45,662 bases of DNA, from IMG/VR virus record IMGVR_UViG_3300045932_000167, positions 1 to 45,662 of that record. The stretch is one strand, 5' to 3'. The notes beneath the pieces were generated by a model. It was not told where the DNA came from. It saw nothing but the letters and a program-made list of their open reading frames with translations, and did no database searches. Below are positions 1 through 45,662 of the stretch, piece by piece (the first letter of the stretch is position 1; each line of letters opens with the position of its first letter). The position numbers were made by a program, and so were the translations under genes. The stretch is from a virus.

Positions 1-292
1 AGCGACTTGGCATAAACTGGCTTCTCCCCGGTCCGCGGCACACCGCTCCGCGGCAAATTCTCGGAATTAAGTCGGCGAATTAAAGGGCATTTTAAGTCGC
101 TGGCGAAATTGGCGAAAATCGCCTCGGCGCGGGGAAATTCGGAAAATTGCCGGGGAAAATTGCCGTAAATTCGCCGACCAGATCTGGTTTCCGCTTGACG
201 GCGAGGCACAATCGCTAGATACGCGTTGCTCGCACGGTAACCCCGCGGGGGAATTTTTGGCGGGGTGGGCCGTCCGCAAGGCATGGTGAGCC
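1..292. other. Left-end non-coding region with phased A/T tracts
   Basis: No credible gene is seen here. The stretch has short AAATT or AATT tracts near 55, 65, 79, 106, 135, 144, 157 and 167, many inside GC-rich words such as GGCGAAATT, GGAAAATTGCC and TAAATTCGCC. Neighbouring tracts are often about 9 to 14 bases apart, which suggests intrinsic curvature. GTCCGCGGCA and CTCCGCGGCA form a near-direct repeat at 31-40 and 46-54. CCCCGC at 241 and GCGGGG at 260 are inverted. The region lies just upstream of HNH and terminase genes, the usual place for cos or pac and for a late promoter. That role is inferred from position only. Confidence 0.5.
195..221 (+). promoter_or_regulatory. Weak candidate promoter before the HNH/terminase operon
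   Basis: A TTGACG box at 195-200 is followed after 15 bases by TAGATA at 216-221. The -35 box is good, but the spacer is short and the -10 box is poor. It is the only sigma70-like pair noticed ahead of the plus-strand late genes. A phage-specific promoter elsewhere in 1-292 is just as possible. Confidence 0.22.
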
Positions 293-640
293 GTGCCACG
301 CACTCCCCGCTTCTCCCGACCCGAACGGTTTTACCAGTCCAAGGCTTGGCAGACGGTCAGGCTCCTGGCGCTGGAGCGCGACGGCTACCGCTGCGTGAAG
401 TGCGGCGCCGATGTCCGCCGGCCGGGCGCGGCGCGGGTCGACCACATCAAGCTGCGCCGGCTCCATCCCGAACTGGCGCTCGTCCTCGGCAACCTGCGCA
501 CCCTGTGCACGAGGTGTGAGGGCGCAGTCCACCGCGAGCGCGGCAAGAAGGGCTGGACCGGCGACCGCATCGAAGAGATCCGGGGATCGGACGCCAAGGG
601 GGATCCGCTCGACCCCAACCACCCGTGGAACAAGAAATGA
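293..640 (+). CDS. HNH endonuclease
   Basis: This 115-residue protein has the zinc-binding HNH layout: C34-x2-C37, then D50-H51 in VDHI, then a leucine-rich LGNLRTLC segment with C72-x2-C75 and H80. Small HNH nucleases next to terminase genes occur in many HK97-like phages, where they help the terminase cut the packaging site. That family role, plus its place directly before the small terminase gene, supports a packaging function rather than a homing one. The start is GTG at 293. The stop overlaps the next ATG by 4 bases, so translation is probably coupled. Confidence 0.85.
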   Translation: MPRTPRFSRPERFYQSKAWQTVRLLALERDGYRCVKCGADVRRPGAARVDHIKLRRLHPELALVLGNLRTLCTRCEGAVHRERGKKGWTGDRIEEIRGSDAKGDPLDPNHPWNKK

Positions 641-1089
641 AGACCCCCAACGTCCGAACAGCCAAAAAGCGTGGCAGACCATCGGCTGCCGACCTCGTCC
701 AACGTCGCCGGGATCAGGAAGTAATTGCCCGGCAACCCCCGTTACCGGGGATGAACGACGAGGAAACCGAAGTCTGGGCGCACGTCGTGGCAGCGGAGCC
801 GGCCGACTGGTTCAGCACCTCGAACGCGCCCCTCCTGGCGCAATATTGCCGGCACGTCGTGCACGCAAAGCGGATCGCCGAGATCATCGAAAAGACGCTC
901 TGCGATCTCGACCGGCCTCCCAGCATCGAGGAGTACAACCTCCTCCTGAAGATGCAGGAGCGCGAGACCCGCGTGATCACGGTACTGGCAACCAAGATGC
1001 GCCTGTCGCAACAGTCGACGAGGACTCACCGTGGCAACTCGAGGTCGCGCACCGCGACGACCGTCCCCTGGCAGATCGACGACGAGTAA
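637..1089 (+). CDS. terS: Terminase small subunit (P27-like)
   Basis: This 150-residue protein has a basic N-terminus (TAKKRGRPSAADL), a helical middle with a WAHVV...LLAQYC pattern, and a C-terminal LATKMRLS segment. That layout fits the P27-type small terminase subunits that recognise phage DNA before packaging. The assignment rests on pattern plus position between HNH nuclease and large terminase. The ATG at 637 forms an ATGA overlap with the upstream stop; an in-frame ATG at 625 is less likely. The 3' end overlaps the large-subunit gene by 59 bases, which is long but common for this pair. Confidence 0.8.
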   Translation: MKTPNVRTAKKRGRPSAADLVQRRRDQEVIARQPPLPGMNDEETEVWAHVVAAEPADWFSTSNAPLLAQYCRHVVHAKRIAEIIEKTLCDLDRPPSIEEYNLLLKMQERETRVITVLATKMRLSQQSTRTHRGNSRSRTATTVPWQIDDE

Positions 1090-2608
1090 GAGGACCCGGG
1101 CCGAACGCAATATCGACTGGATCCAAGACCACTGCTGCGTTCCGGCGGGTAAGTTTGTCGGCAAGCCGATGGTTCTGCGGCCTTGGCAGCGGGCCGACAT
1201 CAAGAAGATCTACGACAACCCGGCCGGAACCCGCCGCGCGATCATCAGTTTCGGCCGCAAGAACGGCAAGACGGCGCTGGCCGCGTTCCTCCTACTCCTC
1301 CACCTGTGCGGTCCGGAGGCGCTTGAGAACTCGGAACTCTACAGCGCGGCGCAGTCGCGCGAGCAGGCGGGCATCCTCTTTTCGCTCGCCGCCAAGACGG
1401 TTCGCGCCTCGCCGAAGCTCGAGCCGTTCATCACGATCCGCGACACCCGCAAGGAGCTGTTCTGCCCAGGTCGCGGCACCCTCTATCGGGCGCTCTCGGC
1501 CGAGGTGAAGACCTCCTACGGCCTCAGCCCGGTCTTCGTGGTGCACGACGAGCTCGGCCAGGTGAAGGGGCCGCGCAGCCCGCTCTACGAGGCGCTGGAG
1601 ACCGCCACCGGGGCGCAGGAAGCCCCGCTGTCGATTATCATCAGCACCCAGGCCCCGACCGAAGCAGACCTCTTGTCGGTGCTGCTCGACGACGCCATCG
1701 CCGGCCACGACCCGCGCGTCATCTACTCGCTCTACACCGCCGACATGGACGCCGACCCGTTCGACGCGTGGACGATCCGGCAGGCCAACCCGGCTTTCGG
1801 CGACTTCCAGAACGCCGCCGAGGTTCTGGCCATGGCCGAGGACGCGCGCCGCACCCCGAGCCTGGAAGCGTCGTACCGCAACCTGATCCTGAACCAGCGG
1901 GTCGAAGCTTCGGCGCCCTTCGTCTCGCGCGGGGTCTGGGCCGCCAACAACGCAAAGCCGAAGCCGCTGGCGGGCGTCCCGGTCTATGGCGGGCTCGATC
2001 TCTCGGAGACCGCCGATCTCACCGCGCTGGTGCTGATCGGCCTCGTCGACGAGATCTGGCAGATCCACCCGACCTTCTGGCTACCGGGCGACGGGTTGAA
2101 GGCCAAGGCGGATCACGACCGGGTGCCCTACGACCTCTGGCACCGCGAAGGCTACCTCCTGGCGGCGCCGGGCAAGAGCGTCGACTACGAGTACGTCGCC
2201 GAGTACCTGACCGGAGTCTTCGACGCTTTCGATATCAAGAAGATCGCCTTCGACCGGTGGAATTTCCGGCACCTGCGGCCTTGGCTGCTAAAGGTCGGGT
2301 TCACCGAGGCGATGATCGAAAAGCACTTTGAGGAATTCGGCCAGGGCATGAAGTCGATGTCGCCGGCCCTGCGCGTGCTGGAGGCCGACCTCCTCAATGG
2401 CCGGATGGCACACGGCGATCACCCGGTGCTGCGCATGTGCTCGCGCAACGCGGTCATCGACACCGATCCGGCCGGCAACCGGAAGCTGATCAAGGATCCG
2501 AAAAAGCTCTCGGGCCGGGTCGACGGCATGATCTCGCTGGCCATGGCGCGCGGCGCCGCCGCCGCCGATGCCGAGAAAACCTTCAATATCCGCGCGCTGA
2601 TCGGTTAG
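1031..2608 (+). CDS. terL: Terminase large subunit
   Basis: This is the ATPase and nuclease that drives DNA into the prohead; 525 residues is a normal length. Visible motifs are a Walker A-like FGRKNGKTAL at residues 74-83, Walker B FVVHDE at 169-174, the coupling motif ISTQAPTEADLL, and the nuclease aspartate in GGLDLSETADL (D323) followed by a late acidic SGRVDGMISL segment. These match Terminase_1 (HK97-type) proteins. The GTG at 1031 has AGGA about 8 bases upstream, and no ATG start would preserve the N-terminal adaptor region. Confidence 0.95.
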   Translation: MATRGRAPRRPSPGRSTTSKRTRAERNIDWIQDHCCVPAGKFVGKPMVLRPWQRADIKKIYDNPAGTRRAIISFGRKNGKTALAAFLLLLHLCGPEALENSELYSAAQSREQAGILFSLAAKTVRASPKLEPFITIRDTRKELFCPGRGTLYRALSAEVKTSYGLSPVFVVHDELGQVKGPRSPLYEALETATGAQEAPLSIIISTQAPTEADLLSVLLDDAIAGHDPRVIYSLYTADMDADPFDAWTIRQANPAFGDFQNAAEVLAMAEDARRTPSLEASYRNLILNQRVEASAPFVSRGVWAANNAKPKPLAGVPVYGGLDLSETADLTALVLIGLVDEIWQIHPTFWLPGDGLKAKADHDRVPYDLWHREGYLLAAPGKSVDYEYVAEYLTGVFDAFDIKKIAFDRWNFRHLRPWLLKVGFTEAMIEKHFEEFGQGMKSMSPALRVLEADLLNGRMAHGDHPVLRMCSRNAVIDTDPAGNRKLIKDPKKLSGRVDGMISLAMARGAAAADAEKTFNIRALIG

Positions 2609-2705
2609 CGGCGCGGCCCCGCCGGGCGAGGGGCTCAGACCCGGCAGGTTGTCTGGGGACGCCTCACCGCGCCGCCGTGCGCTCTTTAATCTCGGGATCT
2701 CGAAA

Positions 2706-4661
2706 ATGGAACTCGTCCAGAGGACGACGGCTGCTGCCGCGCCTGGCGGCGACCCGCTCGAGTTCGTCATGTCGGACGCGACGGTCGATAGATTCGGCGA
2801 CATCATCGAACCCGACGGCTGGCAGCTCGCGAACTTCCGCAAGAACCCGATCGCGCTGTTCGGCCACGACGGCGACTTTCTGGTCGGCAACTGGCACAAC
2901 GTCAGGATCGAGGACGGCGCGCTGATCGGTCGCCTCGACTTGCTGCCGCCCGTCTCGGAGCGGCTGCGGGAGATCCACACCGCCATCGATGCCGGCGTCC
3001 TGCGCGCCGTCTCGGTCGGCTTCCGCCCGATCAAGCGCGAGCCCATCGAGGGCAGCAAGGTCGGCGGCATCCGCTTCCTCGAAACCGAACTTGTCGAATG
3101 CTCGCTCGTCTCAGTGCCGGCGAACCCGAACGCGCTGCAGGTGGCGAGAAGTCTGAATTTGTCCCGCGATACCATGGCTCTGATCTTTGGCGAGTCCGCC
3201 CTTGATGGTCAGGAACCGGGTCGTGGGCGTCCTGGCGAGCCTGCCGGAACCTCCCTGACCAGAAGGTCACCCCCGATGAATATCTCGGAGCGTATCGAGC
3301 GGGCTCAGGCCACGCTCACCGAACTCAAGGACAAGCTTAACAACCACATCACCTCGCAGGGCGAAGTGATCGACGAGGCGGCGACTTTGGTCGCGGCCGA
3401 ACTTAGCGGGCAGATTAAGCAGACCGAGGGCACGCTGGTGATGCTGAAAGACGCGGAAGCGTCGCTCGGCGCCAAGAGCGATCCCCTGGTCACCACCCCC
3501 GGCACGAACGTCGTTACCACCACCGGCAACAACACCCGCCGGCCGTTCTCGCTGCCGCAGAAAAAGGTCGAGCCGGTCGACTACATCTACCGCTCGGTGG
3601 CGGCGGCGGTCGTCGCCCACATGACCCATCGGCCGATCCCCGAGGTCTTGCGCGCCGCCTACGGCGACGACGAGATCACCCACCGGGTCGCCGACATTCT
3701 GGTGATGCGGGCCGCGACGGTGCCGGCGTCCACCACCCAGGTCGGCTGGGCCGCCGAGCTGGTGCAGACCGCGATCCTCGACCTCATCGACACGCTGCCG
3801 GTGATGTCGGTCTACCCGCGGCTGCGCGCGCTCGGCGGGCGCTACACCTTCGGGCGCAACGGCATCGTCTCCCTGCCGGCGCGCAGCGCGACCCCGACCG
3901 TCGCCGGGTCGTTCATCGCCGAAGGTGCTCCCATCCCGGTGCGGCAGGCTGCGTTCACCGCAGTCACGCTGACCCCGAAGAAGATGGGCGTCATCACCAC
4001 GATGACCCGGCAGATCGCGATGCACTCGACGCCGGCCATCGAACAGGTGCTGCGCGAGGCGATGGCCGACGACACCGCCATCTCGCTCGACACGATCCTG
4101 CTCGACAACGTGGCGGGGACTGCGGTGCGGCCACCGGGCCTGCGGTACAACGTGACCCCGGTCACGCCGACCGCCGGCGGCGGGTTTGCGGCGCTGGTCG
4201 GCGACCTGAGCAAGCTCGTCGAGGTGCTGTCGGACGCCAACTCGATGCGCTCGCCCGCCTGGATCATGCACCCCAGCGATGTGGTGCGGATCGGGCTGAC
4301 TCAGGGCACCGCCGGCACCGACTTCCCGTTCCGCGCCGAGGTCAATGCCGGGAACCTGCTGGGCTACCCGGTCATCCAGTCCACGACCCAGACCAAGAAG
4401 TCGGTGATCCTGCTCGACGCCGCCGACTTCTTCTCGGCGACCGGCGACGAGCCGATGTTCGACGTGTCGGATCAGGCGACGATCCACATGGAGGACACCA
4501 CCCCGCTGCCGATCGGCTCGACGGGCACCCCCAACACCGTGGCGGCGCCGGTTCGCTCGCTGTGGCAGACGGACAGCCTCGGCATCCGCATGCTGCTCGA
4601 TGTCAACTGGGCGATGCGGCGCACGGGCGTCGTGACTTACGTCACGGGCGTGACTTGGTAA
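2706..4661 (+). CDS. Prohead protease - major capsid protein fusion
   Basis: One open frame joins two normally separate HK97 genes. Counting from the ATG at 2706, about residues 1-150 are an S78/U35-type prohead protease: FGHDGD supplies the histidine, AVSVGF the serine and ETELVECSLVSVPAN the acidic region. After a linker, residues from about 191 on are an HK97-fold capsid protein with a helical delta (scaffold) segment (ISERIERAQATLTELKDKL) and the capsid core ending VTYVTGVTW. The frame stays open upstream to a TTG at 2649, but the 2706 ATG begins where protease homology begins. Proteases normally process the scaffold, so cleavage of the fusion in assembling heads is expected. An internal start at 3276 could also give free capsid protein. 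Confidence 0.9.
   Translation: MELVQRTTAAAAPGGDPLEFVMSDATVDRFGDIIEPDGWQLANFRKNPIALFGHDGDFLVGNWHNVRIEDGALIGRLDLLPPVSERLREIHTAIDAGVLRAVSVGFRPIKREPIEGSKVGGIRFLETELVECSLVSVPANPNALQVARSLNLSRDTMALIFGESALDGQEPGRGRPGEPAGTSLTRRSPPMNISERIERAQATLTELKDKLNNHITSQGEVIDEAATLVAAELSGQIKQTEGTLVMLKDAEASLGAKSDPLVTTPGTNVVTTTGNNTRRPFSLPQKKVEPVDYIYRSVAAAVVAHMTHRPIPEVLRAAYGDDEITHRVADILVMRAATVPASTTQVGWAAELVQTAILDLIDTLPVMSVYPRLRALGGRYTFGRNGIVSLPARSATPTVAGSFIAEGAPIPVRQAAFTAVTLTPKKMGVITTMTRQIAMHSTPAIEQVLREAMADDTAISLDTILLDNVAGTAVRPPGLRYNVTPVTPTAGGGFAALVGDLSKLVEVLSDANSMRSPAWIMHPSDVVRIGLTQGTAGTDFPFRAEVNAGNLLGYPVIQSTTQTKKSVILLDAADFFSATGDEPMFDVSDQATIHMEDTTPLPIGSTGTPNTVAAPVRSLWQTDSLGIRMLLDVNWAMRRTGVVTYVTGVTW
3261..3278 (+). 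promoter_or_regulatory. Internal ribosome binding site and start inside the fusion gene
   Basis: AGAAGG at 3261-3266 stands 9 bases before an in-frame ATG at 3276-3278. This start falls at the domain border, exactly where the scaffold-plus-capsid part begins (MNISERIERAQ). It would yield a 461-residue capsid protein without protease, allowing a low fusion-to-capsid ratio. Use of this start is inferred, not shown. Confidence 0.5.
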
Positions 4662-4783
4662 GCAGACGATCAGATGGCGGGCGGTCTGAACCGCCCGTCG
4701 TCGTGCTGCTTGTGGTGGCAGGCCTGGCGCTATGCGTGATCGGCCTCGCCGCCATCCCGATCCTCTTCGCGGTGCCGCAATGA
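4655..4783 (+). CDS. Small single-pass membrane protein
   Basis: A 42-residue frame from TTG at 4655 ends in a TGA that overlaps the next gene's ATG by 4 bases. After a short basic start (SRRSDGGRSEPP) it is almost entirely hydrophobic (VVVLLVVAGLALCVIGLAAI), enough for one membrane helix. The start codon is uncertain and the ribosome site weak; the coupling to the next gene is the best argument that it is real. No function is recognised. Confidence 0.4.
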   Translation: MVSRRSDGGRSEPPVVVLLVVAGLALCVIGLAAIPILFAVPQ

Positions 4784-4983
4784 CCGAGCCGCTGCTGCAG
4801 TTCTTCGCCTACCACCACCTGCCGATTCAACTCCAGGCGATCAGCATGCCGTTCGGCGAACTGGCCGACCACATCGTCGCGACGCTGCCGCGCAACCCCG
4901 AGCGGACGACCGCGCTGCGCAAGCTCCTCGAGTCCAAGGACTGCGCGGTCCGGGCGGCGCTGTTCAAGGAGCCGGCATCATGA
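4780..4983 (+). CDS. Acb2/Tad1 hairpin-like protein (candidate anti-CBASS)
   Basis: This 67-residue protein has the signature of the small phage family now called the Acb2/Tad1 hairpin domain: YHHLP near the start, PFGELADHIV, LPRNPERTTALRKLLE, then a SKDCAVRAAL helix. Family members form helical hairpins. The studied Acb2 proteins bind and sequester cyclic oligonucleotides made by CBASS and related defence systems. Many relatives lie in structural gene clusters, as here between capsid and portal, and have never been tested. Family membership is inferred from motif memory without a search; the sequestering activity of this member is unknown. It overlaps its neighbours by 4 bases on each side. 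Confidence 0.65.
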   Translation: MTEPLLQFFAYHHLPIQLQAISMPFGELADHIVATLPRNPERTTALRKLLESKDCAVRAALFKEPAS

Positions 4984-5282
4984 GCACCATCGAAGAGATG
5001 CGTGCCGCCTGGGACAAGCAGACCAAGGAACCCTTGGTGCCGATGCCGCCCGGCGCTGCGGTGCCTGGATCCGCGCTCGAGTACCGCATCGCCAAGCTGC
5101 GGCTGGAGCCCGGCGATGTCCTCATCGTCAAGGTGGATCAGCACCTAACCCTGGAGATGACGATCGGCGCGGCCCAAGCGATGAAGGACATCGTTGGCCA
5201 GGATGTGCCGGTCATGGTGATCGACCGAGACATCGACGTGTCGCTGCTGACCAAGGCCGAGATCGCGGAGCGAACAGTATGA
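4980..5282 (+). CDS. Hypothetical protein, late region
   Basis: This 100-residue protein is not recognised. Its C-terminal two thirds look like a compact alpha/beta fold: LRLEPGDVLIVKV, a helix over AAQAMKDIVG, then VPVMVIDRDIDVSLL. The first 30 residues are charged and proline-rich. It overlaps the Acb2-like gene upstream and the next small gene downstream by 4 bases each, so it belongs to one translationally coupled run between capsid and glycosyltransferase. No membrane segment or cysteine motif is present. Confidence 0.75.
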   Translation: MSTIEEMRAAWDKQTKEPLVPMPPGAAVPGSALEYRIAKLRLEPGDVLIVKVDQHLTLEMTIGAAQAMKDIVGQDVPVMVIDRDIDVSLLTKAEIAERTV

Positions 5283-5494
5283 GCGATCCATGGGCCTCCG
5301 GGGTGATGCGTTTCGAGGTAGCGCAGGCTGACCCGTTCGAACGGTTGCCAGCACTGGCGGCGAGGCTGGGGGTGAAGCCTTACGAGGCTGAGGATCGAGG
5401 TCAGGCCGAGGTGCTGCTGCACACCAAGAACGGCGAGCGCTACAGCCTGTTCGACCTGATCAACGCGTTTCTCGACCGGTTGGATAAGGCATGA
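5279..5494 (+). CDS. Hypothetical protein, late region
   Basis: This 71-residue protein is not recognised. It reads as a soluble small protein with FEVAQADPFERLPALAARLG followed by a helical YSLFDLINAFLDRLDKA tail. Both ends overlap neighbouring genes by 4 bases, which is the main evidence that it is expressed. Confidence 0.7.
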   Translation: MSDPWASGVMRFEVAQADPFERLPALAARLGVKPYEAEDRGQAEVLLHTKNGERYSLFDLINAFLDRLDKA

Positions 5495-5715
5495 TGGACG
5501 TGCCGCTGATCTGCGACCCGGTGCCGGGACCATCGGGGATCATCACGACTTCCCGGCGATTATCAGCGGCTGACGTAGAGCGGTTTCGCAAACGCTGGGC
5601 ACTCGTATCGAAGGGCTTCGCAAGTCCGAGCGAAATACTGCCTGCGGCGTATCGGTTCCAACCGTTGACCGCCGGCCGCACCGAATGGCCCGACGCCGAG
5701 TATTGCGCGGCCTGA
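5491..5715 (+). CDS. Hypothetical protein, late region
   Basis: This 74-residue protein is not recognised. The middle (LSAADVERFRKRWALVSKGF) is a likely amphipathic helix. The start ATGATG overlaps the previous stop by 4 bases, and the gene ends 3 bases before the glycosyltransferase-like gene. The first or the second ATG could be used. Confidence 0.65.
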   Translation: MMDVPLICDPVPGPSGIITTSRRLSAADVERFRKRWALVSKGFASPSEILPAAYRFQPLTAGRTEWPDAEYCAA

Positions 5716-5718
5716 CCG

Positions 5719-7035
5719 ATGCGCCTCCTCGTCCTCTATCACGCCGGGTACAGCTACACGCCGACGATCCGGCATTACCTCGAGGCCTTCGGGCGGTACT
5801 CGACCTGCGAGGTCGCGTATTCGAACGTCGACCAGCCCGAATGCATCGATCTTGCATATTTCGACGCGGTTTTGGTCAATTTCTGCGTCACCTCGATGGT
5901 GCGCTTCCCCGAGCGCCTGCCCGAGTTCTTCCCGCCCTTGGCGGCGGCGCTGGCCGGGTTCAAGGGCGTCAAGCTGGCCGCGGTGCAGGACGACTACGAC
6001 TTCACCAACCGGGTGATCGAGTTCCTGGCCCAGATCGGTGCCGACATCGTGCTGACCCCGGTGCCGGCCGAAGGGATTCCGGTCGTCTATCGCGAGCTCG
6101 CGAACCGGATGCACTTCGAGACGGTGCGCACCGCCTATCTCGTCCCCGGCCTGATCGAGCGCGGTCATTCGCTGCCGCCACTGGCCGAGCGGCCGATCAG
6201 CCTCGGGTATCGCGGTCGCGAACTGCCCTACCGGCTGGGTGATCTCGCCTGGCACAAGGCCGAGGTCGGGCGGCAGTTCAAATGGGCCTGCTCCCGCCGG
6301 CATGTCGCCTGCGACATCGCGATCGATGAGGGAAGCCGGTTTCTGGGCGACGCCTGGCTCGATTTCGTCGCCCGCTGCCGGGTCATGCTGGGCAGCCCCA
6401 GCGGGGCCAACGTCTTCGACTTCGACGGCTCGCTGCACAAGCGCCTCGTCGCGCTCTACCGGCCGGGCCTGCGCTACGGCGAGGTGCGCGACGAGATCCT
6501 CGCTCACGCGGTCCCGTTCGACATGGGGCAGGTCTCGGCCCGGATCTACGAGGCGGTGGCGTTCGGCACCGCGCTGGCGCTGGTGCGCGGCAATTACTCC
6601 GGGGTGCTCGAACCCGACGAGCACTATGTCCCGATCGAACCCGACTACAGCAATGTCGATCAGGTGCTGGAGCGCATCCTCGACATCCCGGCCATGGAAG
6701 CGATGGCCGAGCGTGCGCTGACCCATGTCACGGGCGATCTGCGCAACCACTACAGCGATTTCGTCGGCCGCATCGACGACCTGATCCTGGCGCGGTGCCA
6801 CCTCGGCGGTGGGGTCGCCCACGGGCAGGGGCCTCGGCCCGCAGTCACCGATCACCTGCTCGGCACCGATCCGTACCTGATCCGACAGCTGTTTGAGACC
6901 CGGCGCGCGCTGGCGGAATCCGAGGCGAACCGACGGGAGTTCCTGCAGCTCGCCGCCGAGAGGAGGCTCGAGGTCGTCCGAACCGGCGAGCGAACCTATC
7001 AGGTGCTGCACCGCGCCGAGGCGCGTTCGCCTTGA
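5719..7035 (+). CDS. Glycosyltransferase-like protein
   Basis: This 438-residue protein begins with a Rossmann-like strand (MRLLVLYHAGYSYTP) and has a second nucleotide-sugar half. The segment from about residue 265 to 340 (SARIYEAVAFGTALALV, then a YVPIEPDYSNVDQVLERI stretch) matches the C-terminal domain of GT-B glycosyltransferases of the CgeB/YkvP type. Residues after about 365 are charged and helical and may be a phage-specific tail. It sits in the middle of the head genes, upstream of portal and the collagen-like protein. Modification of a virion protein or of host surface sugar is therefore possible, but the substrate cannot be read from sequence. Confidence 0.7.
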   Translation: MRLLVLYHAGYSYTPTIRHYLEAFGRYSTCEVAYSNVDQPECIDLAYFDAVLVNFCVTSMVRFPERLPEFFPPLAAALAGFKGVKLAAVQDDYDFTNRVIEFLAQIGADIVLTPVPAEGIPVVYRELANRMHFETVRTAYLVPGLIERGHSLPPLAERPISLGYRGRELPYRLGDLAWHKAEVGRQFKWACSRRHVACDIAIDEGSRFLGDAWLDFVARCRVMLGSPSGANVFDFDGSLHKRLVALYRPGLRYGEVRDEILAHAVPFDMGQVSARIYEAVAFGTALALVRGNYSGVLEPDEHYVPIEPDYSNVDQVLERILDIPAMEAMAERALTHVTGDLRNHYSDFVGRIDDLILARCHLGGGVAHGQGPRPAVTDHLLGTDPYLIRQLFETRRALAESEANRREFLQLAAERRLEVVRTGERTYQVLHRAEARSP

Positions 7036-7083
7036 TGATCCCCTGTGGATTAGCTGGGGATGATTAGCTGAGGAGATAGCAAA

Positions 7084-7455
7084 ATGTCCGACGAACAGGC
7101 GGTGCACGACGCGCTGAGCGCCGAGTCGGCGCGGGTCATGGAGCAAAGCAAGCCCATCCCGAGCCAAGCCGATATCGACGCGATCAAGCGCGGCGAGAAG
7201 GGCGTCGACGACAAGGAGGATCCGAAGAACCCCGAAATGCCGCCCGCGCATGAGCAGCACGCGGCCTTCCGCCAGGCGCGGCAATCCGATGCGGATCGCG
7301 CTGGCCGGGAGCGCGGCGGCTATCAGACCCGCGCGGCTGAGCCAGAGGAGTCGACGCCGGCACCGGCCCCGACCTCGGGCCGCAGCACGTCGCGGGCGTC
7401 GTCATCGTCGTTGTCCTCGACCTCCACCCCCGACGACGAGAAACACACTGCGTAA
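7084..7455 (+). CDS. Charged, probably disordered hypothetical protein
   Basis: This 123-residue protein is rich in Asp, Glu, Lys, Ser, Thr and Pro and lacks a hydrophobic core. The C-terminal third is a Ser/Thr/Pro run (SGRSTSRASSSSLSSTSTPD). It has a clear ribosome site, AGGAG 9 bases before the ATG. The stop codon abuts the portal ATG directly. Position before portal suggests an assembly helper or minor head component, but no family is recognised. Confidence 0.7.
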   Translation: MSDEQAVHDALSAESARVMEQSKPIPSQADIDAIKRGEKGVDDKEDPKNPEMPPAHEQHAAFRQARQSDADRAGRERGGYQTRAAEPEESTPAPAPTSGRSTSRASSSSLSSTSTPDDEKHTA

Positions 7456-8889
7456 ATGCTGGGCCTTCCCGCAGTTCGGCGCGTCTTGGATGCATTCGCG
7501 CAGCCCTTCCGCGCGCCCGTCGCCAGATCGGACGTGCCGGCAACCACGCCGGCACCGCCCGCTGGCTATATCCTGCCGTTGGGCGGCGGATACATTCCGG
7601 CGAGCTGGCCGGTCAATTTCTGGCAGATGGGCTATGACCCGCTGTCCCACGATGCGTCGTCGGTCGTCTACGGCTGCATCGCCGCCTACGCGCAGACCGT
7701 CGCGATGTGCCCTCCCGCGCATTGGCGCTCGACCGGCGACGGCGGTCGCGAGATGGTCACCACCTCGGCGCTGTCGCGGATCCTGCGCAAGCCGAATTTC
7801 TATCAGTCGCCATCGGACTTCTTCCTCTACCTGACCGACTGTCTCTACCGGCAGGGCGAGGCCTTCGGCCTGGCGCTGCGCAACGAGCGGTTCGAGATCA
7901 ACCAGATCCACCTGATGAACCCGCGGCTCTGTTTTGCGCGGGTCGCGGTCACCGGGGATCTTTTCTACACGCTGGGCGGCAACGAGATCGTCGAGCGGAT
8001 GTTCGAGGGCGAACGCTACCTCCTCGACGCCGTGCCGGCCCGCGATGTCCTGCACGTCCGCCTGCCCGATCCCCGCAACCCGCTGAAGGGCTGCCCACCG
8101 CTCGAGGCCTCGCTGATCGAGCGTGCCGCCTCGGAGGCGATGGTGCAGCAGGCGCTCGCCTACGCCAACAATCAGGGTCGCCCGTCGGGGGTGCTGTCGA
8201 CCGAGGCGGATCTCAACGAGGAGCAGGTCACGTTTCTGCGGATGCTCTGGGACAAGCAGACCAAGGGTGTCAACCAGGGCGGCACGCCGATCCTGACCAA
8301 CGGCCTCAAGTGGGAGTCGGCGGTCATGAACTCGCGCGACGCCCAGATCGCCGAGTTTTTGAAGTTGTCGGATGCGCGCATCGCCACCGCCTATCGGGTG
8401 CCGCAGGCACTTCTCAGCCTAGAGCCGCAGGGGCCGCAAACCTCGACCGAGGCCCTGATGCAGTACTGGGTCGCCACCGGTCTGGGGTTTGCCGCCAACC
8501 ATATCGAGGAAGCGTTCGGGCTGCTGTTCGGCCTCGCCGGCCAGCCGATCGAATACATGGAAATGGATTTCGAGGCGCTGCTCCGAGCCAACTTCCGAGA
8601 TCGCATGGAAGGTCTCGCCCGCGCGGTGCAGGGCGGCATCTTTGCTCCCAACGAAGCCCGCGCCCGCGAAGAGCTGCCGAAGAAGCCCTACGGCGACGAA
8701 CCCCGCGTGCAGCAACAGGTCGTGCCGCTGAGCGCCTGGGCGCAAACGCCGCCCGCCACCCCCGCCCCGGATGCGCCCCCGTCCTCACCGCCAGCCGGAG
8801 ATGAACCGAATGTCGACGGCAGCACCCAGGAGCAATTCGATTGGGTCCGGGCCATCAACGATGCCGCCGATCGATATCGGGCCGCGTGA
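7456..8889 (+). CDS. Portal protein (HK97 family)
   Basis: This 477-residue protein forms the ring at the head vertex through which DNA passes. Typical portal features are the N-terminal [15 protein letters not shown] segment, the wing region, LERI-type helices around residues 215-260 ([20 protein letters not shown]), and the diagnostic [20 protein letters not shown] at about 315-335 followed by [20 protein letters not shown]. The C-terminus is proline-rich and disordered. In most HK97-like phages portal lies between terminase and protease; here it follows capsid and six small or accessory genes. The 3' end overlaps the collagen-like gene. Confidence 0.93.
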
Positions 8890-10240
8890 GGTCTTCGCCG
8901 ACGCGCTGGGTCGGGTGCTGGAGCAGGTCAGGCAGGAGTTCCGGGTAGACCGGCAACTGATGCAGGCCGAGTACGGTCGCACCGTCGCCGAGCTCCGCGC
9001 CGAAGTTTCCGAGCTGAAACTGAAGCTCAACGAGATCATGGCCGAGCGGCTGGCGCAGCTGCATGACGGCAAGGACGGCGAGCCGGGGCCGCAAGGTGAT
9101 CCAGGCCCGCAAGGTGAAAAAGGCGAGCCGGGCGCGGCCGGCGACCAAGGGGTTCCGGGTGAGCGCGGTGAGCCGGGCGAGCAGGGGCCTCCCGGCGAGA
9201 AGGGTGAGCCGGGCGAGCGCGGCGAGGCTGGAGAGCGCGGTGAACCGGGCGAGGCTATCAGAGGTGCACCGGGCGAGACGGGCGATCCTGGGCCTCCAGG
9301 CGCCGCCGGAGAGCGCGGTGAACCGGGCGCCCCGGGTGAACGCGGCGAGCCAGGATCTCCGGGTGAGCGCGGTGAGCCTGGCGAGCAGGGGCCGCAAGGG
9401 GTTGCGGGCGAGCGCGGCGAGCGCGGCGAGCCGGGCGCACCGGGTGAGCCGGGGTCTCCGGGCGAGCGCGGTGAGCCGGGCCAGGAGGGGCCGTCGGGGC
9501 CACCGGGTGAGAAAGGTGATCCAGGGGATCCGGGCGAGCGCGGTGAGCGCGGGGAGCCGGGTGACCGCGGCGAGCCGGGCGAGAAAGGTGATCCGGGCCA
9601 GGAGGGCATGCAAGGCCAACCGGGGGAGCCGGGGCCTCCGGGCGAGCGCGGCGAGCCGGGGATACCGGGAGAACGCGGCGAGGCGGGGGTCGCTGGGGAA
9701 CGCGGCGATCCCGGCCCAGCGGGCGAGCGCGGCGAGGCCGGGCCTCCCGGCAAGCTGGCCGGCGTCAAGCCCTGGGCGCGCGGTGTTCACTACGAGAGCG
9801 ATGTCGTGACGCATCTCGGCTCGACCTGGTGCGCGCTGCGCGACACCGGAGAGGAACCGCCACACGGCGACTGGCTCCTCGTCGCCGAGCGCGGCCAGGA
9901 CGCTCCCGTGGGCGAGGTCAGAGGCAGCTATGACCCGACAGCGAAATACCGGCGGTTCGACATCGTCGCCTACAACGGCTCCGAGTGGCGGGCAAAGGTC
10001 GATGACCCCGGACAACTCCCCGGAGACGGGTGGGCGTTATCTGCACAGAAAGGCGACCGCGGCCGACGCGGCGAACCCGGCGAGCAAGGCCCGCCAGGAC
10101 CGCAAGGGAAGGCGGGGGCGACGATCAGCGAGTGGCTGACCGAAGGCTACCGCGCCATCCCGGTGCTGAGCGACGGCACGCTGGGGCCGGCTCTCAATCT
10201 GCGCGAGTTCTTTGAGGCCTACCATGGCGAGGCGCGCTGA
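8810..10240 (+). CDS. Collagen-like fibre protein with carbohydrate-binding-like modules
   Basis: From the ATG at 8810 this is 476 residues. Residues 1-85 are helical ([12 protein letters not shown]...[18 protein letters not shown]), a likely trimeric coiled coil. About 225 residues of nearly perfect Gly-X-Y repeats follow ([19 protein letters not shown] and on), then two copies of a W/Y-GDxV-x-GSxW module resembling CBM5/12 chitin-type binding folds ([19 protein letters not shown] and [15 protein letters not shown]). A second short collagen block and a globular end close the protein. It is probably a trimeric virion fibre. GGAG stands 9 bases before the chosen ATG; ATGs at 8771, 8801 and 8858 are alternatives. 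It overlaps portal by 80 bases. Confidence 0.82.
9066..9750 (+). repeat. Collagen-coding Gly-X-Y repeat tract
   Basis: About 680 bases made of 9- and 18-base coding repeats for Gly-Glu-Arg-Gly-Glu-Pro-type units (GAGCGCGGTGAGCCGGGC and close variants). Such direct repeats favour slippage and length change between isolates. The antisense strand stays open as a by-product of the repeat. Confidence 0.9.
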
Positions 10241-10806
10241 TGGCCTACGAACTGGTCACAGCGCCCACCACCGAGGTGATCACCCTTGAGCAGGCGAAAC
10301 TGCACCTCAAGGTCGACACCTCGGCCGACGACGACCTGATCACCATGCTGATCATGGCGGCGCGCAATCGGTACGAAGGCCCCTACGGGATCTACGGCTC
10401 GGCTTTTCTGACGCAGACCTGGGACTATTTCGCCGACTCATTCCCGGCGACCGGCCTTGAGATCACCTTTGGCCCGGTCCAGTCGGTCGAGGAGGTCGGG
10501 TACAGCGACAGCAGCGGCAACACCGTGGTCATGGATCCCTCGGCCTATCAGGTGGACAAGGTCAGCGTCCCGGCGCGGATCGTGATCCCCGGTACCGTCC
10601 CAGTGTCGAGCGGGCTCAACTCGGTCAAGGTGCGCCTCAAGGTCGGCTACGGCGACACGGCGGACAAGGTGCCGCCCCTGGTCGTGCAGGTGATGCTGGT
10701 GGCGATCGGCTACTGGTACGCCAACCGCGGCGGCTACGGCAGCAGCAACTTCCCGGCCTGGATCGACCAGCTGGGGCTGCCGGCAAAGCGCCGCTGGGCG
10801 ATGTGA
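10240..10806 (+). CDS. Head-tail connector protein (gp6-like)
   Basis: This 188-residue protein starts with the conserved adaptor pattern VITLEQAKLHLKVDTSADDDLITMLIMAARNRYE, read here in parts: TLEQAKLHLKV, then DDDLITMLI, then AARNRYE. This is typical of HK97 gp6 / phiE125 gp8-type connectors that bind beneath the portal. The middle is beta-rich and the C-terminus (PPLVVQVMLVAIGYWYANRG) is the usual helix. Start and upstream stop share a base (TGATG). It begins a run of connector genes in the standard order. Confidence 0.87.
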   Translation: MAYELVTAPTTEVITLEQAKLHLKVDTSADDDLITMLIMAARNRYEGPYGIYGSAFLTQTWDYFADSFPATGLEITFGPVQSVEEVGYSDSSGNTVVMDPSAYQVDKVSVPARIVIPGTVPVSSGLNSVKVRLKVGYGDTADKVPPLVVQVMLVAIGYWYANRGGYGSSNFPAWIDQLGLPAKRRWAM

Positions 10807-10807
10807 C

Positions 10808-11158
10808 ATGCTCACCACCAGCGGGCTCGCGCCCTCGATCGGCGAATTGAGCCACCGGGTCGATCTACAACGCCGCACCGACGCCCCGGATGCGGCGACC
10901 GGCGGCACCGTCGAGGCCTACGCCAAGATCGCCACCGTCTGGGCCAGGGTCGAGGCGATTTCCGGTTCGCTCTATTTCGCCAGCCAGCAGGTCGAGACCG
11001 GCACGACGCACGCCATCACCGTGCGCTACCGCAGCGACTGGCGGCTCGTCGAGTACATCCGCTGGGATCGCCGCAGCTTCCGGGTTGAGCGGTGCCGCGA
11101 TCTGGAAGGCCGCGAATACCAAGAGTTCCTCTGCGAGGAAATTGAGACTGAAACCTGA
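10808..11158 (+). CDS. Head closure / head-tail joining protein
   Basis: This 116-residue protein has the familiar head-tail joining pattern: IGELSHRVDLQRRTDAPD at the start, then VWARVEAISGSLYFASQQ and THAITVRYRSDW, with a final beta hairpin. This matches the phage_H_T_join family (SPP1 gp16 / HK97 gp7-like). These proteins form a ring under the connector and close the channel after packaging. It follows the connector gene by 1 base and shares its last base with the start of the next gene. Confidence 0.87.
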   Translation: MLTTSGLAPSIGELSHRVDLQRRTDAPDAATGGTVEAYAKIATVWARVEAISGSLYFASQQVETGTTHAITVRYRSDWRLVEYIRWDRRSFRVERCRDLEGREYQEFLCEEIETET

Positions 11159-11601
11159 TGCCGATCCAGTTTGTCACCGACGCCAGTCAAGCCACCCGCG
11201 GTCTGTTCTCGGTCGCCGACTTTGCCGATCTGGCGCGCCGGCCGATCCGCGCGGCGCTGCGCGAGACGGCGCAGGATGTCATGGTCGATGCCAAGGCCAG
11301 TATGCCCGATCGCGGGGGGCGACCGTCGCGCCCCGGCGAGACGCCGACCCGGCAGACCGGGAAACTGGTAGCAGCGCTGATGACGAAGCAGCCGGCCTCG
11401 CGCCGCAACGCCGAGCGGGCGTATGTGACGACGCCGCCGGGCGACGAGTACCGCTACGCCTGGATGCTGGAAAGCGGGTTCCCCCGCATCGGCGGGCCGC
11501 GCCCGTTCTTGGTGCCGGCGCGGCAGCGGCATGTTGCCGACTTTGTCACCCGCGTCGAAGCCGCCCTCGAGGAGGCGGCGCGGCAGACCAACCGCCGATG
11601 A
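11158..11601 (+). CDS. HK97 gp10-like tail completion protein
   Basis: This 147-residue protein has the HK97 gp10 layout: an N-terminal helix region (RPIRAALRETAQDVMVDAKASMP), a loop with GRPSRPGETPTRQTGKL, and a C-terminal YAWMLESGFPRIGGPRPFLVPA motif. The family acts at the neck, between head closure and tail tube. Gene order supports the assignment. The stop overlaps the next ATG (ATGA). Confidence 0.8.
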   Translation: MPIQFVTDASQATRGLFSVADFADLARRPIRAALRETAQDVMVDAKASMPDRGGRPSRPGETPTRQTGKLVAALMTKQPASRRNAERAYVTTPPGDEYRYAWMLESGFPRIGGPRPFLVPARQRHVADFVTRVEAALEEAARQTNRR

Positions 11602-12029
11602 AGCTGAAGCCGATCATCGATCAGCTAAAGGTCGCGACCACCAGCTTCAACGGGCGGATCGCCGGGGCGTCCGAATATGCCGCCGGGGTCGAAAGCACCC
11701 GCCTTGTCGTGCCCTGCGCTTTTGTCATGCGCGGCCAGGTCTTCACCGACGAAGCCCGCACTCTGGGCGAGGTCGTGCAGATGATGACCGAGGAGTTCGG
11801 CATCGCCGTCGCGGTCGACAACAGCCAGGACGAGCGCGGCCAGATGGCCGAGGAGCTGCTCGACGACATCCGCCAGGATCTGATCCAGGCGCTCCTCGGC
11901 TGGGCCCCTGACGAGACGCACAACGCGATGGAATACGGCGGCGACGTGCCGATCGAGATCAACCGGGGCCGGCTCTGGCGGCTCTTCGTGTTCCGCACTT
12001 CCGGGGCGATTGCCAGCCTCGACCTGTAG
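11598..12029 (+). CDS. Probable tail terminator protein
   Basis: This 143-residue protein occupies the slot between the gp10-like gene and the major tail protein, where siphoviruses place the tail terminator. It begins MKLKPIIDQLK and has an alpha/beta pattern, with ARTLGEVVQMMTEEFGIAV and DDIRQDLIQALLGW, plus a final beta strand pair. This resembles gp53-like terminators. Assignment is by order and general pattern rather than by a distinctive motif. The start is fixed by the ATGA overlap. Confidence 0.65.
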   Translation: MKLKPIIDQLKVATTSFNGRIAGASEYAAGVESTRLVVPCAFVMRGQVFTDEARTLGEVVQMMTEEFGIAVAVDNSQDERGQMAEELLDDIRQDLIQALLGWAPDETHNAMEYGGDVPIEINRGRLWRLFVFRTSGAIASLDL

Positions 12030-12071
12030 CACCCGCTACCCCGCTTCCAAAACCTGTCTGGAGTAACCGCG

Positions 12072-12365
12072 ATGCCGGAAGATGTCGTGCGCGAAGCCGT
12101 TGTTGTGCGCTATGCGGTGACGCATGAGCTGACGCCGGAAGGCACCCTGATCATCGTCGAAGATCAGGTGGTGACCGACCCGCCGCCCGATTTGCCGCTC
12201 GGGGAAGAGGTGCCGGCCGATCCTATCGTCCCCGACACGCCGCCGGTCGACCCGCCGCCGGGCACCACCACTACGAGCGGCACCGTCAGCACCAGCAGCT
12301 GGGCGGCCCCGACGCCAACGCCCGCCCCTGCGCCTGCGCCAACCTCTACGGACTCGGAGGTCTGA
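12072..12365 (+). CDS. Proline-rich hypothetical protein
   Basis: This 97-residue protein has a short beta-like N-terminal half (VVVRYAVTHELTPEGTLIIV) and a low-complexity Pro/Thr/Ala C-terminal half with repeated DPP, PVDPPPG and PTPAPAP. It lies between the terminator and the first major tail gene. It may be a minor virion or assembly protein; no family is recognised. Confidence 0.6.
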   Translation: MPEDVVREAVVVRYAVTHELTPEGTLIIVEDQVVTDPPPDLPLGEEVPADPIVPDTPPVDPPPGTTTTSGTVSTSSWAAPTPTPAPAPAPTSTDSEV

Positions 12366-12368
12366 CCG

Positions 12369-13520
12369 ATGCCGACGCTGCTGTCGCGCAAGGCAGCGCT
12401 CTTATTCAAGATCGAGTCGACCGAGGGCGTCGATGCAGCGCCGGCCGCCGGCACAGATGGCATTCTGGTCGAGAACTGCAGGATCACGCTCAATCCCAAT
12501 ATCGTCGAGACGAACGAGGTCACTCCGTCACTCGACCCGTTCGATCCGATCGTCGGCGGCATGAGCGCGTCGATTGAGTTCGATGTCTACATGAAGGGCT
12601 CCGGGTCGGCGGTGACGCCGCCCGAATATGGCGATCTCCTCAAATGCTGCGGCTACGCCGAATGGATCGTTGGGCCGACACCGGGGGGCGGACCCGAGGT
12701 TTGCGGTGCCGGCGCTTCGACGGTGCAGGCGACTCTGGGGGCCTCGGCATCGACAAGCTCGCAGCAATATCGCGGGATGCCGGTCAATTTTACCGGCGCG
12801 GTCACGTTGAACACGTTTATTTGGGATTACAGCGCCGCGAAGGTTGCGAAGCTGACCGATACCGCTTCTGCCAACATCACCAACACCACGAGCTGGCAGA
12901 TCCCGGCGAACGTGACCTACGTTCCGGCTTCGAACGTACTCAGTTCGGGCACGATCCATTATTTCAACGACGGGCTGCGGTACGTTTTCCTCGGCAATCG
13001 GGGCACTGTCGCCTTTAACATCGTCTCGGGCGGACCGGCCAAGGCCAGCTTCCGCTTTATGGGGATGTTCAGCTCCAAGACCGATGTGGCATTGCCGGCG
13101 GTCACCTATGACGTGACCCGCCCGCCGATCTGGAAGGGTGGTTCCTGCACCATCGACTCGGCCCAGGCAGCCGCCGGCACTCTCAACCTCGACACCGGCA
13201 ATCAATTGGTGATGCCGGATAACCCGAACGCCCTGGAAGGTTTCGACCCGGCGATCATTACGCTGCGTCAGTTGCGGGGTTCGATCAACCCGAAGGAAAC
13301 CTTGGTCGCCACCAGGAACATCATGGCCGACTTCCGCTCCCAGACGAAGCGGCCGATCCACGCCAAGCTCGGCATAACCGCCGGCAACCGCATCGGCTTC
13401 ACCATCCCCGCCGCTTTGTACTTGAACGAAACGTACGGTGACAACAACGGCTACCGCATCGTCGATGTGCCGTTCGACATGACCGGGCAAGACTCGGGGA
13501 TGGTCATCTGCAGCTTCTGA
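12369..13520 (+). CDS. Major tail protein, copy 1
   Basis: This 383-residue protein is one of two tandem paralogs. N- and C-terminal thirds are nearly the same in both copies (KIESTEGVDA, TNEVTPSLDPFDPIVGGMS, GLRYVFLGNRGTVAFNIVSG, ETYGDNNGYRIVDVPFDMTG). The region about residues 85-200 differs strongly. Its place between terminator and chaperone genes, its size and its beta-rich pattern identify it as a tail tube protein. A terminator-like hairpin lies 8 bases after its stop. The start ATG is 3 bases after the upstream stop. Confidence 0.85.
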   Translation: MPTLLSRKAALLFKIESTEGVDAAPAAGTDGILVENCRITLNPNIVETNEVTPSLDPFDPIVGGMSASIEFDVYMKGSGSAVTPPEYGDLLKCCGYAEWIVGPTPGGGPEVCGAGASTVQATLGASASTSSQQYRGMPVNFTGAVTLNTFIWDYSAAKVAKLTDTASANITNTTSWQIPANVTYVPASNVLSSGTIHYFNDGLRYVFLGNRGTVAFNIVSGGPAKASFRFMGMFSSKTDVALPAVTYDVTRPPIWKGGSCTIDSAQAAAGTLNLDTGNQLVMPDNPNALEGFDPAIITLRQLRGSINPKETLVATRNIMADFRSQTKRPIHAKLGITAGNRIGFTIPAALYLNETYGDNNGYRIVDVPFDMTGQDSGMVICSF

Positions 13521-13527
13521 CGCTGAC

Positions 13528-13561
13528 CGACTGAACCACAGGCGTTCAGTCGCGCTTTTTT
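13528..13561 (+). terminator. Terminator-like hairpin between the two tail-tube genes
   Basis: CGACTGAAC at 13528-13536 and GTTCAGTCG at 13544-13552 form a perfect 9-base-pair stem with a 7-base loop, followed by CGC and six T at 13556-13561. This is a good intrinsic terminator shape. Inside a late operon it would be expected to act partially, giving more transcript for copy 1 than for genes downstream, unless phage antitermination is in force. Confidence 0.75.
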
Positions 13562-13583
13562 CACTTCCGACCGGAGACAGATC

Positions 13584-14735
13584 ATGCCGACGCTGCTGAC
13601 TCGCAGGGCCGCCGTGTTGTTCAAAATCGAAAGCACGGAAGGTGTCGATGCCGTTCCGGTAGCCGGCACCGATGGCGTTCTGGTGGAAAACCTCAGGATC
13701 ACGATGAACCCGAACATCGTGGAGACCAATGAGGTGACGCCCAGCCTCGACCCATTCGACCCGATCGTCGGCGGCATGAGCTCGTCAATCGAGTTCGATG
13801 TCTACATGAAGGGCTCGACAGCAGCGGCTACGGCGCCCGAGTGGGGCAAGCTTCTCAAATGCTGCGGCTACTCCGAGACCATCACCGCAGCGGCGGTCCC
13901 GGCGGCCCCGGAAGCCTGTGCGGCCGGCGGGACCACCATCCTCGCCAATCTCGGCGCAACTGCTGTTGCGACAGCGCAGCTCTACCGGGGGATGCCGCTC
14001 AACCTTACTGGCGCGAACACGCTGCAGACGTTCATCTACGACTACAGCGTCACCAAAGCCGCCAAGATCACTGATACGGCTTCGGTCGCGATCGTCGCCG
14101 CGACGCTCTACCAGATCATGCCCAACGTCCTCTATGTCCCGGCGTCGGGAGCGATCAGCAGCGGCACCTTCTATATCTTCAACGACGGGCTGCGGTACGT
14201 CTTCCTCGGTAACCGCGGCACCGTCGCCTTTAACATCGTGAGCGGCGGGCCCTGTAAAGCGTCCTTCCGCTTTATGGGCATGTTCGCGTCGAAAACGGAT
14301 TTGGCGCTGCCGACCGTCAGCTACGACGCGACCCGTCCGCCGATCTGGAAGGGCGGCGCCTGCACGATCAACAGCGCGGCGATGGCAGCCGGGACGCTGA
14401 ACTTGGACACCGGCAACCAGTTGGTGCAGCCGGATGACCCGAACATGCCCGAGGCGTTTGACCCGGCGATCATCCCGCTAAGGCAGCTGCGCGGCAGCAT
14501 CAACCCGAAGGAAACCTTGGTCGCGACGCGCGACATCATGGCCGACTTCCGCTCCCAAACCCGCCGGCCGATCCACGCGAAATACGGCATCACCGCCGGC
14601 AACCGCCTCGGCTTCACCGTGCCGGCGGCGCTCTACCTCAATGAGACCTACGGTGACAACAACGGCTACAGAATCGTGGACGTGCCCTTCGACATGACCG
14701 GCCAGGACTCTGGGCTGAGTATCTGCAGCTTCTAG
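13584..14735 (+). CDS. Major tail protein, copy 2
   Basis: This paralog of the gene just upstream has the same length (383 residues) and aligns to it almost without gaps. Differences concentrate at residues 85-200, for example TTILANLGATAVATAQLYRG here against STVQATLGASASTSSQQYRG in copy 1. The flanks stay nearly identical, including the DNNGYRIVDVPFDMTGQDSG end. It has its own ribosome site (GGAGACAG before ATG). Whether both are built into the tube, or one is a tip or minor form, cannot be told. Confidence 0.85.
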   Translation: MPTLLTRRAAVLFKIESTEGVDAVPVAGTDGVLVENLRITMNPNIVETNEVTPSLDPFDPIVGGMSSSIEFDVYMKGSTAAATAPEWGKLLKCCGYSETITAAAVPAAPEACAAGGTTILANLGATAVATAQLYRGMPLNLTGANTLQTFIYDYSVTKAAKITDTASVAIVAATLYQIMPNVLYVPASGAISSGTFYIFNDGLRYVFLGNRGTVAFNIVSGGPCKASFRFMGMFASKTDLALPTVSYDATRPPIWKGGACTINSAAMAAGTLNLDTGNQLVQPDDPNMPEAFDPAIIPLRQLRGSINPKETLVATRDIMADFRSQTRRPIHAKYGITAGNRLGFTVPAALYLNETYGDNNGYRIVDVPFDMTGQDSGLSICSF

Positions 14736-14744
14736 GAGGCTCCC

Positions 14745-15443
14745 TTGCTAGCGTTATCGACCAAGGACGCCGTGCGCTTTACGCCGGATCGGCTGAAGGA
14801 GCGCGACCCCGTCCCGGTGTTCCTGCTCAAGACCCCGTCGCTGCGCGACAAGATCGCGCTCGACGCCGAGGTGCAGGCCGAGGGCGTGCGCTACCCGCCC
14901 AACACCGAATACGCAGAGGTGCTGCGCGAGGCGGTCCTCGCCCAGGTGCTGGAGCGCGACCACCCGCAGCTTCTCGAGATCATCTTGGAATACGAGGCGG
15001 TCAACGAGGAAGGCAACCCGATCCCGGCCGAACTCACCGAGCGGATCGAGGAGATCGCCAAGGCGCTGCGCCCCTATCATCGCCCGCTGGCGCAGCTCGA
15101 GGCCGAGCGCACCCGCTATCTCGGCACCGCCTTCCTTGTCCGGGCCGAGATGTTCCTCCTCAAGATCGAGGGTGACCCCGAGGCGCCCGAGATCGAGCGC
15201 CGCTACGGGAAACTCACCGAGGACTGCCAGAACGCCATCGAACAGCGCTACGGGCAGGGGACGCTCTTCGCCATCGGCGGGCGGACGATCGAGATCACCC
15301 AGCCGACCGAGGACGAAAGAAAAAACTCGCCATCGCCGCCTGCATCGCCGCCCGACCCCGAGACTTCGACGGAGGAGCCACCGCCCCCGACGGCTCGGCG
15401 TGGGAGATCCTTGGGGAACGGTACGGGCGCAACCCCCGCCTAG
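14745..15443 (+). CDS. Tail assembly chaperone, upstream product (G-like)
   Basis: This 232-residue product of the unshifted frame starts at TTG 14745, with AGGAGG 7 to 12 bases upstream. It is helical and acidic (LRDKIALDAEVQAEGVRYPP, LTERIEEIAKALRPYHRP) and lies between tail tube and tape measure genes, the fixed position of lambda G-type chaperones that coat the tape measure during assembly. The C-terminal 40 residues after the slippery site are low-complexity Pro/Ser/Thr. The abundant unshifted form and a rare shifted form are expected. Confidence 0.83.
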   Translation: MLALSTKDAVRFTPDRLKERDPVPVFLLKTPSLRDKIALDAEVQAEGVRYPPNTEYAEVLREAVLAQVLERDHPQLLEIILEYEAVNEEGNPIPAELTERIEEIAKALRPYHRPLAQLEAERTRYLGTAFLVRAEMFLLKIEGDPEAPEIERRYGKLTEDCQNAIEQRYGQGTLFAIGGRTIEITQPTEDERKNSPSPPASPPDPETSTEEPPPPTARRGRSLGNGTGATPA

Positions 15444-15652
15444 ACCTGCCGCAGGTCTATTTCGAGGTGGTGCGGCTGTGGCGGCTGGCCTACCCGCCGC
15501 ACGGGCGCATCGTCGGGATGGCGGCGGGCATCATCCCCATCGTCGGGCACCTGCCGGAAGCCGGCGGCACTCTCGATCAGGCCTCCTGGGTGATGGAGGC
15601 CTTTGGTCTCTTAAACAGCTATGAGATGAAGTTCGCGCCGCCGCCGGGTTAA
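14745..15652 (+). CDS. Tail assembly chaperone, frameshift fusion (GT-like)
   Basis: A -1 shift at 15320-15326 joins 194 residues of the upstream frame to 108 residues read from 15326 to 15652, for a product of about 302 residues. The T-like part has a real protein pattern (SAWEILGERYGRNPRLDLPQ, VYFEVVRLWRLAYPPHGRIV, then MAAGIIPIVGHLPEAGG) and no start with a ribosome site of its own. This is the same arrangement as lambda G/GT and most siphoviruses. The T part binds tail tube subunits and the G part the tape measure. Confidence 0.85.
15320..15326 (+). promoter_or_regulatory. Programmed -1 frameshift site A AAA AAC
   Basis: The heptamer AAAAAAC lies in the exact X XXY YYZ phase of the upstream frame: codons AAA (15321) and AAC (15324). 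It is one of the most efficient bacterial -1 slippery sites. Slipping moves ribosomes into a frame open to 15652. G-C rich sequence follows and could form a stimulatory structure. Confidence 0.88.
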
Positions 15653-15654
15653 GG

Positions 15655-15666
15655 AAGGCCGGCCTT
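15655..15666. repeat. 12-base perfect palindrome between convergent genes
   Basis: AAGGCCGGCCTT fills the 13-base gap between the chaperone stop and the stop of the reverse membrane protein gene. It has no loop, so it is a poor hairpin on its own, but it could mark a junction of insertion. Confidence 0.4.
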
Positions 15667-16016
15667 TATCGACCGATGAGTCTTTGCAGGCTTGGCGGTA
15701 GTGGTGTGCTCCTCGTATCGCTGAACTCGCGGCAAAGCTGGACGGCGATCTCGGCTGTCTTCCTCGTCCTCTCGTTGACATAAGCTTCCTTGTTCGGGTG
15801 GTCATAGGAGGTCATCGCCTCGGCCCTGCCCCAAAACTGCCGCACCTGATGTTCTGATAACTCACACCCGTCCGGCTGCCGCGCGTCGGATAGTAACGGC
15901 TCGTATGTCAACGGAGCGGAGTTATTCAAGCGTGCACCGAAGTACAGTGCACCGAGAATACCGAGCACGCAAATTATCGAAACAACGAGTGCCTCTTCTA
16001 AAAAGTTCTGGCGCAT
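15666..16016 (-). CDS. Small membrane protein on the opposite strand (moron candidate)
   Basis: This 116-residue protein is encoded against the direction of all surrounding late genes. The ATG at 16016 has AGGAG 6 bases upstream on its own strand, a stronger signal than the longer frame start at 16127. After MRQNFLEEA comes one membrane helix (LVVSIICVLGILGALYFGARL), then a soluble domain of about 80 residues rich in Arg and Glu. Two cysteines lie in the soluble part. The region looks richer in A and T than its neighbours. An isolated reverse gene between chaperone and tape measure suggests a recently acquired, separately expressed gene. Exclusion or lysis-related roles are possible but unsupported. 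Confidence 0.65.
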   Translation of the reverse strand: MRQNFLEEALVVSIICVLGILGALYFGARLNNSAPLTYEPLLSDARQPDGCELSEHQVRQFWGRAEAMTSYDHPNKEAYVNERTRKTAEIAVQLCREFSDTRSTPLPPSLQRLIGR

Positions 16017-16120
16017 TAGGTGCTCCTGTTTCGCTGCGTCCGCAGCATTTAGCTCAAACCGCCCTGCTGCGGTCTTGATAGGCCCGGCCAAAAAATTGAT
16101 CGGACCCGCTTGCGGACCTG

Positions 16121-19100
16121 ATGGCAACTCCCCTCTCCATATCCCTCAAAGTCGTCGGCCTGGATCAAGCCAAGGCCGATCTGAGGACGTTTGCCGAAGC
16201 CGGTAAGCGGACTTTTGACGAGATCGAGGCCGAAGCCAAGAAAATTGGCGAGGCCGCGTCCAACAGCGACAGGTCGCTGCAGGCGCTGGCGAACCGGCTG
16301 CGCCAGACCTCGGCGGCGATCGACCCGGTCACCGCCAGCGCGATCAAGCTGCGCGAGAGCCTCGTCGATGTGCAGCGCGGCTTGCAGGCCAACCTGATCT
16401 CGACCGAGCAAGCGGCGCGGATGACGGAATTTCACCGTCAGAAGCATGAGGATTTTGTCCAGACCGTCACCAAATCGGTCTCGGCGCTGACCCGCATGAG
16501 CGGCGAACTGCGCGAATTCGGCACGGTCGGCCGCCAGTCATTTGAACAGATTTCGGCAGCGGCGAAGGGGCTGGCCGGGACCGCTCTCACCACTGAAGAC
16601 GCTCTGACCAAGGCGATGACGGTGGTCAGGGGGCTCGCGGCGGAAATGAACCCCGCTGCGGCAGCCGCGCTAAAGCTGCGCGAGCAGTTGGCCGCCATTG
16701 CGACGGTTGAAGCCAGCGGGAATATCTCGCCGGAAGTCGCCGCCGGGCTACGCCAGCAGCTCCAGCTTGCGCGCGAACTGGCAGACCAAGAGGCGGCGCT
16801 CGCAACGCAGCGGCAGGCGGCAGCCCTTATCCAGAAACAGGTAACTGCCGAGGCCACCGCGGCCGAACAGCGGGCGGCAACCGCGACACAAGTCCATTCT
16901 GCGGAGGTGGCGGCGGCGGCGCGGACAGCGGCGACCGCTCAGAAGGCCGCCGCGCAGGAAACCGCTGCGGTCATCAAGACGGCCGAAGAGCAGGCGGCGA
17001 CCGCTTGGAGAGTGCACTACGCGGAGGTGGCGGCGCAGGCGCGGGCGGCGGCTGCGGCTCAGCAGGCGGCAGCGCAGTCGGCAGCGCTCGTCGAGAAGGC
17101 GACAGCCCTTATCCAGAAACAAGCCGCCGACGAAGCCAAGAAAGCCGAAGAGCAGGCGACAACCGCGTCGAGGGTACATTACGCGGAAGTAGCGGCGCGG
17201 GCGCGGCTGGCCGGCGAAGCGGTAAAGGGGACGGCGCAGCAGACGACGATTTCGGCCGCCCAGGCCCGCTTCGCGGTGCAGCAATTTGGTTTCCAGATCA
17301 ACGACGTCGCGACACAGTTAGCGTCTGGCGCCAACCCATTCAGAGTAGCGACGCAGCAGGCTGGTCAGTTTGTCCAGGCCTTCCAAGTTGGGGGTGGACC
17401 GGCTGCCGTGCTGCGCGGTTTTGTGGTTGAACTCAAGAGCCTGATTTCACCGACCACCGTTGCTATCGCGGGGTTGGCCGCGCTGGGCGTGGGTTTTATT
17501 GCGCTGGTGGCGAGGTCGACAGCTGCGGACGCGGCGATGCGACAGTTCGCCGTAACGCTCGAAGCAATGAACCTGACCGCCAAAGCCACGCCCGCGGGGC
17601 TTGAGGCGGTGTCGCATTCTTTTCTTGACCTGGGTATTTCGGTCAGCGAGGCGCGCACTCAGCTGAACCAACTCGCTACGAGCGGCCTCGATCCACAACG
17701 ATGGCAAGCGATAATCAGGGCCGCAGCCAATTTGCAGACTGTATTTGGCGGCGATCAGTTTCAGAATCTCAAAAACGCCTTTGCCGGCGGCGTCGAGAGT
17801 GCGAGCACCTACGCGCTTAAGCTCCGCTTGATAACCACTGACCAGGCCGCCTATGCGCGGCAACTCGTATTAAGCGGGGACGCCGGCAAGGCGCTGGACT
17901 TTATACTACAACAGGTGACGGCACGCTCTGACGATTGGAATAAGCGAGCGTTGAGCCCACTCGGGCAAGCTCTGCGTGACTTGAACGTCGCTTACGACAA
18001 ATTTGTCACGACCCTCTCAAAGAGCGATGCCATTAGAGGAGTGGTCGAGCAAACGACCGCCCTTGTGCGGGTAATCGAGGACCTGTTCAAAAAAGAACCG
18101 CCAAAGTGGTTCAGGGTTCTTTTTATGGATGAGGCGGTCCCCGGCCTGGGTAACATCGTGACCCAACTGCTGCGGATGCAGGGTATCCCGGTCACGGGCT
18201 CGGGGCCTGGCGGCATCAGCGGGCCGGCTCCGGCTGCGGGCGGGGCGGCTTCTGGCGCGGGGGCTGGCCCGCTTAGTGTGACCATAACTAAGAGCCCATC
18301 GGCAGTCGCCGGCCTCGACCCCACCCTCCAATTTGCTTTGCGCGATATGTTCGCGGCGGCTGCCGAGAGTGGCATAACCCTCGGCATCGGCAGCGGATTT
18401 CGGACTTTTGAGCAGCAAACCAAACTATACAACGAGGCCATCGCGAAATACGGTTCGGCGAATATCCCCGGGCATCAAGTCGCATATCCTGGGACGTCGA
18501 TGCATGAGAAAGGGCTAGCTGCCGATCTGACGGCCAGCGGTACCACAATTCGTGCGGGCAGTCCGGAGGCCCGCTGGCTTGCGGCAAATGCATCAACTTT
18601 TGGTATTAGCTTTCCGGTGCGAGGCGAGCCCTGGCATGCCCAACTCGCTGGCGACGTAGTACCCGCAGGTGGCCGCACCGGCCTGCTAACAGCTGTCGGG
18701 GAGCAAGACCCGACAAAGATCGACGCGGTCAATAAGCTGATTGAAGCGGAAACACGGCGGGCCAATGCCCTCAGAGGGATGGGGCAGGTCCTTACTGAGA
18801 ACGAAGTTCGTGAGCGCGCTGCTACAATCGCATTGGAGAATGAACTAACAGTAGAACAGAAAGCCCGTGTCGAAGCTGCCCTGCTGGCGAATTCTCGCGC
18901 CACCTTTAATAATGAACTGGACAACAGCAACAAGCTGCTCAATCAGGAAATCAGCGGCCAGCAGTCAATCGTTCAGGCATACCAAGCCAGCTCCCTTGCG
19001 GGTAAGGTTCGTGAAACGCAATTCAAGGCAGAAACAGAGGCTCTGCGTTTATTCGGCACGACCGATAGCGCGGTGGCAAAGCAGTTTATAGAAAATCGCA

Positions 19101-22100
19101 CCAAGCAAAATCTCGCGCTGGAGAAGGCTTCCGAACAGCTTAAAAGCGCGCAGGAAATCCTGGCCGGCCGCGACACCCAGGCGCAGCTACAGCTGCAGAT
19201 GAATCTCGTCGGTCAGACCAGCGAAGAGATTCAACGCCAGGTCACTATTCTGCAAGAGAAGCAGAGGATCGAACGGGAGTTTCCTCTGCTGTCGGAAGCC
19301 GAGAAGGCGGCAAAGCTCAAAGTTACGGAGGAGATAGCCAATCAGACCAAACTGCTCGCGGACATGAACCGCGAGCAGCAGCGCATCGACGGCCTCTATC
19401 GGCAGATTGGCGACACCATCGTCAACACGCTGGGCCAGGCGCTCGACTCCGTCTTCGACCCCAAGAAGCCGATGGATTGGGGCAAGTCGATCAAGAACAT
19501 GCTTTCCTCGCTGGTCGGCACGATCGGCCGCGAGATGTTGTTCAAGCCGCTGACCGGCTCGATCCTCTCGACGCTCGGCGCCTCGCCCTCGACGGTACAG
19601 CAGTACGGCACGCTCGGCGGCAGCGGCGGCCTGTTCGGCAACATCGGTTCCCTGGGGTCGACAGGCTCTTTTCTGAAAAGCATTTTGCCCGAAAGCTGGT
19701 TCAGCGGCGGTGGGCTGTTCTCCAATATTGGCAGTTCGCTCGGGTTCGCCTCGACGGCCCCGGTCAGCAGCGTCTTTGGTATCGAATCATCGACCCTGAG
19801 TTCGCTCGGGCTGACCGGCAACATGGCGGTGCCTGGCAGCGTCTTTGGCATGACGAGCCTGGGCAGTGCCCTCGGCAGCGTCGGTGCCGGGTTTACCGCA
19901 GGGACGATGATCAACAGCCTGGTCGGTGGCAAATCGACCGGCGGCATGATCGGCAGTGGTGTCGGCTCTATCGCCGGCATGGCGATTGGTTCGCTTATTG
20001 GTATGCCGTTCCTTGGCGCGCTCCTAGGCGGGGTTGGTGGCGGGCTATTCGGCGGCATGTTCGGCAACAACCGGCCGCGCAACCAGTCGGCCGGGTTCTC
20101 GACCGATGTTTCGACTTTCCAGATCCAGTCCGGCTTTGCCGGGGGCAACCAGCAGATCGACCAGGCGGTCCTCGAAGCCGGGCAGAAGCTGCAGGGCTAC
20201 CTCGACCTGCTGAAGACGACCGGCGGCGCGCTCTCCGGCCAGCTTCTGCTGCAGCATGGCGTCAACACCGGGGTGACCCTCGATTACTCGGGCGTCCCCG
20301 GCTACGGCAGCGGGCGGCTCTCGCTCGGCCAGGATCCGACCAAGGCGGTCGGCGATGTCGCGCTCGTCCTGGCGAAAACCATGACCGGGGTCAGCGACAC
20401 GTTCAAGTCGGTGATGGACTCGGTCAGCGACCCCGCCAAGCTGGAGCGGGCGATTGCCTTCGCCAAGGCCTATGAGGCGATCGACGAAGCCGCCGAGGAC
20501 GCCTTCGCCTCGATCGAAGACGCCACCAAGCGGATGGGCCCCTACCGCGTGGCCATCGACGAGATCAATGCCACCTTCGCCGATCTGACCGAGCAGGCGA
20601 AGGAATTTGGGCAGGCCATCCCGCCGATCACCGCAGCGCTCGATGAAGCCATCAGCCGGCTCCGAGGTGACTTCAAGGACTCGCTGCAGCGCGCCCTCAA
20701 CGAGGCGACCGGCGCGGGCTTCATCAACACGATCAAGGACATTTGGGATCAGTATCTCGCCTCGATCACCGACAGCCAGGCGATCGGCCTCGGCTCGGAT
20801 CGCGCCACCCAGGATCTTCTGGGGCAGGTGGCGACCAATCAGATCCGGCAGGTGCTGGAGGGGTTGTCGGTCGCCGAACTCGACACGGTCATCGCCGAGT
20901 TCACCGGCCTCAACGATATCATCGTCGAACTGGCCCAGACCGCGAAGCTGACGACCGACGAGGTCGATCAGCTGGCGAGCCAGCTCGCGCAGATCCGGCT
21001 CGATATCCAACGGTTCGTCGACAGCATCCGGGGCACCGCCGGGCCGGGCGCATCGCCCGAGCAGGCCTACTACGCCTCGGTTGCGCAGTGGGGCACGCAG
21101 TACGACCTCGCCTCGCGCGGCGACATGAACGCGCTGCAGAACATCACTGGCTACGCGCAGCAGTACATCGACGCGATCAGCGGGTACTTCGGCTCGTCGC
21201 AGGCCGGGCAGGTCGAGATCGACCGGATCCTGGCGAACCTCGAGGCGCTGGCGCCGACGACGATCCAAGATCCGGTGGTGCAGGCGATCACGGTGCTAAC
21301 CGAGGCGGTGACCACCGGCACCACGACGGTGACATCGGCGATCGAGGCGATCCCGACATCGCTACAGGTGATCCTCGACGCCAACACGCTGGCGGCGACC
21401 CAGGCGATCTACGCCAACAATTCGCTGCTGGAGCAGCTGCGGACCGATGTCAACGCGAGCGCCGAGACCGCCAAGACGGCGATCGACACGCAAATCCAGC
21501 AGCTCATCACCGACATCACGGTGCAGACCTCGAGCCTGATCGGCCAGGGCATCCTGAATACCCAATCGCTGATCGACGCCAATAACACCGGGTTTGCCGA
21601 TGTGACGGCGCAGTATCAGGCCGAGACCGACCGGCTGATCGCATCCGGCGCCGCCACAACCGCCCAATTGCAAGAACTGAACACGCAGACCGCGACCGAC
21701 ATCATCAACGAGGCCGGGATCAACGCCGACGACATCATCGCCGAGAGCAACCAGCGGCTCGACGATGCGCTCTCGAAATACGACGAGACGATCGAAGGCA
21801 TCGGCGATGTCTCGACCGACGCCCAAGGCATCATCACGGCGGTCAACGCGACCGGCACCCTTCTGGCGCCGCTAATTACCGCTGTCGGCACCGATGTGGT
21901 GGCGGAACTCGGCGATGGTCCCAACAGTGTGGTCGGCTCGATCGTGAGCGAGCTCGCCGCCGTCTCGGGCTACCAGATCAGGGACCGCGGGTTCAATACC
22001 GGCCTGCTGATCGAGGCCATCGGCCTGGTCGGCGACGAGGTCAACGCCGCCGCGCTCGTCTACTCGAACAATGAAATAAGCAAGATGGGGACGGTGGAGA

Positions 22101-22492
22101 CAAACCTCCTGTCGAGCCTCAGTTTCAACTTTATCGCCGTCCTCAACGCGCTGAACTCGATCAGCGGCTACCTGCTCACCACCGACGCGACCAATTCGCT
22201 CGCCATCGCCAATGCCGTCATCGGGGGCTTCAACAACGAAGCGACGGCGATGCTGACCTATGCCAATGGCGAGCAGGCGTTGCTTGGGCAGATCAACACA
22301 ACCCTCGGCGGCGCGAACGGCGTCTACCAGACCAACCACTGGCTTTACCTGATCCAATACGATCAGAACTATTTCGGCTGGGAGCATATGCGGCGGTTCG
22401 ACCGGATGATCGAGCTTCTGGTCTCGATCGACACGAACCTTAAGCTCTCGCTGACGGCGCCCGTTCAGCAATGGCCAGCCTATGGCATGTAG
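16121..22492 (+). CDS. Tape measure protein with embedded M15 peptidase domain
   Basis: At 2123 residues this is the largest gene. It sets tail length and passes into the host during infection. Residues 1-370 are helical with Ala-rich repeats (VHYAEVAA at about 258, 298 and 352). A hydrophobic membrane-active segment follows (TTVAIAGLAALGVGFIALVA, about residue 446). Residues about 735-850 form a VanY/M15-type zinc peptidase: SGFRT, SMHEKGLAADL with H795 and D802, and EPWH with H839. Residues 1130-1320 are Gly/Ser-rich with a second hydrophobic stretch, and the C-terminus is helical. At roughly 0.15 nm per residue a tail near 300 nm is implied. The peptidase should open the cell wall locally. 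Confidence 0.93.
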   Translation: MATPLSISLKVVGLDQAKADLRTFAEAGKRTFDEIEAEAKKIGEAASNSDRSLQALANRLRQTSAAIDPVTASAIKLRESLVDVQRGLQANLISTEQAARMTEFHRQKHEDFVQTVTKSVSALTRMSGELREFGTVGRQSFEQISAAAKGLAGTALTTEDALTKAMTVVRGLAAEMNPAAAAALKLREQLAAIATVEASGNISPEVAAGLRQQLQLARELADQEAALATQRQAAALIQKQVTAEATAAEQRAATATQVHSAEVAAAARTAATAQKAAAQETAAVIKTAEEQAATAWRVHYAEVAAQARAAAAAQQAAAQSAALVEKATALIQKQAADEAKKAEEQATTASRVHYAEVAARARLAGEAVKGTAQQTTISAAQARFAVQQFGFQINDVATQLASGANPFRVATQQAGQFVQAFQVGGGPAAVLRGFVVELKSLISPTTVAIAGLAALGVGFIALVARSTAADAAMRQFAVTLEAMNLTAKATPAGLEAVSHSFLDLGISVSEARTQLNQLATSGLDPQRWQAIIRAAANLQTVFGGDQFQNLKNAFAGGVESASTYALKLRLITTDQAAYARQLVLSGDAGKALDFILQQVTARSDDWNKRALSPLGQALRDLNVAYDKFVTTLSKSDAIRGVVEQTTALVRVIEDLFKKEPPKWFRVLFMDEAVPGLGNIVTQLLRMQGIPVTGSGPGGISGPAPAAGGAASGAGAGPLSVTITKSPSAVAGLDPTLQFALRDMFAAAAESGITLGIGSGFRTFEQQTKLYNEAIAKYGSANIPGHQVAYPGTSMHEKGLAADLTASGTTIRAGSPEARWLAANASTFGISFPVRGEPWHAQLAGDVVPAGGRTGLLTAVGEQDPTKIDAVNKLIEAETRRANALRGMGQVLTENEVRERAATIALENELTVEQKARVEAALLANSRATFNNELDNSNKLLNQEISGQQSIVQAYQASSLAGKVRETQFKAETEALRLFGTTDSAVAKQFIENRTKQNLALEKASEQLKSAQEILAGRDTQAQLQLQMNLVGQTSEEIQRQVTILQEKQRIEREFPLLSEAEKAAKLKVTEEIANQTKLLADMNREQQRIDGLYRQIGDTIVNTLGQALDSVFDPKKPMDWGKSIKNMLSSLVGTIGREMLFKPLTGSILSTLGASPSTVQQYGTLGGSGGLFGNIGSLGSTGSFLKSILPESWFSGGGLFSNIGSSLGFASTAPVSSVFGIESSTLSSLGLTGNMAVPGSVFGMTSLGSALGSVGAGFTAGTMINSLVGGKSTGGMIGSGVGSIAGMAIGSLIGMPFLGALLGGVGGGLFGGMFGNNRPRNQSAGFSTDVSTFQIQSGFAGGNQQIDQAVLEAGQKLQGYLDLLKTTGGALSGQLLLQHGVNTGVTLDYSGVPGYGSGRLSLGQDPTKAVGDVALVLAKTMTGVSDTFKSVMDSVSDPAKLERAIAFAKAYEAIDEAAEDAFASIEDATKRMGPYRVAIDEINATFADLTEQAKEFGQAIPPITAALDEAISRLRGDFKDSLQRALNEATGAGFINTIKDIWDQYLASITDSQAIGLGSDRATQDLLGQVATNQIRQVLEGLSVAELDTVIAEFTGLNDIIVELAQTAKLTTDEVDQLASQLAQIRLDIQRFVDSIRGTAGPGASPEQAYYASVAQWGTQYDLASRGDMNALQNITGYAQQYIDAISGYFGSSQAGQVEIDRILANLEALAPTTIQDPVVQAITVLTEAVTTGTTTVTSAIEAIPTSLQVILDANTLAATQAIYANNSLLEQLRTDVNASAETAKTAIDTQIQQLITDITVQTSSLIGQGILNTQSLIDANNTGFADVTAQYQAETDRLIASGAATTAQLQELNTQTATDIINEAGINADDIIAESNQRLDDALSKYDETIEGIGDVSTDAQGIITAVNATGTLLAPLITAVGTDVVAELGDGPNSVVGSIVSELAAVSGYQIRDRGFNTGLLIEAIGLVGDEVNAAALVYSNNEISKMGTVETNLLSSLSFNFIAVLNALNSISGYLLTTDATNSLAIANAVIGGFNNEATAMLTYANGEQALLGQINTTLGGANGVYQTNHWLYLIQYDQNYFGWEHMRRFDRMIELLVSIDTNLKLSLTAPVQQWPAYGM

Positions 22493-22501
22493 GGCCGCAC
22501 C

Positions 22502-25462
22502 GTGACCCCCGAAGCCGAACGGCTACTCCGGAGCGCGACCGTCGATCTCGATTTCGAGCGCGCCGCCTATCGCAACGGCAGCAGCAATGGCGACATCCTC
22601 ACCGACTTTGTGACCACGACCCGCGCCTCGGTGGGGTACGCCGAAAACACGGCGGGCGTCTGGGCGGCGTTCGGAACCAACGTGCCGCGGCGCACCGACA
22701 AAGGGCTGCTCGTCGAGGAAGCGCGGACCAACGGGATCAGAAACAACTCGATGCAGGGTGCGGTCGCCGGCACCCCGGGCACGATCCCGACCAATTGGGC
22801 ACAAAACATCGGTGCCGGCATCACCCGCACCATCGTCGGGACCGGCACTTCTCTTGGCATAAACTACATCGACGTGCGCTATGCCGGCACGCTGAGCGCC
22901 GGCACTCAGGTCGTAGCTCTGTTTTTCGACAGCACCACCGGGATCGCGGCGACGACCGGGCAGATTTGGACTTTGAGCGGCTTTGTCGCCCTGGTCGGCG
23001 GCAGCGTCGCCAATCTGACAGCGGTCACTTATGGATGGAATGAAAACACCAGCGGTGGCGCCTTCGTCAGCAACAAGACCGGGCCGAACTTCAGGACATC
23101 GCTGACGGCGTCGTTGCAGCGGGGTTCGTACAGCACGGCCAACACCGGCGGCGGCACCGTCGCAGCCGTGATGCCGTGGATCCAGATCACTGCGCCGACG
23201 AGCACAGTGGTCGATGTGACCCTGCGGATCGGCTGGCCCCAGATGGAGCTCGGCACCTGGGCGACCTCGCCGATCCGCACGACCACCGCGGCGGTAACGC
23301 GCGCCGCCGAGGTCGTCACGCTGACCACACCTCCGACGTTTGGTGCTTCGTTTTCGATGGTTGGCGAGGGAACGCCGCAGGCGCCCAGCGCCTATACCGC
23401 GCAGCAGTACCTATGCCAAGTAGACAACGGAAATAACAACAATCGCGAAACCATCCTGCGTAACAACGGCACCGGCAATGCTTTTGGATATATTGCTTCG
23501 GGGGGTGTCGCGCTCCTCAGCTTGCAGCCGGCCGCATGGGCACAGAACGTCGTTGGCATGTTGGCGGTTGCGGGTGCCGCTAATGACTACGCAACATCGT
23601 TTAACGGCAGTGCACCCCTAATCAGCGCGGTGGCTGGTTCGATGCCGGCCATTTCGACGGTTAGGATCGGTAGCACGCTAAGTGGCGGGCAACCTTGGAA
23701 CGGCTGGATCAACCGGATCGCGATCTGGCCCGAGACGCGGCTCGGCAACACCGATCTCCAGACCGTCACCGGGGCCGCGACCGGCGCCATCACCGAAGCG
23801 ATGTTCACGCTCGATGCGACGCCGCTCGACGTGCCGCTCTACGCGCTCGATAGCGTCGTCGTCAGCCCCTCGGTCATCAGCGCCAGCGACATCCTTGTCG
23901 AACTCGACGCCTACACGCTGCCCTCGGGGCCTATCCGCAAGCTCTATTTCGGCTCGACCGCCTATAGCGATCCAACGGCACCGGGATTTTACGAAGAACG
24001 GATGCAGCAGCCGTTTTCATTCCGGCGCGACATCTTTAGCGGCAACACCACGGGCGGTCCCAGCCGGGTGTCGTTCGGCGAAATGCGGCTGGCGAACGGT
24101 GACGGCGGTCTCGACAACGCCCGCACCGCCTACGCCTTCGCGGGCTGGCCGGCGCGGATGATGATCGGCGATGTCAGGCAGCCCTACGCCACCTGGGAGA
24201 CGCTGATCGCCGGCAAGCCGCAGCAGGCGCTCTTTACGCTCAACGACCTGTCGGTCGTCTTGCGCGACCGGCTGCAGGATTTCGCGTTGACGATCCAGAC
24301 CAACAAGTACAAGGGGGACAACGTCCTCCCCGGCGGTCTGGAGGGGCTGAGCGACATCAAGGATCGCCCAAAGCCGCTGCTGTTCGGGGCGGTGATGAAC
24401 ATCAGCCCGATTTTGGTCAACACCGCCAAATTGATCTGGCAGGTCAACGACGGTCCGGTCGGCATGATCGGCGCCGTCTATGACAAGGGCATCGCGCTCA
24501 CCCAGGATTGGGACTACGCCAACGAGGCGGACATGATCGCCAACGAGCCCTTGCCCGGCACCTACCGGGTGTGGCTCGCGGGCGGCTATTTCCGCCTCGG
24601 TGCCGCGCCGTCCGGCACGATCACCTGCGATGCCCGCGAGTACGTCAGCAACCCGGAATGCACCGCCGCCCAGGTGGCGCTGCGGATCGCCCGCCGGCCA
24701 CCGGAAACCGGCGAGCCGCCGATCATGGACGCCGACATCAACTGGAGCGATGTCGCGCAGCTCGACCGGCTCAACGCGGCGGTCGTCGGCATCTGGCTGT
24801 CGGATGAGACGACCTTTAGTGCGGCGATCGACCTCGTCCTCAGCTCGATCGGGGCCTGGTACGGGTTCGACCGTCTCGGTTTCTTCCGGCTGCAACGGCT
24901 CGATCTGCCGCTGGGGCCGGGCACCGTCACCTTCCGGCGCTTCGGGCCGGATGCCGGTGGCGAAGCCGCGCTTGGCGAGTTCGATCTTCTCAACATCCGC
25001 TTCCTGCCGACCAACGACCCCGATCGCGGCGTCCCGACCGACGAGGTCAAGGTCGACTATGGCCGCAATTACACGGTCCAGACCGGCGACGCGTTGACCG
25101 GCAATGTCAGCACCGAGCGAAAGAACTTTGTCGGGCTGGCAAACCGGACCGCGGTCGCCACCGATCCGACGCTCAAAGACGCATACCCGTCGGCGCTGAA
25201 AAAGCGGGTGCAGACGGTCCTGCTCAACGAGTGGGACGCCACCGCCGAGGCGCAGCGGTTGATCGGCATCTACAGCGACCAGCGCGATTTCATCGAGATC
25301 GACACGCCGATGCTGTCGGATCTGATCCCGATGATCGACATCGGCTCCGAGATCAAGCTGGTCTACCCCCGGTACAACTACGATGTTGGCCGCGTGCTGC
25401 GGGTCATCGGCATGCAATACAACGCGCTGAACCGGACGATGACGATAGGCGCTTGGGGATGA
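22502..25462 (+). CDS. Distal tail protein with lectin-like N-terminal region
   Basis: This 986-residue protein follows the tape measure, where distal tail and tip proteins lie. Residues 20-90 carry the pattern RASVGYAENTAGVW...RTDKGLLVEEARTN, common in phage spike and fibre proteins. The segment up to about residue 425 ends with WNGWINRIAIWPETRLGN, as in LamG/concanavalin-like sugar-binding folds. From about 440 to the end the sequence resembles baseplate hub proteins (DRPKPLLFGAV, DIGSEIKLVYPRYNYDVGRV). The start is GTG at 22502. A stretch near 23390-23650 looks AT-richer than the rest, which hints at domain exchange. Confidence 0.75.
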   Translation: MTPEAERLLRSATVDLDFERAAYRNGSSNGDILTDFVTTTRASVGYAENTAGVWAAFGTNVPRRTDKGLLVEEARTNGIRNNSMQGAVAGTPGTIPTNWAQNIGAGITRTIVGTGTSLGINYIDVRYAGTLSAGTQVVALFFDSTTGIAATTGQIWTLSGFVALVGGSVANLTAVTYGWNENTSGGAFVSNKTGPNFRTSLTASLQRGSYSTANTGGGTVAAVMPWIQITAPTSTVVDVTLRIGWPQMELGTWATSPIRTTTAAVTRAAEVVTLTTPPTFGASFSMVGEGTPQAPSAYTAQQYLCQVDNGNNNNRETILRNNGTGNAFGYIASGGVALLSLQPAAWAQNVVGMLAVAGAANDYATSFNGSAPLISAVAGSMPAISTVRIGSTLSGGQPWNGWINRIAIWPETRLGNTDLQTVTGAATGAITEAMFTLDATPLDVPLYALDSVVVSPSVISASDILVELDAYTLPSGPIRKLYFGSTAYSDPTAPGFYEERMQQPFSFRRDIFSGNTTGGPSRVSFGEMRLANGDGGLDNARTAYAFAGWPARMMIGDVRQPYATWETLIAGKPQQALFTLNDLSVVLRDRLQDFALTIQTNKYKGDNVLPGGLEGLSDIKDRPKPLLFGAVMNISPILVNTAKLIWQVNDGPVGMIGAVYDKGIALTQDWDYANEADMIANEPLPGTYRVWLAGGYFRLGAAPSGTITCDAREYVSNPECTAAQVALRIARRPPETGEPPIMDADINWSDVAQLDRLNAAVVGIWLSDETTFSAAIDLVLSSIGAWYGFDRLGFFRLQRLDLPLGPGTVTFRRFGPDAGGEAALGEFDLLNIRFLPTNDPDRGVPTDEVKVDYGRNYTVQTGDALTGNVSTERKNFVGLANRTAVATDPTLKDAYPSALKKRVQTVLLNEWDATAEAQRLIGIYSDQRDFIEIDTPMLSDLIPMIDIGSEIKLVYPRYNYDVGRVLRVIGMQYNALNRTMTIGAWG

Positions 25463-26292
25463 CCAACTGTCTCTTCGGCTTTCCGCGCATGACGCCCTAC
25501 TACACGGCGGCGGGCGGCTCGTGGAATGCCACCTACCCGGTCGCAAACCTCTTGTCGCTGCCGCTGTCGCGGGTGGCGCGCAGCACCAACGCGCTGGTCG
25601 CCAGCACCGTCATCGACCTGACCAGCAGCCCGGCGCAGAGCGCCACGACGGTCTCCTTGGCGCGGCACAATCTCAGCGGCAATGCGCAGATCCGGGTCAA
25701 CTGCTGGGCCGACGCAGCGCGCACCACGCCGACCTTCGTCGGAGGCTATGAGGATGTCTGGCCGACTGCGCTCAAGACGATGACCGCAGCCGAGCGGGCG
25801 AATGCGGTGTGGACATGGTTCAAGCGGTTCTCCGCGACCCCGATCACCTGTGGCGCGATCCGCCTCGAGATCAGCGATGCCGCCAACGCCGCCGGCTACG
25901 TCCAGGCCGGGTTTGCCGAAGTCTGCCAGCACTTCGAGACCAGGTGGAATTTCGAGTGGGGCATGAACTGGGGTTTCACCTTCCGCTCGCAGGTTACTGA
26001 AGCCATAGGCGGGGCGCAGTATGTCGACCGCCGCGCCAAGCCGCGCATCGCCCGCGGCAACTTCCCCTTTGTGACGCGTGATCAGTCGCAGACCAAATTT
26101 TGGGAGATGTGGCGGCAATTGGATCTCGCCGACCCACTGCTGTTCGTGCCGCTCTACGACGAGCCGACGCACTACCCGCGCACCGCCATGCTGGCGCAGC
26201 AACTCGACGCCGGTCCCGCCAGGATGGCGATGCGAGGCGCCGGTACGCTGATCGACAGCGTCCCCTTCTCGCTCCGCGAAATCATCGGGTGA
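25459..26292 (+). CDS. Minor tail / tail tip protein
   Basis: This 277-residue protein starts with an ATGA overlap to the distal tail gene. It has a galactose-binding-like beta sandwich feel in the first two thirds (SWNATYPVANLLSLPLSRVA, then STVIDLTSSPAQSATTVSLA) and then YVDRRAKPRIARGNFPFV, a pattern found in tail tip proteins. Order between distal tail protein and fibre supports a tip or adaptor role. The exact family was not identified. Confidence 0.65.
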   Translation: MTNCLFGFPRMTPYYTAAGGSWNATYPVANLLSLPLSRVARSTNALVASTVIDLTSSPAQSATTVSLARHNLSGNAQIRVNCWADAARTTPTFVGGYEDVWPTALKTMTAAERANAVWTWFKRFSATPITCGAIRLEISDAANAAGYVQAGFAEVCQHFETRWNFEWGMNWGFTFRSQVTEAIGGAQYVDRRAKPRIARGNFPFVTRDQSQTKFWEMWRQLDLADPLLFVPLYDEPTHYPRTAMLAQQLDAGPARMAMRGAGTLIDSVPFSLREIIG

Positions 26293-26298
26293 CGACGT

Positions 26299-28503
26299 AT
26301 GCCGTATCCGTTTGCCCCTGGTGAAGTCCTAACCTCGGCCAACCTAAACGCCGCGCTCGATATGCGCGTGCGGACCGATGGGACCAATCTCGTCCTGACG
26401 CCGGGCGCGGTGCTGTTCGGGAGCTCGGCCGGCGGTTTCGCCTCCGATAGCACCAATCTCACCTTCGACGACACCAACAATCGCCTAGGGGTGAACAACA
26501 ACACGCCGCAGGCAATGCTGTCGGTCGGCAAGACCGCCGGCGCGGCCCGCGTCTACAACAGCTACACCGATGCCGCCAACGGCGAGTGGGGCGACTTTAG
26601 CTGGTCCGGCAATGTCCTCCAGCTGGGTTCGGCGAAGAACGGCACCGGGATCGCGCGCGATGTTGTCATCAACCACGGATCGAGCGAACGGGCGCGGGTC
26701 ACTTCCACCGACCTGCGTCTGACTGTCGGCGGGGGTACGACCGGCATCTATTTCAGCGTCTGGAGCGATGTCACCAAGGAATACTATCTGGCCAACCAAA
26801 ACGGGGCGATGAATGTCGTCCGGCAGAGCGGGATCGGGGGGCCGGAATTTCGCTTGGTCAATGCCGGCTGGGTCGATTGGAACAACCACGAGTGGTCATA
26901 TAACGGAAGCTGGATAAGCAACGTCGCGGCCTATGGCACGAGCCGGGTCGGCACTGGTGTCGCCCGCGATTCCGCCTTCTATCACGGCGGGACGCAAAAA
27001 CTCTGGCTGACAAGCGAGGGGCTGGGCGTCGGCGGAACCCCTGGCGGGAGCGGCGCCGGCAGGTTGTTGCGCGTCACCGGCACCATGACCACGTCGCTCA
27101 ACACTCCCGTCGAATTTGGCTACACGCTCGCGTCGAGCGTCACCACGAGCCAATACGGATTCGTAAATCAACCCACCTTCAATCCATCCGGAGCTTCACT
27201 TACCACGGTCTACGGTCTTTTGAATTATGCGCTGATCGCAAGCACCGCCGCGATTGGTATCTCGACTATGTCCGGGGTAACGTCGCTGCTCCAGACCAAC
27301 GCCGGCTACACGCAACAGATCACGACTGGCGCCGCCTTTGACACCTTGGGCCCGACCGTCAGTGGCTCGCTGCCGTTCATCAATTACTACGGCTACCGGT
27401 GCCAGGGTATCGGCAACGGCAACGGCGCCACCTCGGGCAGCATCGTCAATGTGGGGCTGATCATCGGCATCCATACCGCCGCTGGCGCCGCCGGCGGGAC
27501 GGTCAATAATTACGGCGCATATCTTAATGTGGGAACCGGCTCCGGCGCCGGGACAACCAATAATTACGGGTTGCGGATTACCGGCAACGGCGGGTCCGGG
27601 GGTGGCGGCACCACCACCAATTACGCCATCTACGCTGACAGCACCGCTCCCTCGGTATTTACCGGCAAGCTTGGTCTCAACGGCACGATACCGCAGGTTC
27701 CGCTGCAGATGGGCGGTACTTTTGTATCGGCGGGTGATGTCGTCATCGCGACGATCCAAACGACGATGCAAAGCACAGCCACCGGTAGCCAGTTCGGCTT
27801 TCAAGCCGCGCCGACGTTCCAGCCGACCGGCGCCTCGCTGACGACTGCGATCGGGCTATATGCCAATCCGGCCCTGGCGGGCAGCGTAGCGATCGGCGAG
27901 CTCGATGCAATTTTTGCTTGGCCCAATCTTACCAGCTACAGCGGCACCAATCCGACATGGATCGTGGGGGTCGGATCTGAGGGGCCGTTAGGCGGCAGCT
28001 CGACCAAGTACGCAAGCAACTATGCCGGGTTCTATGCGCAAGACGTAGCGAACGGACACGGCGCGACCAGTGGCTCGATCGCCAATCACGGCATTTTTGT
28101 CGGCTCGCACACGGCGGCGGCGGCAGCCGGCGGGACCATCAACAACCGCGGTGCTACCATTTTCTTGCCGAGCGGCAGCGGGGCCGGCACAACCTCGAAC
28201 CTCGGCCTCTACCTTACCGGGAACGGTGGCTCGGGCGGCGGCGGCACGACGACCAATTACGCGATCTTCAGCGACAGTGCTGCCCTTTCGCAGCTTCAGA
28301 GCACGCGGATTGGGATTGGCATCGCCAATCCGACCAATGCCACGGCGCCATTCCTCTACATCACTGCGGCAGCCGGAGTACCCACCGGAGTTCCAGCCTT
28401 TGCGGCGGTCGGCGCCATCGCCATCCAGTGGGACAGCACGAACAAAAAGCTGATGGTCTACGACCAGCCCTCGGCGACATGGAAGGGCGTCGTCCTGGCC
28501 TGA
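26299..28503 (+). CDS. Tail fibre protein with internal duplication
   Basis: This 734-residue protein opens with the tail fibre pattern PYPFAPGEVLTSANLNAAL, followed by a short-repeat region (LGVNNNTPQAMLSVG...GTGIARDVVINHGSSERARV) typical of beta-helical fibre shafts. Two long related modules follow, around residues 263-450 and 478-662, each ending GNGGSGGGGTTTNYAI. The C-terminus (AIAIQWDSTNKKLMVYDQPS) is a common fibre end. It is probably the receptor-contacting fibre. No chaperone or enzymatic motif is visible. Confidence 0.82.
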   Translation: MPYPFAPGEVLTSANLNAALDMRVRTDGTNLVLTPGAVLFGSSAGGFASDSTNLTFDDTNNRLGVNNNTPQAMLSVGKTAGAARVYNSYTDAANGEWGDFSWSGNVLQLGSAKNGTGIARDVVINHGSSERARVTSTDLRLTVGGGTTGIYFSVWSDVTKEYYLANQNGAMNVVRQSGIGGPEFRLVNAGWVDWNNHEWSYNGSWISNVAAYGTSRVGTGVARDSAFYHGGTQKLWLTSEGLGVGGTPGGSGAGRLLRVTGTMTTSLNTPVEFGYTLASSVTTSQYGFVNQPTFNPSGASLTTVYGLLNYALIASTAAIGISTMSGVTSLLQTNAGYTQQITTGAAFDTLGPTVSGSLPFINYYGYRCQGIGNGNGATSGSIVNVGLIIGIHTAAGAAGGTVNNYGAYLNVGTGSGAGTTNNYGLRITGNGGSGGGGTTTNYAIYADSTAPSVFTGKLGLNGTIPQVPLQMGGTFVSAGDVVIATIQTTMQSTATGSQFGFQAAPTFQPTGASLTTAIGLYANPALAGSVAIGELDAIFAWPNLTSYSGTNPTWIVGVGSEGPLGGSSTKYASNYAGFYAQDVANGHGATSGSIANHGIFVGSHTAAAAAGGTINNRGATIFLPSGSGAGTTSNLGLYLTGNGGSGGGGTTTNYAIFSDSAALSQLQSTRIGIGIANPTNATAPFLYITAAAGVPTGVPAFAAVGAIAIQWDSTNKKLMVYDQPSATWKGVVLA
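27085..28282 (+). repeat. Two diverged 639-base repeats inside the tail fibre gene
   Basis: The word for GASLTT occurs near 27191 and again near 27830, 639 bases apart. Further paired landmarks are GHGATSGSI / GNGATSGSI, HTAAxAAGGT, GSGAGTT and GNGGSGGGGTTTNYAI. Copies are diverged but collinear, so this is an old internal duplication of about 200 residues. Confidence 0.78.
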
Positions 28504-28517
28504 CCAAGGGGAGAGCA

Positions 28518-28877
28518 ATGCACTTCATCGACATCATCGTGCGCGACGAGAACACCGTCTTGCACAAGGAGACCGCCCAGGTGCCCGACGGTTTCGCCGG
28601 GGAGCTGGTCGAGGCCTACCGGACCTATTACCCGGATGCGGTGGGCGACACGCAGATGTTCCAGCGGATCAGCCGCGGTCTGATCGAGGGCATCATGGCG
28701 AACATTGCCTCGGCCAGGGCCGCAGCCGCGATGTCCCGGTCGGCGCCGCGCACCTTCCGGCTGGAGAGCGAGCCGGAACTGCCGCCGGAACCGGAACCGG
28801 AACCCGAACCACCGCCGCCCATACCTGATGAGCCGTCGCCGCCGCCGGAGCCTGCCGATGAACCGGCGCAACCGTAG
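28518..28877 (+). CDS. Hypothetical protein with acidic proline-rich tail
   Basis: This 119-residue protein has GGGGAGAGC just before its ATG. Residues 1-75 look folded (MHFIDIIVRDENTVLHKETA, then ISRGLIEGIMANIASARAAA); the rest is Pro/Glu-rich low complexity (ELPPEPEPEPEPPPPIPDEP). It directly follows the fibre gene and may be a fibre assembly helper, but no family is recognised. Confidence 0.65.
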   Translation: MHFIDIIVRDENTVLHKETAQVPDGFAGELVEAYRTYYPDAVGDTQMFQRISRGLIEGIMANIASARAAAAMSRSAPRTFRLESEPELPPEPEPEPEPPPPIPDEPSPPPEPADEPAQP

Positions 28878-28890
28878 GAGACCAGCACCC

Positions 28891-29115
28891 ATGTTCGACG
28901 CCACGCCGCAAGGCGATCCGCAGCCGCAGCCGCAGCCGCAGCAGGAGCCGCCGCGCCCAATCACCCCCGAAGACATCTGGCGCAACCAGAGAGCCAACCT
29001 GTCGCTGCGCGCGCTCGACCTGGAGGCCGAGGTCATCCTGCTGCAGCAGGAGAACCAGCGCCTCCAGCAGCGGGTTGCCGAACTGACCGGCCAGCCGGTC
29101 GGCTCTGCGCCGTGA
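28891..29115 (+). CDS. Small coiled-coil protein
   Basis: This 74-residue protein has a Pro/Gln-rich start (PQPQPQPQQEPP) and then one long leucine-zipper-like helix with heptad leucines (LDLEAEVILLQQENQRLQQR). It likely forms a dimer or trimer. It lies between two other small genes after the tail fibre. Function is unknown. Confidence 0.65.
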   Translation: MFDATPQGDPQPQPQPQQEPPRPITPEDIWRNQRANLSLRALDLEAEVILLQQENQRLQQRVAELTGQPVGSAP

Positions 29116-29116
29116 G

Positions 29117-29380
29117 GTGCGCTACGATCGGCCACCGCCCGGCGTCGCGCTAGCGGCGCTCCTGTCCGGGCTAATCCTGTTGCACCGCCCCGACGGCGGC
29201 GGGGTGCTGGTGGCGACGCAGCACATCACCTCGCTGATCCCGACGGCTGCGCATAGCGGCGGGAAGAACCGGTTGGTTCACGGCCAAGCGCTGTGCGTCG
29301 TGCGGTTGACGGACCAGCAACTGATCGCGGTGCGCGAACCGTGCGCCGCAGTGCACCGGCTGATGTCAGGCGGTCAATGA
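29117..29380 (+). CDS. Small membrane-anchored or exported protein
   Basis: This 87-residue protein starts at GTG 29117, 1 base after the previous stop. An N-terminal hydrophobic segment (GVALAALLSGLILL) after three charged residues looks like a signal anchor. The rest is soluble with two cysteines (LCVV and PCAAV) that could form a disulfide outside the cytoplasm. It is a candidate for a lysis accessory protein by place and topology only. Confidence 0.55.
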   Translation: MRYDRPPPGVALAALLSGLILLHRPDGGGVLVATQHITSLIPTAAHSGGKNRLVHGQALCVVRLTDQQLIAVREPCAAVHRLMSGGQ

Positions 29381-29835
29381 CCAACAGCCTAACTCTGACC
29401 TTGGGCGGCTCCGTCGAACTGGTGCTGCGTCAGCCGCCGCCGGACATCGAATGCGTCATCGAGACGCGATACGAAGGCTTCACAGCAAGAGGAAAGGGGT
29501 TTTCCATGGCTTACACACTGCCAGCCGACAAAATGATCACCGTGCGCGTCGACTACGTCGATGCCCAGGGACACCCGGCCGTGGTCGATGGCGATGTCAG
29601 CTGGGATTCAAGCGCCCCCGAGGTCGCGACGGCGACCGTCGATCCGGGCGACAGCCACCTGTGCACGATCGTCCCCGGCACAACGCTCGGGACCACGCAG
29701 GTCTCGGCGCATGCCGATGCTGATCTTGGCTCCGGTGTACGGGCGCTGGTGACGACGCTCGATGTCACAACAGTGGCGGGCGAGGCGGTCGCCGGGACGA
29801 TCAGCCCGGTGGGAGATCCCCAGCCGCTCCCATAA
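29377..29835 (+). CDS. Ig-like domain virion protein
   Basis: This 152-residue protein has a bacterial Ig-like (Big-type) beta-sandwich pattern in its second half: ITVRVDYVDAQGHPAVVDGD, VSWDSSAPEVATATV, TTLGTTQVSAHAD. Such domains decorate phage capsids and tails and bind weakly to sugars or mucus. The ATG at 29377 overlaps the upstream stop by 4 bases. A second start at 29506 (MAYTLPADKM) has a stronger ribosome site, AAAGGGG about 6 bases upstream, and would give 109 residues containing just the Ig domain. Confidence 0.65.
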   Translation: MTNSLTLTLGGSVELVLRQPPPDIECVIETRYEGFTARGKGFSMAYTLPADKMITVRVDYVDAQGHPAVVDGDVSWDSSAPEVATATVDPGDSHLCTIVPGTTLGTTQVSAHADADLGSGVRALVTTLDVTTVAGEAVAGTISPVGDPQPLP

Positions 29836-29846
29836 AGGAGGTCGCG

Positions 29847-30005
29847 ATGGTCCTCACGATCTTGTTCGTCGTCGTCATGTTTCTGTGGCTCTTGAGCATC
29901 CTGCCGTACCCGCCGATGCAGTCCTTTGCCGCCGGCAGTTCTTTCCTCGCCTTCGTCGCGGTGCTGCTGCTGGGTCTATTCCTGTTCGTGCCCGGCCTGC
30001 GCTGA
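29847..30005 (+). CDS. 52-residue protein with two membrane helices
   Basis: A short gene with an exceptionally strong ribosome site, AAAGGAGGT, 4 bases before its ATG. The protein is MVLTILFVVVMFLWLLSILP, a short turn (YPPMQSFAAG), then SSFLAFVAVLLLGLFLFVPG and LR. It therefore has two membrane helices with a short loop and almost no charge. Size and topology fit a small holin-like protein, but many unrelated phage proteins share this shape and no endolysin is adjacent. Confidence 0.65.
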   Translation: MVLTILFVVVMFLWLLSILPYPPMQSFAAGSSFLAFVAVLLLGLFLFVPGLR

Positions 30006-30159
30006 GCCGCGCAGATCCATCAGGTTGGTCAGTTCCTCGGCTGCGGCCGGCAGTTTCAGATCGCTGCCTCGGATCAGCACGTCGAACCACAGGCACCCGG
30101 CGAAGGGGAGCCTCCCTCGGTGCAGATCCCGCGCGAGAGCAAAGCAAGGAGCCTCGTTC

Positions 30160-30510
30160 ATGCCACTCATGATCCTAAACGGCCCGGTGATCCTGGCGGG
30201 CGAGTCCTTGTCGGACGGCATCGAGGTCGGCGGCGGCTTGGTCCGGATGACGATGCCGTCGATCTGGACTCCGGCGAATATCACCTTTCAGATCTCGACC
30301 GACGGGGAAGGCTACAACGACCTCGTCCATGCTCAGGGCATGGAGTTCATGATGCCCGTCGTGCCGGGATCGGCGGTCATTCTGACCCTTTACGCCGACG
30401 CTTTGCGGGCGATCCAGTTCTTGAAGATCCGCTCGGGCTCGCGGGACTTCCCGGTGATCCAGCCGGTGCAGACCGAGTTTGCGCTGACGGTCGATCCTGC
30501 GGCGAAGTGA
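30160..30510 (+). CDS. Hypothetical beta-rich protein, last plus-strand gene
   Basis: This 116-residue protein starts at ATG 30160 with AAGGAG about 9 bases upstream. It reads as a small beta sandwich (GPVILAGESLSDGIEVGGGL, PANITFQISTDGEGYNDLV, MPVVPGSAVILTLYADALRA). It is the last rightward gene, and its final 134 bases overlap the 3' end of the XRE regulator on the other strand. It is likely a virion decoration protein; no family is recognised. Confidence 0.65.
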   Translation: MPLMILNGPVILAGESLSDGIEVGGGLVRMTMPSIWTPANITFQISTDGEGYNDLVHAQGMEFMMPVVPGSAVILTLYADALRAIQFLKIRSGSRDFPVIQPVQTEFALTVDPAAK

Positions 30511-31096
30511 TCTGCCCCGTCTCGCGCATCATCACCTGGGCCTGCTCTTTGAAGGTCAGACTTTGGAACCATCCAAGAGGATCGGGTGGGGGGCTGAATA
30601 GTTCTCCCACCGTGCAGTGGAGCGCTTCGGCATAGGCTTCGAGGACCGTCTGGTTGTATCGCTGCTTGCCGGTTTCGATCCGCGACAAGTACGCCTGTGT
30701 GAACTTGAGGGTGCCTTCTCGGAAAGGGATGAAGGCATCCGACATTGCTTGCAGCGACAGACCGTACACCTCCCGCCATTCGCGCAAGTAATGCCGCGGG
30801 CGCCTAGCAACGGGCGCGGGGGCCGGGGTTTCCTTTTTGGCGTCCGGGGTGGTCTTCTTGGCGGGTTCGCTATCCGATCCATTCAGCAGTTCAGCGAGGC
30901 TCCATCCCAGAGCTTTGGCGATAGCGGTGAGTTTGTTGATATTCCAGCCAGTTTTTGGTTCGTCGTTGAGGTATGCCTTGTTGACCCCGGCCTCACGATA
31001 GACCGCGGCCAGCGACTTCCCGAGGCTCCGGGCGCGCTTTTGCGCGCGGAGTTTTACCCGGTTCTTGGCGTCGTAGTTATTTCTGGGCTGCGGCAT
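30377..31096 (-). CDS. Regulator with two XRE-type helix-turn-helix domains
   Basis: This 239-residue protein has one HTH-like domain at residues 22-73 (LGKSLAAVYREAGVNKAYLN ... LTAIAKALGWSLAELLNG) and a second, more classical XRE domain at about 100-168 (LREWREVYGLSLQAMSDAF, then FTQAYLSRIETGKQRYN and LEAYAEALHCTVGELF). The two are joined by a Lys/Ala/Pro linker. The last 45 residues are Ser/Pro/Arg low complexity encoded antisense to the plus-strand gene. It is the final gene of the minus array and probably binds DNA as a repressor or switch. The ATG at 31096 overlaps the upstream gene by 20 bases. Confidence 0.82.
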   Translation of the reverse strand: MPQPRNNYDAKNRVKLRAQKRARSLGKSLAAVYREAGVNKAYLNDEPKTGWNINKLTAIAKALGWSLAELLNGSDSEPAKKTTPDAKKETPAPAPVARRPRHYLREWREVYGLSLQAMSDAFIPFREGTLKFTQAYLSRIETGKQRYNQTVLEAYAEALHCTVGELFSPPPDPLGWFQSLTFKEQAQVMMRETGQITSPQDRPSAQTRSAPAGSPGSPASPSGSSRTGSPAKRRRKGSE

Positions 31097-31475
31097 AGCG
31101 GTCGAGTTCTTCCGGCTCGAAGCGCCGCTTGGATCGCGGCCCCCGGCAGGTCAAGCGGCCGGCATTGACCTCGCGTCTGATCTGGTCGATCGACAGCCCA
31201 AGGCGCTGACCGGCCCCCTTCTCCGACAACAGCAGTGGTTTTGGTGGTGGCGGGTCGGCCAGCACGGCGTCGAGCTGTGCCCGCAGGTCGAGCCACCCGA
31301 CCGCCGTCTCAGGCGGCTCCTCGGCGACCCAGAATTTGACCCCCGGCACCGCCCGGAAGCGTTCCCGCATGCGGTGCGCGATCCGCTTCGCCTGGCGCTC
31401 GGTCAGCCCATCGACGCCGGGGTAGCGCGGCGCGACCACCGCCCGCTCGCCGTGATAGCGCGCCAGCACGATCAT
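31077..31475 (-). CDS. Excisionase-like helix-turn-helix protein
   Basis: In this 132-residue protein the C-terminal 50 residues carry a MerR/excisionase-type fold: AGQRLGLSIDQIRREVNAGR followed by a basic RSKRRFEPEELDRYAA wing and helix. The N-terminal half (MIVLARYHGERAVVAPRYPG, LTERQAKRIAHRMRERFRA) is a separate small alpha/beta unit with no known match. Such proteins bend DNA or act as regulators. No integrase is present, so a role in excision is not supported. The start overlaps the upstream stop by 4 bases. Confidence 0.72.
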   Translation of the reverse strand: MIVLARYHGERAVVAPRYPGVDGLTERQAKRIAHRMRERFRAVPGVKFWVAEEPPETAVGWLDLRAQLDAVLADPPPPKPLLLSEKGAGQRLGLSIDQIRREVNAGRLTCRGPRSKRRFEPEELDRYAAAQK

Positions 31476-31981
31476 GCCGGGACCCACTGCGCCGCCGGCT
31501 GGCGTACCTCCTGCGGCGGCGGCTTCTGGCAGGACAGGATGTAAAAGCCGGCTGCATTCAGGAGATGGAATCCCACCGTCAACCCGAACACCGCGTCGAT
31601 CGGCGGCATGAAAAACATCACGACCTGCCCGATCAGCAGCGCCAGCGTCACCTGGCGCGCCACCACCAAGAGAACGCGGTTTATGTTCGCGTGCCCCAAC
31701 CGGGCGTGAAGGGCAGCCCGCCAAACCAACGGGCGCCAGACGCCGGAAACCAAGAGCCATGTCAGCCCGACGAACGCGCCGATAAACGGATGCCCCTCAG
31801 CCTGTATTTCGTGCATCCTTACCACGCCGTAAACGAGCAACAGGATGCTGGCGATCTTCGTCAGGTTGGCTCCCAGCTTGATGTGATCAACGCCCCAGCG
31901 CCGGCCGAGCCAATCGACTACCGGCTGCGCCACCCGGTCCAGCAGCCATAAGTCGAGCTGATGCGGCGACCAGCGTTTCAC
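31472..31981 (-). CDS. Multi-pass membrane protein
   Basis: This 169-residue protein has about four hydrophobic segments: KIASILLLVYGVV, PFIGAFVGLTWLLVSGV, VARQVTLALLIGQVVMFFM and AVFGLTVGFHLLNAAGFYIL. The N-terminal 40 residues are amphipathic (LDLWLLDRVAQPVVDWLGRR). The C-terminal tail is cytoplasmic-like and Pro-rich. It is unrecognised. Exclusion, holin or host-takeover functions are all possible. It is coupled by ATGA overlaps to both neighbours. Confidence 0.75.
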   Translation of the reverse strand: MKRWSPHQLDLWLLDRVAQPVVDWLGRRWGVDHIKLGANLTKIASILLLVYGVVRMHEIQAEGHPFIGAFVGLTWLLVSGVWRPLVWRAALHARLGHANINRVLLVVARQVTLALLIGQVVMFFMPPIDAVFGLTVGFHLLNAAGFYILSCQKPPPQEVRQPAAQWVPA

Positions 31982-32187
31982 CTGGGAACCACCCTGACCT
32001 CGCTGCCGGTGATGATCGAGCGATAGACGCCGTCATCGCCGCGCAGCACCGGCATCATGCCGACGTGCCCGTCGAGGATCGATTCAAACCCCAACATCAA
32101 CGAGGCGCCATTTGGGGACGCCATGATCACGGTGCCGTCGACCCGGCAGCCGGCGCAGAAGATCGTCACCGCGTCGCCGGATTTCAT
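31978..32187 (-). CDS. Small hypothetical beta-rich protein
   Basis: This 69-residue protein is unrecognised. It looks like a small beta barrel (AVTIFCAGCRVDGTVIM, ASLMLGFESILDGHVG, YRSIITGSEVRVVP) with a C-x2-C pair but no second pair. Coupled by 4-base overlaps on both sides. Confidence 0.65.
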   Translation of the reverse strand: MKSGDAVTIFCAGCRVDGTVIMASPNGASLMLGFESILDGHVGMMPVLRGDDGVYRSIITGSEVRVVPR

Positions 32188-32396
32188 CCGGCCTCCAGAT
32201 CGAACACCACGACTGCGGCGGGTGGCATGGTGGTGTCGAATCCGATGTCGTCGAGATATTTTGAGACGATGGTCAGCGCGGTGACGTCAGAGCCCGGCGG
32301 CGGGGCGCAGATGGTGGCGATAAACTTCGTGTCCCACCAGACCTCGATGACGGCGTTGCCGTGGACGGTGTGGACGCCGGGGCGGAAGGTCATCAT
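32184..32396 (-). CDS. Small hypothetical protein
   Basis: This 70-residue protein is unrecognised: MMTFRPGVHTVHGNAVIEVW, then DVTALTIVSKYLDDIGFDTT and a final strand AAVVVFDLEAG. It is probably alpha/beta. The start shares one base with the upstream stop (TGATG), so either of two adjacent ATG codons may be used. Confidence 0.65.
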   Translation of the reverse strand: MMTFRPGVHTVHGNAVIEVWWDTKFIATICAPPPGSDVTALTIVSKYLDDIGFDTTMPPAAVVVFDLEAG

Positions 32397-32806
32397 CAGG
32401 TCTGCTCCGTCGATGGATCGCTGCTCGTCTTGAGCTGCACCGACGCGTCGACCGCGGCGAGCTGCTGCTTCGCCCATTCGACTGCCTTGGCGTGGCCCGC
32501 CTCGGCCTCCTCCCAGGTGGCGTAGCGTTCCTGATAGCCCTTGAAGTCCGGGGTGATCTCGCGGCCGAGTACGATCTTCGGCTCGCCGCCAAAGACCATC
32601 GTCTCGAACAGAATGGCCGGCGCATCCGGCTCTATCGAAAAACTGTGATCGAGCCCGAGGAACACGGTCGAAACGTCGAGCGGCCCGACCTCCGTCTTGC
32701 CGACCGTCCACTCCTGCGTGCCATACTGGGAACCTGCGGCCCACTCCTCCATGCTGCACGGCACGGCGAGCTTGCCGATCAGCTTGTAGTGGCGCGGTCT
32801 ATTCAT
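32396..32806 (-). CDS. Hypothetical early-region protein
   Basis: This 136-residue protein belongs to a type often seen in small-gene arrays of phages: an N-terminal part with SMEEWAAGSQYGTQEWTVGK, a hydrophobic middle (LDVSTVFLGLDHSF), then FETMVFGGEPKIVLGREITP and a helix with YATWEEAEAGHAKAVEWAKQ. The histidine and acidic residues in the C-terminal helix recall families of unknown function; no activity can be assigned. Confidence 0.72.
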   Translation of the reverse strand: MNRPRHYKLIGKLAVPCSMEEWAAGSQYGTQEWTVGKTEVGPLDVSTVFLGLDHSFSIEPDAPAILFETMVFGGEPKIVLGREITPDFKGYQERYATWEEAEAGHAKAVEWAKQQLAAVDASVQLKTSSDPSTEQT

Positions 32807-33042
32807 CGAGACCCCCTGACATCGCAGCCGGTCCAGTTAGGGACGCCGCCGATGGCGGCGCAGGCCCGGAACATTTCCGCCCTGGCGTTGCTTTCGGCCG
32901 ATGTCATCCAGGCGACCGAGATAAAAAACGACGCCAAGCAAATCGCGGTGCTGGCTGCCAGCGCGATCATCCGGAGATGGCGTGTGGGGTCGCTCGAACG
33001 AGCTTGCCACTGGCGGCATCCTGTTGGCGGCGGTCCCGGCAT
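32803..33042 (-). CDS. Small protein with one membrane segment
   Basis: From the TGATG-coupled ATG at 33042 this is 79 residues. A hydrophobic segment (MIALAASTAICLASFFISVA) is followed by a short soluble tail with two cysteines (RACAAIGG...WTGCDV), so it may be a signal anchor with an extracytoplasmic disulfide loop. An alternative start at 32970 gives 55 residues beginning exactly at the hydrophobic segment. Unrecognised. Confidence 0.6.
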   Translation of the reverse strand: MPGPPPTGCRQWQARSSDPTRHLRMIALAASTAICLASFFISVAWMTSAESNARAEMFRACAAIGGVPNWTGCDVRGSR

Positions 33043-33344
33043 CACCAAAGTCCAGAAAGGCGCCCGGAGATAATGATCGTCATCCCCTGCGCCAGCGTGG
33101 CGATGATGCTGGCGATGGCGACCGCGAGGATCAGCCAGCGCAGCCGCCGATAGTTGCGCTGCACCCGCTCCATCTCCCCGGCGAAATCCAATTGGTTCCG
33201 CAGCAGCAGCAACTGAAACCGGATGTAATCGACCAGCGGATGCAGCCCGAACGGGATGTCCACGTCGAGCGGATCGCGCTCGGGCGGCTCGGTCTCGCGG
33301 CGATGCCGGGCGAACGGCGTGGGGATGCTAAACCGGGCCACCAC
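33042..33344 (-). CDS. Membrane protein with one C-terminal helix
   Basis: This 100-residue protein starts at one of two adjacent GTG codons (33344 or 33341) with GAGAGG upstream. The first 70 residues are cytoplasmic-like and charged (FARHRRETEPPERDP, RNQLDFAGEMERVQRNYRRL). Then comes one membrane helix (WLILAVAIASIIATLAQGMT). It is a tail-anchored protein of unknown role. Confidence 0.65.
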   Translation of the reverse strand: MVARFSIPTPFARHRRETEPPERDPLDVDIPFGLHPLVDYIRFQLLLLRNQLDFAGEMERVQRNYRRLRWLILAVAIASIIATLAQGMTIIISGRLSGLW

Positions 33345-33585
33345 CCGGACCTCTCAGCACCTCGAGGAACAGCGGCTGGCCGGGGCGGCCTATGGGCTGC
33401 GCCCCGTCGTCACCGACAAACCGGACCGCCTGGCCGAAGATGATCACGAGGTTGTAGCGCGCGCCGCAGGCACGGCAGGTCATGTTCTGGCACGAGCCGC
33501 CGCGCGGCCCCGGCTCAAAATTCTCGACCGGGTCGCTGCAGTAGAGGCAGCCGCTAAACGCCGAGAACGGTTCCGGGGTCTTCAT
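33328..33585 (-). CDS. Zinc-ribbon-like small protein
   Basis: This 85-residue protein has two cysteine pairs, CLYC (about residues 13-16) and CRAC (about 37-40), spaced as in a zinc ribbon, plus an extra cysteine in SCQNM. The remainder is beta-like (YNLVIIFGQAVRFVGDDG). It may bind metal and nucleic acid. Overlaps its upstream neighbour by 4 bases. Confidence 0.68.
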   Translation of the reverse strand: MKTPEPFSAFSGCLYCSDPVENFEPGPRGGSCQNMTCRACGARYNLVIIFGQAVRFVGDDGAQPIGRPGQPLFLEVLRGPGGGPV

Positions 33586-33950
33586 TCCACGACCTCGATC
33601 GTAACCCGGACCCGCTTCCCGTCGAACTGCGCAAAGGCGGCGTGCTGCTTCGTCTCGTCATAACTGTGCAGCCGCACGAAGAAGGCGTCGGGACCCGAGA
33701 CCTCGGCGATCTTCGCCTGTCCGGAGTCCTCGGTCGTGGACTCGACCTTGCCCTCCAGCGTGCAGATGCCAACCGGCGGCAAGCCTCTTTTGCTGACGGC
33801 GCGCTCTGCGATACCGGCGATCATCCCCAGCGCCAGCGGCAGGTTCGGATCATCAACGCGGGCAGTGGCGGGCCAGGAATGGCTGCTCAGCGCCTGCCCC
33901 CGGATCTGCTTCAGCAGGTCTATGGCGGTGCCGTCGACCTTGTCGGCCAT
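33582..33950 (-). CDS. Hypothetical early-region protein
   Basis: This 122-residue protein starts at ATG 33950 with AGGAGA 6 bases upstream, which decides against the longer frame start. Its helical first half includes LPLALGMIAGIAERAVSKRG; the second half is beta-rich (AFFVRLHSYDETKQHAAFAQ, FDGKRVRVTIEVVE). Unrecognised. Confidence 0.7.
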   Translation of the reverse strand: MADKVDGTAIDLLKQIRGQALSSHSWPATARVDDPNLPLALGMIAGIAERAVSKRGLPPVGICTLEGKVESTTEDSGQAKIAEVSGPDAFFVRLHSYDETKQHAAFAQFDGKRVRVTIEVVE

Positions 33951-33966
33951 GTCGGTTCTCCTGTTT

Positions 33967-34983
33967 TCATGATGATGCCGGCAGCATCGCCCAGCGGGCG
34001 ACTTCGTCAAAGCGCTCGGCGAATTCCGGCCGGATTTTATATTGCCCGCTGTTGCCCCACATGACCCCGAGCTGCACCAGCGTTTCGGCGCAGCGCGGCG
34101 TGTTGCCCTTCTCTTTGCCCCTTATGCGCTCGATCGTGGCGGCGATCTCCTCGGGCGGCATCCGCTCCGAGACCTCGCCCTGATGGATCAGCCGACCGGC
34201 GAACCGGCGCAGGATGCGCTCGCCATACGCCTCCAACTGGTCGAGTTCAATCTCGGCAAAGCTCCCGACCGGCGGCAGCTCGTCCCCGGCCTTGTCCTCC
34301 TCCTCGGCCTTGCCCTCGGGCTTTTTGAATAATTCCTCGGGGTCGACCCAGCGCATCTCGCCCTTCCCGTCGAACACCGGGGCACGCAGCGGCGGCGGCG
34401 GGTCCTTTGCGGATTTGCGCAATTCCGAAAATCCGACGACCTTGCGCCGCAGCGGCTCCTTCGGGCGGTGTTCCCAGCGGTAGCTGAGCGCCTGCGGTGT
34501 CAGCCTGGGATCGTCGAAATACTGCGGGTGCCGGTTGGCGTAAGCCGTGATCTCGTCGATCTGGCGGCGCAGCGCCACCAGCGTCGAGCGCTGATGCGAC
34601 GGCATCTCGGCGTAGCCCTGGCGCCGGTACCAGTCGCGGATCCAGAGATTGTAGGCGCGCCCGGTGGTGGCTCCGTTCGAGGCCTGGATCGCCTCCTCAC
34701 GCCCGGCCGCGAACTCGCTCACTGTCGCGACGATCGCCGCGAACCCGATCGGCACTCCGAGCGGGTCGCGGGTCGGGGGCGGTGTCTGGGCCTTGGGTTC
34801 GGCCGGCGCGGGCGGGGCGGCGGCGGTGACCCGGCGGGTCGGCGCGGCCTTGTCGCCGCCTATCCCCAGCCGGCGCCGGATCCAACCCTCAAGCGACAGC
34901 CCGAGATTGCGGGCTTCGCCGCGGACGTGGTCGTACTCCCGTTCGTCGAGAGTGATTTCGAATTGGTGTCTGATCGATGCCAT
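33967..34983 (-). CDS. Ribbon-helix-helix-like protein with long C-terminal region
   Basis: This 338-residue protein begins with a ribbon-helix-helix-like segment: HQFEITLDEREYDHV, then RGEARNLGLSLEGWIRRRLG. Such Arc/MetJ-type units bind operators as dimers. A Pro/Ala linker leads to a long helical region (YNLWIRDWYRRQGYAEMPSH, LVALRRQIDEITAYANRHPQ) and an acidic KPEGKAEEEDKAGDE stretch. The ATG at 34983 has AGGAGG about 12 bases upstream. It is the first gene after the tRNA pair. It may be a regulator; the long second part matches no family known to me. Confidence 0.68.
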   Translation of the reverse strand: MASIRHQFEITLDEREYDHVRGEARNLGLSLEGWIRRRLGIGGDKAAPTRRVTAAAPPAPAEPKAQTPPPTRDPLGVPIGFAAIVATVSEFAAGREEAIQASNGATTGRAYNLWIRDWYRRQGYAEMPSHQRSTLVALRRQIDEITAYANRHPQYFDDPRLTPQALSYRWEHRPKEPLRRKVVGFSELRKSAKDPPPPLRAPVFDGKGEMRWVDPEELFKKPEGKAEEEDKAGDELPPVGSFAEIELDQLEAYGERILRRFAGRLIHQGEVSERMPPEEIAATIERIRGKEKGNTPRCAETLVQLGVMWGNSGQYKIRPEFAERFDEVARWAMLPASS

Positions 34984-35012
34984 GTTGTTGCGGCTCCTCC
35001 TGTTGTTTGCTC

Positions 35013-35088
35013 TGGCAGGGGTGACCGGAATCGAACCGGCGAATACGGGCTGCACAGGCCCGCGCGTCTACCACTCCGCCACACCCCC
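35013..35088 (-). tRNA. tRNA-His-like (anticodon GTG)
   Basis: A 76-base cloverleaf with encoded CCA (35013-35015). The acceptor is GGGGGTG paired to CACCCCT (first pair G-U), followed by a short D stem, anticodon stem CGGGC/GCCCG with loop CTGTGCA, a 5-base variable loop TATTC, and T arm GCCGG-TTCGATT-CCGGT. The anticodon read from the 7-base loop is GTG, so histidine. Odd points are C at position 37, G at the discriminator and no G-1:C73 pair, so identity in the host is uncertain. Confidence 0.82.
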
Positions 35089-35092
35089 TTTC

Positions 35093-35168
35093 TGGTGGAT
35101 CCGACCGGACTCGAACCGGCACATCGGCGCGTTGCAAGCGTCGGCGTCTTCCTTTCCGCCACGGACCC
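35093..35168 (-). tRNA. tRNA-Cys (anticodon GCA)
   Basis: A 76-base cloverleaf with encoded CCA (35093-35095) and discriminator A. The acceptor is GGGTCCG paired to CGGATCC, the anticodon stem GACGC/GCGCC (one A-C mismatch) with loop TTGCAAC, the variable loop GATGT and the T arm GCCGG-TTCGAGT-CCGGT. The anticodon is GCA, cysteine. It lies 4 bases from the His-like tRNA, with which it shares D- and T-arm words, so the two look like paralogs. Confidence 0.87.
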
Positions 35169-35169
35169 G

Positions 35170-35289
35170 TCAAAAAAAACTCCTCACCCAGACGACGGCG
35201 AACCCGATCAAGCCCCACAAGACAAGTGACGCCGCGATGATGACGAGCGCGCCAGCGCCGTCCGTCAGCCTGTCGTCGGCGTGTGTCAT
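35170..35289 (-). CDS. 39-residue single-pass membrane protein
   Basis: A very short gene between the J-like gene and the tRNAs. GAGGTG lies 6 bases before the ATG at 35289. The protein has 14 mostly polar residues (MTHADDRLTDGAGA), one membrane helix (LVIIAASLVLWGLIGFAVVW) and VRSFF. The stop lies 1 base before the tRNA-Cys. Eight T in the sense strand form its last codons. Unrecognised. Confidence 0.6.
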   Translation of the reverse strand: MTHADDRLTDGAGALVIIAASLVLWGLIGFAVVWVRSFF

Positions 35290-35293
35290 GGCT

Positions 35294-35890
35294 TCACCTC
35301 AGCTCCCGCCTTGCGGCGTCGATCGCGAGGTTGAGGTCGCGCAGCTTGTCGCTGCCTTCGCCCGCCTCGCGCGCCAAGGCCCGATAGACCGCCTCGGCGG
35401 CGGCAAGCGAGCGGGTCTCAATGTCCAGCACCTTGCGCCAGTCGAACGGGCGCTCGGGCGGCGGCAAGGCGCGGGCGCCCTCGACGGCGGCCACCAGCGA
35501 ATAGGCACCGATCTCGTCGACCAGCCGCAGCCGCTCCATCGTGAGACTGAGCGCGCGCACGTTCTGCGGCAGTTCCTCGAACCGGTCGCAGGCCAGCACC
35601 ATCAGCGCCGTGTCGCCGGTCACGTCCTTGCCGGCGAGGGTGAACCACAGCGCCGCACCGGGGTCGGCGTGCGCCTGCGCCCGGCCGACGTGCCAGCTGC
35701 TCAATTGCCAGTCGACGATGCGGGCGTTGCGCTTTACCCGCTGCCAGCGCGTGACCTCGGCCTCGATCGTCGCCATCGCTTGGCTGAAGAGCCGCAGGCT
35801 GTAGCGCCCCTTCTCGCGCCGGTCGGCCGGCGTCCTGGCGCGGCCTGGGGGCCAGGCGAGCGGGTAGGGCGCGGGGAGGGTGGTCGTCAC
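35294..35890 (-). CDS. Protein with a degenerate J-like C-terminal domain
   Basis: This 198-residue protein starts with YPLAWPPGRARTPADRRE, the opening of a phage family often labelled DnaJ-like. The middle has the typical DPGAALWFTLAGK and ALMVLACDRFEELPQNVRAL segments. The end (AAAEAVYRALAREAG ... KLRDLNLAIDAARREL) aligns with helices II and III of a J domain, but the HPD tripeptide that activates Hsp70 is missing. Hsp70 stimulation is therefore doubtful. It overlaps the coiled-coil gene upstream by 4 bases. Confidence 0.65.
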   Translation of the reverse strand: MTTTLPAPYPLAWPPGRARTPADRREKGRYSLRLFSQAMATIEAEVTRWQRVKRNARIVDWQLSSWHVGRAQAHADPGAALWFTLAGKDVTGDTALMVLACDRFEELPQNVRALSLTMERLRLVDEIGAYSLVAAVEGARALPPPERPFDWRKVLDIETRSLAAAEAVYRALAREAGEGSDKLRDLNLAIDAARRELR

Positions 35891-36156
35891 CGGAACCGCA
35901 CTCCTTCGCCCTCGGTCGCCCAGATGCCCAGCGACTTGAGCCGTGCCTCGGCCTGGGCCAAGCGTAGCCGTTCACGCTGCAGTTCGAGGCTGAGGTCGCG
36001 CACCTGGCGCTCGGCATTAGCGGCGCGGCGGCGTTGATCGCCGAGTTCCCGGCGCAGCTTGTCGACGCCGCTATCCTCCAGCAGCTTCGCGATCTTCGCG
36101 TGCAGGGCGGCGATCTCGCGCCGTAGTTCCTTGACCCTGACCGGTGTCGTCGTCAT
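35887..36156 (-). CDS. Coiled-coil hypothetical protein
   Basis: This 89-residue protein is one long charged helix region with heptads (VKELRREIAALHAKIAKLLE, RQVRDLSLELQRERLRLAQA) and a short end, GIWATEGEGVRFR. It probably forms oligomers. ATGA overlaps on both sides tie it to the J-like gene and the gene before it. Confidence 0.7.
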   Translation of the reverse strand: MTTTPVRVKELRREIAALHAKIAKLLEDSGVDKLRRELGDQRRRAANAERQVRDLSLELQRERLRLAQAEARLKSLGIWATEGEGVRFR

Positions 36157-36419
36157 GCGTCCCCCCGACAGGGGATCTTGACGCTGGTCGGGTCGTCGGC
36201 TCGGCCGGCTGCGGTGACGGCACCCTGCCAGCCGCAGATCTCGCAGCGCACCAGCCACGTCCCGACACCGGGCGCGGGGTACTTCAGAAATGCCGTGCAA
36301 AAAACGCTCGCACCCTTGCTGATATCGTGCGCGATGCCGAACGGCCATTTCGGATCAGCAGGCGAGCGAGCCGGTTCTCGGCTGCGCCATTCCCATCGGA
36401 TGATGAACTTGCCGCGCAT
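36153..36419 (-). CDS. Hypothetical protein with a CxxC motif
   Basis: This 88-residue protein is unrecognised. MRGKFIIRWEWRSREPA starts a beta-like region, and RCEIC at about residues 64-68 provides one C-x2-C pair. The start shares one base with the upstream stop (TGATG). Confidence 0.65.
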   Translation of the reverse strand: MRGKFIIRWEWRSREPARSPADPKWPFGIAHDISKGASVFCTAFLKYPAPGVGTWLVRCEICGWQGAVTAAGRADDPTSVKIPCRGDA

Positions 36420-36670
36420 CACGCCGGCATCCACACGGCGTCGCCGCCGGTCGGCATCATCTCGTCGTGCCTCGCGCGATAATAAGCGCGGCCAGCCGGC
36501 TTGCCGTCCTGTCCCGGCACCGGGATGTAACCGATGGCACCCCAGTCGCGCGCCTCGGTCACCACCATGAAGCAGTAGGCGAGCATCGGGTTCTGGGCGT
36601 TGTCGCCGAGCTGCACGACCTCGCCCACCCGCCAGGGCCGGGCACCGCTGTCGATGTCGTCGCGCGGCAT
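36419..36670 (-). CDS. Small hypothetical protein
   Basis: This 83-residue protein is unrecognised. It looks like a small beta-barrel domain (PWRVGEVVQLGDNAQNPMLA, YCFMVVTEARDWGAIGYIPV) as in SH3-like modules. It ends with HDEMMPTGGDAVWMP. It starts one base after the upstream stop. Confidence 0.65.
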   Translation of the reverse strand: MPRDDIDSGARPWRVGEVVQLGDNAQNPMLAYCFMVVTEARDWGAIGYIPVPGQDGKPAGRAYYRARHDEMMPTGGDAVWMPA

Positions 36671-36671
36671 C

Positions 36672-36983
36672 TCAAGCCCTCCCGGTCATTTCCGGCTGGC
36701 CTTCGAACCGGGCGATCATCTCCTTCATCAGGTTGACGACATCGCGCCTGTCGGCCCCGTTCGACATGTAGTTGCAGCGCCCCGTGTGATCGTCGAACGG
36801 GAAGACCATCAGGACGAACCCAACTTTCCGAGCACCGCCCTTGGCGTCGCCGTTGAAGAACTCGTCGACGGCGTGCGCCACCGCCGTCATCTTCTCGTGG
36901 TACTCGGCCTCGACCGGCGCATCGCCCAGGCGATCCTGCGGCTGCTGCTGCCGGAACTCGCGCCGTCGCTTGCTCTCGCCCAT
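36672..36983 (-). CDS. MGESKRRR-type hypothetical protein
   Basis: This 103-residue protein shares its N-terminal MGE-x-KRRR opening with the next gene upstream (36983-37360). The C-terminal half (VGFVLMVFPFDDHTGRCNYM, SNGADRRDVVNLMKEMIARF) resembles a small phage family of unknown function characterised by a G-R-x-NY-x-SN motif. TGATG coupling fixes the start. Confidence 0.7.
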   Translation of the reverse strand: MGESKRRREFRQQQPQDRLGDAPVEAEYHEKMTAVAHAVDEFFNGDAKGGARKVGFVLMVFPFDDHTGRCNYMSNGADRRDVVNLMKEMIARFEGQPEMTGRA

Positions 36984-37360
36984 CAGTTCGGTTTCCCTCG
37001 TCGGTGCAGATCGCCGTAGAGCGCATTGGCGGCGTCGTTCGCTTGGGCGGTCTCTTTGAGGAACGGCGCTGCCTCTTCCAGCGTCAGCCAGGCGCTGCGC
37101 CCGAGATCGATGCTCCATTCGGTCGCGCCGCAGATCGCGCACCACGGGTTGATGGCTTTCGCCTCCAAGGCCTGCCGGGTCTCCTCGCGCAGCGGCTCGA
37201 CCAATCTTTCCTCGGCTTCCTCGCGGGTCGCGGCCTCGCCGGCCGCCGCCATGATGCAGTGGCGCTGCGGGCACAGGCACTGCGCGATCCACACCCGCAC
37301 CACCGGGGCGGTGGTCGCATCGTCTGGGAAGGCGCGCCGCCGTCGCTTGGCTTCACCCAC
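36983..37360 (-). CDS. MGEAKRRR-type hypothetical protein
   Basis: In this 125-residue protein a basic MGEAKRRRRAF start is followed by VVRVWIAQCLCPQRHCIMAA, whose cysteines with a later CAIC pair could bind zinc, and a helical acidic middle (REEAEERLVEPLREETRQAL). The end is NDAANALYGDLHRRG. Unrecognised. It overlaps the gene upstream by 8 bases. Confidence 0.7.
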   Translation of the reverse strand: MGEAKRRRRAFPDDATTAPVVRVWIAQCLCPQRHCIMAAAGEAATREEAEERLVEPLREETRQALEAKAINPWCAICGATEWSIDLGRSAWLTLEEAAPFLKETAQANDAANALYGDLHRRGKPN

Positions 37361-37550
37361 CGGTCTTCTCCCGGTGCTTGGCGGCGTCCCATTCCATGAC
37401 GTGCTTCAGGAAGAGCAGGTCATCTTCCGACCAATGCTGCATCAGCTCCGGATCCTCTTTGATCTCGCGGTCGAGCTCAGTCACCACATCGCGGAACCGT
37501 TCATACGGGGTCAGCGATCTGGCCCGCAGGCGTTCCGCCTTGGTCAGCAC
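37353..37550 (-). CDS. Small hypothetical helical protein
   Basis: This 65-residue protein from GTG at 37550 overlaps the upstream gene by 7 bases. The sequence (VLTKAERLRARSLTPYERFR, DVVTELDREIKEDPELMQHW) is charged and helical. A longer frame reaches 37673, but its first 41 residues look like a shadow of the upstream gene. Unrecognised. Confidence 0.6.
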   Translation of the reverse strand: MLTKAERLRARSLTPYERFRDVVTELDREIKEDPELMQHWSEDDLLFLKHVMEWDAAKHREKTGG

Positions 37551-37852
37551 CTCGGCCTCGCCCGGTAATGCTCGATCAGCGACGCCACGGTCTGTTGATG
37601 GAGTGCGAGCATGTCGGCCTGTAGTTCCTGCGTCGCCTCCGGGTTGTCCTCGACGCGGTGACCATCGATCCAAATCGCCACGAGGTCGGCGAGGATGGCC
37701 CCCTGTAAGAGGCTACCCTTGCCGGCGAGCAGCGGTTTGATCTGCTCCACCGCAGCATCCGAGTCTTCGCGCAGCTTCTCGATGCCGCCGGCATCCGCCA
37801 GCAACTCGCTAAGTTCGCGCAGCGGCTCCGAGACGGCAGCGGGTGCGGTCAT
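37544..37852 (-). CDS. Small hypothetical helical protein
   Basis: This 102-residue helical protein (LRELSELLADAGGIEKLRED, LLQGAILADLVAIWIDGHRV) follows directly after the annealing protein gene with an ATGA overlap. It may assist recombination by position, but nothing in the sequence says so. Confidence 0.68.
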   Translation of the reverse strand: MTAPAAVSEPLRELSELLADAGGIEKLREDSDAAVEQIKPLLAGKGSLLQGAILADLVAIWIDGHRVEDNPEATQELQADMLALHQQTVASLIEHYRARPRC

Positions 37853-39414
37853 GGCCGCAGCCTTGCGAAGGTCGCCTCGATCGCCTGGTCGAGTTCGTCG
37901 ATATCCGGTTTGGCGACCGCCGAGCGGGCCTGCTCGATGTTCGCGGCGTTGTCGCCCAGGAGGTAGGCGAGGTCGTCGCTCGAGGTCTGCTGCTTGACCT
38001 TGGGAATGAGGAGGCCGCGCACATAGGTGCGGTAGTCGGGCTTGCCGCGCGACATCGGCGGCGGTCCGATGAACTTGCTCTGACGCTCGCCCGCCTCAGA
38101 AGGGGATGCAGGTGTCGTCGCAGTCGGGCCAGGACCAGCCGGTGAACTCGCTCCAGCCGCGACCGTCGGCGCGGGGGAGCCGCCCATAACGTCCTGGCTC
38201 GTGCCCGACGCGGCAGCGACCTGGGTAGGAGGGCGCGCGGGATCCATCCGCTGCGAACCGACATCGACGACTTCCGCCGGCGGCATTGCGAGACGCTGGC
38301 CGGGCGGCAGGTCGCCGGGGAAGCGGTCGTCCTCGGGGATGGGCGCAGTGGCGGCGGGCGGTGGTGCAGGAGCCACCTCGGCGGGGCGCGACGGCTCGGT
38401 GGGCGGCGGCGCGCTCTGGCCCTCTGGCGGCGATCCTGGCGGCTCTGAGGGGGTCACCCGCCCCGGCTCGGTATGGGCCGGGTCTGGCACCGGGGCGGGC
38501 GCCTCCGTCCGGGGTGCGGACGGAGCCGGTGGCGGGAACTCGGCGAGCAGCATAGCGCCGGCCTCGCCCAGTTGCGTCATGACGTCGGCGTTGTTCTCGA
38601 TGGCGGCTTCCAGCATCTTCGCCCCGGCCCGGCGGGCGCCGGTCAGGACGGTGCGCAGCGCATCGAGCGCGTTCGCTCCAGCCTCGAACTCAAAGACCTC
38701 GCCGTCGAGCGCCACCACGGCAAAGAGTTCCGGCTCGGGTTCGGGTTCCGGTTCGTGGTAGTCGCTGCGCTGCGGCTCCGGGGTCTCCGGTTCCATGTCG
38801 ATGACATCGCCCATCTCTTCCGGGGCATAGATGCCCAAGAGGATCTCGGGGACGTAGCGGCGCGCCCAGGCGCGTGTCGTGTAGTAGTAGAGCTGCTGGT
38901 CGCGGTCGGCGCTCCACAAGGGCGAGTTCTTAACCGCGATCTCCTCGACGGTTGGCGATTCGTACTCGAAGGGTTCTTCCTCCCCCTTGATGTAGCCGAT
39001 GATCTTGCACTTGCGCTTTGGGCCTTGGCCTTCGTAGACCGGCCGCAGCCGCTTCTGCAGGACGCCCGAGGAGGTGACGATGGCGTGGATCAGCTGCGCC
39101 TCGTAGCTGATCTGCTCGTCGCCCGATTTCGACTTCGTGATGTAGGCCTTGTTGGCCCAGGCGAAGGGGTCGCCGCCGCAACGGAAGGCCTGTAGCGCGA
39201 CGGCGAGACAGGCACCGGGGTTGCCGCGAAAGCCGGGGCGCACGCAGAAATCGGAGACCGCCATCATCTTGGCGAACTCCATGATCTCGCCGACATTGCG
39301 CGGCATGATGGTAAAGGTGCCGGCAGTCGAGCGGCTGATCGCCAGGTTGCCGGCGACCTCGCGGTCGATGTTGCGCTCGATCCGCGCCAGCCGGCCTTCC
39401 GTCTGGGTCTGCAT
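37849..39414 (-). CDS. recT: RecT-family single-strand annealing protein with long C-terminal extension
   Basis: In this 521-residue protein, residues 35-215 match RecT/Red-beta-type annealing proteins: MEFAKMMAVSDFCVRPGFRG, then AVALQAFRCGGDPFAWANKA, YITKSKSGDEQISYEAQLIH and a final YYYTTRAWARRYVPEILLGI. These proteins coat single strands and anneal complementary DNA in phage recombination. Residues 215-455 are low-complexity Pro/Glu/Ala, and about 456-521 form a second folded unit (DYRTYVRGLLIPKVKQQTSS ... DELDQAIEATFARL). Usual RecT proteins have about 270 residues, so the tail is unusual. No partner exonuclease was recognised nearby. Confidence 0.85.
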   Translation of the reverse strand: MQTQTEGRLARIERNIDREVAGNLAISRSTAGTFTIMPRNVGEIMEFAKMMAVSDFCVRPGFRGNPGACLAVALQAFRCGGDPFAWANKAYITKSKSGDEQISYEAQLIHAIVTSSGVLQKRLRPVYEGQGPKRKCKIIGYIKGEEEPFEYESPTVEEIAVKNSPLWSADRDQQLYYYTTRAWARRYVPEILLGIYAPEEMGDVIDMEPETPEPQRSDYHEPEPEPEPELFAVVALDGEVFEFEAGANALDALRTVLTGARRAGAKMLEAAIENNADVMTQLGEAGAMLLAEFPPPAPSAPRTEAPAPVPDPAHTEPGRVTPSEPPGSPPEGQSAPPPTEPSRPAEVAPAPPPAATAPIPEDDRFPGDLPPGQRLAMPPAEVVDVGSQRMDPARPPTQVAAASGTSQDVMGGSPAPTVAAGASSPAGPGPTATTPASPSEAGERQSKFIGPPPMSRGKPDYRTYVRGLLIPKVKQQTSSDDLAYLLGDNAANIEQARSAVAKPDIDELDQAIEATFARLRP

Positions 39415-39671
39415 CAGCGGGCCTCCTCGGTGTGCGGCAGCGAGACGCCGCGGGTCTCGATCAGCTTCTGGTGCACCTCGCGAATGAGGCGCAGCTCCTC
39501 GACCCGCACGAGGTGCTCAAGGTCGACGCGGTAATGCCGCGAGATGGCGAGATCGAGCGCCTCCAGAAAATCCCCGATCGAGAGGATCCGGTTGTTGATG
39601 ATGGCGCGGATGCCTTCCGCCGCCAGTTCGACCCGCGGGTTGGCGTGCGGGTCCATGACCGATGTCGCCAT
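39414..39671 (-). CDS. Small hypothetical protein upstream of recT
   Basis: This 85-residue protein from ATG at 39671 has GGGGGGAGA just upstream, which decides the start over a longer frame. The sequence is helical (LAAEGIRAIINNRILSIGDF, LEALDLAISRHYRVDLEHLV). Its stop shares a base with the recT ATG. Unrecognised. Confidence 0.65.
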   Translation of the reverse strand: MATSVMDPHANPRVELAAEGIRAIINNRILSIGDFLEALDLAISRHYRVDLEHLVRVEELRLIREVHQKLIETRGVSLPHTEEAR

Positions 39672-39687
39672 GTTCTCTCCCCCCCTG

Positions 39688-40179
39688 TTACGGCAGGATC
39701 CCGTCGATGATCCGGCCGGAAAATCCATCCCCAGCAATCGGGCTCTCGACCAATGAGATGATCCGCCCGCCCGGCCGGTTGCGGACGATCTGCCAGCAAC
39801 AGGCTTCCCGATCCTTGCCGTTGGTGGCGACCGCGACGACGACCTCGCGGCGCTGCGGATCCTCGGACGCCGGCAGATCGAACTGCGGCCGGGCTATCGG
39901 GCGGCTCGCCATCCAGACTTCGGCGACAAAGGAGAGCGCCGTCGCGCCGAACTCGCGGGCGCGCTTTTTGACCGCCAGGATCGCCAACTGTTTTTCGAAC
40001 CCGCTGCGCCAGACGCAGCCGATCACTTCGATCTCGATGTCGTCGTCCGGGCCGGGGCGCAGCAGCAGGTAGGTGGACAGGAGTTCCTTCTGACCCTCCT
40101 TGATCAGGATCTTCTCGGCGTGCTCGCCGGCCAGCCGCACCAGCCCCTTCAGATCCGACGGCGAAATCTTGACGGTCAT
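39688..40179 (-). CDS. Hypothetical recombination-region protein
   Basis: This 163-residue protein is unrecognised. It has a helical start (DLKGLVRLAGEHAEKILIKE), an acidic strand (DDDIEIEVIGCVWRSGFEKQ) and a beta-rich C-terminal half (REVVVAVATNGKDREACCWQ). It lies between the coiled-coil protein and recT and is coupled upstream by ATGA. Confidence 0.7.
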   Translation of the reverse strand: MTVKISPSDLKGLVRLAGEHAEKILIKEGQKELLSTYLLLRPGPDDDIEIEVIGCVWRSGFEKQLAILAVKKRAREFGATALSFVAEVWMASRPIARPQFDLPASEDPQRREVVVAVATNGKDREACCWQIVRNRPGGRIISLVESPIAGDGFSGRIIDGILP

Positions 40180-40355
40180 CCTGCCTCCTCGGGGGTGTCC
40201 GGTTCGCGGCGCTCGATCGCATCCGCCTCGCGCTCCAGCTTCTCGGCGACCTCGATCATCAATTGATCGGCGCGGTGCCCGCCGGTCGTCGGCACAGCGG
40301 CGGCGCGGCGGATGAACTCGGCTTGGCGACGCAATTTGGCGGCGGTTTCGTTCAT
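40176..40355 (-). CDS. Small helical hypothetical protein
   Basis: This 59-residue protein (MNETAAKLRRQAEFIRRAAA, DQLMIEVAEKLEREADAIER) is highly helical and charged. It is coupled to the gene downstream by a 4-base overlap and separated from the coiled-coil gene upstream by 17 bases. Unrecognised. Confidence 0.62.
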   Translation of the reverse strand: MNETAAKLRRQAEFIRRAAAVPTTGGHRADQLMIEVAEKLEREADAIERREPDTPEEAG

Positions 40356-40372
40356 GGCTTGGCTCTGTGGTG

Positions 40373-41293
40373 CTACCGGCGGACGGCGACGCCGCCCGCT
40401 TCGACGCGGGCCTCGATGCCGGGGATGGCGACGCCGCGCGCCACGGCGTCGGTGCCGAGCGATTTGAGGTAGGCCCCGATCATGGTCCGGGTCGCGTGCT
40501 CGACCTTGCCGCGGTGCCCCGGCTGTTGGATCAGCCAGGCGAGGGTGGCGGCGAGATCGGTGATCTCGAAGACGATCTCGCGGCGGCGGGCGATCTGGCC
40601 GAGATGCGAGCGCAGCGGCTCCGGCCGCACCGCCTCGGCCCGGTGCGCGGCGCGCTCGGCTTCCTCGCGGGCCTTGGCCGCCGCCAGTTCGGCATTGATC
40701 TGCCCCTGGCCCTGGGCGGCAGCCTCGCGGGCCGTCTTCTCGGCCTCGGCGGCGGCGAGTTCGCGCTGGCGCTGCTCCTCGCGCAGGCGGGCCTGCTCGG
40801 CCTGGGCGGCGGCGCGCTGCTTGTCGTCCCAGACCTTCAGCATGCCCTTGAGACCGCCGCGCCCGTTGTCGCCCTCGCGCGCCAGCTTCAAGGCATGCGC
40901 GATGTCGCCGAACGTCCGGTTGATCAGCGCGGTCGCATCGCGGTAGGGCAGCGAGCGCTGCAGCCGGGCGGCATTGATCTCGTCTTCGAGGTCTTTGCAT
41001 TTGACCCCGAGGTCGAGCGCCGTCCGGGCGCCCTCGGCGTTGCGGATCACCGCCTTCTCGGCCAGCCCCAGCGCCTCGGCGGCGCGCACCCGGAAGGGTT
41101 CGAGCTCGGACTCCAGCGCCTCCGACAGCGGCGGCCGGTTGTGCCCCAGCCCCGGCGCGCGGGCCTTTAGCGCCGCTAGCGCGAGGTTCTGATCCTCGCT
41201 GCCGTCGGGCCACGCCAGGATGGCGGCGGCGACCTCCTGATTGGAGAGGTGCGCATAGGGGTCGAGGTCGGGCAGCTCGGCGGTGTTGGTCAT
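40373..41293 (-). CDS. Large coiled-coil phage protein
   Basis: In this 306-residue protein an N-terminal segment includes APGLGHNRPPLSEALE, a motif often seen in phage recombination-region proteins. Helices with many Ala, Glu, Arg and Gln residues follow (KQRAAAQAEQARLREEQRQR, about 150-235). A folded C-terminus follows (ITDLAATLAWLIQQPGHRGK, KSLGTDAVARGVAIPGIEAR). Similar proteins flank RecT/Erf genes in other phages, so a role in recombination is plausible but not shown. Confidence 0.7.
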   Translation of the reverse strand: MTNTAELPDLDPYAHLSNQEVAAAILAWPDGSEDQNLALAALKARAPGLGHNRPPLSEALESELEPFRVRAAEALGLAEKAVIRNAEGARTALDLGVKCKDLEDEINAARLQRSLPYRDATALINRTFGDIAHALKLAREGDNGRGGLKGMLKVWDDKQRAAAQAEQARLREEQRQRELAAAEAEKTAREAAAQGQGQINAELAAAKAREEAERAAHRAEAVRPEPLRSHLGQIARRREIVFEITDLAATLAWLIQQPGHRGKVEHATRTMIGAYLKSLGTDAVARGVAIPGIEARVEAGGVAVRR

Positions 41294-41841
41294 GCAGGCA
41301 GTCCCAGCTTGTCGAGCATCAGGTTGCCGGAGGGGCTTTTGGCGACCGTCCCGTGGTAGATGAAGTGCCAGCGCTGCGGCCGGGCGGCGTCAAAGACGGG
41401 GGCAAAGGCGGCGAGGCCTTCGGCGCTGCCGAACCGCACCAGCATCGCGATACCGGCCTCGGCCTGCTTCTCGGCGTAGGCCATCAGCGCCGGATCGCGC
41501 CACGCGTCGCGGAAAGCCGGATCGACCCAGACCTGAAAGACCTGCACCTCGGTGACTTCGCCGGTCTCGTTGTGGGTCAGCTTGATCAGGTCGGGCAAGA
41601 GATCGAGGACGTAGTGCGAGCGATCCGGGCGCTTGAGTTTGGCGGTCGCCGGATCGACCAGCCAGCGGCAGTTCCACAGGGCGCAGGAGGGCGGCATCTG
41701 CGGCCGGTGATAGACCCGGCACTTCCCCATGCCCTGGTGGCGGCAGCGCTCGCCGGCACCCTTCGCCAGTTCGCGCACCGGCAAGAGCTTGCAGCACAGG
41801 GTGCAGCCGCCGCAGCGGCGTTTCATCGTCGCCTGGGTCAT
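41290..41841 (-). CDS. YkgJ-like cysteine cluster protein
   Basis: In this 183-residue protein the first 60 residues hold a cysteine cluster: CGGCTLCC, then RCRHQGMGKCRVYHRPQMPP, then SCALWNC. This resembles the YkgJ family, proposed to chelate zinc or an iron-sulfur centre. The rest is alpha/beta (VQVFQVWVDPAFRDAWRDPA, WHFIYHGTVAKSPSGNLMLD). ATG at 41841 or 41826 are both possible. The activity of this family is unknown. It stands one small gene away from a DUF6283-type protein that is also cysteine-rich. Confidence 0.75.
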   Translation of the reverse strand: MTQATMKRRCGGCTLCCKLLPVRELAKGAGERCRHQGMGKCRVYHRPQMPPSCALWNCRWLVDPATAKLKRPDRSHYVLDLLPDLIKLTHNETGEVTEVQVFQVWVDPAFRDAWRDPALMAYAEKQAEAGIAMLVRFGSAEGLAAFAPVFDAARPQRWHFIYHGTVAKSPSGNLMLDKLGLPA

Positions 41842-41966
41842 CGCCGCCTCCGGAACAGGCGGTAGAGGCGGCTCCACCACGGGCGGCGGCGCGGTTCGCG
41901 GAACAACAGGTTGCCGGCCCGCGCCATCCGCTGCAGCCGGTCGGAGCGAACGACTGATGTCGTCAT
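41838..41966 (-). CDS. 42-residue arginine-rich protein
   Basis: A short gene held by 4-base overlaps on both sides. The protein (MTTSVVRSDRLQRMARAGNL, then FREPRRRPWWSRLYRLFRRR) is strongly basic with aromatic residues and could bind nucleic acid or a membrane surface. It is too short for family recognition. Confidence 0.55.
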   Translation of the reverse strand: MTTSVVRSDRLQRMARAGNLLFREPRRRPWWSRLYRLFRRRR

Positions 41967-42499
41967 GGGGGCCTCGCGCGTGGCCGCAGGCGGCGGCTCT
42001 TGCAGTAGGGGCAGAAATTCGGCTCGACCCCCTCGGGGTAGGCGAAGAGACCGGTGCAGTCGCGGCACACCCAGCTTGCCATGCGCGGCGCCGGCTCGTC
42101 GTCGGCGCGGCACGGCGCAATCGCCGGGTCCTGCGGGTCGACCCCGTTGGCGATGGCCATCGCCCGGTAGCTGGGGTAGAGCGGCACCGGGGAGGCGCAG
42201 CCGGTGCCGCCGGCCACGCCGCGCATGCGCGCGGTGAGGTTGTGCACCGAGTTGGCGATCAGAAACCCGGCGCAGGTCGCCGGTTTCTGCGGCCCGCTTT
42301 CGTGACAGCCAAACAGCCGGAACGACGCGTCATAGCAAGTATCGGCGCTCAGCCGGAAAGCTTCGGCCGGGAACTTGCCGGTCTGATCGAGCCGCCAGGG
42401 ACAACCGTTGCAAGGTGCTTTGCGATGCGCGCCGACGCCGTCGATTTGCAAAACTCTGTGCCGATCGTCGGCGCGATGTACCGCAGTGACTTTTATCAT
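41963..42499 (-). CDS. DUF6283-type cysteine-rich protein with C-terminal zinc ribbon
   Basis: This 178-residue protein carries the phage motif set APCNGCPWRLDQTGKFP, then LFGCHESGPQKPATCAGFLI, which matches DUF6283 proteins, a family of unknown function common in actinobacterial and proteobacterial phages. An added end has CRDC and CPYC pairs, a zinc ribbon. The ATG at 42499 lies right behind a palindromic region that probably controls it. It may bind metal or nucleic acid. Confidence 0.75.
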   Translation of the reverse strand: MIKVTAVHRADDRHRVLQIDGVGAHRKAPCNGCPWRLDQTGKFPAEAFRLSADTCYDASFRLFGCHESGPQKPATCAGFLIANSVHNLTARMRGVAGGTGCASPVPLYPSYRAMAIANGVDPQDPAIAPCRADDEPAPRMASWVCRDCTGLFAYPEGVEPNFCPYCKSRRLRPRARPP

Positions 42500-42709
42500 G
42501 GGTTAACCCCCTTCTTGCACCGCGTGCAACACTTCACCATGAAAACGTGCGAGTCCGATACCTGTTTATTGCAAATTTCGAAGAATCAACCGCCGTATTC
42601 GCAACCCGATTTGCAACCGCCGACGACGCGAAGATAGGCGCGAGGGCAACCCCGCTGCTTGTGCGATGCAGCAAGTTGGCCGATCCGCAGTGGCGATGTC
42701 TTGCACATC
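42500..42709 (-). promoter_or_regulatory. Intergenic control region with repeated TTGCA words
   Basis: This 210-base gap is the largest in the minus array apart from the repeat tract and looks AT-richer than its surroundings. TTGCA(A/C) words occur at 42515, 42569, 42612 and 42703, and further copies at 42408 and 42445 lie inside the downstream gene. GGGTTAACCC is a 10-base palindrome at 42500-42509. On the minus strand a TTGATT ... TAAACA pair near 42590 to 42565 is a weak promoter candidate. It would start a transcript for the DUF6283-type gene and those after it. Confidence 0.45.
42515..42529. promoter_or_regulatory. Perfect palindromic operator candidate
   Basis: TTGCAC-CGC-GTGCAA is a perfect 6-base inverted repeat around 3 bases, standing just upstream of the ribosome site of the DUF6283-type gene. 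Size and symmetry fit a dimeric repressor site. The phage's own XRE or ribbon-helix-helix protein could be the binder; that is a guess. Confidence 0.5.
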
Positions 42710-43036
42710 TCATGGGGTGCGCCAGTGCACCGTCAGCTTCGGCTCCTTGATGATCCGGTGGGTGTCGAGCCGCACCACCGCCGCCTCCCTGACCGTGCAC
42801 CAGACCGGCCAGCCCCGATCCATCGCCCAGGCGATCTGCGGGTTGGCGACGCGCGGGATGTAGCCGACCGGGATGCCGTCGACGACGCAGGCGACCGCCC
42901 TCGGATCCTCGCGGTTCTGCGGCTCGCGCTGCAGCGCCACGACATCGCCCGGCTGCAGCTTGGCGACGAGGCTGCGGGCCGGCGTCGGCTTGAAGCGGAT
43001 GCCGACGATGACGGTGTCGAGCGAGACTTCAGCCAC
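42710..43036 (-). CDS. Stand-alone HIRAN-domain protein
   Basis: In this 108-residue protein nearly the whole length is a HIRAN domain: TVIVGIRFKPTPARSLVAKL, PGDVVALQREPQNREDPRAV, then VDGIPVGYIPRVANPQIAWA. In eukaryotic HLTF this domain grips 3' DNA ends at stalled forks; bacterial and phage copies occur alone or fused to nucleases. A role in recognising DNA ends during replication or repair is likely. The start is GTG at 43036, with GAGGAGGG about 6 bases upstream. It overlaps the previous gene by 8 bases. Confidence 0.8.
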   Translation of the reverse strand: MAEVSLDTVIVGIRFKPTPARSLVAKLQPGDVVALQREPQNREDPRAVACVVDGIPVGYIPRVANPQIAWAMDRGWPVWCTVREAAVVRLDTHRIIKEPKLTVHWRTP

Positions 43037-43202
43037 GGGCCCCCTCCTCGAGGCAGCGGTCGATCGTCCGCTCGATCTGCACGATCTGGTCGGCGAGCTG
43101 GCCGCGCCGCCGGTCGGTAAAGGGCAGGGCGCGCATCCGGCGCACCAGTTCGTCGCGATAGGCGGTCAGCGCCTCGGCCGGTTGTTTGCCGCCATCAGGC
43201 AT
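43029..43202 (-). CDS. 57-residue helical hypothetical protein
   Basis: The protein (MPDGGKQPAEALTAYRDELV, RRMRALPFTDRRRGQLADQI, VQIERTIDRCLEE) is a charged two-helix unit. It is coupled by 8-base overlaps to genes on both sides. Unrecognised. Confidence 0.6.
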   Translation of the reverse strand: MPDGGKQPAEALTAYRDELVRRMRALPFTDRRRGQLADQIVQIERTIDRCLEEGARG

Positions 43203-43641
43203 GCGCCGGCTCCTCGAATTGCAGCGGCAGCTCGGCCGGCTTGATCTGCTGATACGGGTTGGCGCGCGGGTCGTTTGGCCGATGGCGTTCCAGCCATTGC
43301 AGATGCGCCACCCGGTAGCTGTATTCGGCGGCGGTGATCGGTTGCGCATAGGCCCAGTGCCCGACGGGGCGCGGGGTCTGGAGCGAGGGATCGGCGAGCG
43401 CCGCCACCGCCTCGTCCGCCCGCAAGGTGCCGTCGCCGCAGCGGCGCCAGACCCCGAGCCGGTCGAGCAGCCGTTCGGGCGGCACTTCGCGGCCGGCGAT
43501 CTCGGCGCGCGGGAAGACCGAGAGCGCGCCGCGGTCGAGCCGGTTCTCCGGATCGGCCGGGTCGTGGTCGCACAACCAGAGCCGCGCCGGGACGAGCGGG
43601 GCACCCCGGCGCAGCCGCAACAGAAAGTACCGTGGCGTCAT
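43195..43641 (-). CDS. Hypothetical early-region protein downstream of the repeat tract
   Basis: This 148-residue protein is unrecognised but looks folded: YFLLRLRRGAPLVPARLWLC, ENRLDRGALSVFPRAEIAGR, then PVGHWAYAQPITAAEYSYRV. ATG at 43641 is the natural start and overlaps the stop of the repeat frame by 4 bases. Its own frame also stays open upstream through the whole repeat tract to 44259, so an N-terminal low-complexity extension cannot be excluded from sequence alone. Confidence 0.7.
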   Translation of the reverse strand: MTPRYFLLRLRRGAPLVPARLWLCDHDPADPENRLDRGALSVFPRAEIAGREVPPERLLDRLGVWRRCGDGTLRADEAVAALADPSLQTPRPVGHWAYAQPITAAEYSYRVAHLQWLERHRPNDPRANPYQQIKPAELPLQFEEPAHA

Positions 43642-44189
43642 TGCCCTGTTCCCCCGCCTGCCATGCCTTGCCGTGCCCTGCTCAGCCGAGACTTGCCGAA
43701 CCATGCCTGCCGCGCCGGGCCTCTCGCAGCCGAGCGACGCGACGCCCTGCCAAACCGCGCCTGCCGTGTCCGCCCTGGGCTCGCCACGTTCGAGCCATGC
43801 CTGCCGCGCCCCGACAAACCCCGCCTTGCCACGCCGTGCCGTGCCCAGCCTTGCCTGCCTTGCCTGCCGAGCGTTGCCGGGCGTTGCCGGGCGTTGCCGC
43901 GCCCTGCCGTGCCGTGCCGTGCCTTGCCTGCCTTGCCTGCCTTGCCATGCCTCGCCCAGTCTTGCCCGGTCGTGCCAAGCCCTGCCTTGCCTGCCGCGCC
44001 ATGCCCCGCCGAGCCGGGCTTTGCCGCGCCCGACCCGGCCGTGCCCTGCCGGCCAATCGGTGCCGTGCCCGGCCCTGCCTGACCGCGGCGTGCTAAGCCG
44101 TGCCCCGCCTGCCATGCCATGCCCGGCCGAACCATGCCTGTCCGGGCCAAACCGAGCCGCGCCTGCCATGCGAAAAGGTTCGCCCTCAC
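43638..44189 (-). CDS. Possible repeat-encoded basic Gly/Ala/Arg protein
   Basis: A 183-residue frame read through the pentanucleotide tract. Its GTG start overlaps the upstream stop by 4 bases (GTGA) and its stop overlaps the next ATG by 4 bases (ATGA), the same coupling used by true genes around it. The protein is built from units such as GKARHG, GRQGW and ARHGV with many Arg, Lys and His, no acidic stretches and no hydrophobic core. It would be disordered and likely nucleic-acid binding. All frames through the tract are open by nature of the repeat, so openness alone is no evidence. The exact fit at both ends is. Confidence 0.45.
   Translation of the reverse strand: MRANLFAWQARLGLARTGMVRPGMAWQAGHGLARRGQAGPGTAPIGRQGTAGSGAAKPGSAGHGAAGKAGLGTTGQDWARHGKAGKAGKARHGTAGRGNARQRPATLGRQGRQGWARHGVARRGLSGRGRHGSNVASPGRTRQARFGRASRRSAARGPARQAWFGKSRLSRARQGMAGGGTGQ
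43660..44175 (-). repeat. Degenerate pentanucleotide tract (GGCAN on the minus strand)
   Basis: About 500 bases composed mainly of TGCCN on the plus strand, mixed with 4-base steps giving 9-base units. TGCCTTGCC occurs three times in a row at 43920-43946, and GCGTTGCCGG-type 10-base units three times at 43871-43900. The repeat decays toward both ends. It has no dyad symmetry and no unique spacers, so it is neither a CRISPR nor a classical iteron array. One strand is strongly G-rich and would be the transcript strand. Confidence 0.92.
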
Positions 44190-44620
44190 GCTGCTTCTTG
44201 ATCCGGCGGTTCAAGCAGCGCGAAAGCGTCGATCGAGCGGAACAACCCGGCCAATTCACGGTCGAGGTGCCGGTGCCGATCGCGCCAGCGGATGAGTTCG
44301 GTCAGCGCCTCTCTGGCGGCGAGCCGGCGCATCTCCTCCGAGGACATCGTCGCGCCCATGTCGCGATAACCGCCGCCGACACTGCGGTCGATCATCAGGC
44401 TGATGGTTTGCCGGTGGCCGACATCGTCGACGACATGGATCGCGATCAACTGGCGCGCCTGGATCAGGCGGTAGCGCTCGCCTGCGACGGCATCGTCCCA
44501 GACAAAAGCGCGATAGAGCGCCGAGTCCGGGTTCTGGCGTGCCCAGTCGATGGCGATCGACGGGTAAATCCGCCCATCGGTTGCTCGCAACGCGACGAGT
44601 TCCGCGCCGATCCGGGTCAT
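44186..44620 (-). CDS. Hypothetical early-region protein
   Basis: This 144-residue protein is unrecognised. The N-terminal half is alpha/beta (MTRIGAELVALRATDGRIYP, SIAIDWARQNPDSALYRAFV) and the C-terminal half helical (SEEMRRLAAREALTELIRWR). It lies between the first minus-strand gene and the repeat tract, with 4-base overlaps to both. The ATG at 44620 is fixed by that coupling. Confidence 0.7.
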   Translation of the reverse strand: MTRIGAELVALRATDGRIYPSIAIDWARQNPDSALYRAFVWDDAVAGERYRLIQARQLIAIHVVDDVGHRQTISLMIDRSVGGGYRDMGATMSSEEMRRLAAREALTELIRWRDRHRHLDRELAGLFRSIDAFALLEPPDQEAA

Positions 44621-45435
44621 GCGACGATCTCGAAAAGCCCCCAACCGAGCCCATTGGAATTCGGGCTGTTGGGGCGACCCTCCCCGACGCCGACCTGAAG
44701 CCCGGCGCGGGCGATCAGATTGACGACATCGCCGGCGCTGAACTGATCCGCGTCCCAGCGGACCCTCAGCATCAACTCCCACTCGTGCCAGATCGGGCGC
44801 CAGCGCAGGTCGGCGCCACCGTTCGCATTGCGGCCCCAGCCTTTGTGGATTTCGGGCTGGCCCTTGACGATGCGCACGAGCGGCGTGCCGTCTTCGGCAT
44901 CGAACCCGTCCGCCTCGATAAAGATCGTCAGCTTGGCGTGGGTCATTTTGTAGCCGACGAGCCGGCAGGCATCGATCGCCGCATTGCGGAAGGCCGGTGC
45001 CGGGATGCCGTGCCAGCCCTCGCGGCTGATGTGCTGCGCCGCCTTGTAGCCGGCTTCGAAGTCGCGCGCCTCGCGCTTCTTGCGGGACCGCGCCTGCGTT
45101 CCGGCGCGCTGCGTCTCCTCCATCTGCGCCTGCGCCTTGGCCGAGAATTTGTGCTGCACATAGGGCGAGATCCCGCGCAGATGCAGGACGGCGGTCTGCA
45201 TCCGCGGCGGGCTGATCACCACCTTCAGGTCGCCCGCCTTGACCGCCTCGATCTCGGCCCGCGTGACCGCCGGGATCTTGCCGCGCAGATCGACCGTCTC
45301 CTCGCCGACCGGCACCGTCGGGGTCGAGCGTCGCGTCCGCCGTGGCGGCGCTGCCGGGGTCGGAGCGGCGGCGCCATTGGTGCGCCGGGGGCGCCCGCGC
45401 GGCTTCGGGGCCGGCGGGTCGAATTGCATCGTCAT
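44617..45435 (-). CDS. Conserved phage protein with C-terminal glycine loop (first early gene)
   Basis: In this 272-residue protein a basic, proline-rich N-terminus (KPRGRPRRTNGAAAPTPAAP) precedes a domain with LHLRGISPYVQHKFSAKAQA, GWHGIPAPAFRNAAIDACRL and VGYKMTHAKLTIFIEADGFD. It ends ARAGLQVGVGEGRPNS then GLGWGLFEI. This belongs to a phage protein type often found near recombination genes, with no settled function. The ferredoxin-like pattern and late Gly-rich loop recall RAMP-type RNA-binding folds, a speculative link. GGAGGA precedes ATGs at 45435 (4 bases) and 45429 (10 bases); either may be the start. Confidence 0.72.
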   Translation of the reverse strand: MTMQFDPPAPKPRGRPRRTNGAAAPTPAAPPRRTRRSTPTVPVGEETVDLRGKIPAVTRAEIEAVKAGDLKVVISPPRMQTAVLHLRGISPYVQHKFSAKAQAQMEETQRAGTQARSRKKREARDFEAGYKAAQHISREGWHGIPAPAFRNAAIDACRLVGYKMTHAKLTIFIEADGFDAEDGTPLVRIVKGQPEIHKGWGRNANGGADLRWRPIWHEWELMLRVRWDADQFSAGDVVNLIARAGLQVGVGEGRPNSPNSNGLGWGLFEIVA

Positions 45436-45450
45436 CGGTTCCTCCACACC

Positions 45451-45480
45451 AAAAAGCCCCGGCTGCGACTGCCGTCGGGG
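45451..45480 (-). terminator. Terminator-like hairpin in the leader of the early array
   Basis: On the minus strand CCCCGAC (45480-45474) and GCCGGGG (45463-45457) pair over a 10-base loop, with one G-U pair, followed by C and five T (45455-45451). It stands 15 bases before the ATG at 45435. It is either the end of a short leader transcript (attenuator, antitermination target) or a stop for transcripts from the other genome end. Confidence 0.6.
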
Positions 45481-45635
45481 TGCCGATGGCTCGGGCTGTC
45501 GCTCGGCGCGAACGTGCCGCGAACAGCCCGGCCAGGTCTGACGAGGCTTGTGTCTGGCCTGTGTCTAAAACCCGGCGCAAAACCCCTTTTCGTTCCGGTT
45601 TTGGCGCTGTCGGAGAACGCGCCGGAACTCGCTAA

Positions 45636-45659
45636 GCCAGTGGAAATACTGGCGTTTTT
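45636..45659 (+). terminator. Hairpin with T run at the right end
   Basis: GCCAGT at 45636-45641 and ACTGGC at 45648-45653 form a 6-base-pair stem with a 6-base loop, followed by G and five T. It has plus-strand terminator polarity although no plus-strand gene precedes it. It may serve transcripts crossing the genome ends after circularisation, or belong to the packaging region. Confidence 0.4.
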
Positions 45660-45662
45660 CGA

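Follow-up and report, generated by a model that had tools for sequence, protein, structure and literature searches.

The gene at positions 4780 to 4983 (plus strand) of the window, by which we mean the whole 45,662-nucleotide stretch of IMG/VR virus record IMGVR_UViG_3300045932_000167 that was analyzed, encodes a 67-residue hairpin protein of the phrog_1761/phrog_5120 family. Profile comparisons and AlphaFold2 modeling identified this protein as a remote relative of Pfam family PF24729 (Acb2_Tad1_hairpin). Because the pocket residue, loop length, and helix-3 signature differ, the family forms a subfamily of its own within the Acb2/Tad1 hairpin superfamily and is not to be filed as Acb2 or Tad1. 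The best single reading of its function is that of an accessory sponge that would soak up a nucleotide-derived immune signal, to which we give a probability of about 0.5.

The gene and its family

The open reading frame (ORF) started with ATG at 4780 and ended with TGA at 4981 to 4983, and its product was 67 residues long (MTEPLLQFFAYHHLPIQLQAISMPFGELADHIVATLPRNPERTTALRKLLESKDCAVRAALFKEPAS), confirming the coordinates and length proposed in a sequence-only reading of the window. An alternative start at 4732, which would yield 83 residues, was disfavored; the start used by the family and an ATGA overlap with the upstream ORF both pointed to 4780. The upstream ORF (4655 to 4783, plus strand) is a putative one of 42 residues that begins with TTG, contains one strong hydrophobic helix, and contributes its stop to the ATGA overlap. 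The 4780 to 4983 ORF is a real gene and not a chance ORF, since relatives with near-invariant positions were present at 59 IMG/VR loci and in 323 of 50,697 phage records. Additional members were found in 24 plasmids and in 210 stretches of bacterial DNA from genomes that span many phyla. In sequenced phages, the family was about as common as PaP2-type Acb2 (323 versus 229 records).

The protein matched phrog_1761 (E value of 1.4e-27) and phrog_5120 (E value of 1.6e-20) over its whole length, and both profiles were matched by all 32 family members compared. The phrog_1761 profile was longer than the protein, and the match covered positions 78 to 140 of 148. These two groups are the direct family of the protein, a large and uncharacterized family with no assigned function, which hundreds of phages carry as a "hypothetical protein." Our literature search found no paper that named PF24729 or phrog_1761. 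Some members carried additional parts as fusions or extensions. For example, p62 of Ochrobactrum phage vB_OspP_OH (L236, 765 to 1133) carried the family domain behind an N-terminal zinc-ribbon-like part, which was annotated as anti-TRAP and had weak Pfam matches. One contig (L048) contained two ORFs, near positions 2435 and 6001, that matched the family hidden Markov model (HMM).

Two regions of the protein were strongly conserved. The loop encoded by codons Y11 to P15 (4810 to 4824, plus strand) belonged to the family string F-x-[YFW]-x-H-L-P, in which position 11 was aromatic in 92% of members, position 12 could be any residue, and position 13 was His in 97%; His13, Leu14, and Pro15 were marks of the family. 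The string "YHxLP," which had been put forward as part of an Acb2/Tad1 pattern, was thus an accident of one sequence. The other region lay in helix 3 (codons E41 to R58; 4900 to 4953, plus strand), which carried the signature E..(x5)..RKL[LV]E[AS]KD[CA].VR. Residues E41, R47, K48, L49, E51, and D54 were nearly invariant, and K53 and R58 were almost always present. The members in the wide alignment were selected with the regular expression RKL.E.KD, so part of the helix-3 invariance in that alignment came from the selection. Whole-protein tblastn matches, for which no motif served as a filter, independently kept RKLLEA[KQ]D, including those in Dickeya phage JA13 and Mycobacterium phages BirdsNest and Bane1.

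Remote homology to the Acb2/Tad1 hairpin

In searches with PF24729, which has a curated cutoff of 27 bits, neither the protein nor any of the 32 members gave a match, and searches of Pfam, PADLOC, NCBIfam, and PDB sequences with the protein yielded nothing above cutoff. The relationship was detected at the level of profiles. Specifically, 22 of the 32 members matched phrog_1454 at E values of 0.1 or below (best, 1.8e-4). This is the family of stand-alone YHxP hairpins, and PF24729 matched 24 of 24 of those hairpins. Reciprocally, 4 of the 24 PF24729 hairpins matched phrog_1761 (best E value, 2.4e-4). The PF24729 hairpins were fetched with a consensus that served as a probe only, and every row in the alignment came from the loci.

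An hhalign comparison of the 32-row family alignment with the PF24729 hairpins gave a probability of 32 and an E value of 4.9e-4. With 129 nonredundant members, the probability was 82%, the E value was 1.1e-5, and the score was 30.5 over 54 columns; as controls for this score, the best of 60 column shuffles scored 17.3, and reversing the alignment gave 9.7. From a set of about 42,500 ORFs, of which half were reversed, the family HMM recovered 62 of 80 PF24729 hairpins at E values of 10 or below, and the false matches were two reversed and two unrelated ORFs. In two whole genomes, the best place for PF24729 was the 67-residue family gene itself: Brevibacterium phage AGM16 (E value of 8.4e-4) and Vibrio phage martha (E value of 3.5e-3), both at 13 to 15 bits and hence below the 27-bit cutoff.

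These profile results indicated that the protein is very probably homologous, at a remote level, to the Acb2/Tad1 hairpin superfamily, which is wider than PF24729. Although each step is sound, the link to the tested sponges is a chain that runs from the 67-residue family to the YHxP hairpins and from these to the sponges. In the case of T4 Vs.4, the match to the PF24729 hairpin profile had a probability of 88 and an E value of 3e-6 and was ungapped, with Y8 aligned to Y11 and K23 aligned to R26. The membership claimed in the sequence-only reading therefore stood at the remote superfamily level, where the reciprocal profiles supported it, but no family model called the protein Acb2 or Tad1. The strings quoted as the hairpin signature did not stand; PF24729 hairpins read Y-H-x-P ... 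R-E-K-S-L-A-x-T-K-L-E-E-A-V-M-W-A-N-A instead.

Predicted fold and the altered pocket

AlphaFold2 modeled the 67-residue protein with a pLDDT of 94 and placed helices at residues 4 to 9, 16 to 35, and 40 to 61, which is the layout of Acb2. The expected hairpin fold, with two long antiparallel helices in the register of the PF24729 hairpins, was thus borne out by prediction. A PF24729 hairpin was modeled likewise, with helices at residues 2 to 8, 19 to 39, and 44 to 67, and these positions were consistent with a loop that is four residues longer in the PF24729 hairpin.

Against the viral models in BFVD, places 1 to 6 for the 67-residue model were its own family and near kin, and ranks 7, 9, 12 to 16, 18, and 21 were largely named Acb2/Tad1 hairpin proteins, which made up most of the named rows. 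Foldseek and VIA searches of the PDB with the same model returned nothing but generic helical bundles, with neither Acb2 nor Tad1 in the lists. When the PF24729 hairpin model was compared to the PDB with Foldseek, Tad1 (7uav) came first with a weak E value of 1.6. The same model aligned with Vs.4-cGAMP (7uq2) over 56 residues at an rmsd of 2.8 and a Z score of 6.0, which is middling for helical proteins. The alpha-hairpin is a frequent arrangement among proteins, and a homologue can take on a different function. An Acb2-like annotation based on fold only would exaggerate CBASS specificity.

Y11 and K26 belong to the dinucleotide pocket of Acb2, in which K26 is a key basic residue. The place of K26, which is R26 in the PF24729 hairpins, was occupied by Ser22 in 96% of the 67-residue family (codon at 4843 to 4845, plus strand, in the window). 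The Y...K/R pair was therefore not kept; an aromatic residue and Ser22 took its place, together with a 4-residue deletion.

An optional cassette between the capsid and portal genes

The left border of the region is a gene for a protease-major capsid protein (MCP) fusion (phrog_617; 2649 to 4661, plus strand), and the right border is a portal protein gene (phrog_12; 7456 to 8889, plus strand). The gene does lie between capsid and portal, as had been stated, but five more ORFs, one of them glycosyltransferase-like, separate it from the portal gene. The ORFs downstream, all on the plus strand, include a 100-residue ORF (4980 to 5282) that overlaps the stop of the 67-residue gene via ATGA and a 71-residue ORF (5279 to 5494) that again overlaps via ATGA, both without an assigned function and both within the inserted cassette. 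The start of a 74-residue ORF (5491 to 5715) is joined by overlap to the preceding gene, and this ORF has a homologue in one MCP relative (L286). A 438-residue ORF (5719 to 7035) in the same cassette gave a weak glycosyltransferase match (E value of 0.014, below cutoff) and was missing from relatives of the MCP-portal block.

Farther downstream, a 489-residue ORF (8771 to 10240) overlaps the end of the portal gene and contains long collagen repeats (PF01391; E value of 4e-46) as well as a weak carbohydrate-binding module match. Two tandem tail tube genes (PF18906; 12369 to 13520 and 13584 to 14735) encode 383 residues each, and their products are 78% identical.

We compared 80 IMG/VR loci that carry a related MCP gene; 66 of them had a related portal gene downstream. 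Only two of these 66 loci, on contigs identical to the window, carried the 67-residue gene; the other 64 were without it. The MCP-portal distance in relatives was mostly about 260 to 1,240 bases, compared to 2,798 in the window, and in two relatives (L313 and L315) this gap was filled by different inserts, each about 3.5 kb long. A search for relatives based on the portal gene returned six loci only. Because 64 relatives lack the gene and other inserts occupy the gap, we concluded that the gene belongs to an optional cassette and that its site, between the MCP and portal genes, is variable. Both of the other inserts contained spike- or decoration-like ORFs, and the one in L315 also contained an HNH-like ORF.

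The family as a whole had no fixed neighborhood, since the 88 large genes tallied near IMG/VR members included genes for terminase, portal, and head proteins along with genes for primase, helicase, and recombinase. Head-cluster positions were seen in Gordonia phages (between MCP and adaptor genes), in Vibrio phages (beside the portal or MCP gene; the MCP gene in 1.012), and in an Acinetobacter siphovirus (before the MCP gene). Early or nonstructural regions contained the gene in phages 133, OH, Pben1, and Phayonce, and other settings were after or beside holin genes, among minor tail genes, in T4-like phages, and on plasmids. The idea of a "structural-cluster branch" of the family did not survive this comparison; the gene is an optional insertion whose relatives occupy early, lysis, tail, and plasmid settings.

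Expression of the gene together with the capsid gene is likely. Scans near the gene found no consensus promoter or terminator, and a perfect 13-bp RNA hairpin without a T-tract (4673 to 4702, plus strand; z score of -3.38) was located directly 3' of the MCP stop. Late synthesis had been raised as an objection to a shield against an early signal. For staphylococcal Thoeris, the system for which we cite it here, PMC11312562 (see also PMC10419184) describes a major head protein that itself triggers the TIR sensors, and the discussion in PMC11312562 mentions mutations in the capsid by which phages escape immunity from CBASS and Pycsar. Because a capsid protein can be the trigger, a protein made at the same time as the capsid could still act as a shield and would not be late, and the objection falls. 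Carriage of the protein in the virion, which had been offered as a way around it, was unsupported.

A locus shared with Acb2 in T4-like Acinetobacter phages

In T4-like Acinetobacter phages, a variable stretch lies behind topoisomerase gene 60+39, towards rnlB. In phage Ac42 (NC_014660, 8087 to 8311), this stretch contains Ac42p014, a genuine Acb2 that scores 68 bits against PF24729 and has the N terminus of PaP2 Acb2 (MDNQHKKIKGYRDLSQ). Phage ZZ1 (HQ698922, 8371 to 8604) carries a member of the 67-residue family between the same two genes, and the block in W16 is identical to that in ZZ1. In phage 133 (HM114315, 3078 to 3272), a family member is located just after 60+39 and adjoins homologues of the genes that flank Acb2 in Ac42. 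Acj9 has kept these flanking genes and has neither Acb2 nor the 67-residue family, and Acj61 also has neither. In this comparison of six genomes, in which the place relative to the shared flanking gene differs, the sharing of the 60+39 interval by Acb2 and the 67-residue family may be a hint of like function, and the interval is possibly a counter-defense island. No single record among the matches listed contained both Acb2 and the 67-residue family; the chance expectation was below two, so this result carries no weight.

Proposed function and alternative explanations

We propose that the gene is an accessory counter-defense gene (a moron) whose product would fold as a short N-terminal helix followed by two antiparallel helices and would probably oligomerize as Acb2 and Tad1 do. 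The protein may then sequester a host nucleotide-derived alarm molecule, and with that molecule soaked up, the abortive-infection effector would stay off. The Acb2 dinucleotide pocket is probably not where the ligand binds; the candidate site is on helix 3 and includes the nearly invariant E41, R47, K48, K53, D54, and R58. A sequence that varies so little among phages of many phyla would favor a universal small-molecule ligand over a variable host protein. CBASS as the specific target, which ranks below the general sponge reading, is doubtful. We put forward only tentatively that the family is a third large branch of the superfamily, which would sequester a different immune nucleotide via the invariant helix-3 site.

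The alternative that deserves the most attention keeps the superfamily and the fold but changes the function: as a regulator, adaptor, or inhibitor, the hairpin might bind a protein of the host or the phage, or a different metabolite. The loss of K/R26, the loop shortened by four residues, and the invariant signature that helix 3 has of its own would all fit such a change, as would the fused or extended members such as the zinc-ribbon-like protein in the Ochrobactrum phage. Extreme constancy across phages whose hosts come from many phyla would be unusual, however, if the targets were variable host proteins, and the tested superfamily members, Acb2 and Tad1, are sponges (PMC12043709). We consider a changed function possible, at odds well below even.

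A role in particle assembly, as a minor protein of the head or neck or as one carried in the virion, would explain the position between the MCP and portal genes and the recurring head-cluster positions in the Gordonia phages, Vibrio phage 1.012, and the Acinetobacter siphovirus. This role is improbable, because the gene was missing from the 64 relatives in which the MCP and portal genes were arranged in the same way and because members occurred at early or nonstructural sites (133, OH, Pben1, and Phayonce), beside holin genes, among tail genes, and on plasmids. Even less probable is that the likeness to Acb2 and Tad1 arose by coincidence, as can happen among small helical proteins, with LxxLLxxKDxxVRxxL forming a single HEAT-like helix. 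Two of the 32 members gave a weak HEAT_2 match (best E value of 0.0048), and Foldseek returned only generic helical bundles from the PDB, but the reciprocal profiles withstood the shuffled, reversed, and ORF-set controls, Acb2/Tad1 hairpins were enriched in an ordered way in BFVD, and the predicted helix from 40 to 61 was unbroken through the LxxLLxxKDxxVRxxL string. A HEAT repeat was rejected for the protein itself, which forms that single unbroken helix and had no HEAT_2 match; the matches in the other members were below the curated cutoff.

The sponge reading thus remains the one that we prefer. The tie to the sponge superfamily gives a family of unknown function a specific biochemical prediction, and its altered pocket could reveal a ligand or defense pathway beyond those of Acb2 and Tad1.

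Comparison with known systems

One close comparison is with the PF24729/phrog_1454 hairpins (YHxP...SREKSLALTKLEEAVMWANAAIARNE), which resemble the 67-residue family in length, helix layout, and aromatic loop. In one register, [LF]A-x-x-I and Pro-x-x-x-E-x-[ST]-x-A-x-x-K-L-x-E were common to both. In contrast, the loop after the aromatic residue was shorter by four residues in the 67-residue family, and the family had KD[CA]xVR where the PF24729 hairpins had VMWANA.

The predicted protomer had the same makeup as that of Acb2 (PaP2/PaMx33, T4 Vs.4, and Ac42p014), namely a short helix and two long ones that run antiparallel. When sequences were compared directly, the protein gave no significant match to PaP2 Acb2, and its match to T4 Vs.4 was weak, although in register (probability of 7; E value of 0.005). 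For Tad1 (7UAV), the resemblance was to the C-terminal two-helix hairpin, which is from the same Pfam family and is linked to the 67-residue protein via the YHxP hairpins. Tad1 has an N-terminal beta-sheet domain ahead of this hairpin (PMC12043709), whereas the AlphaFold2 model of the 67-residue protein was all-helical and had no such domain.
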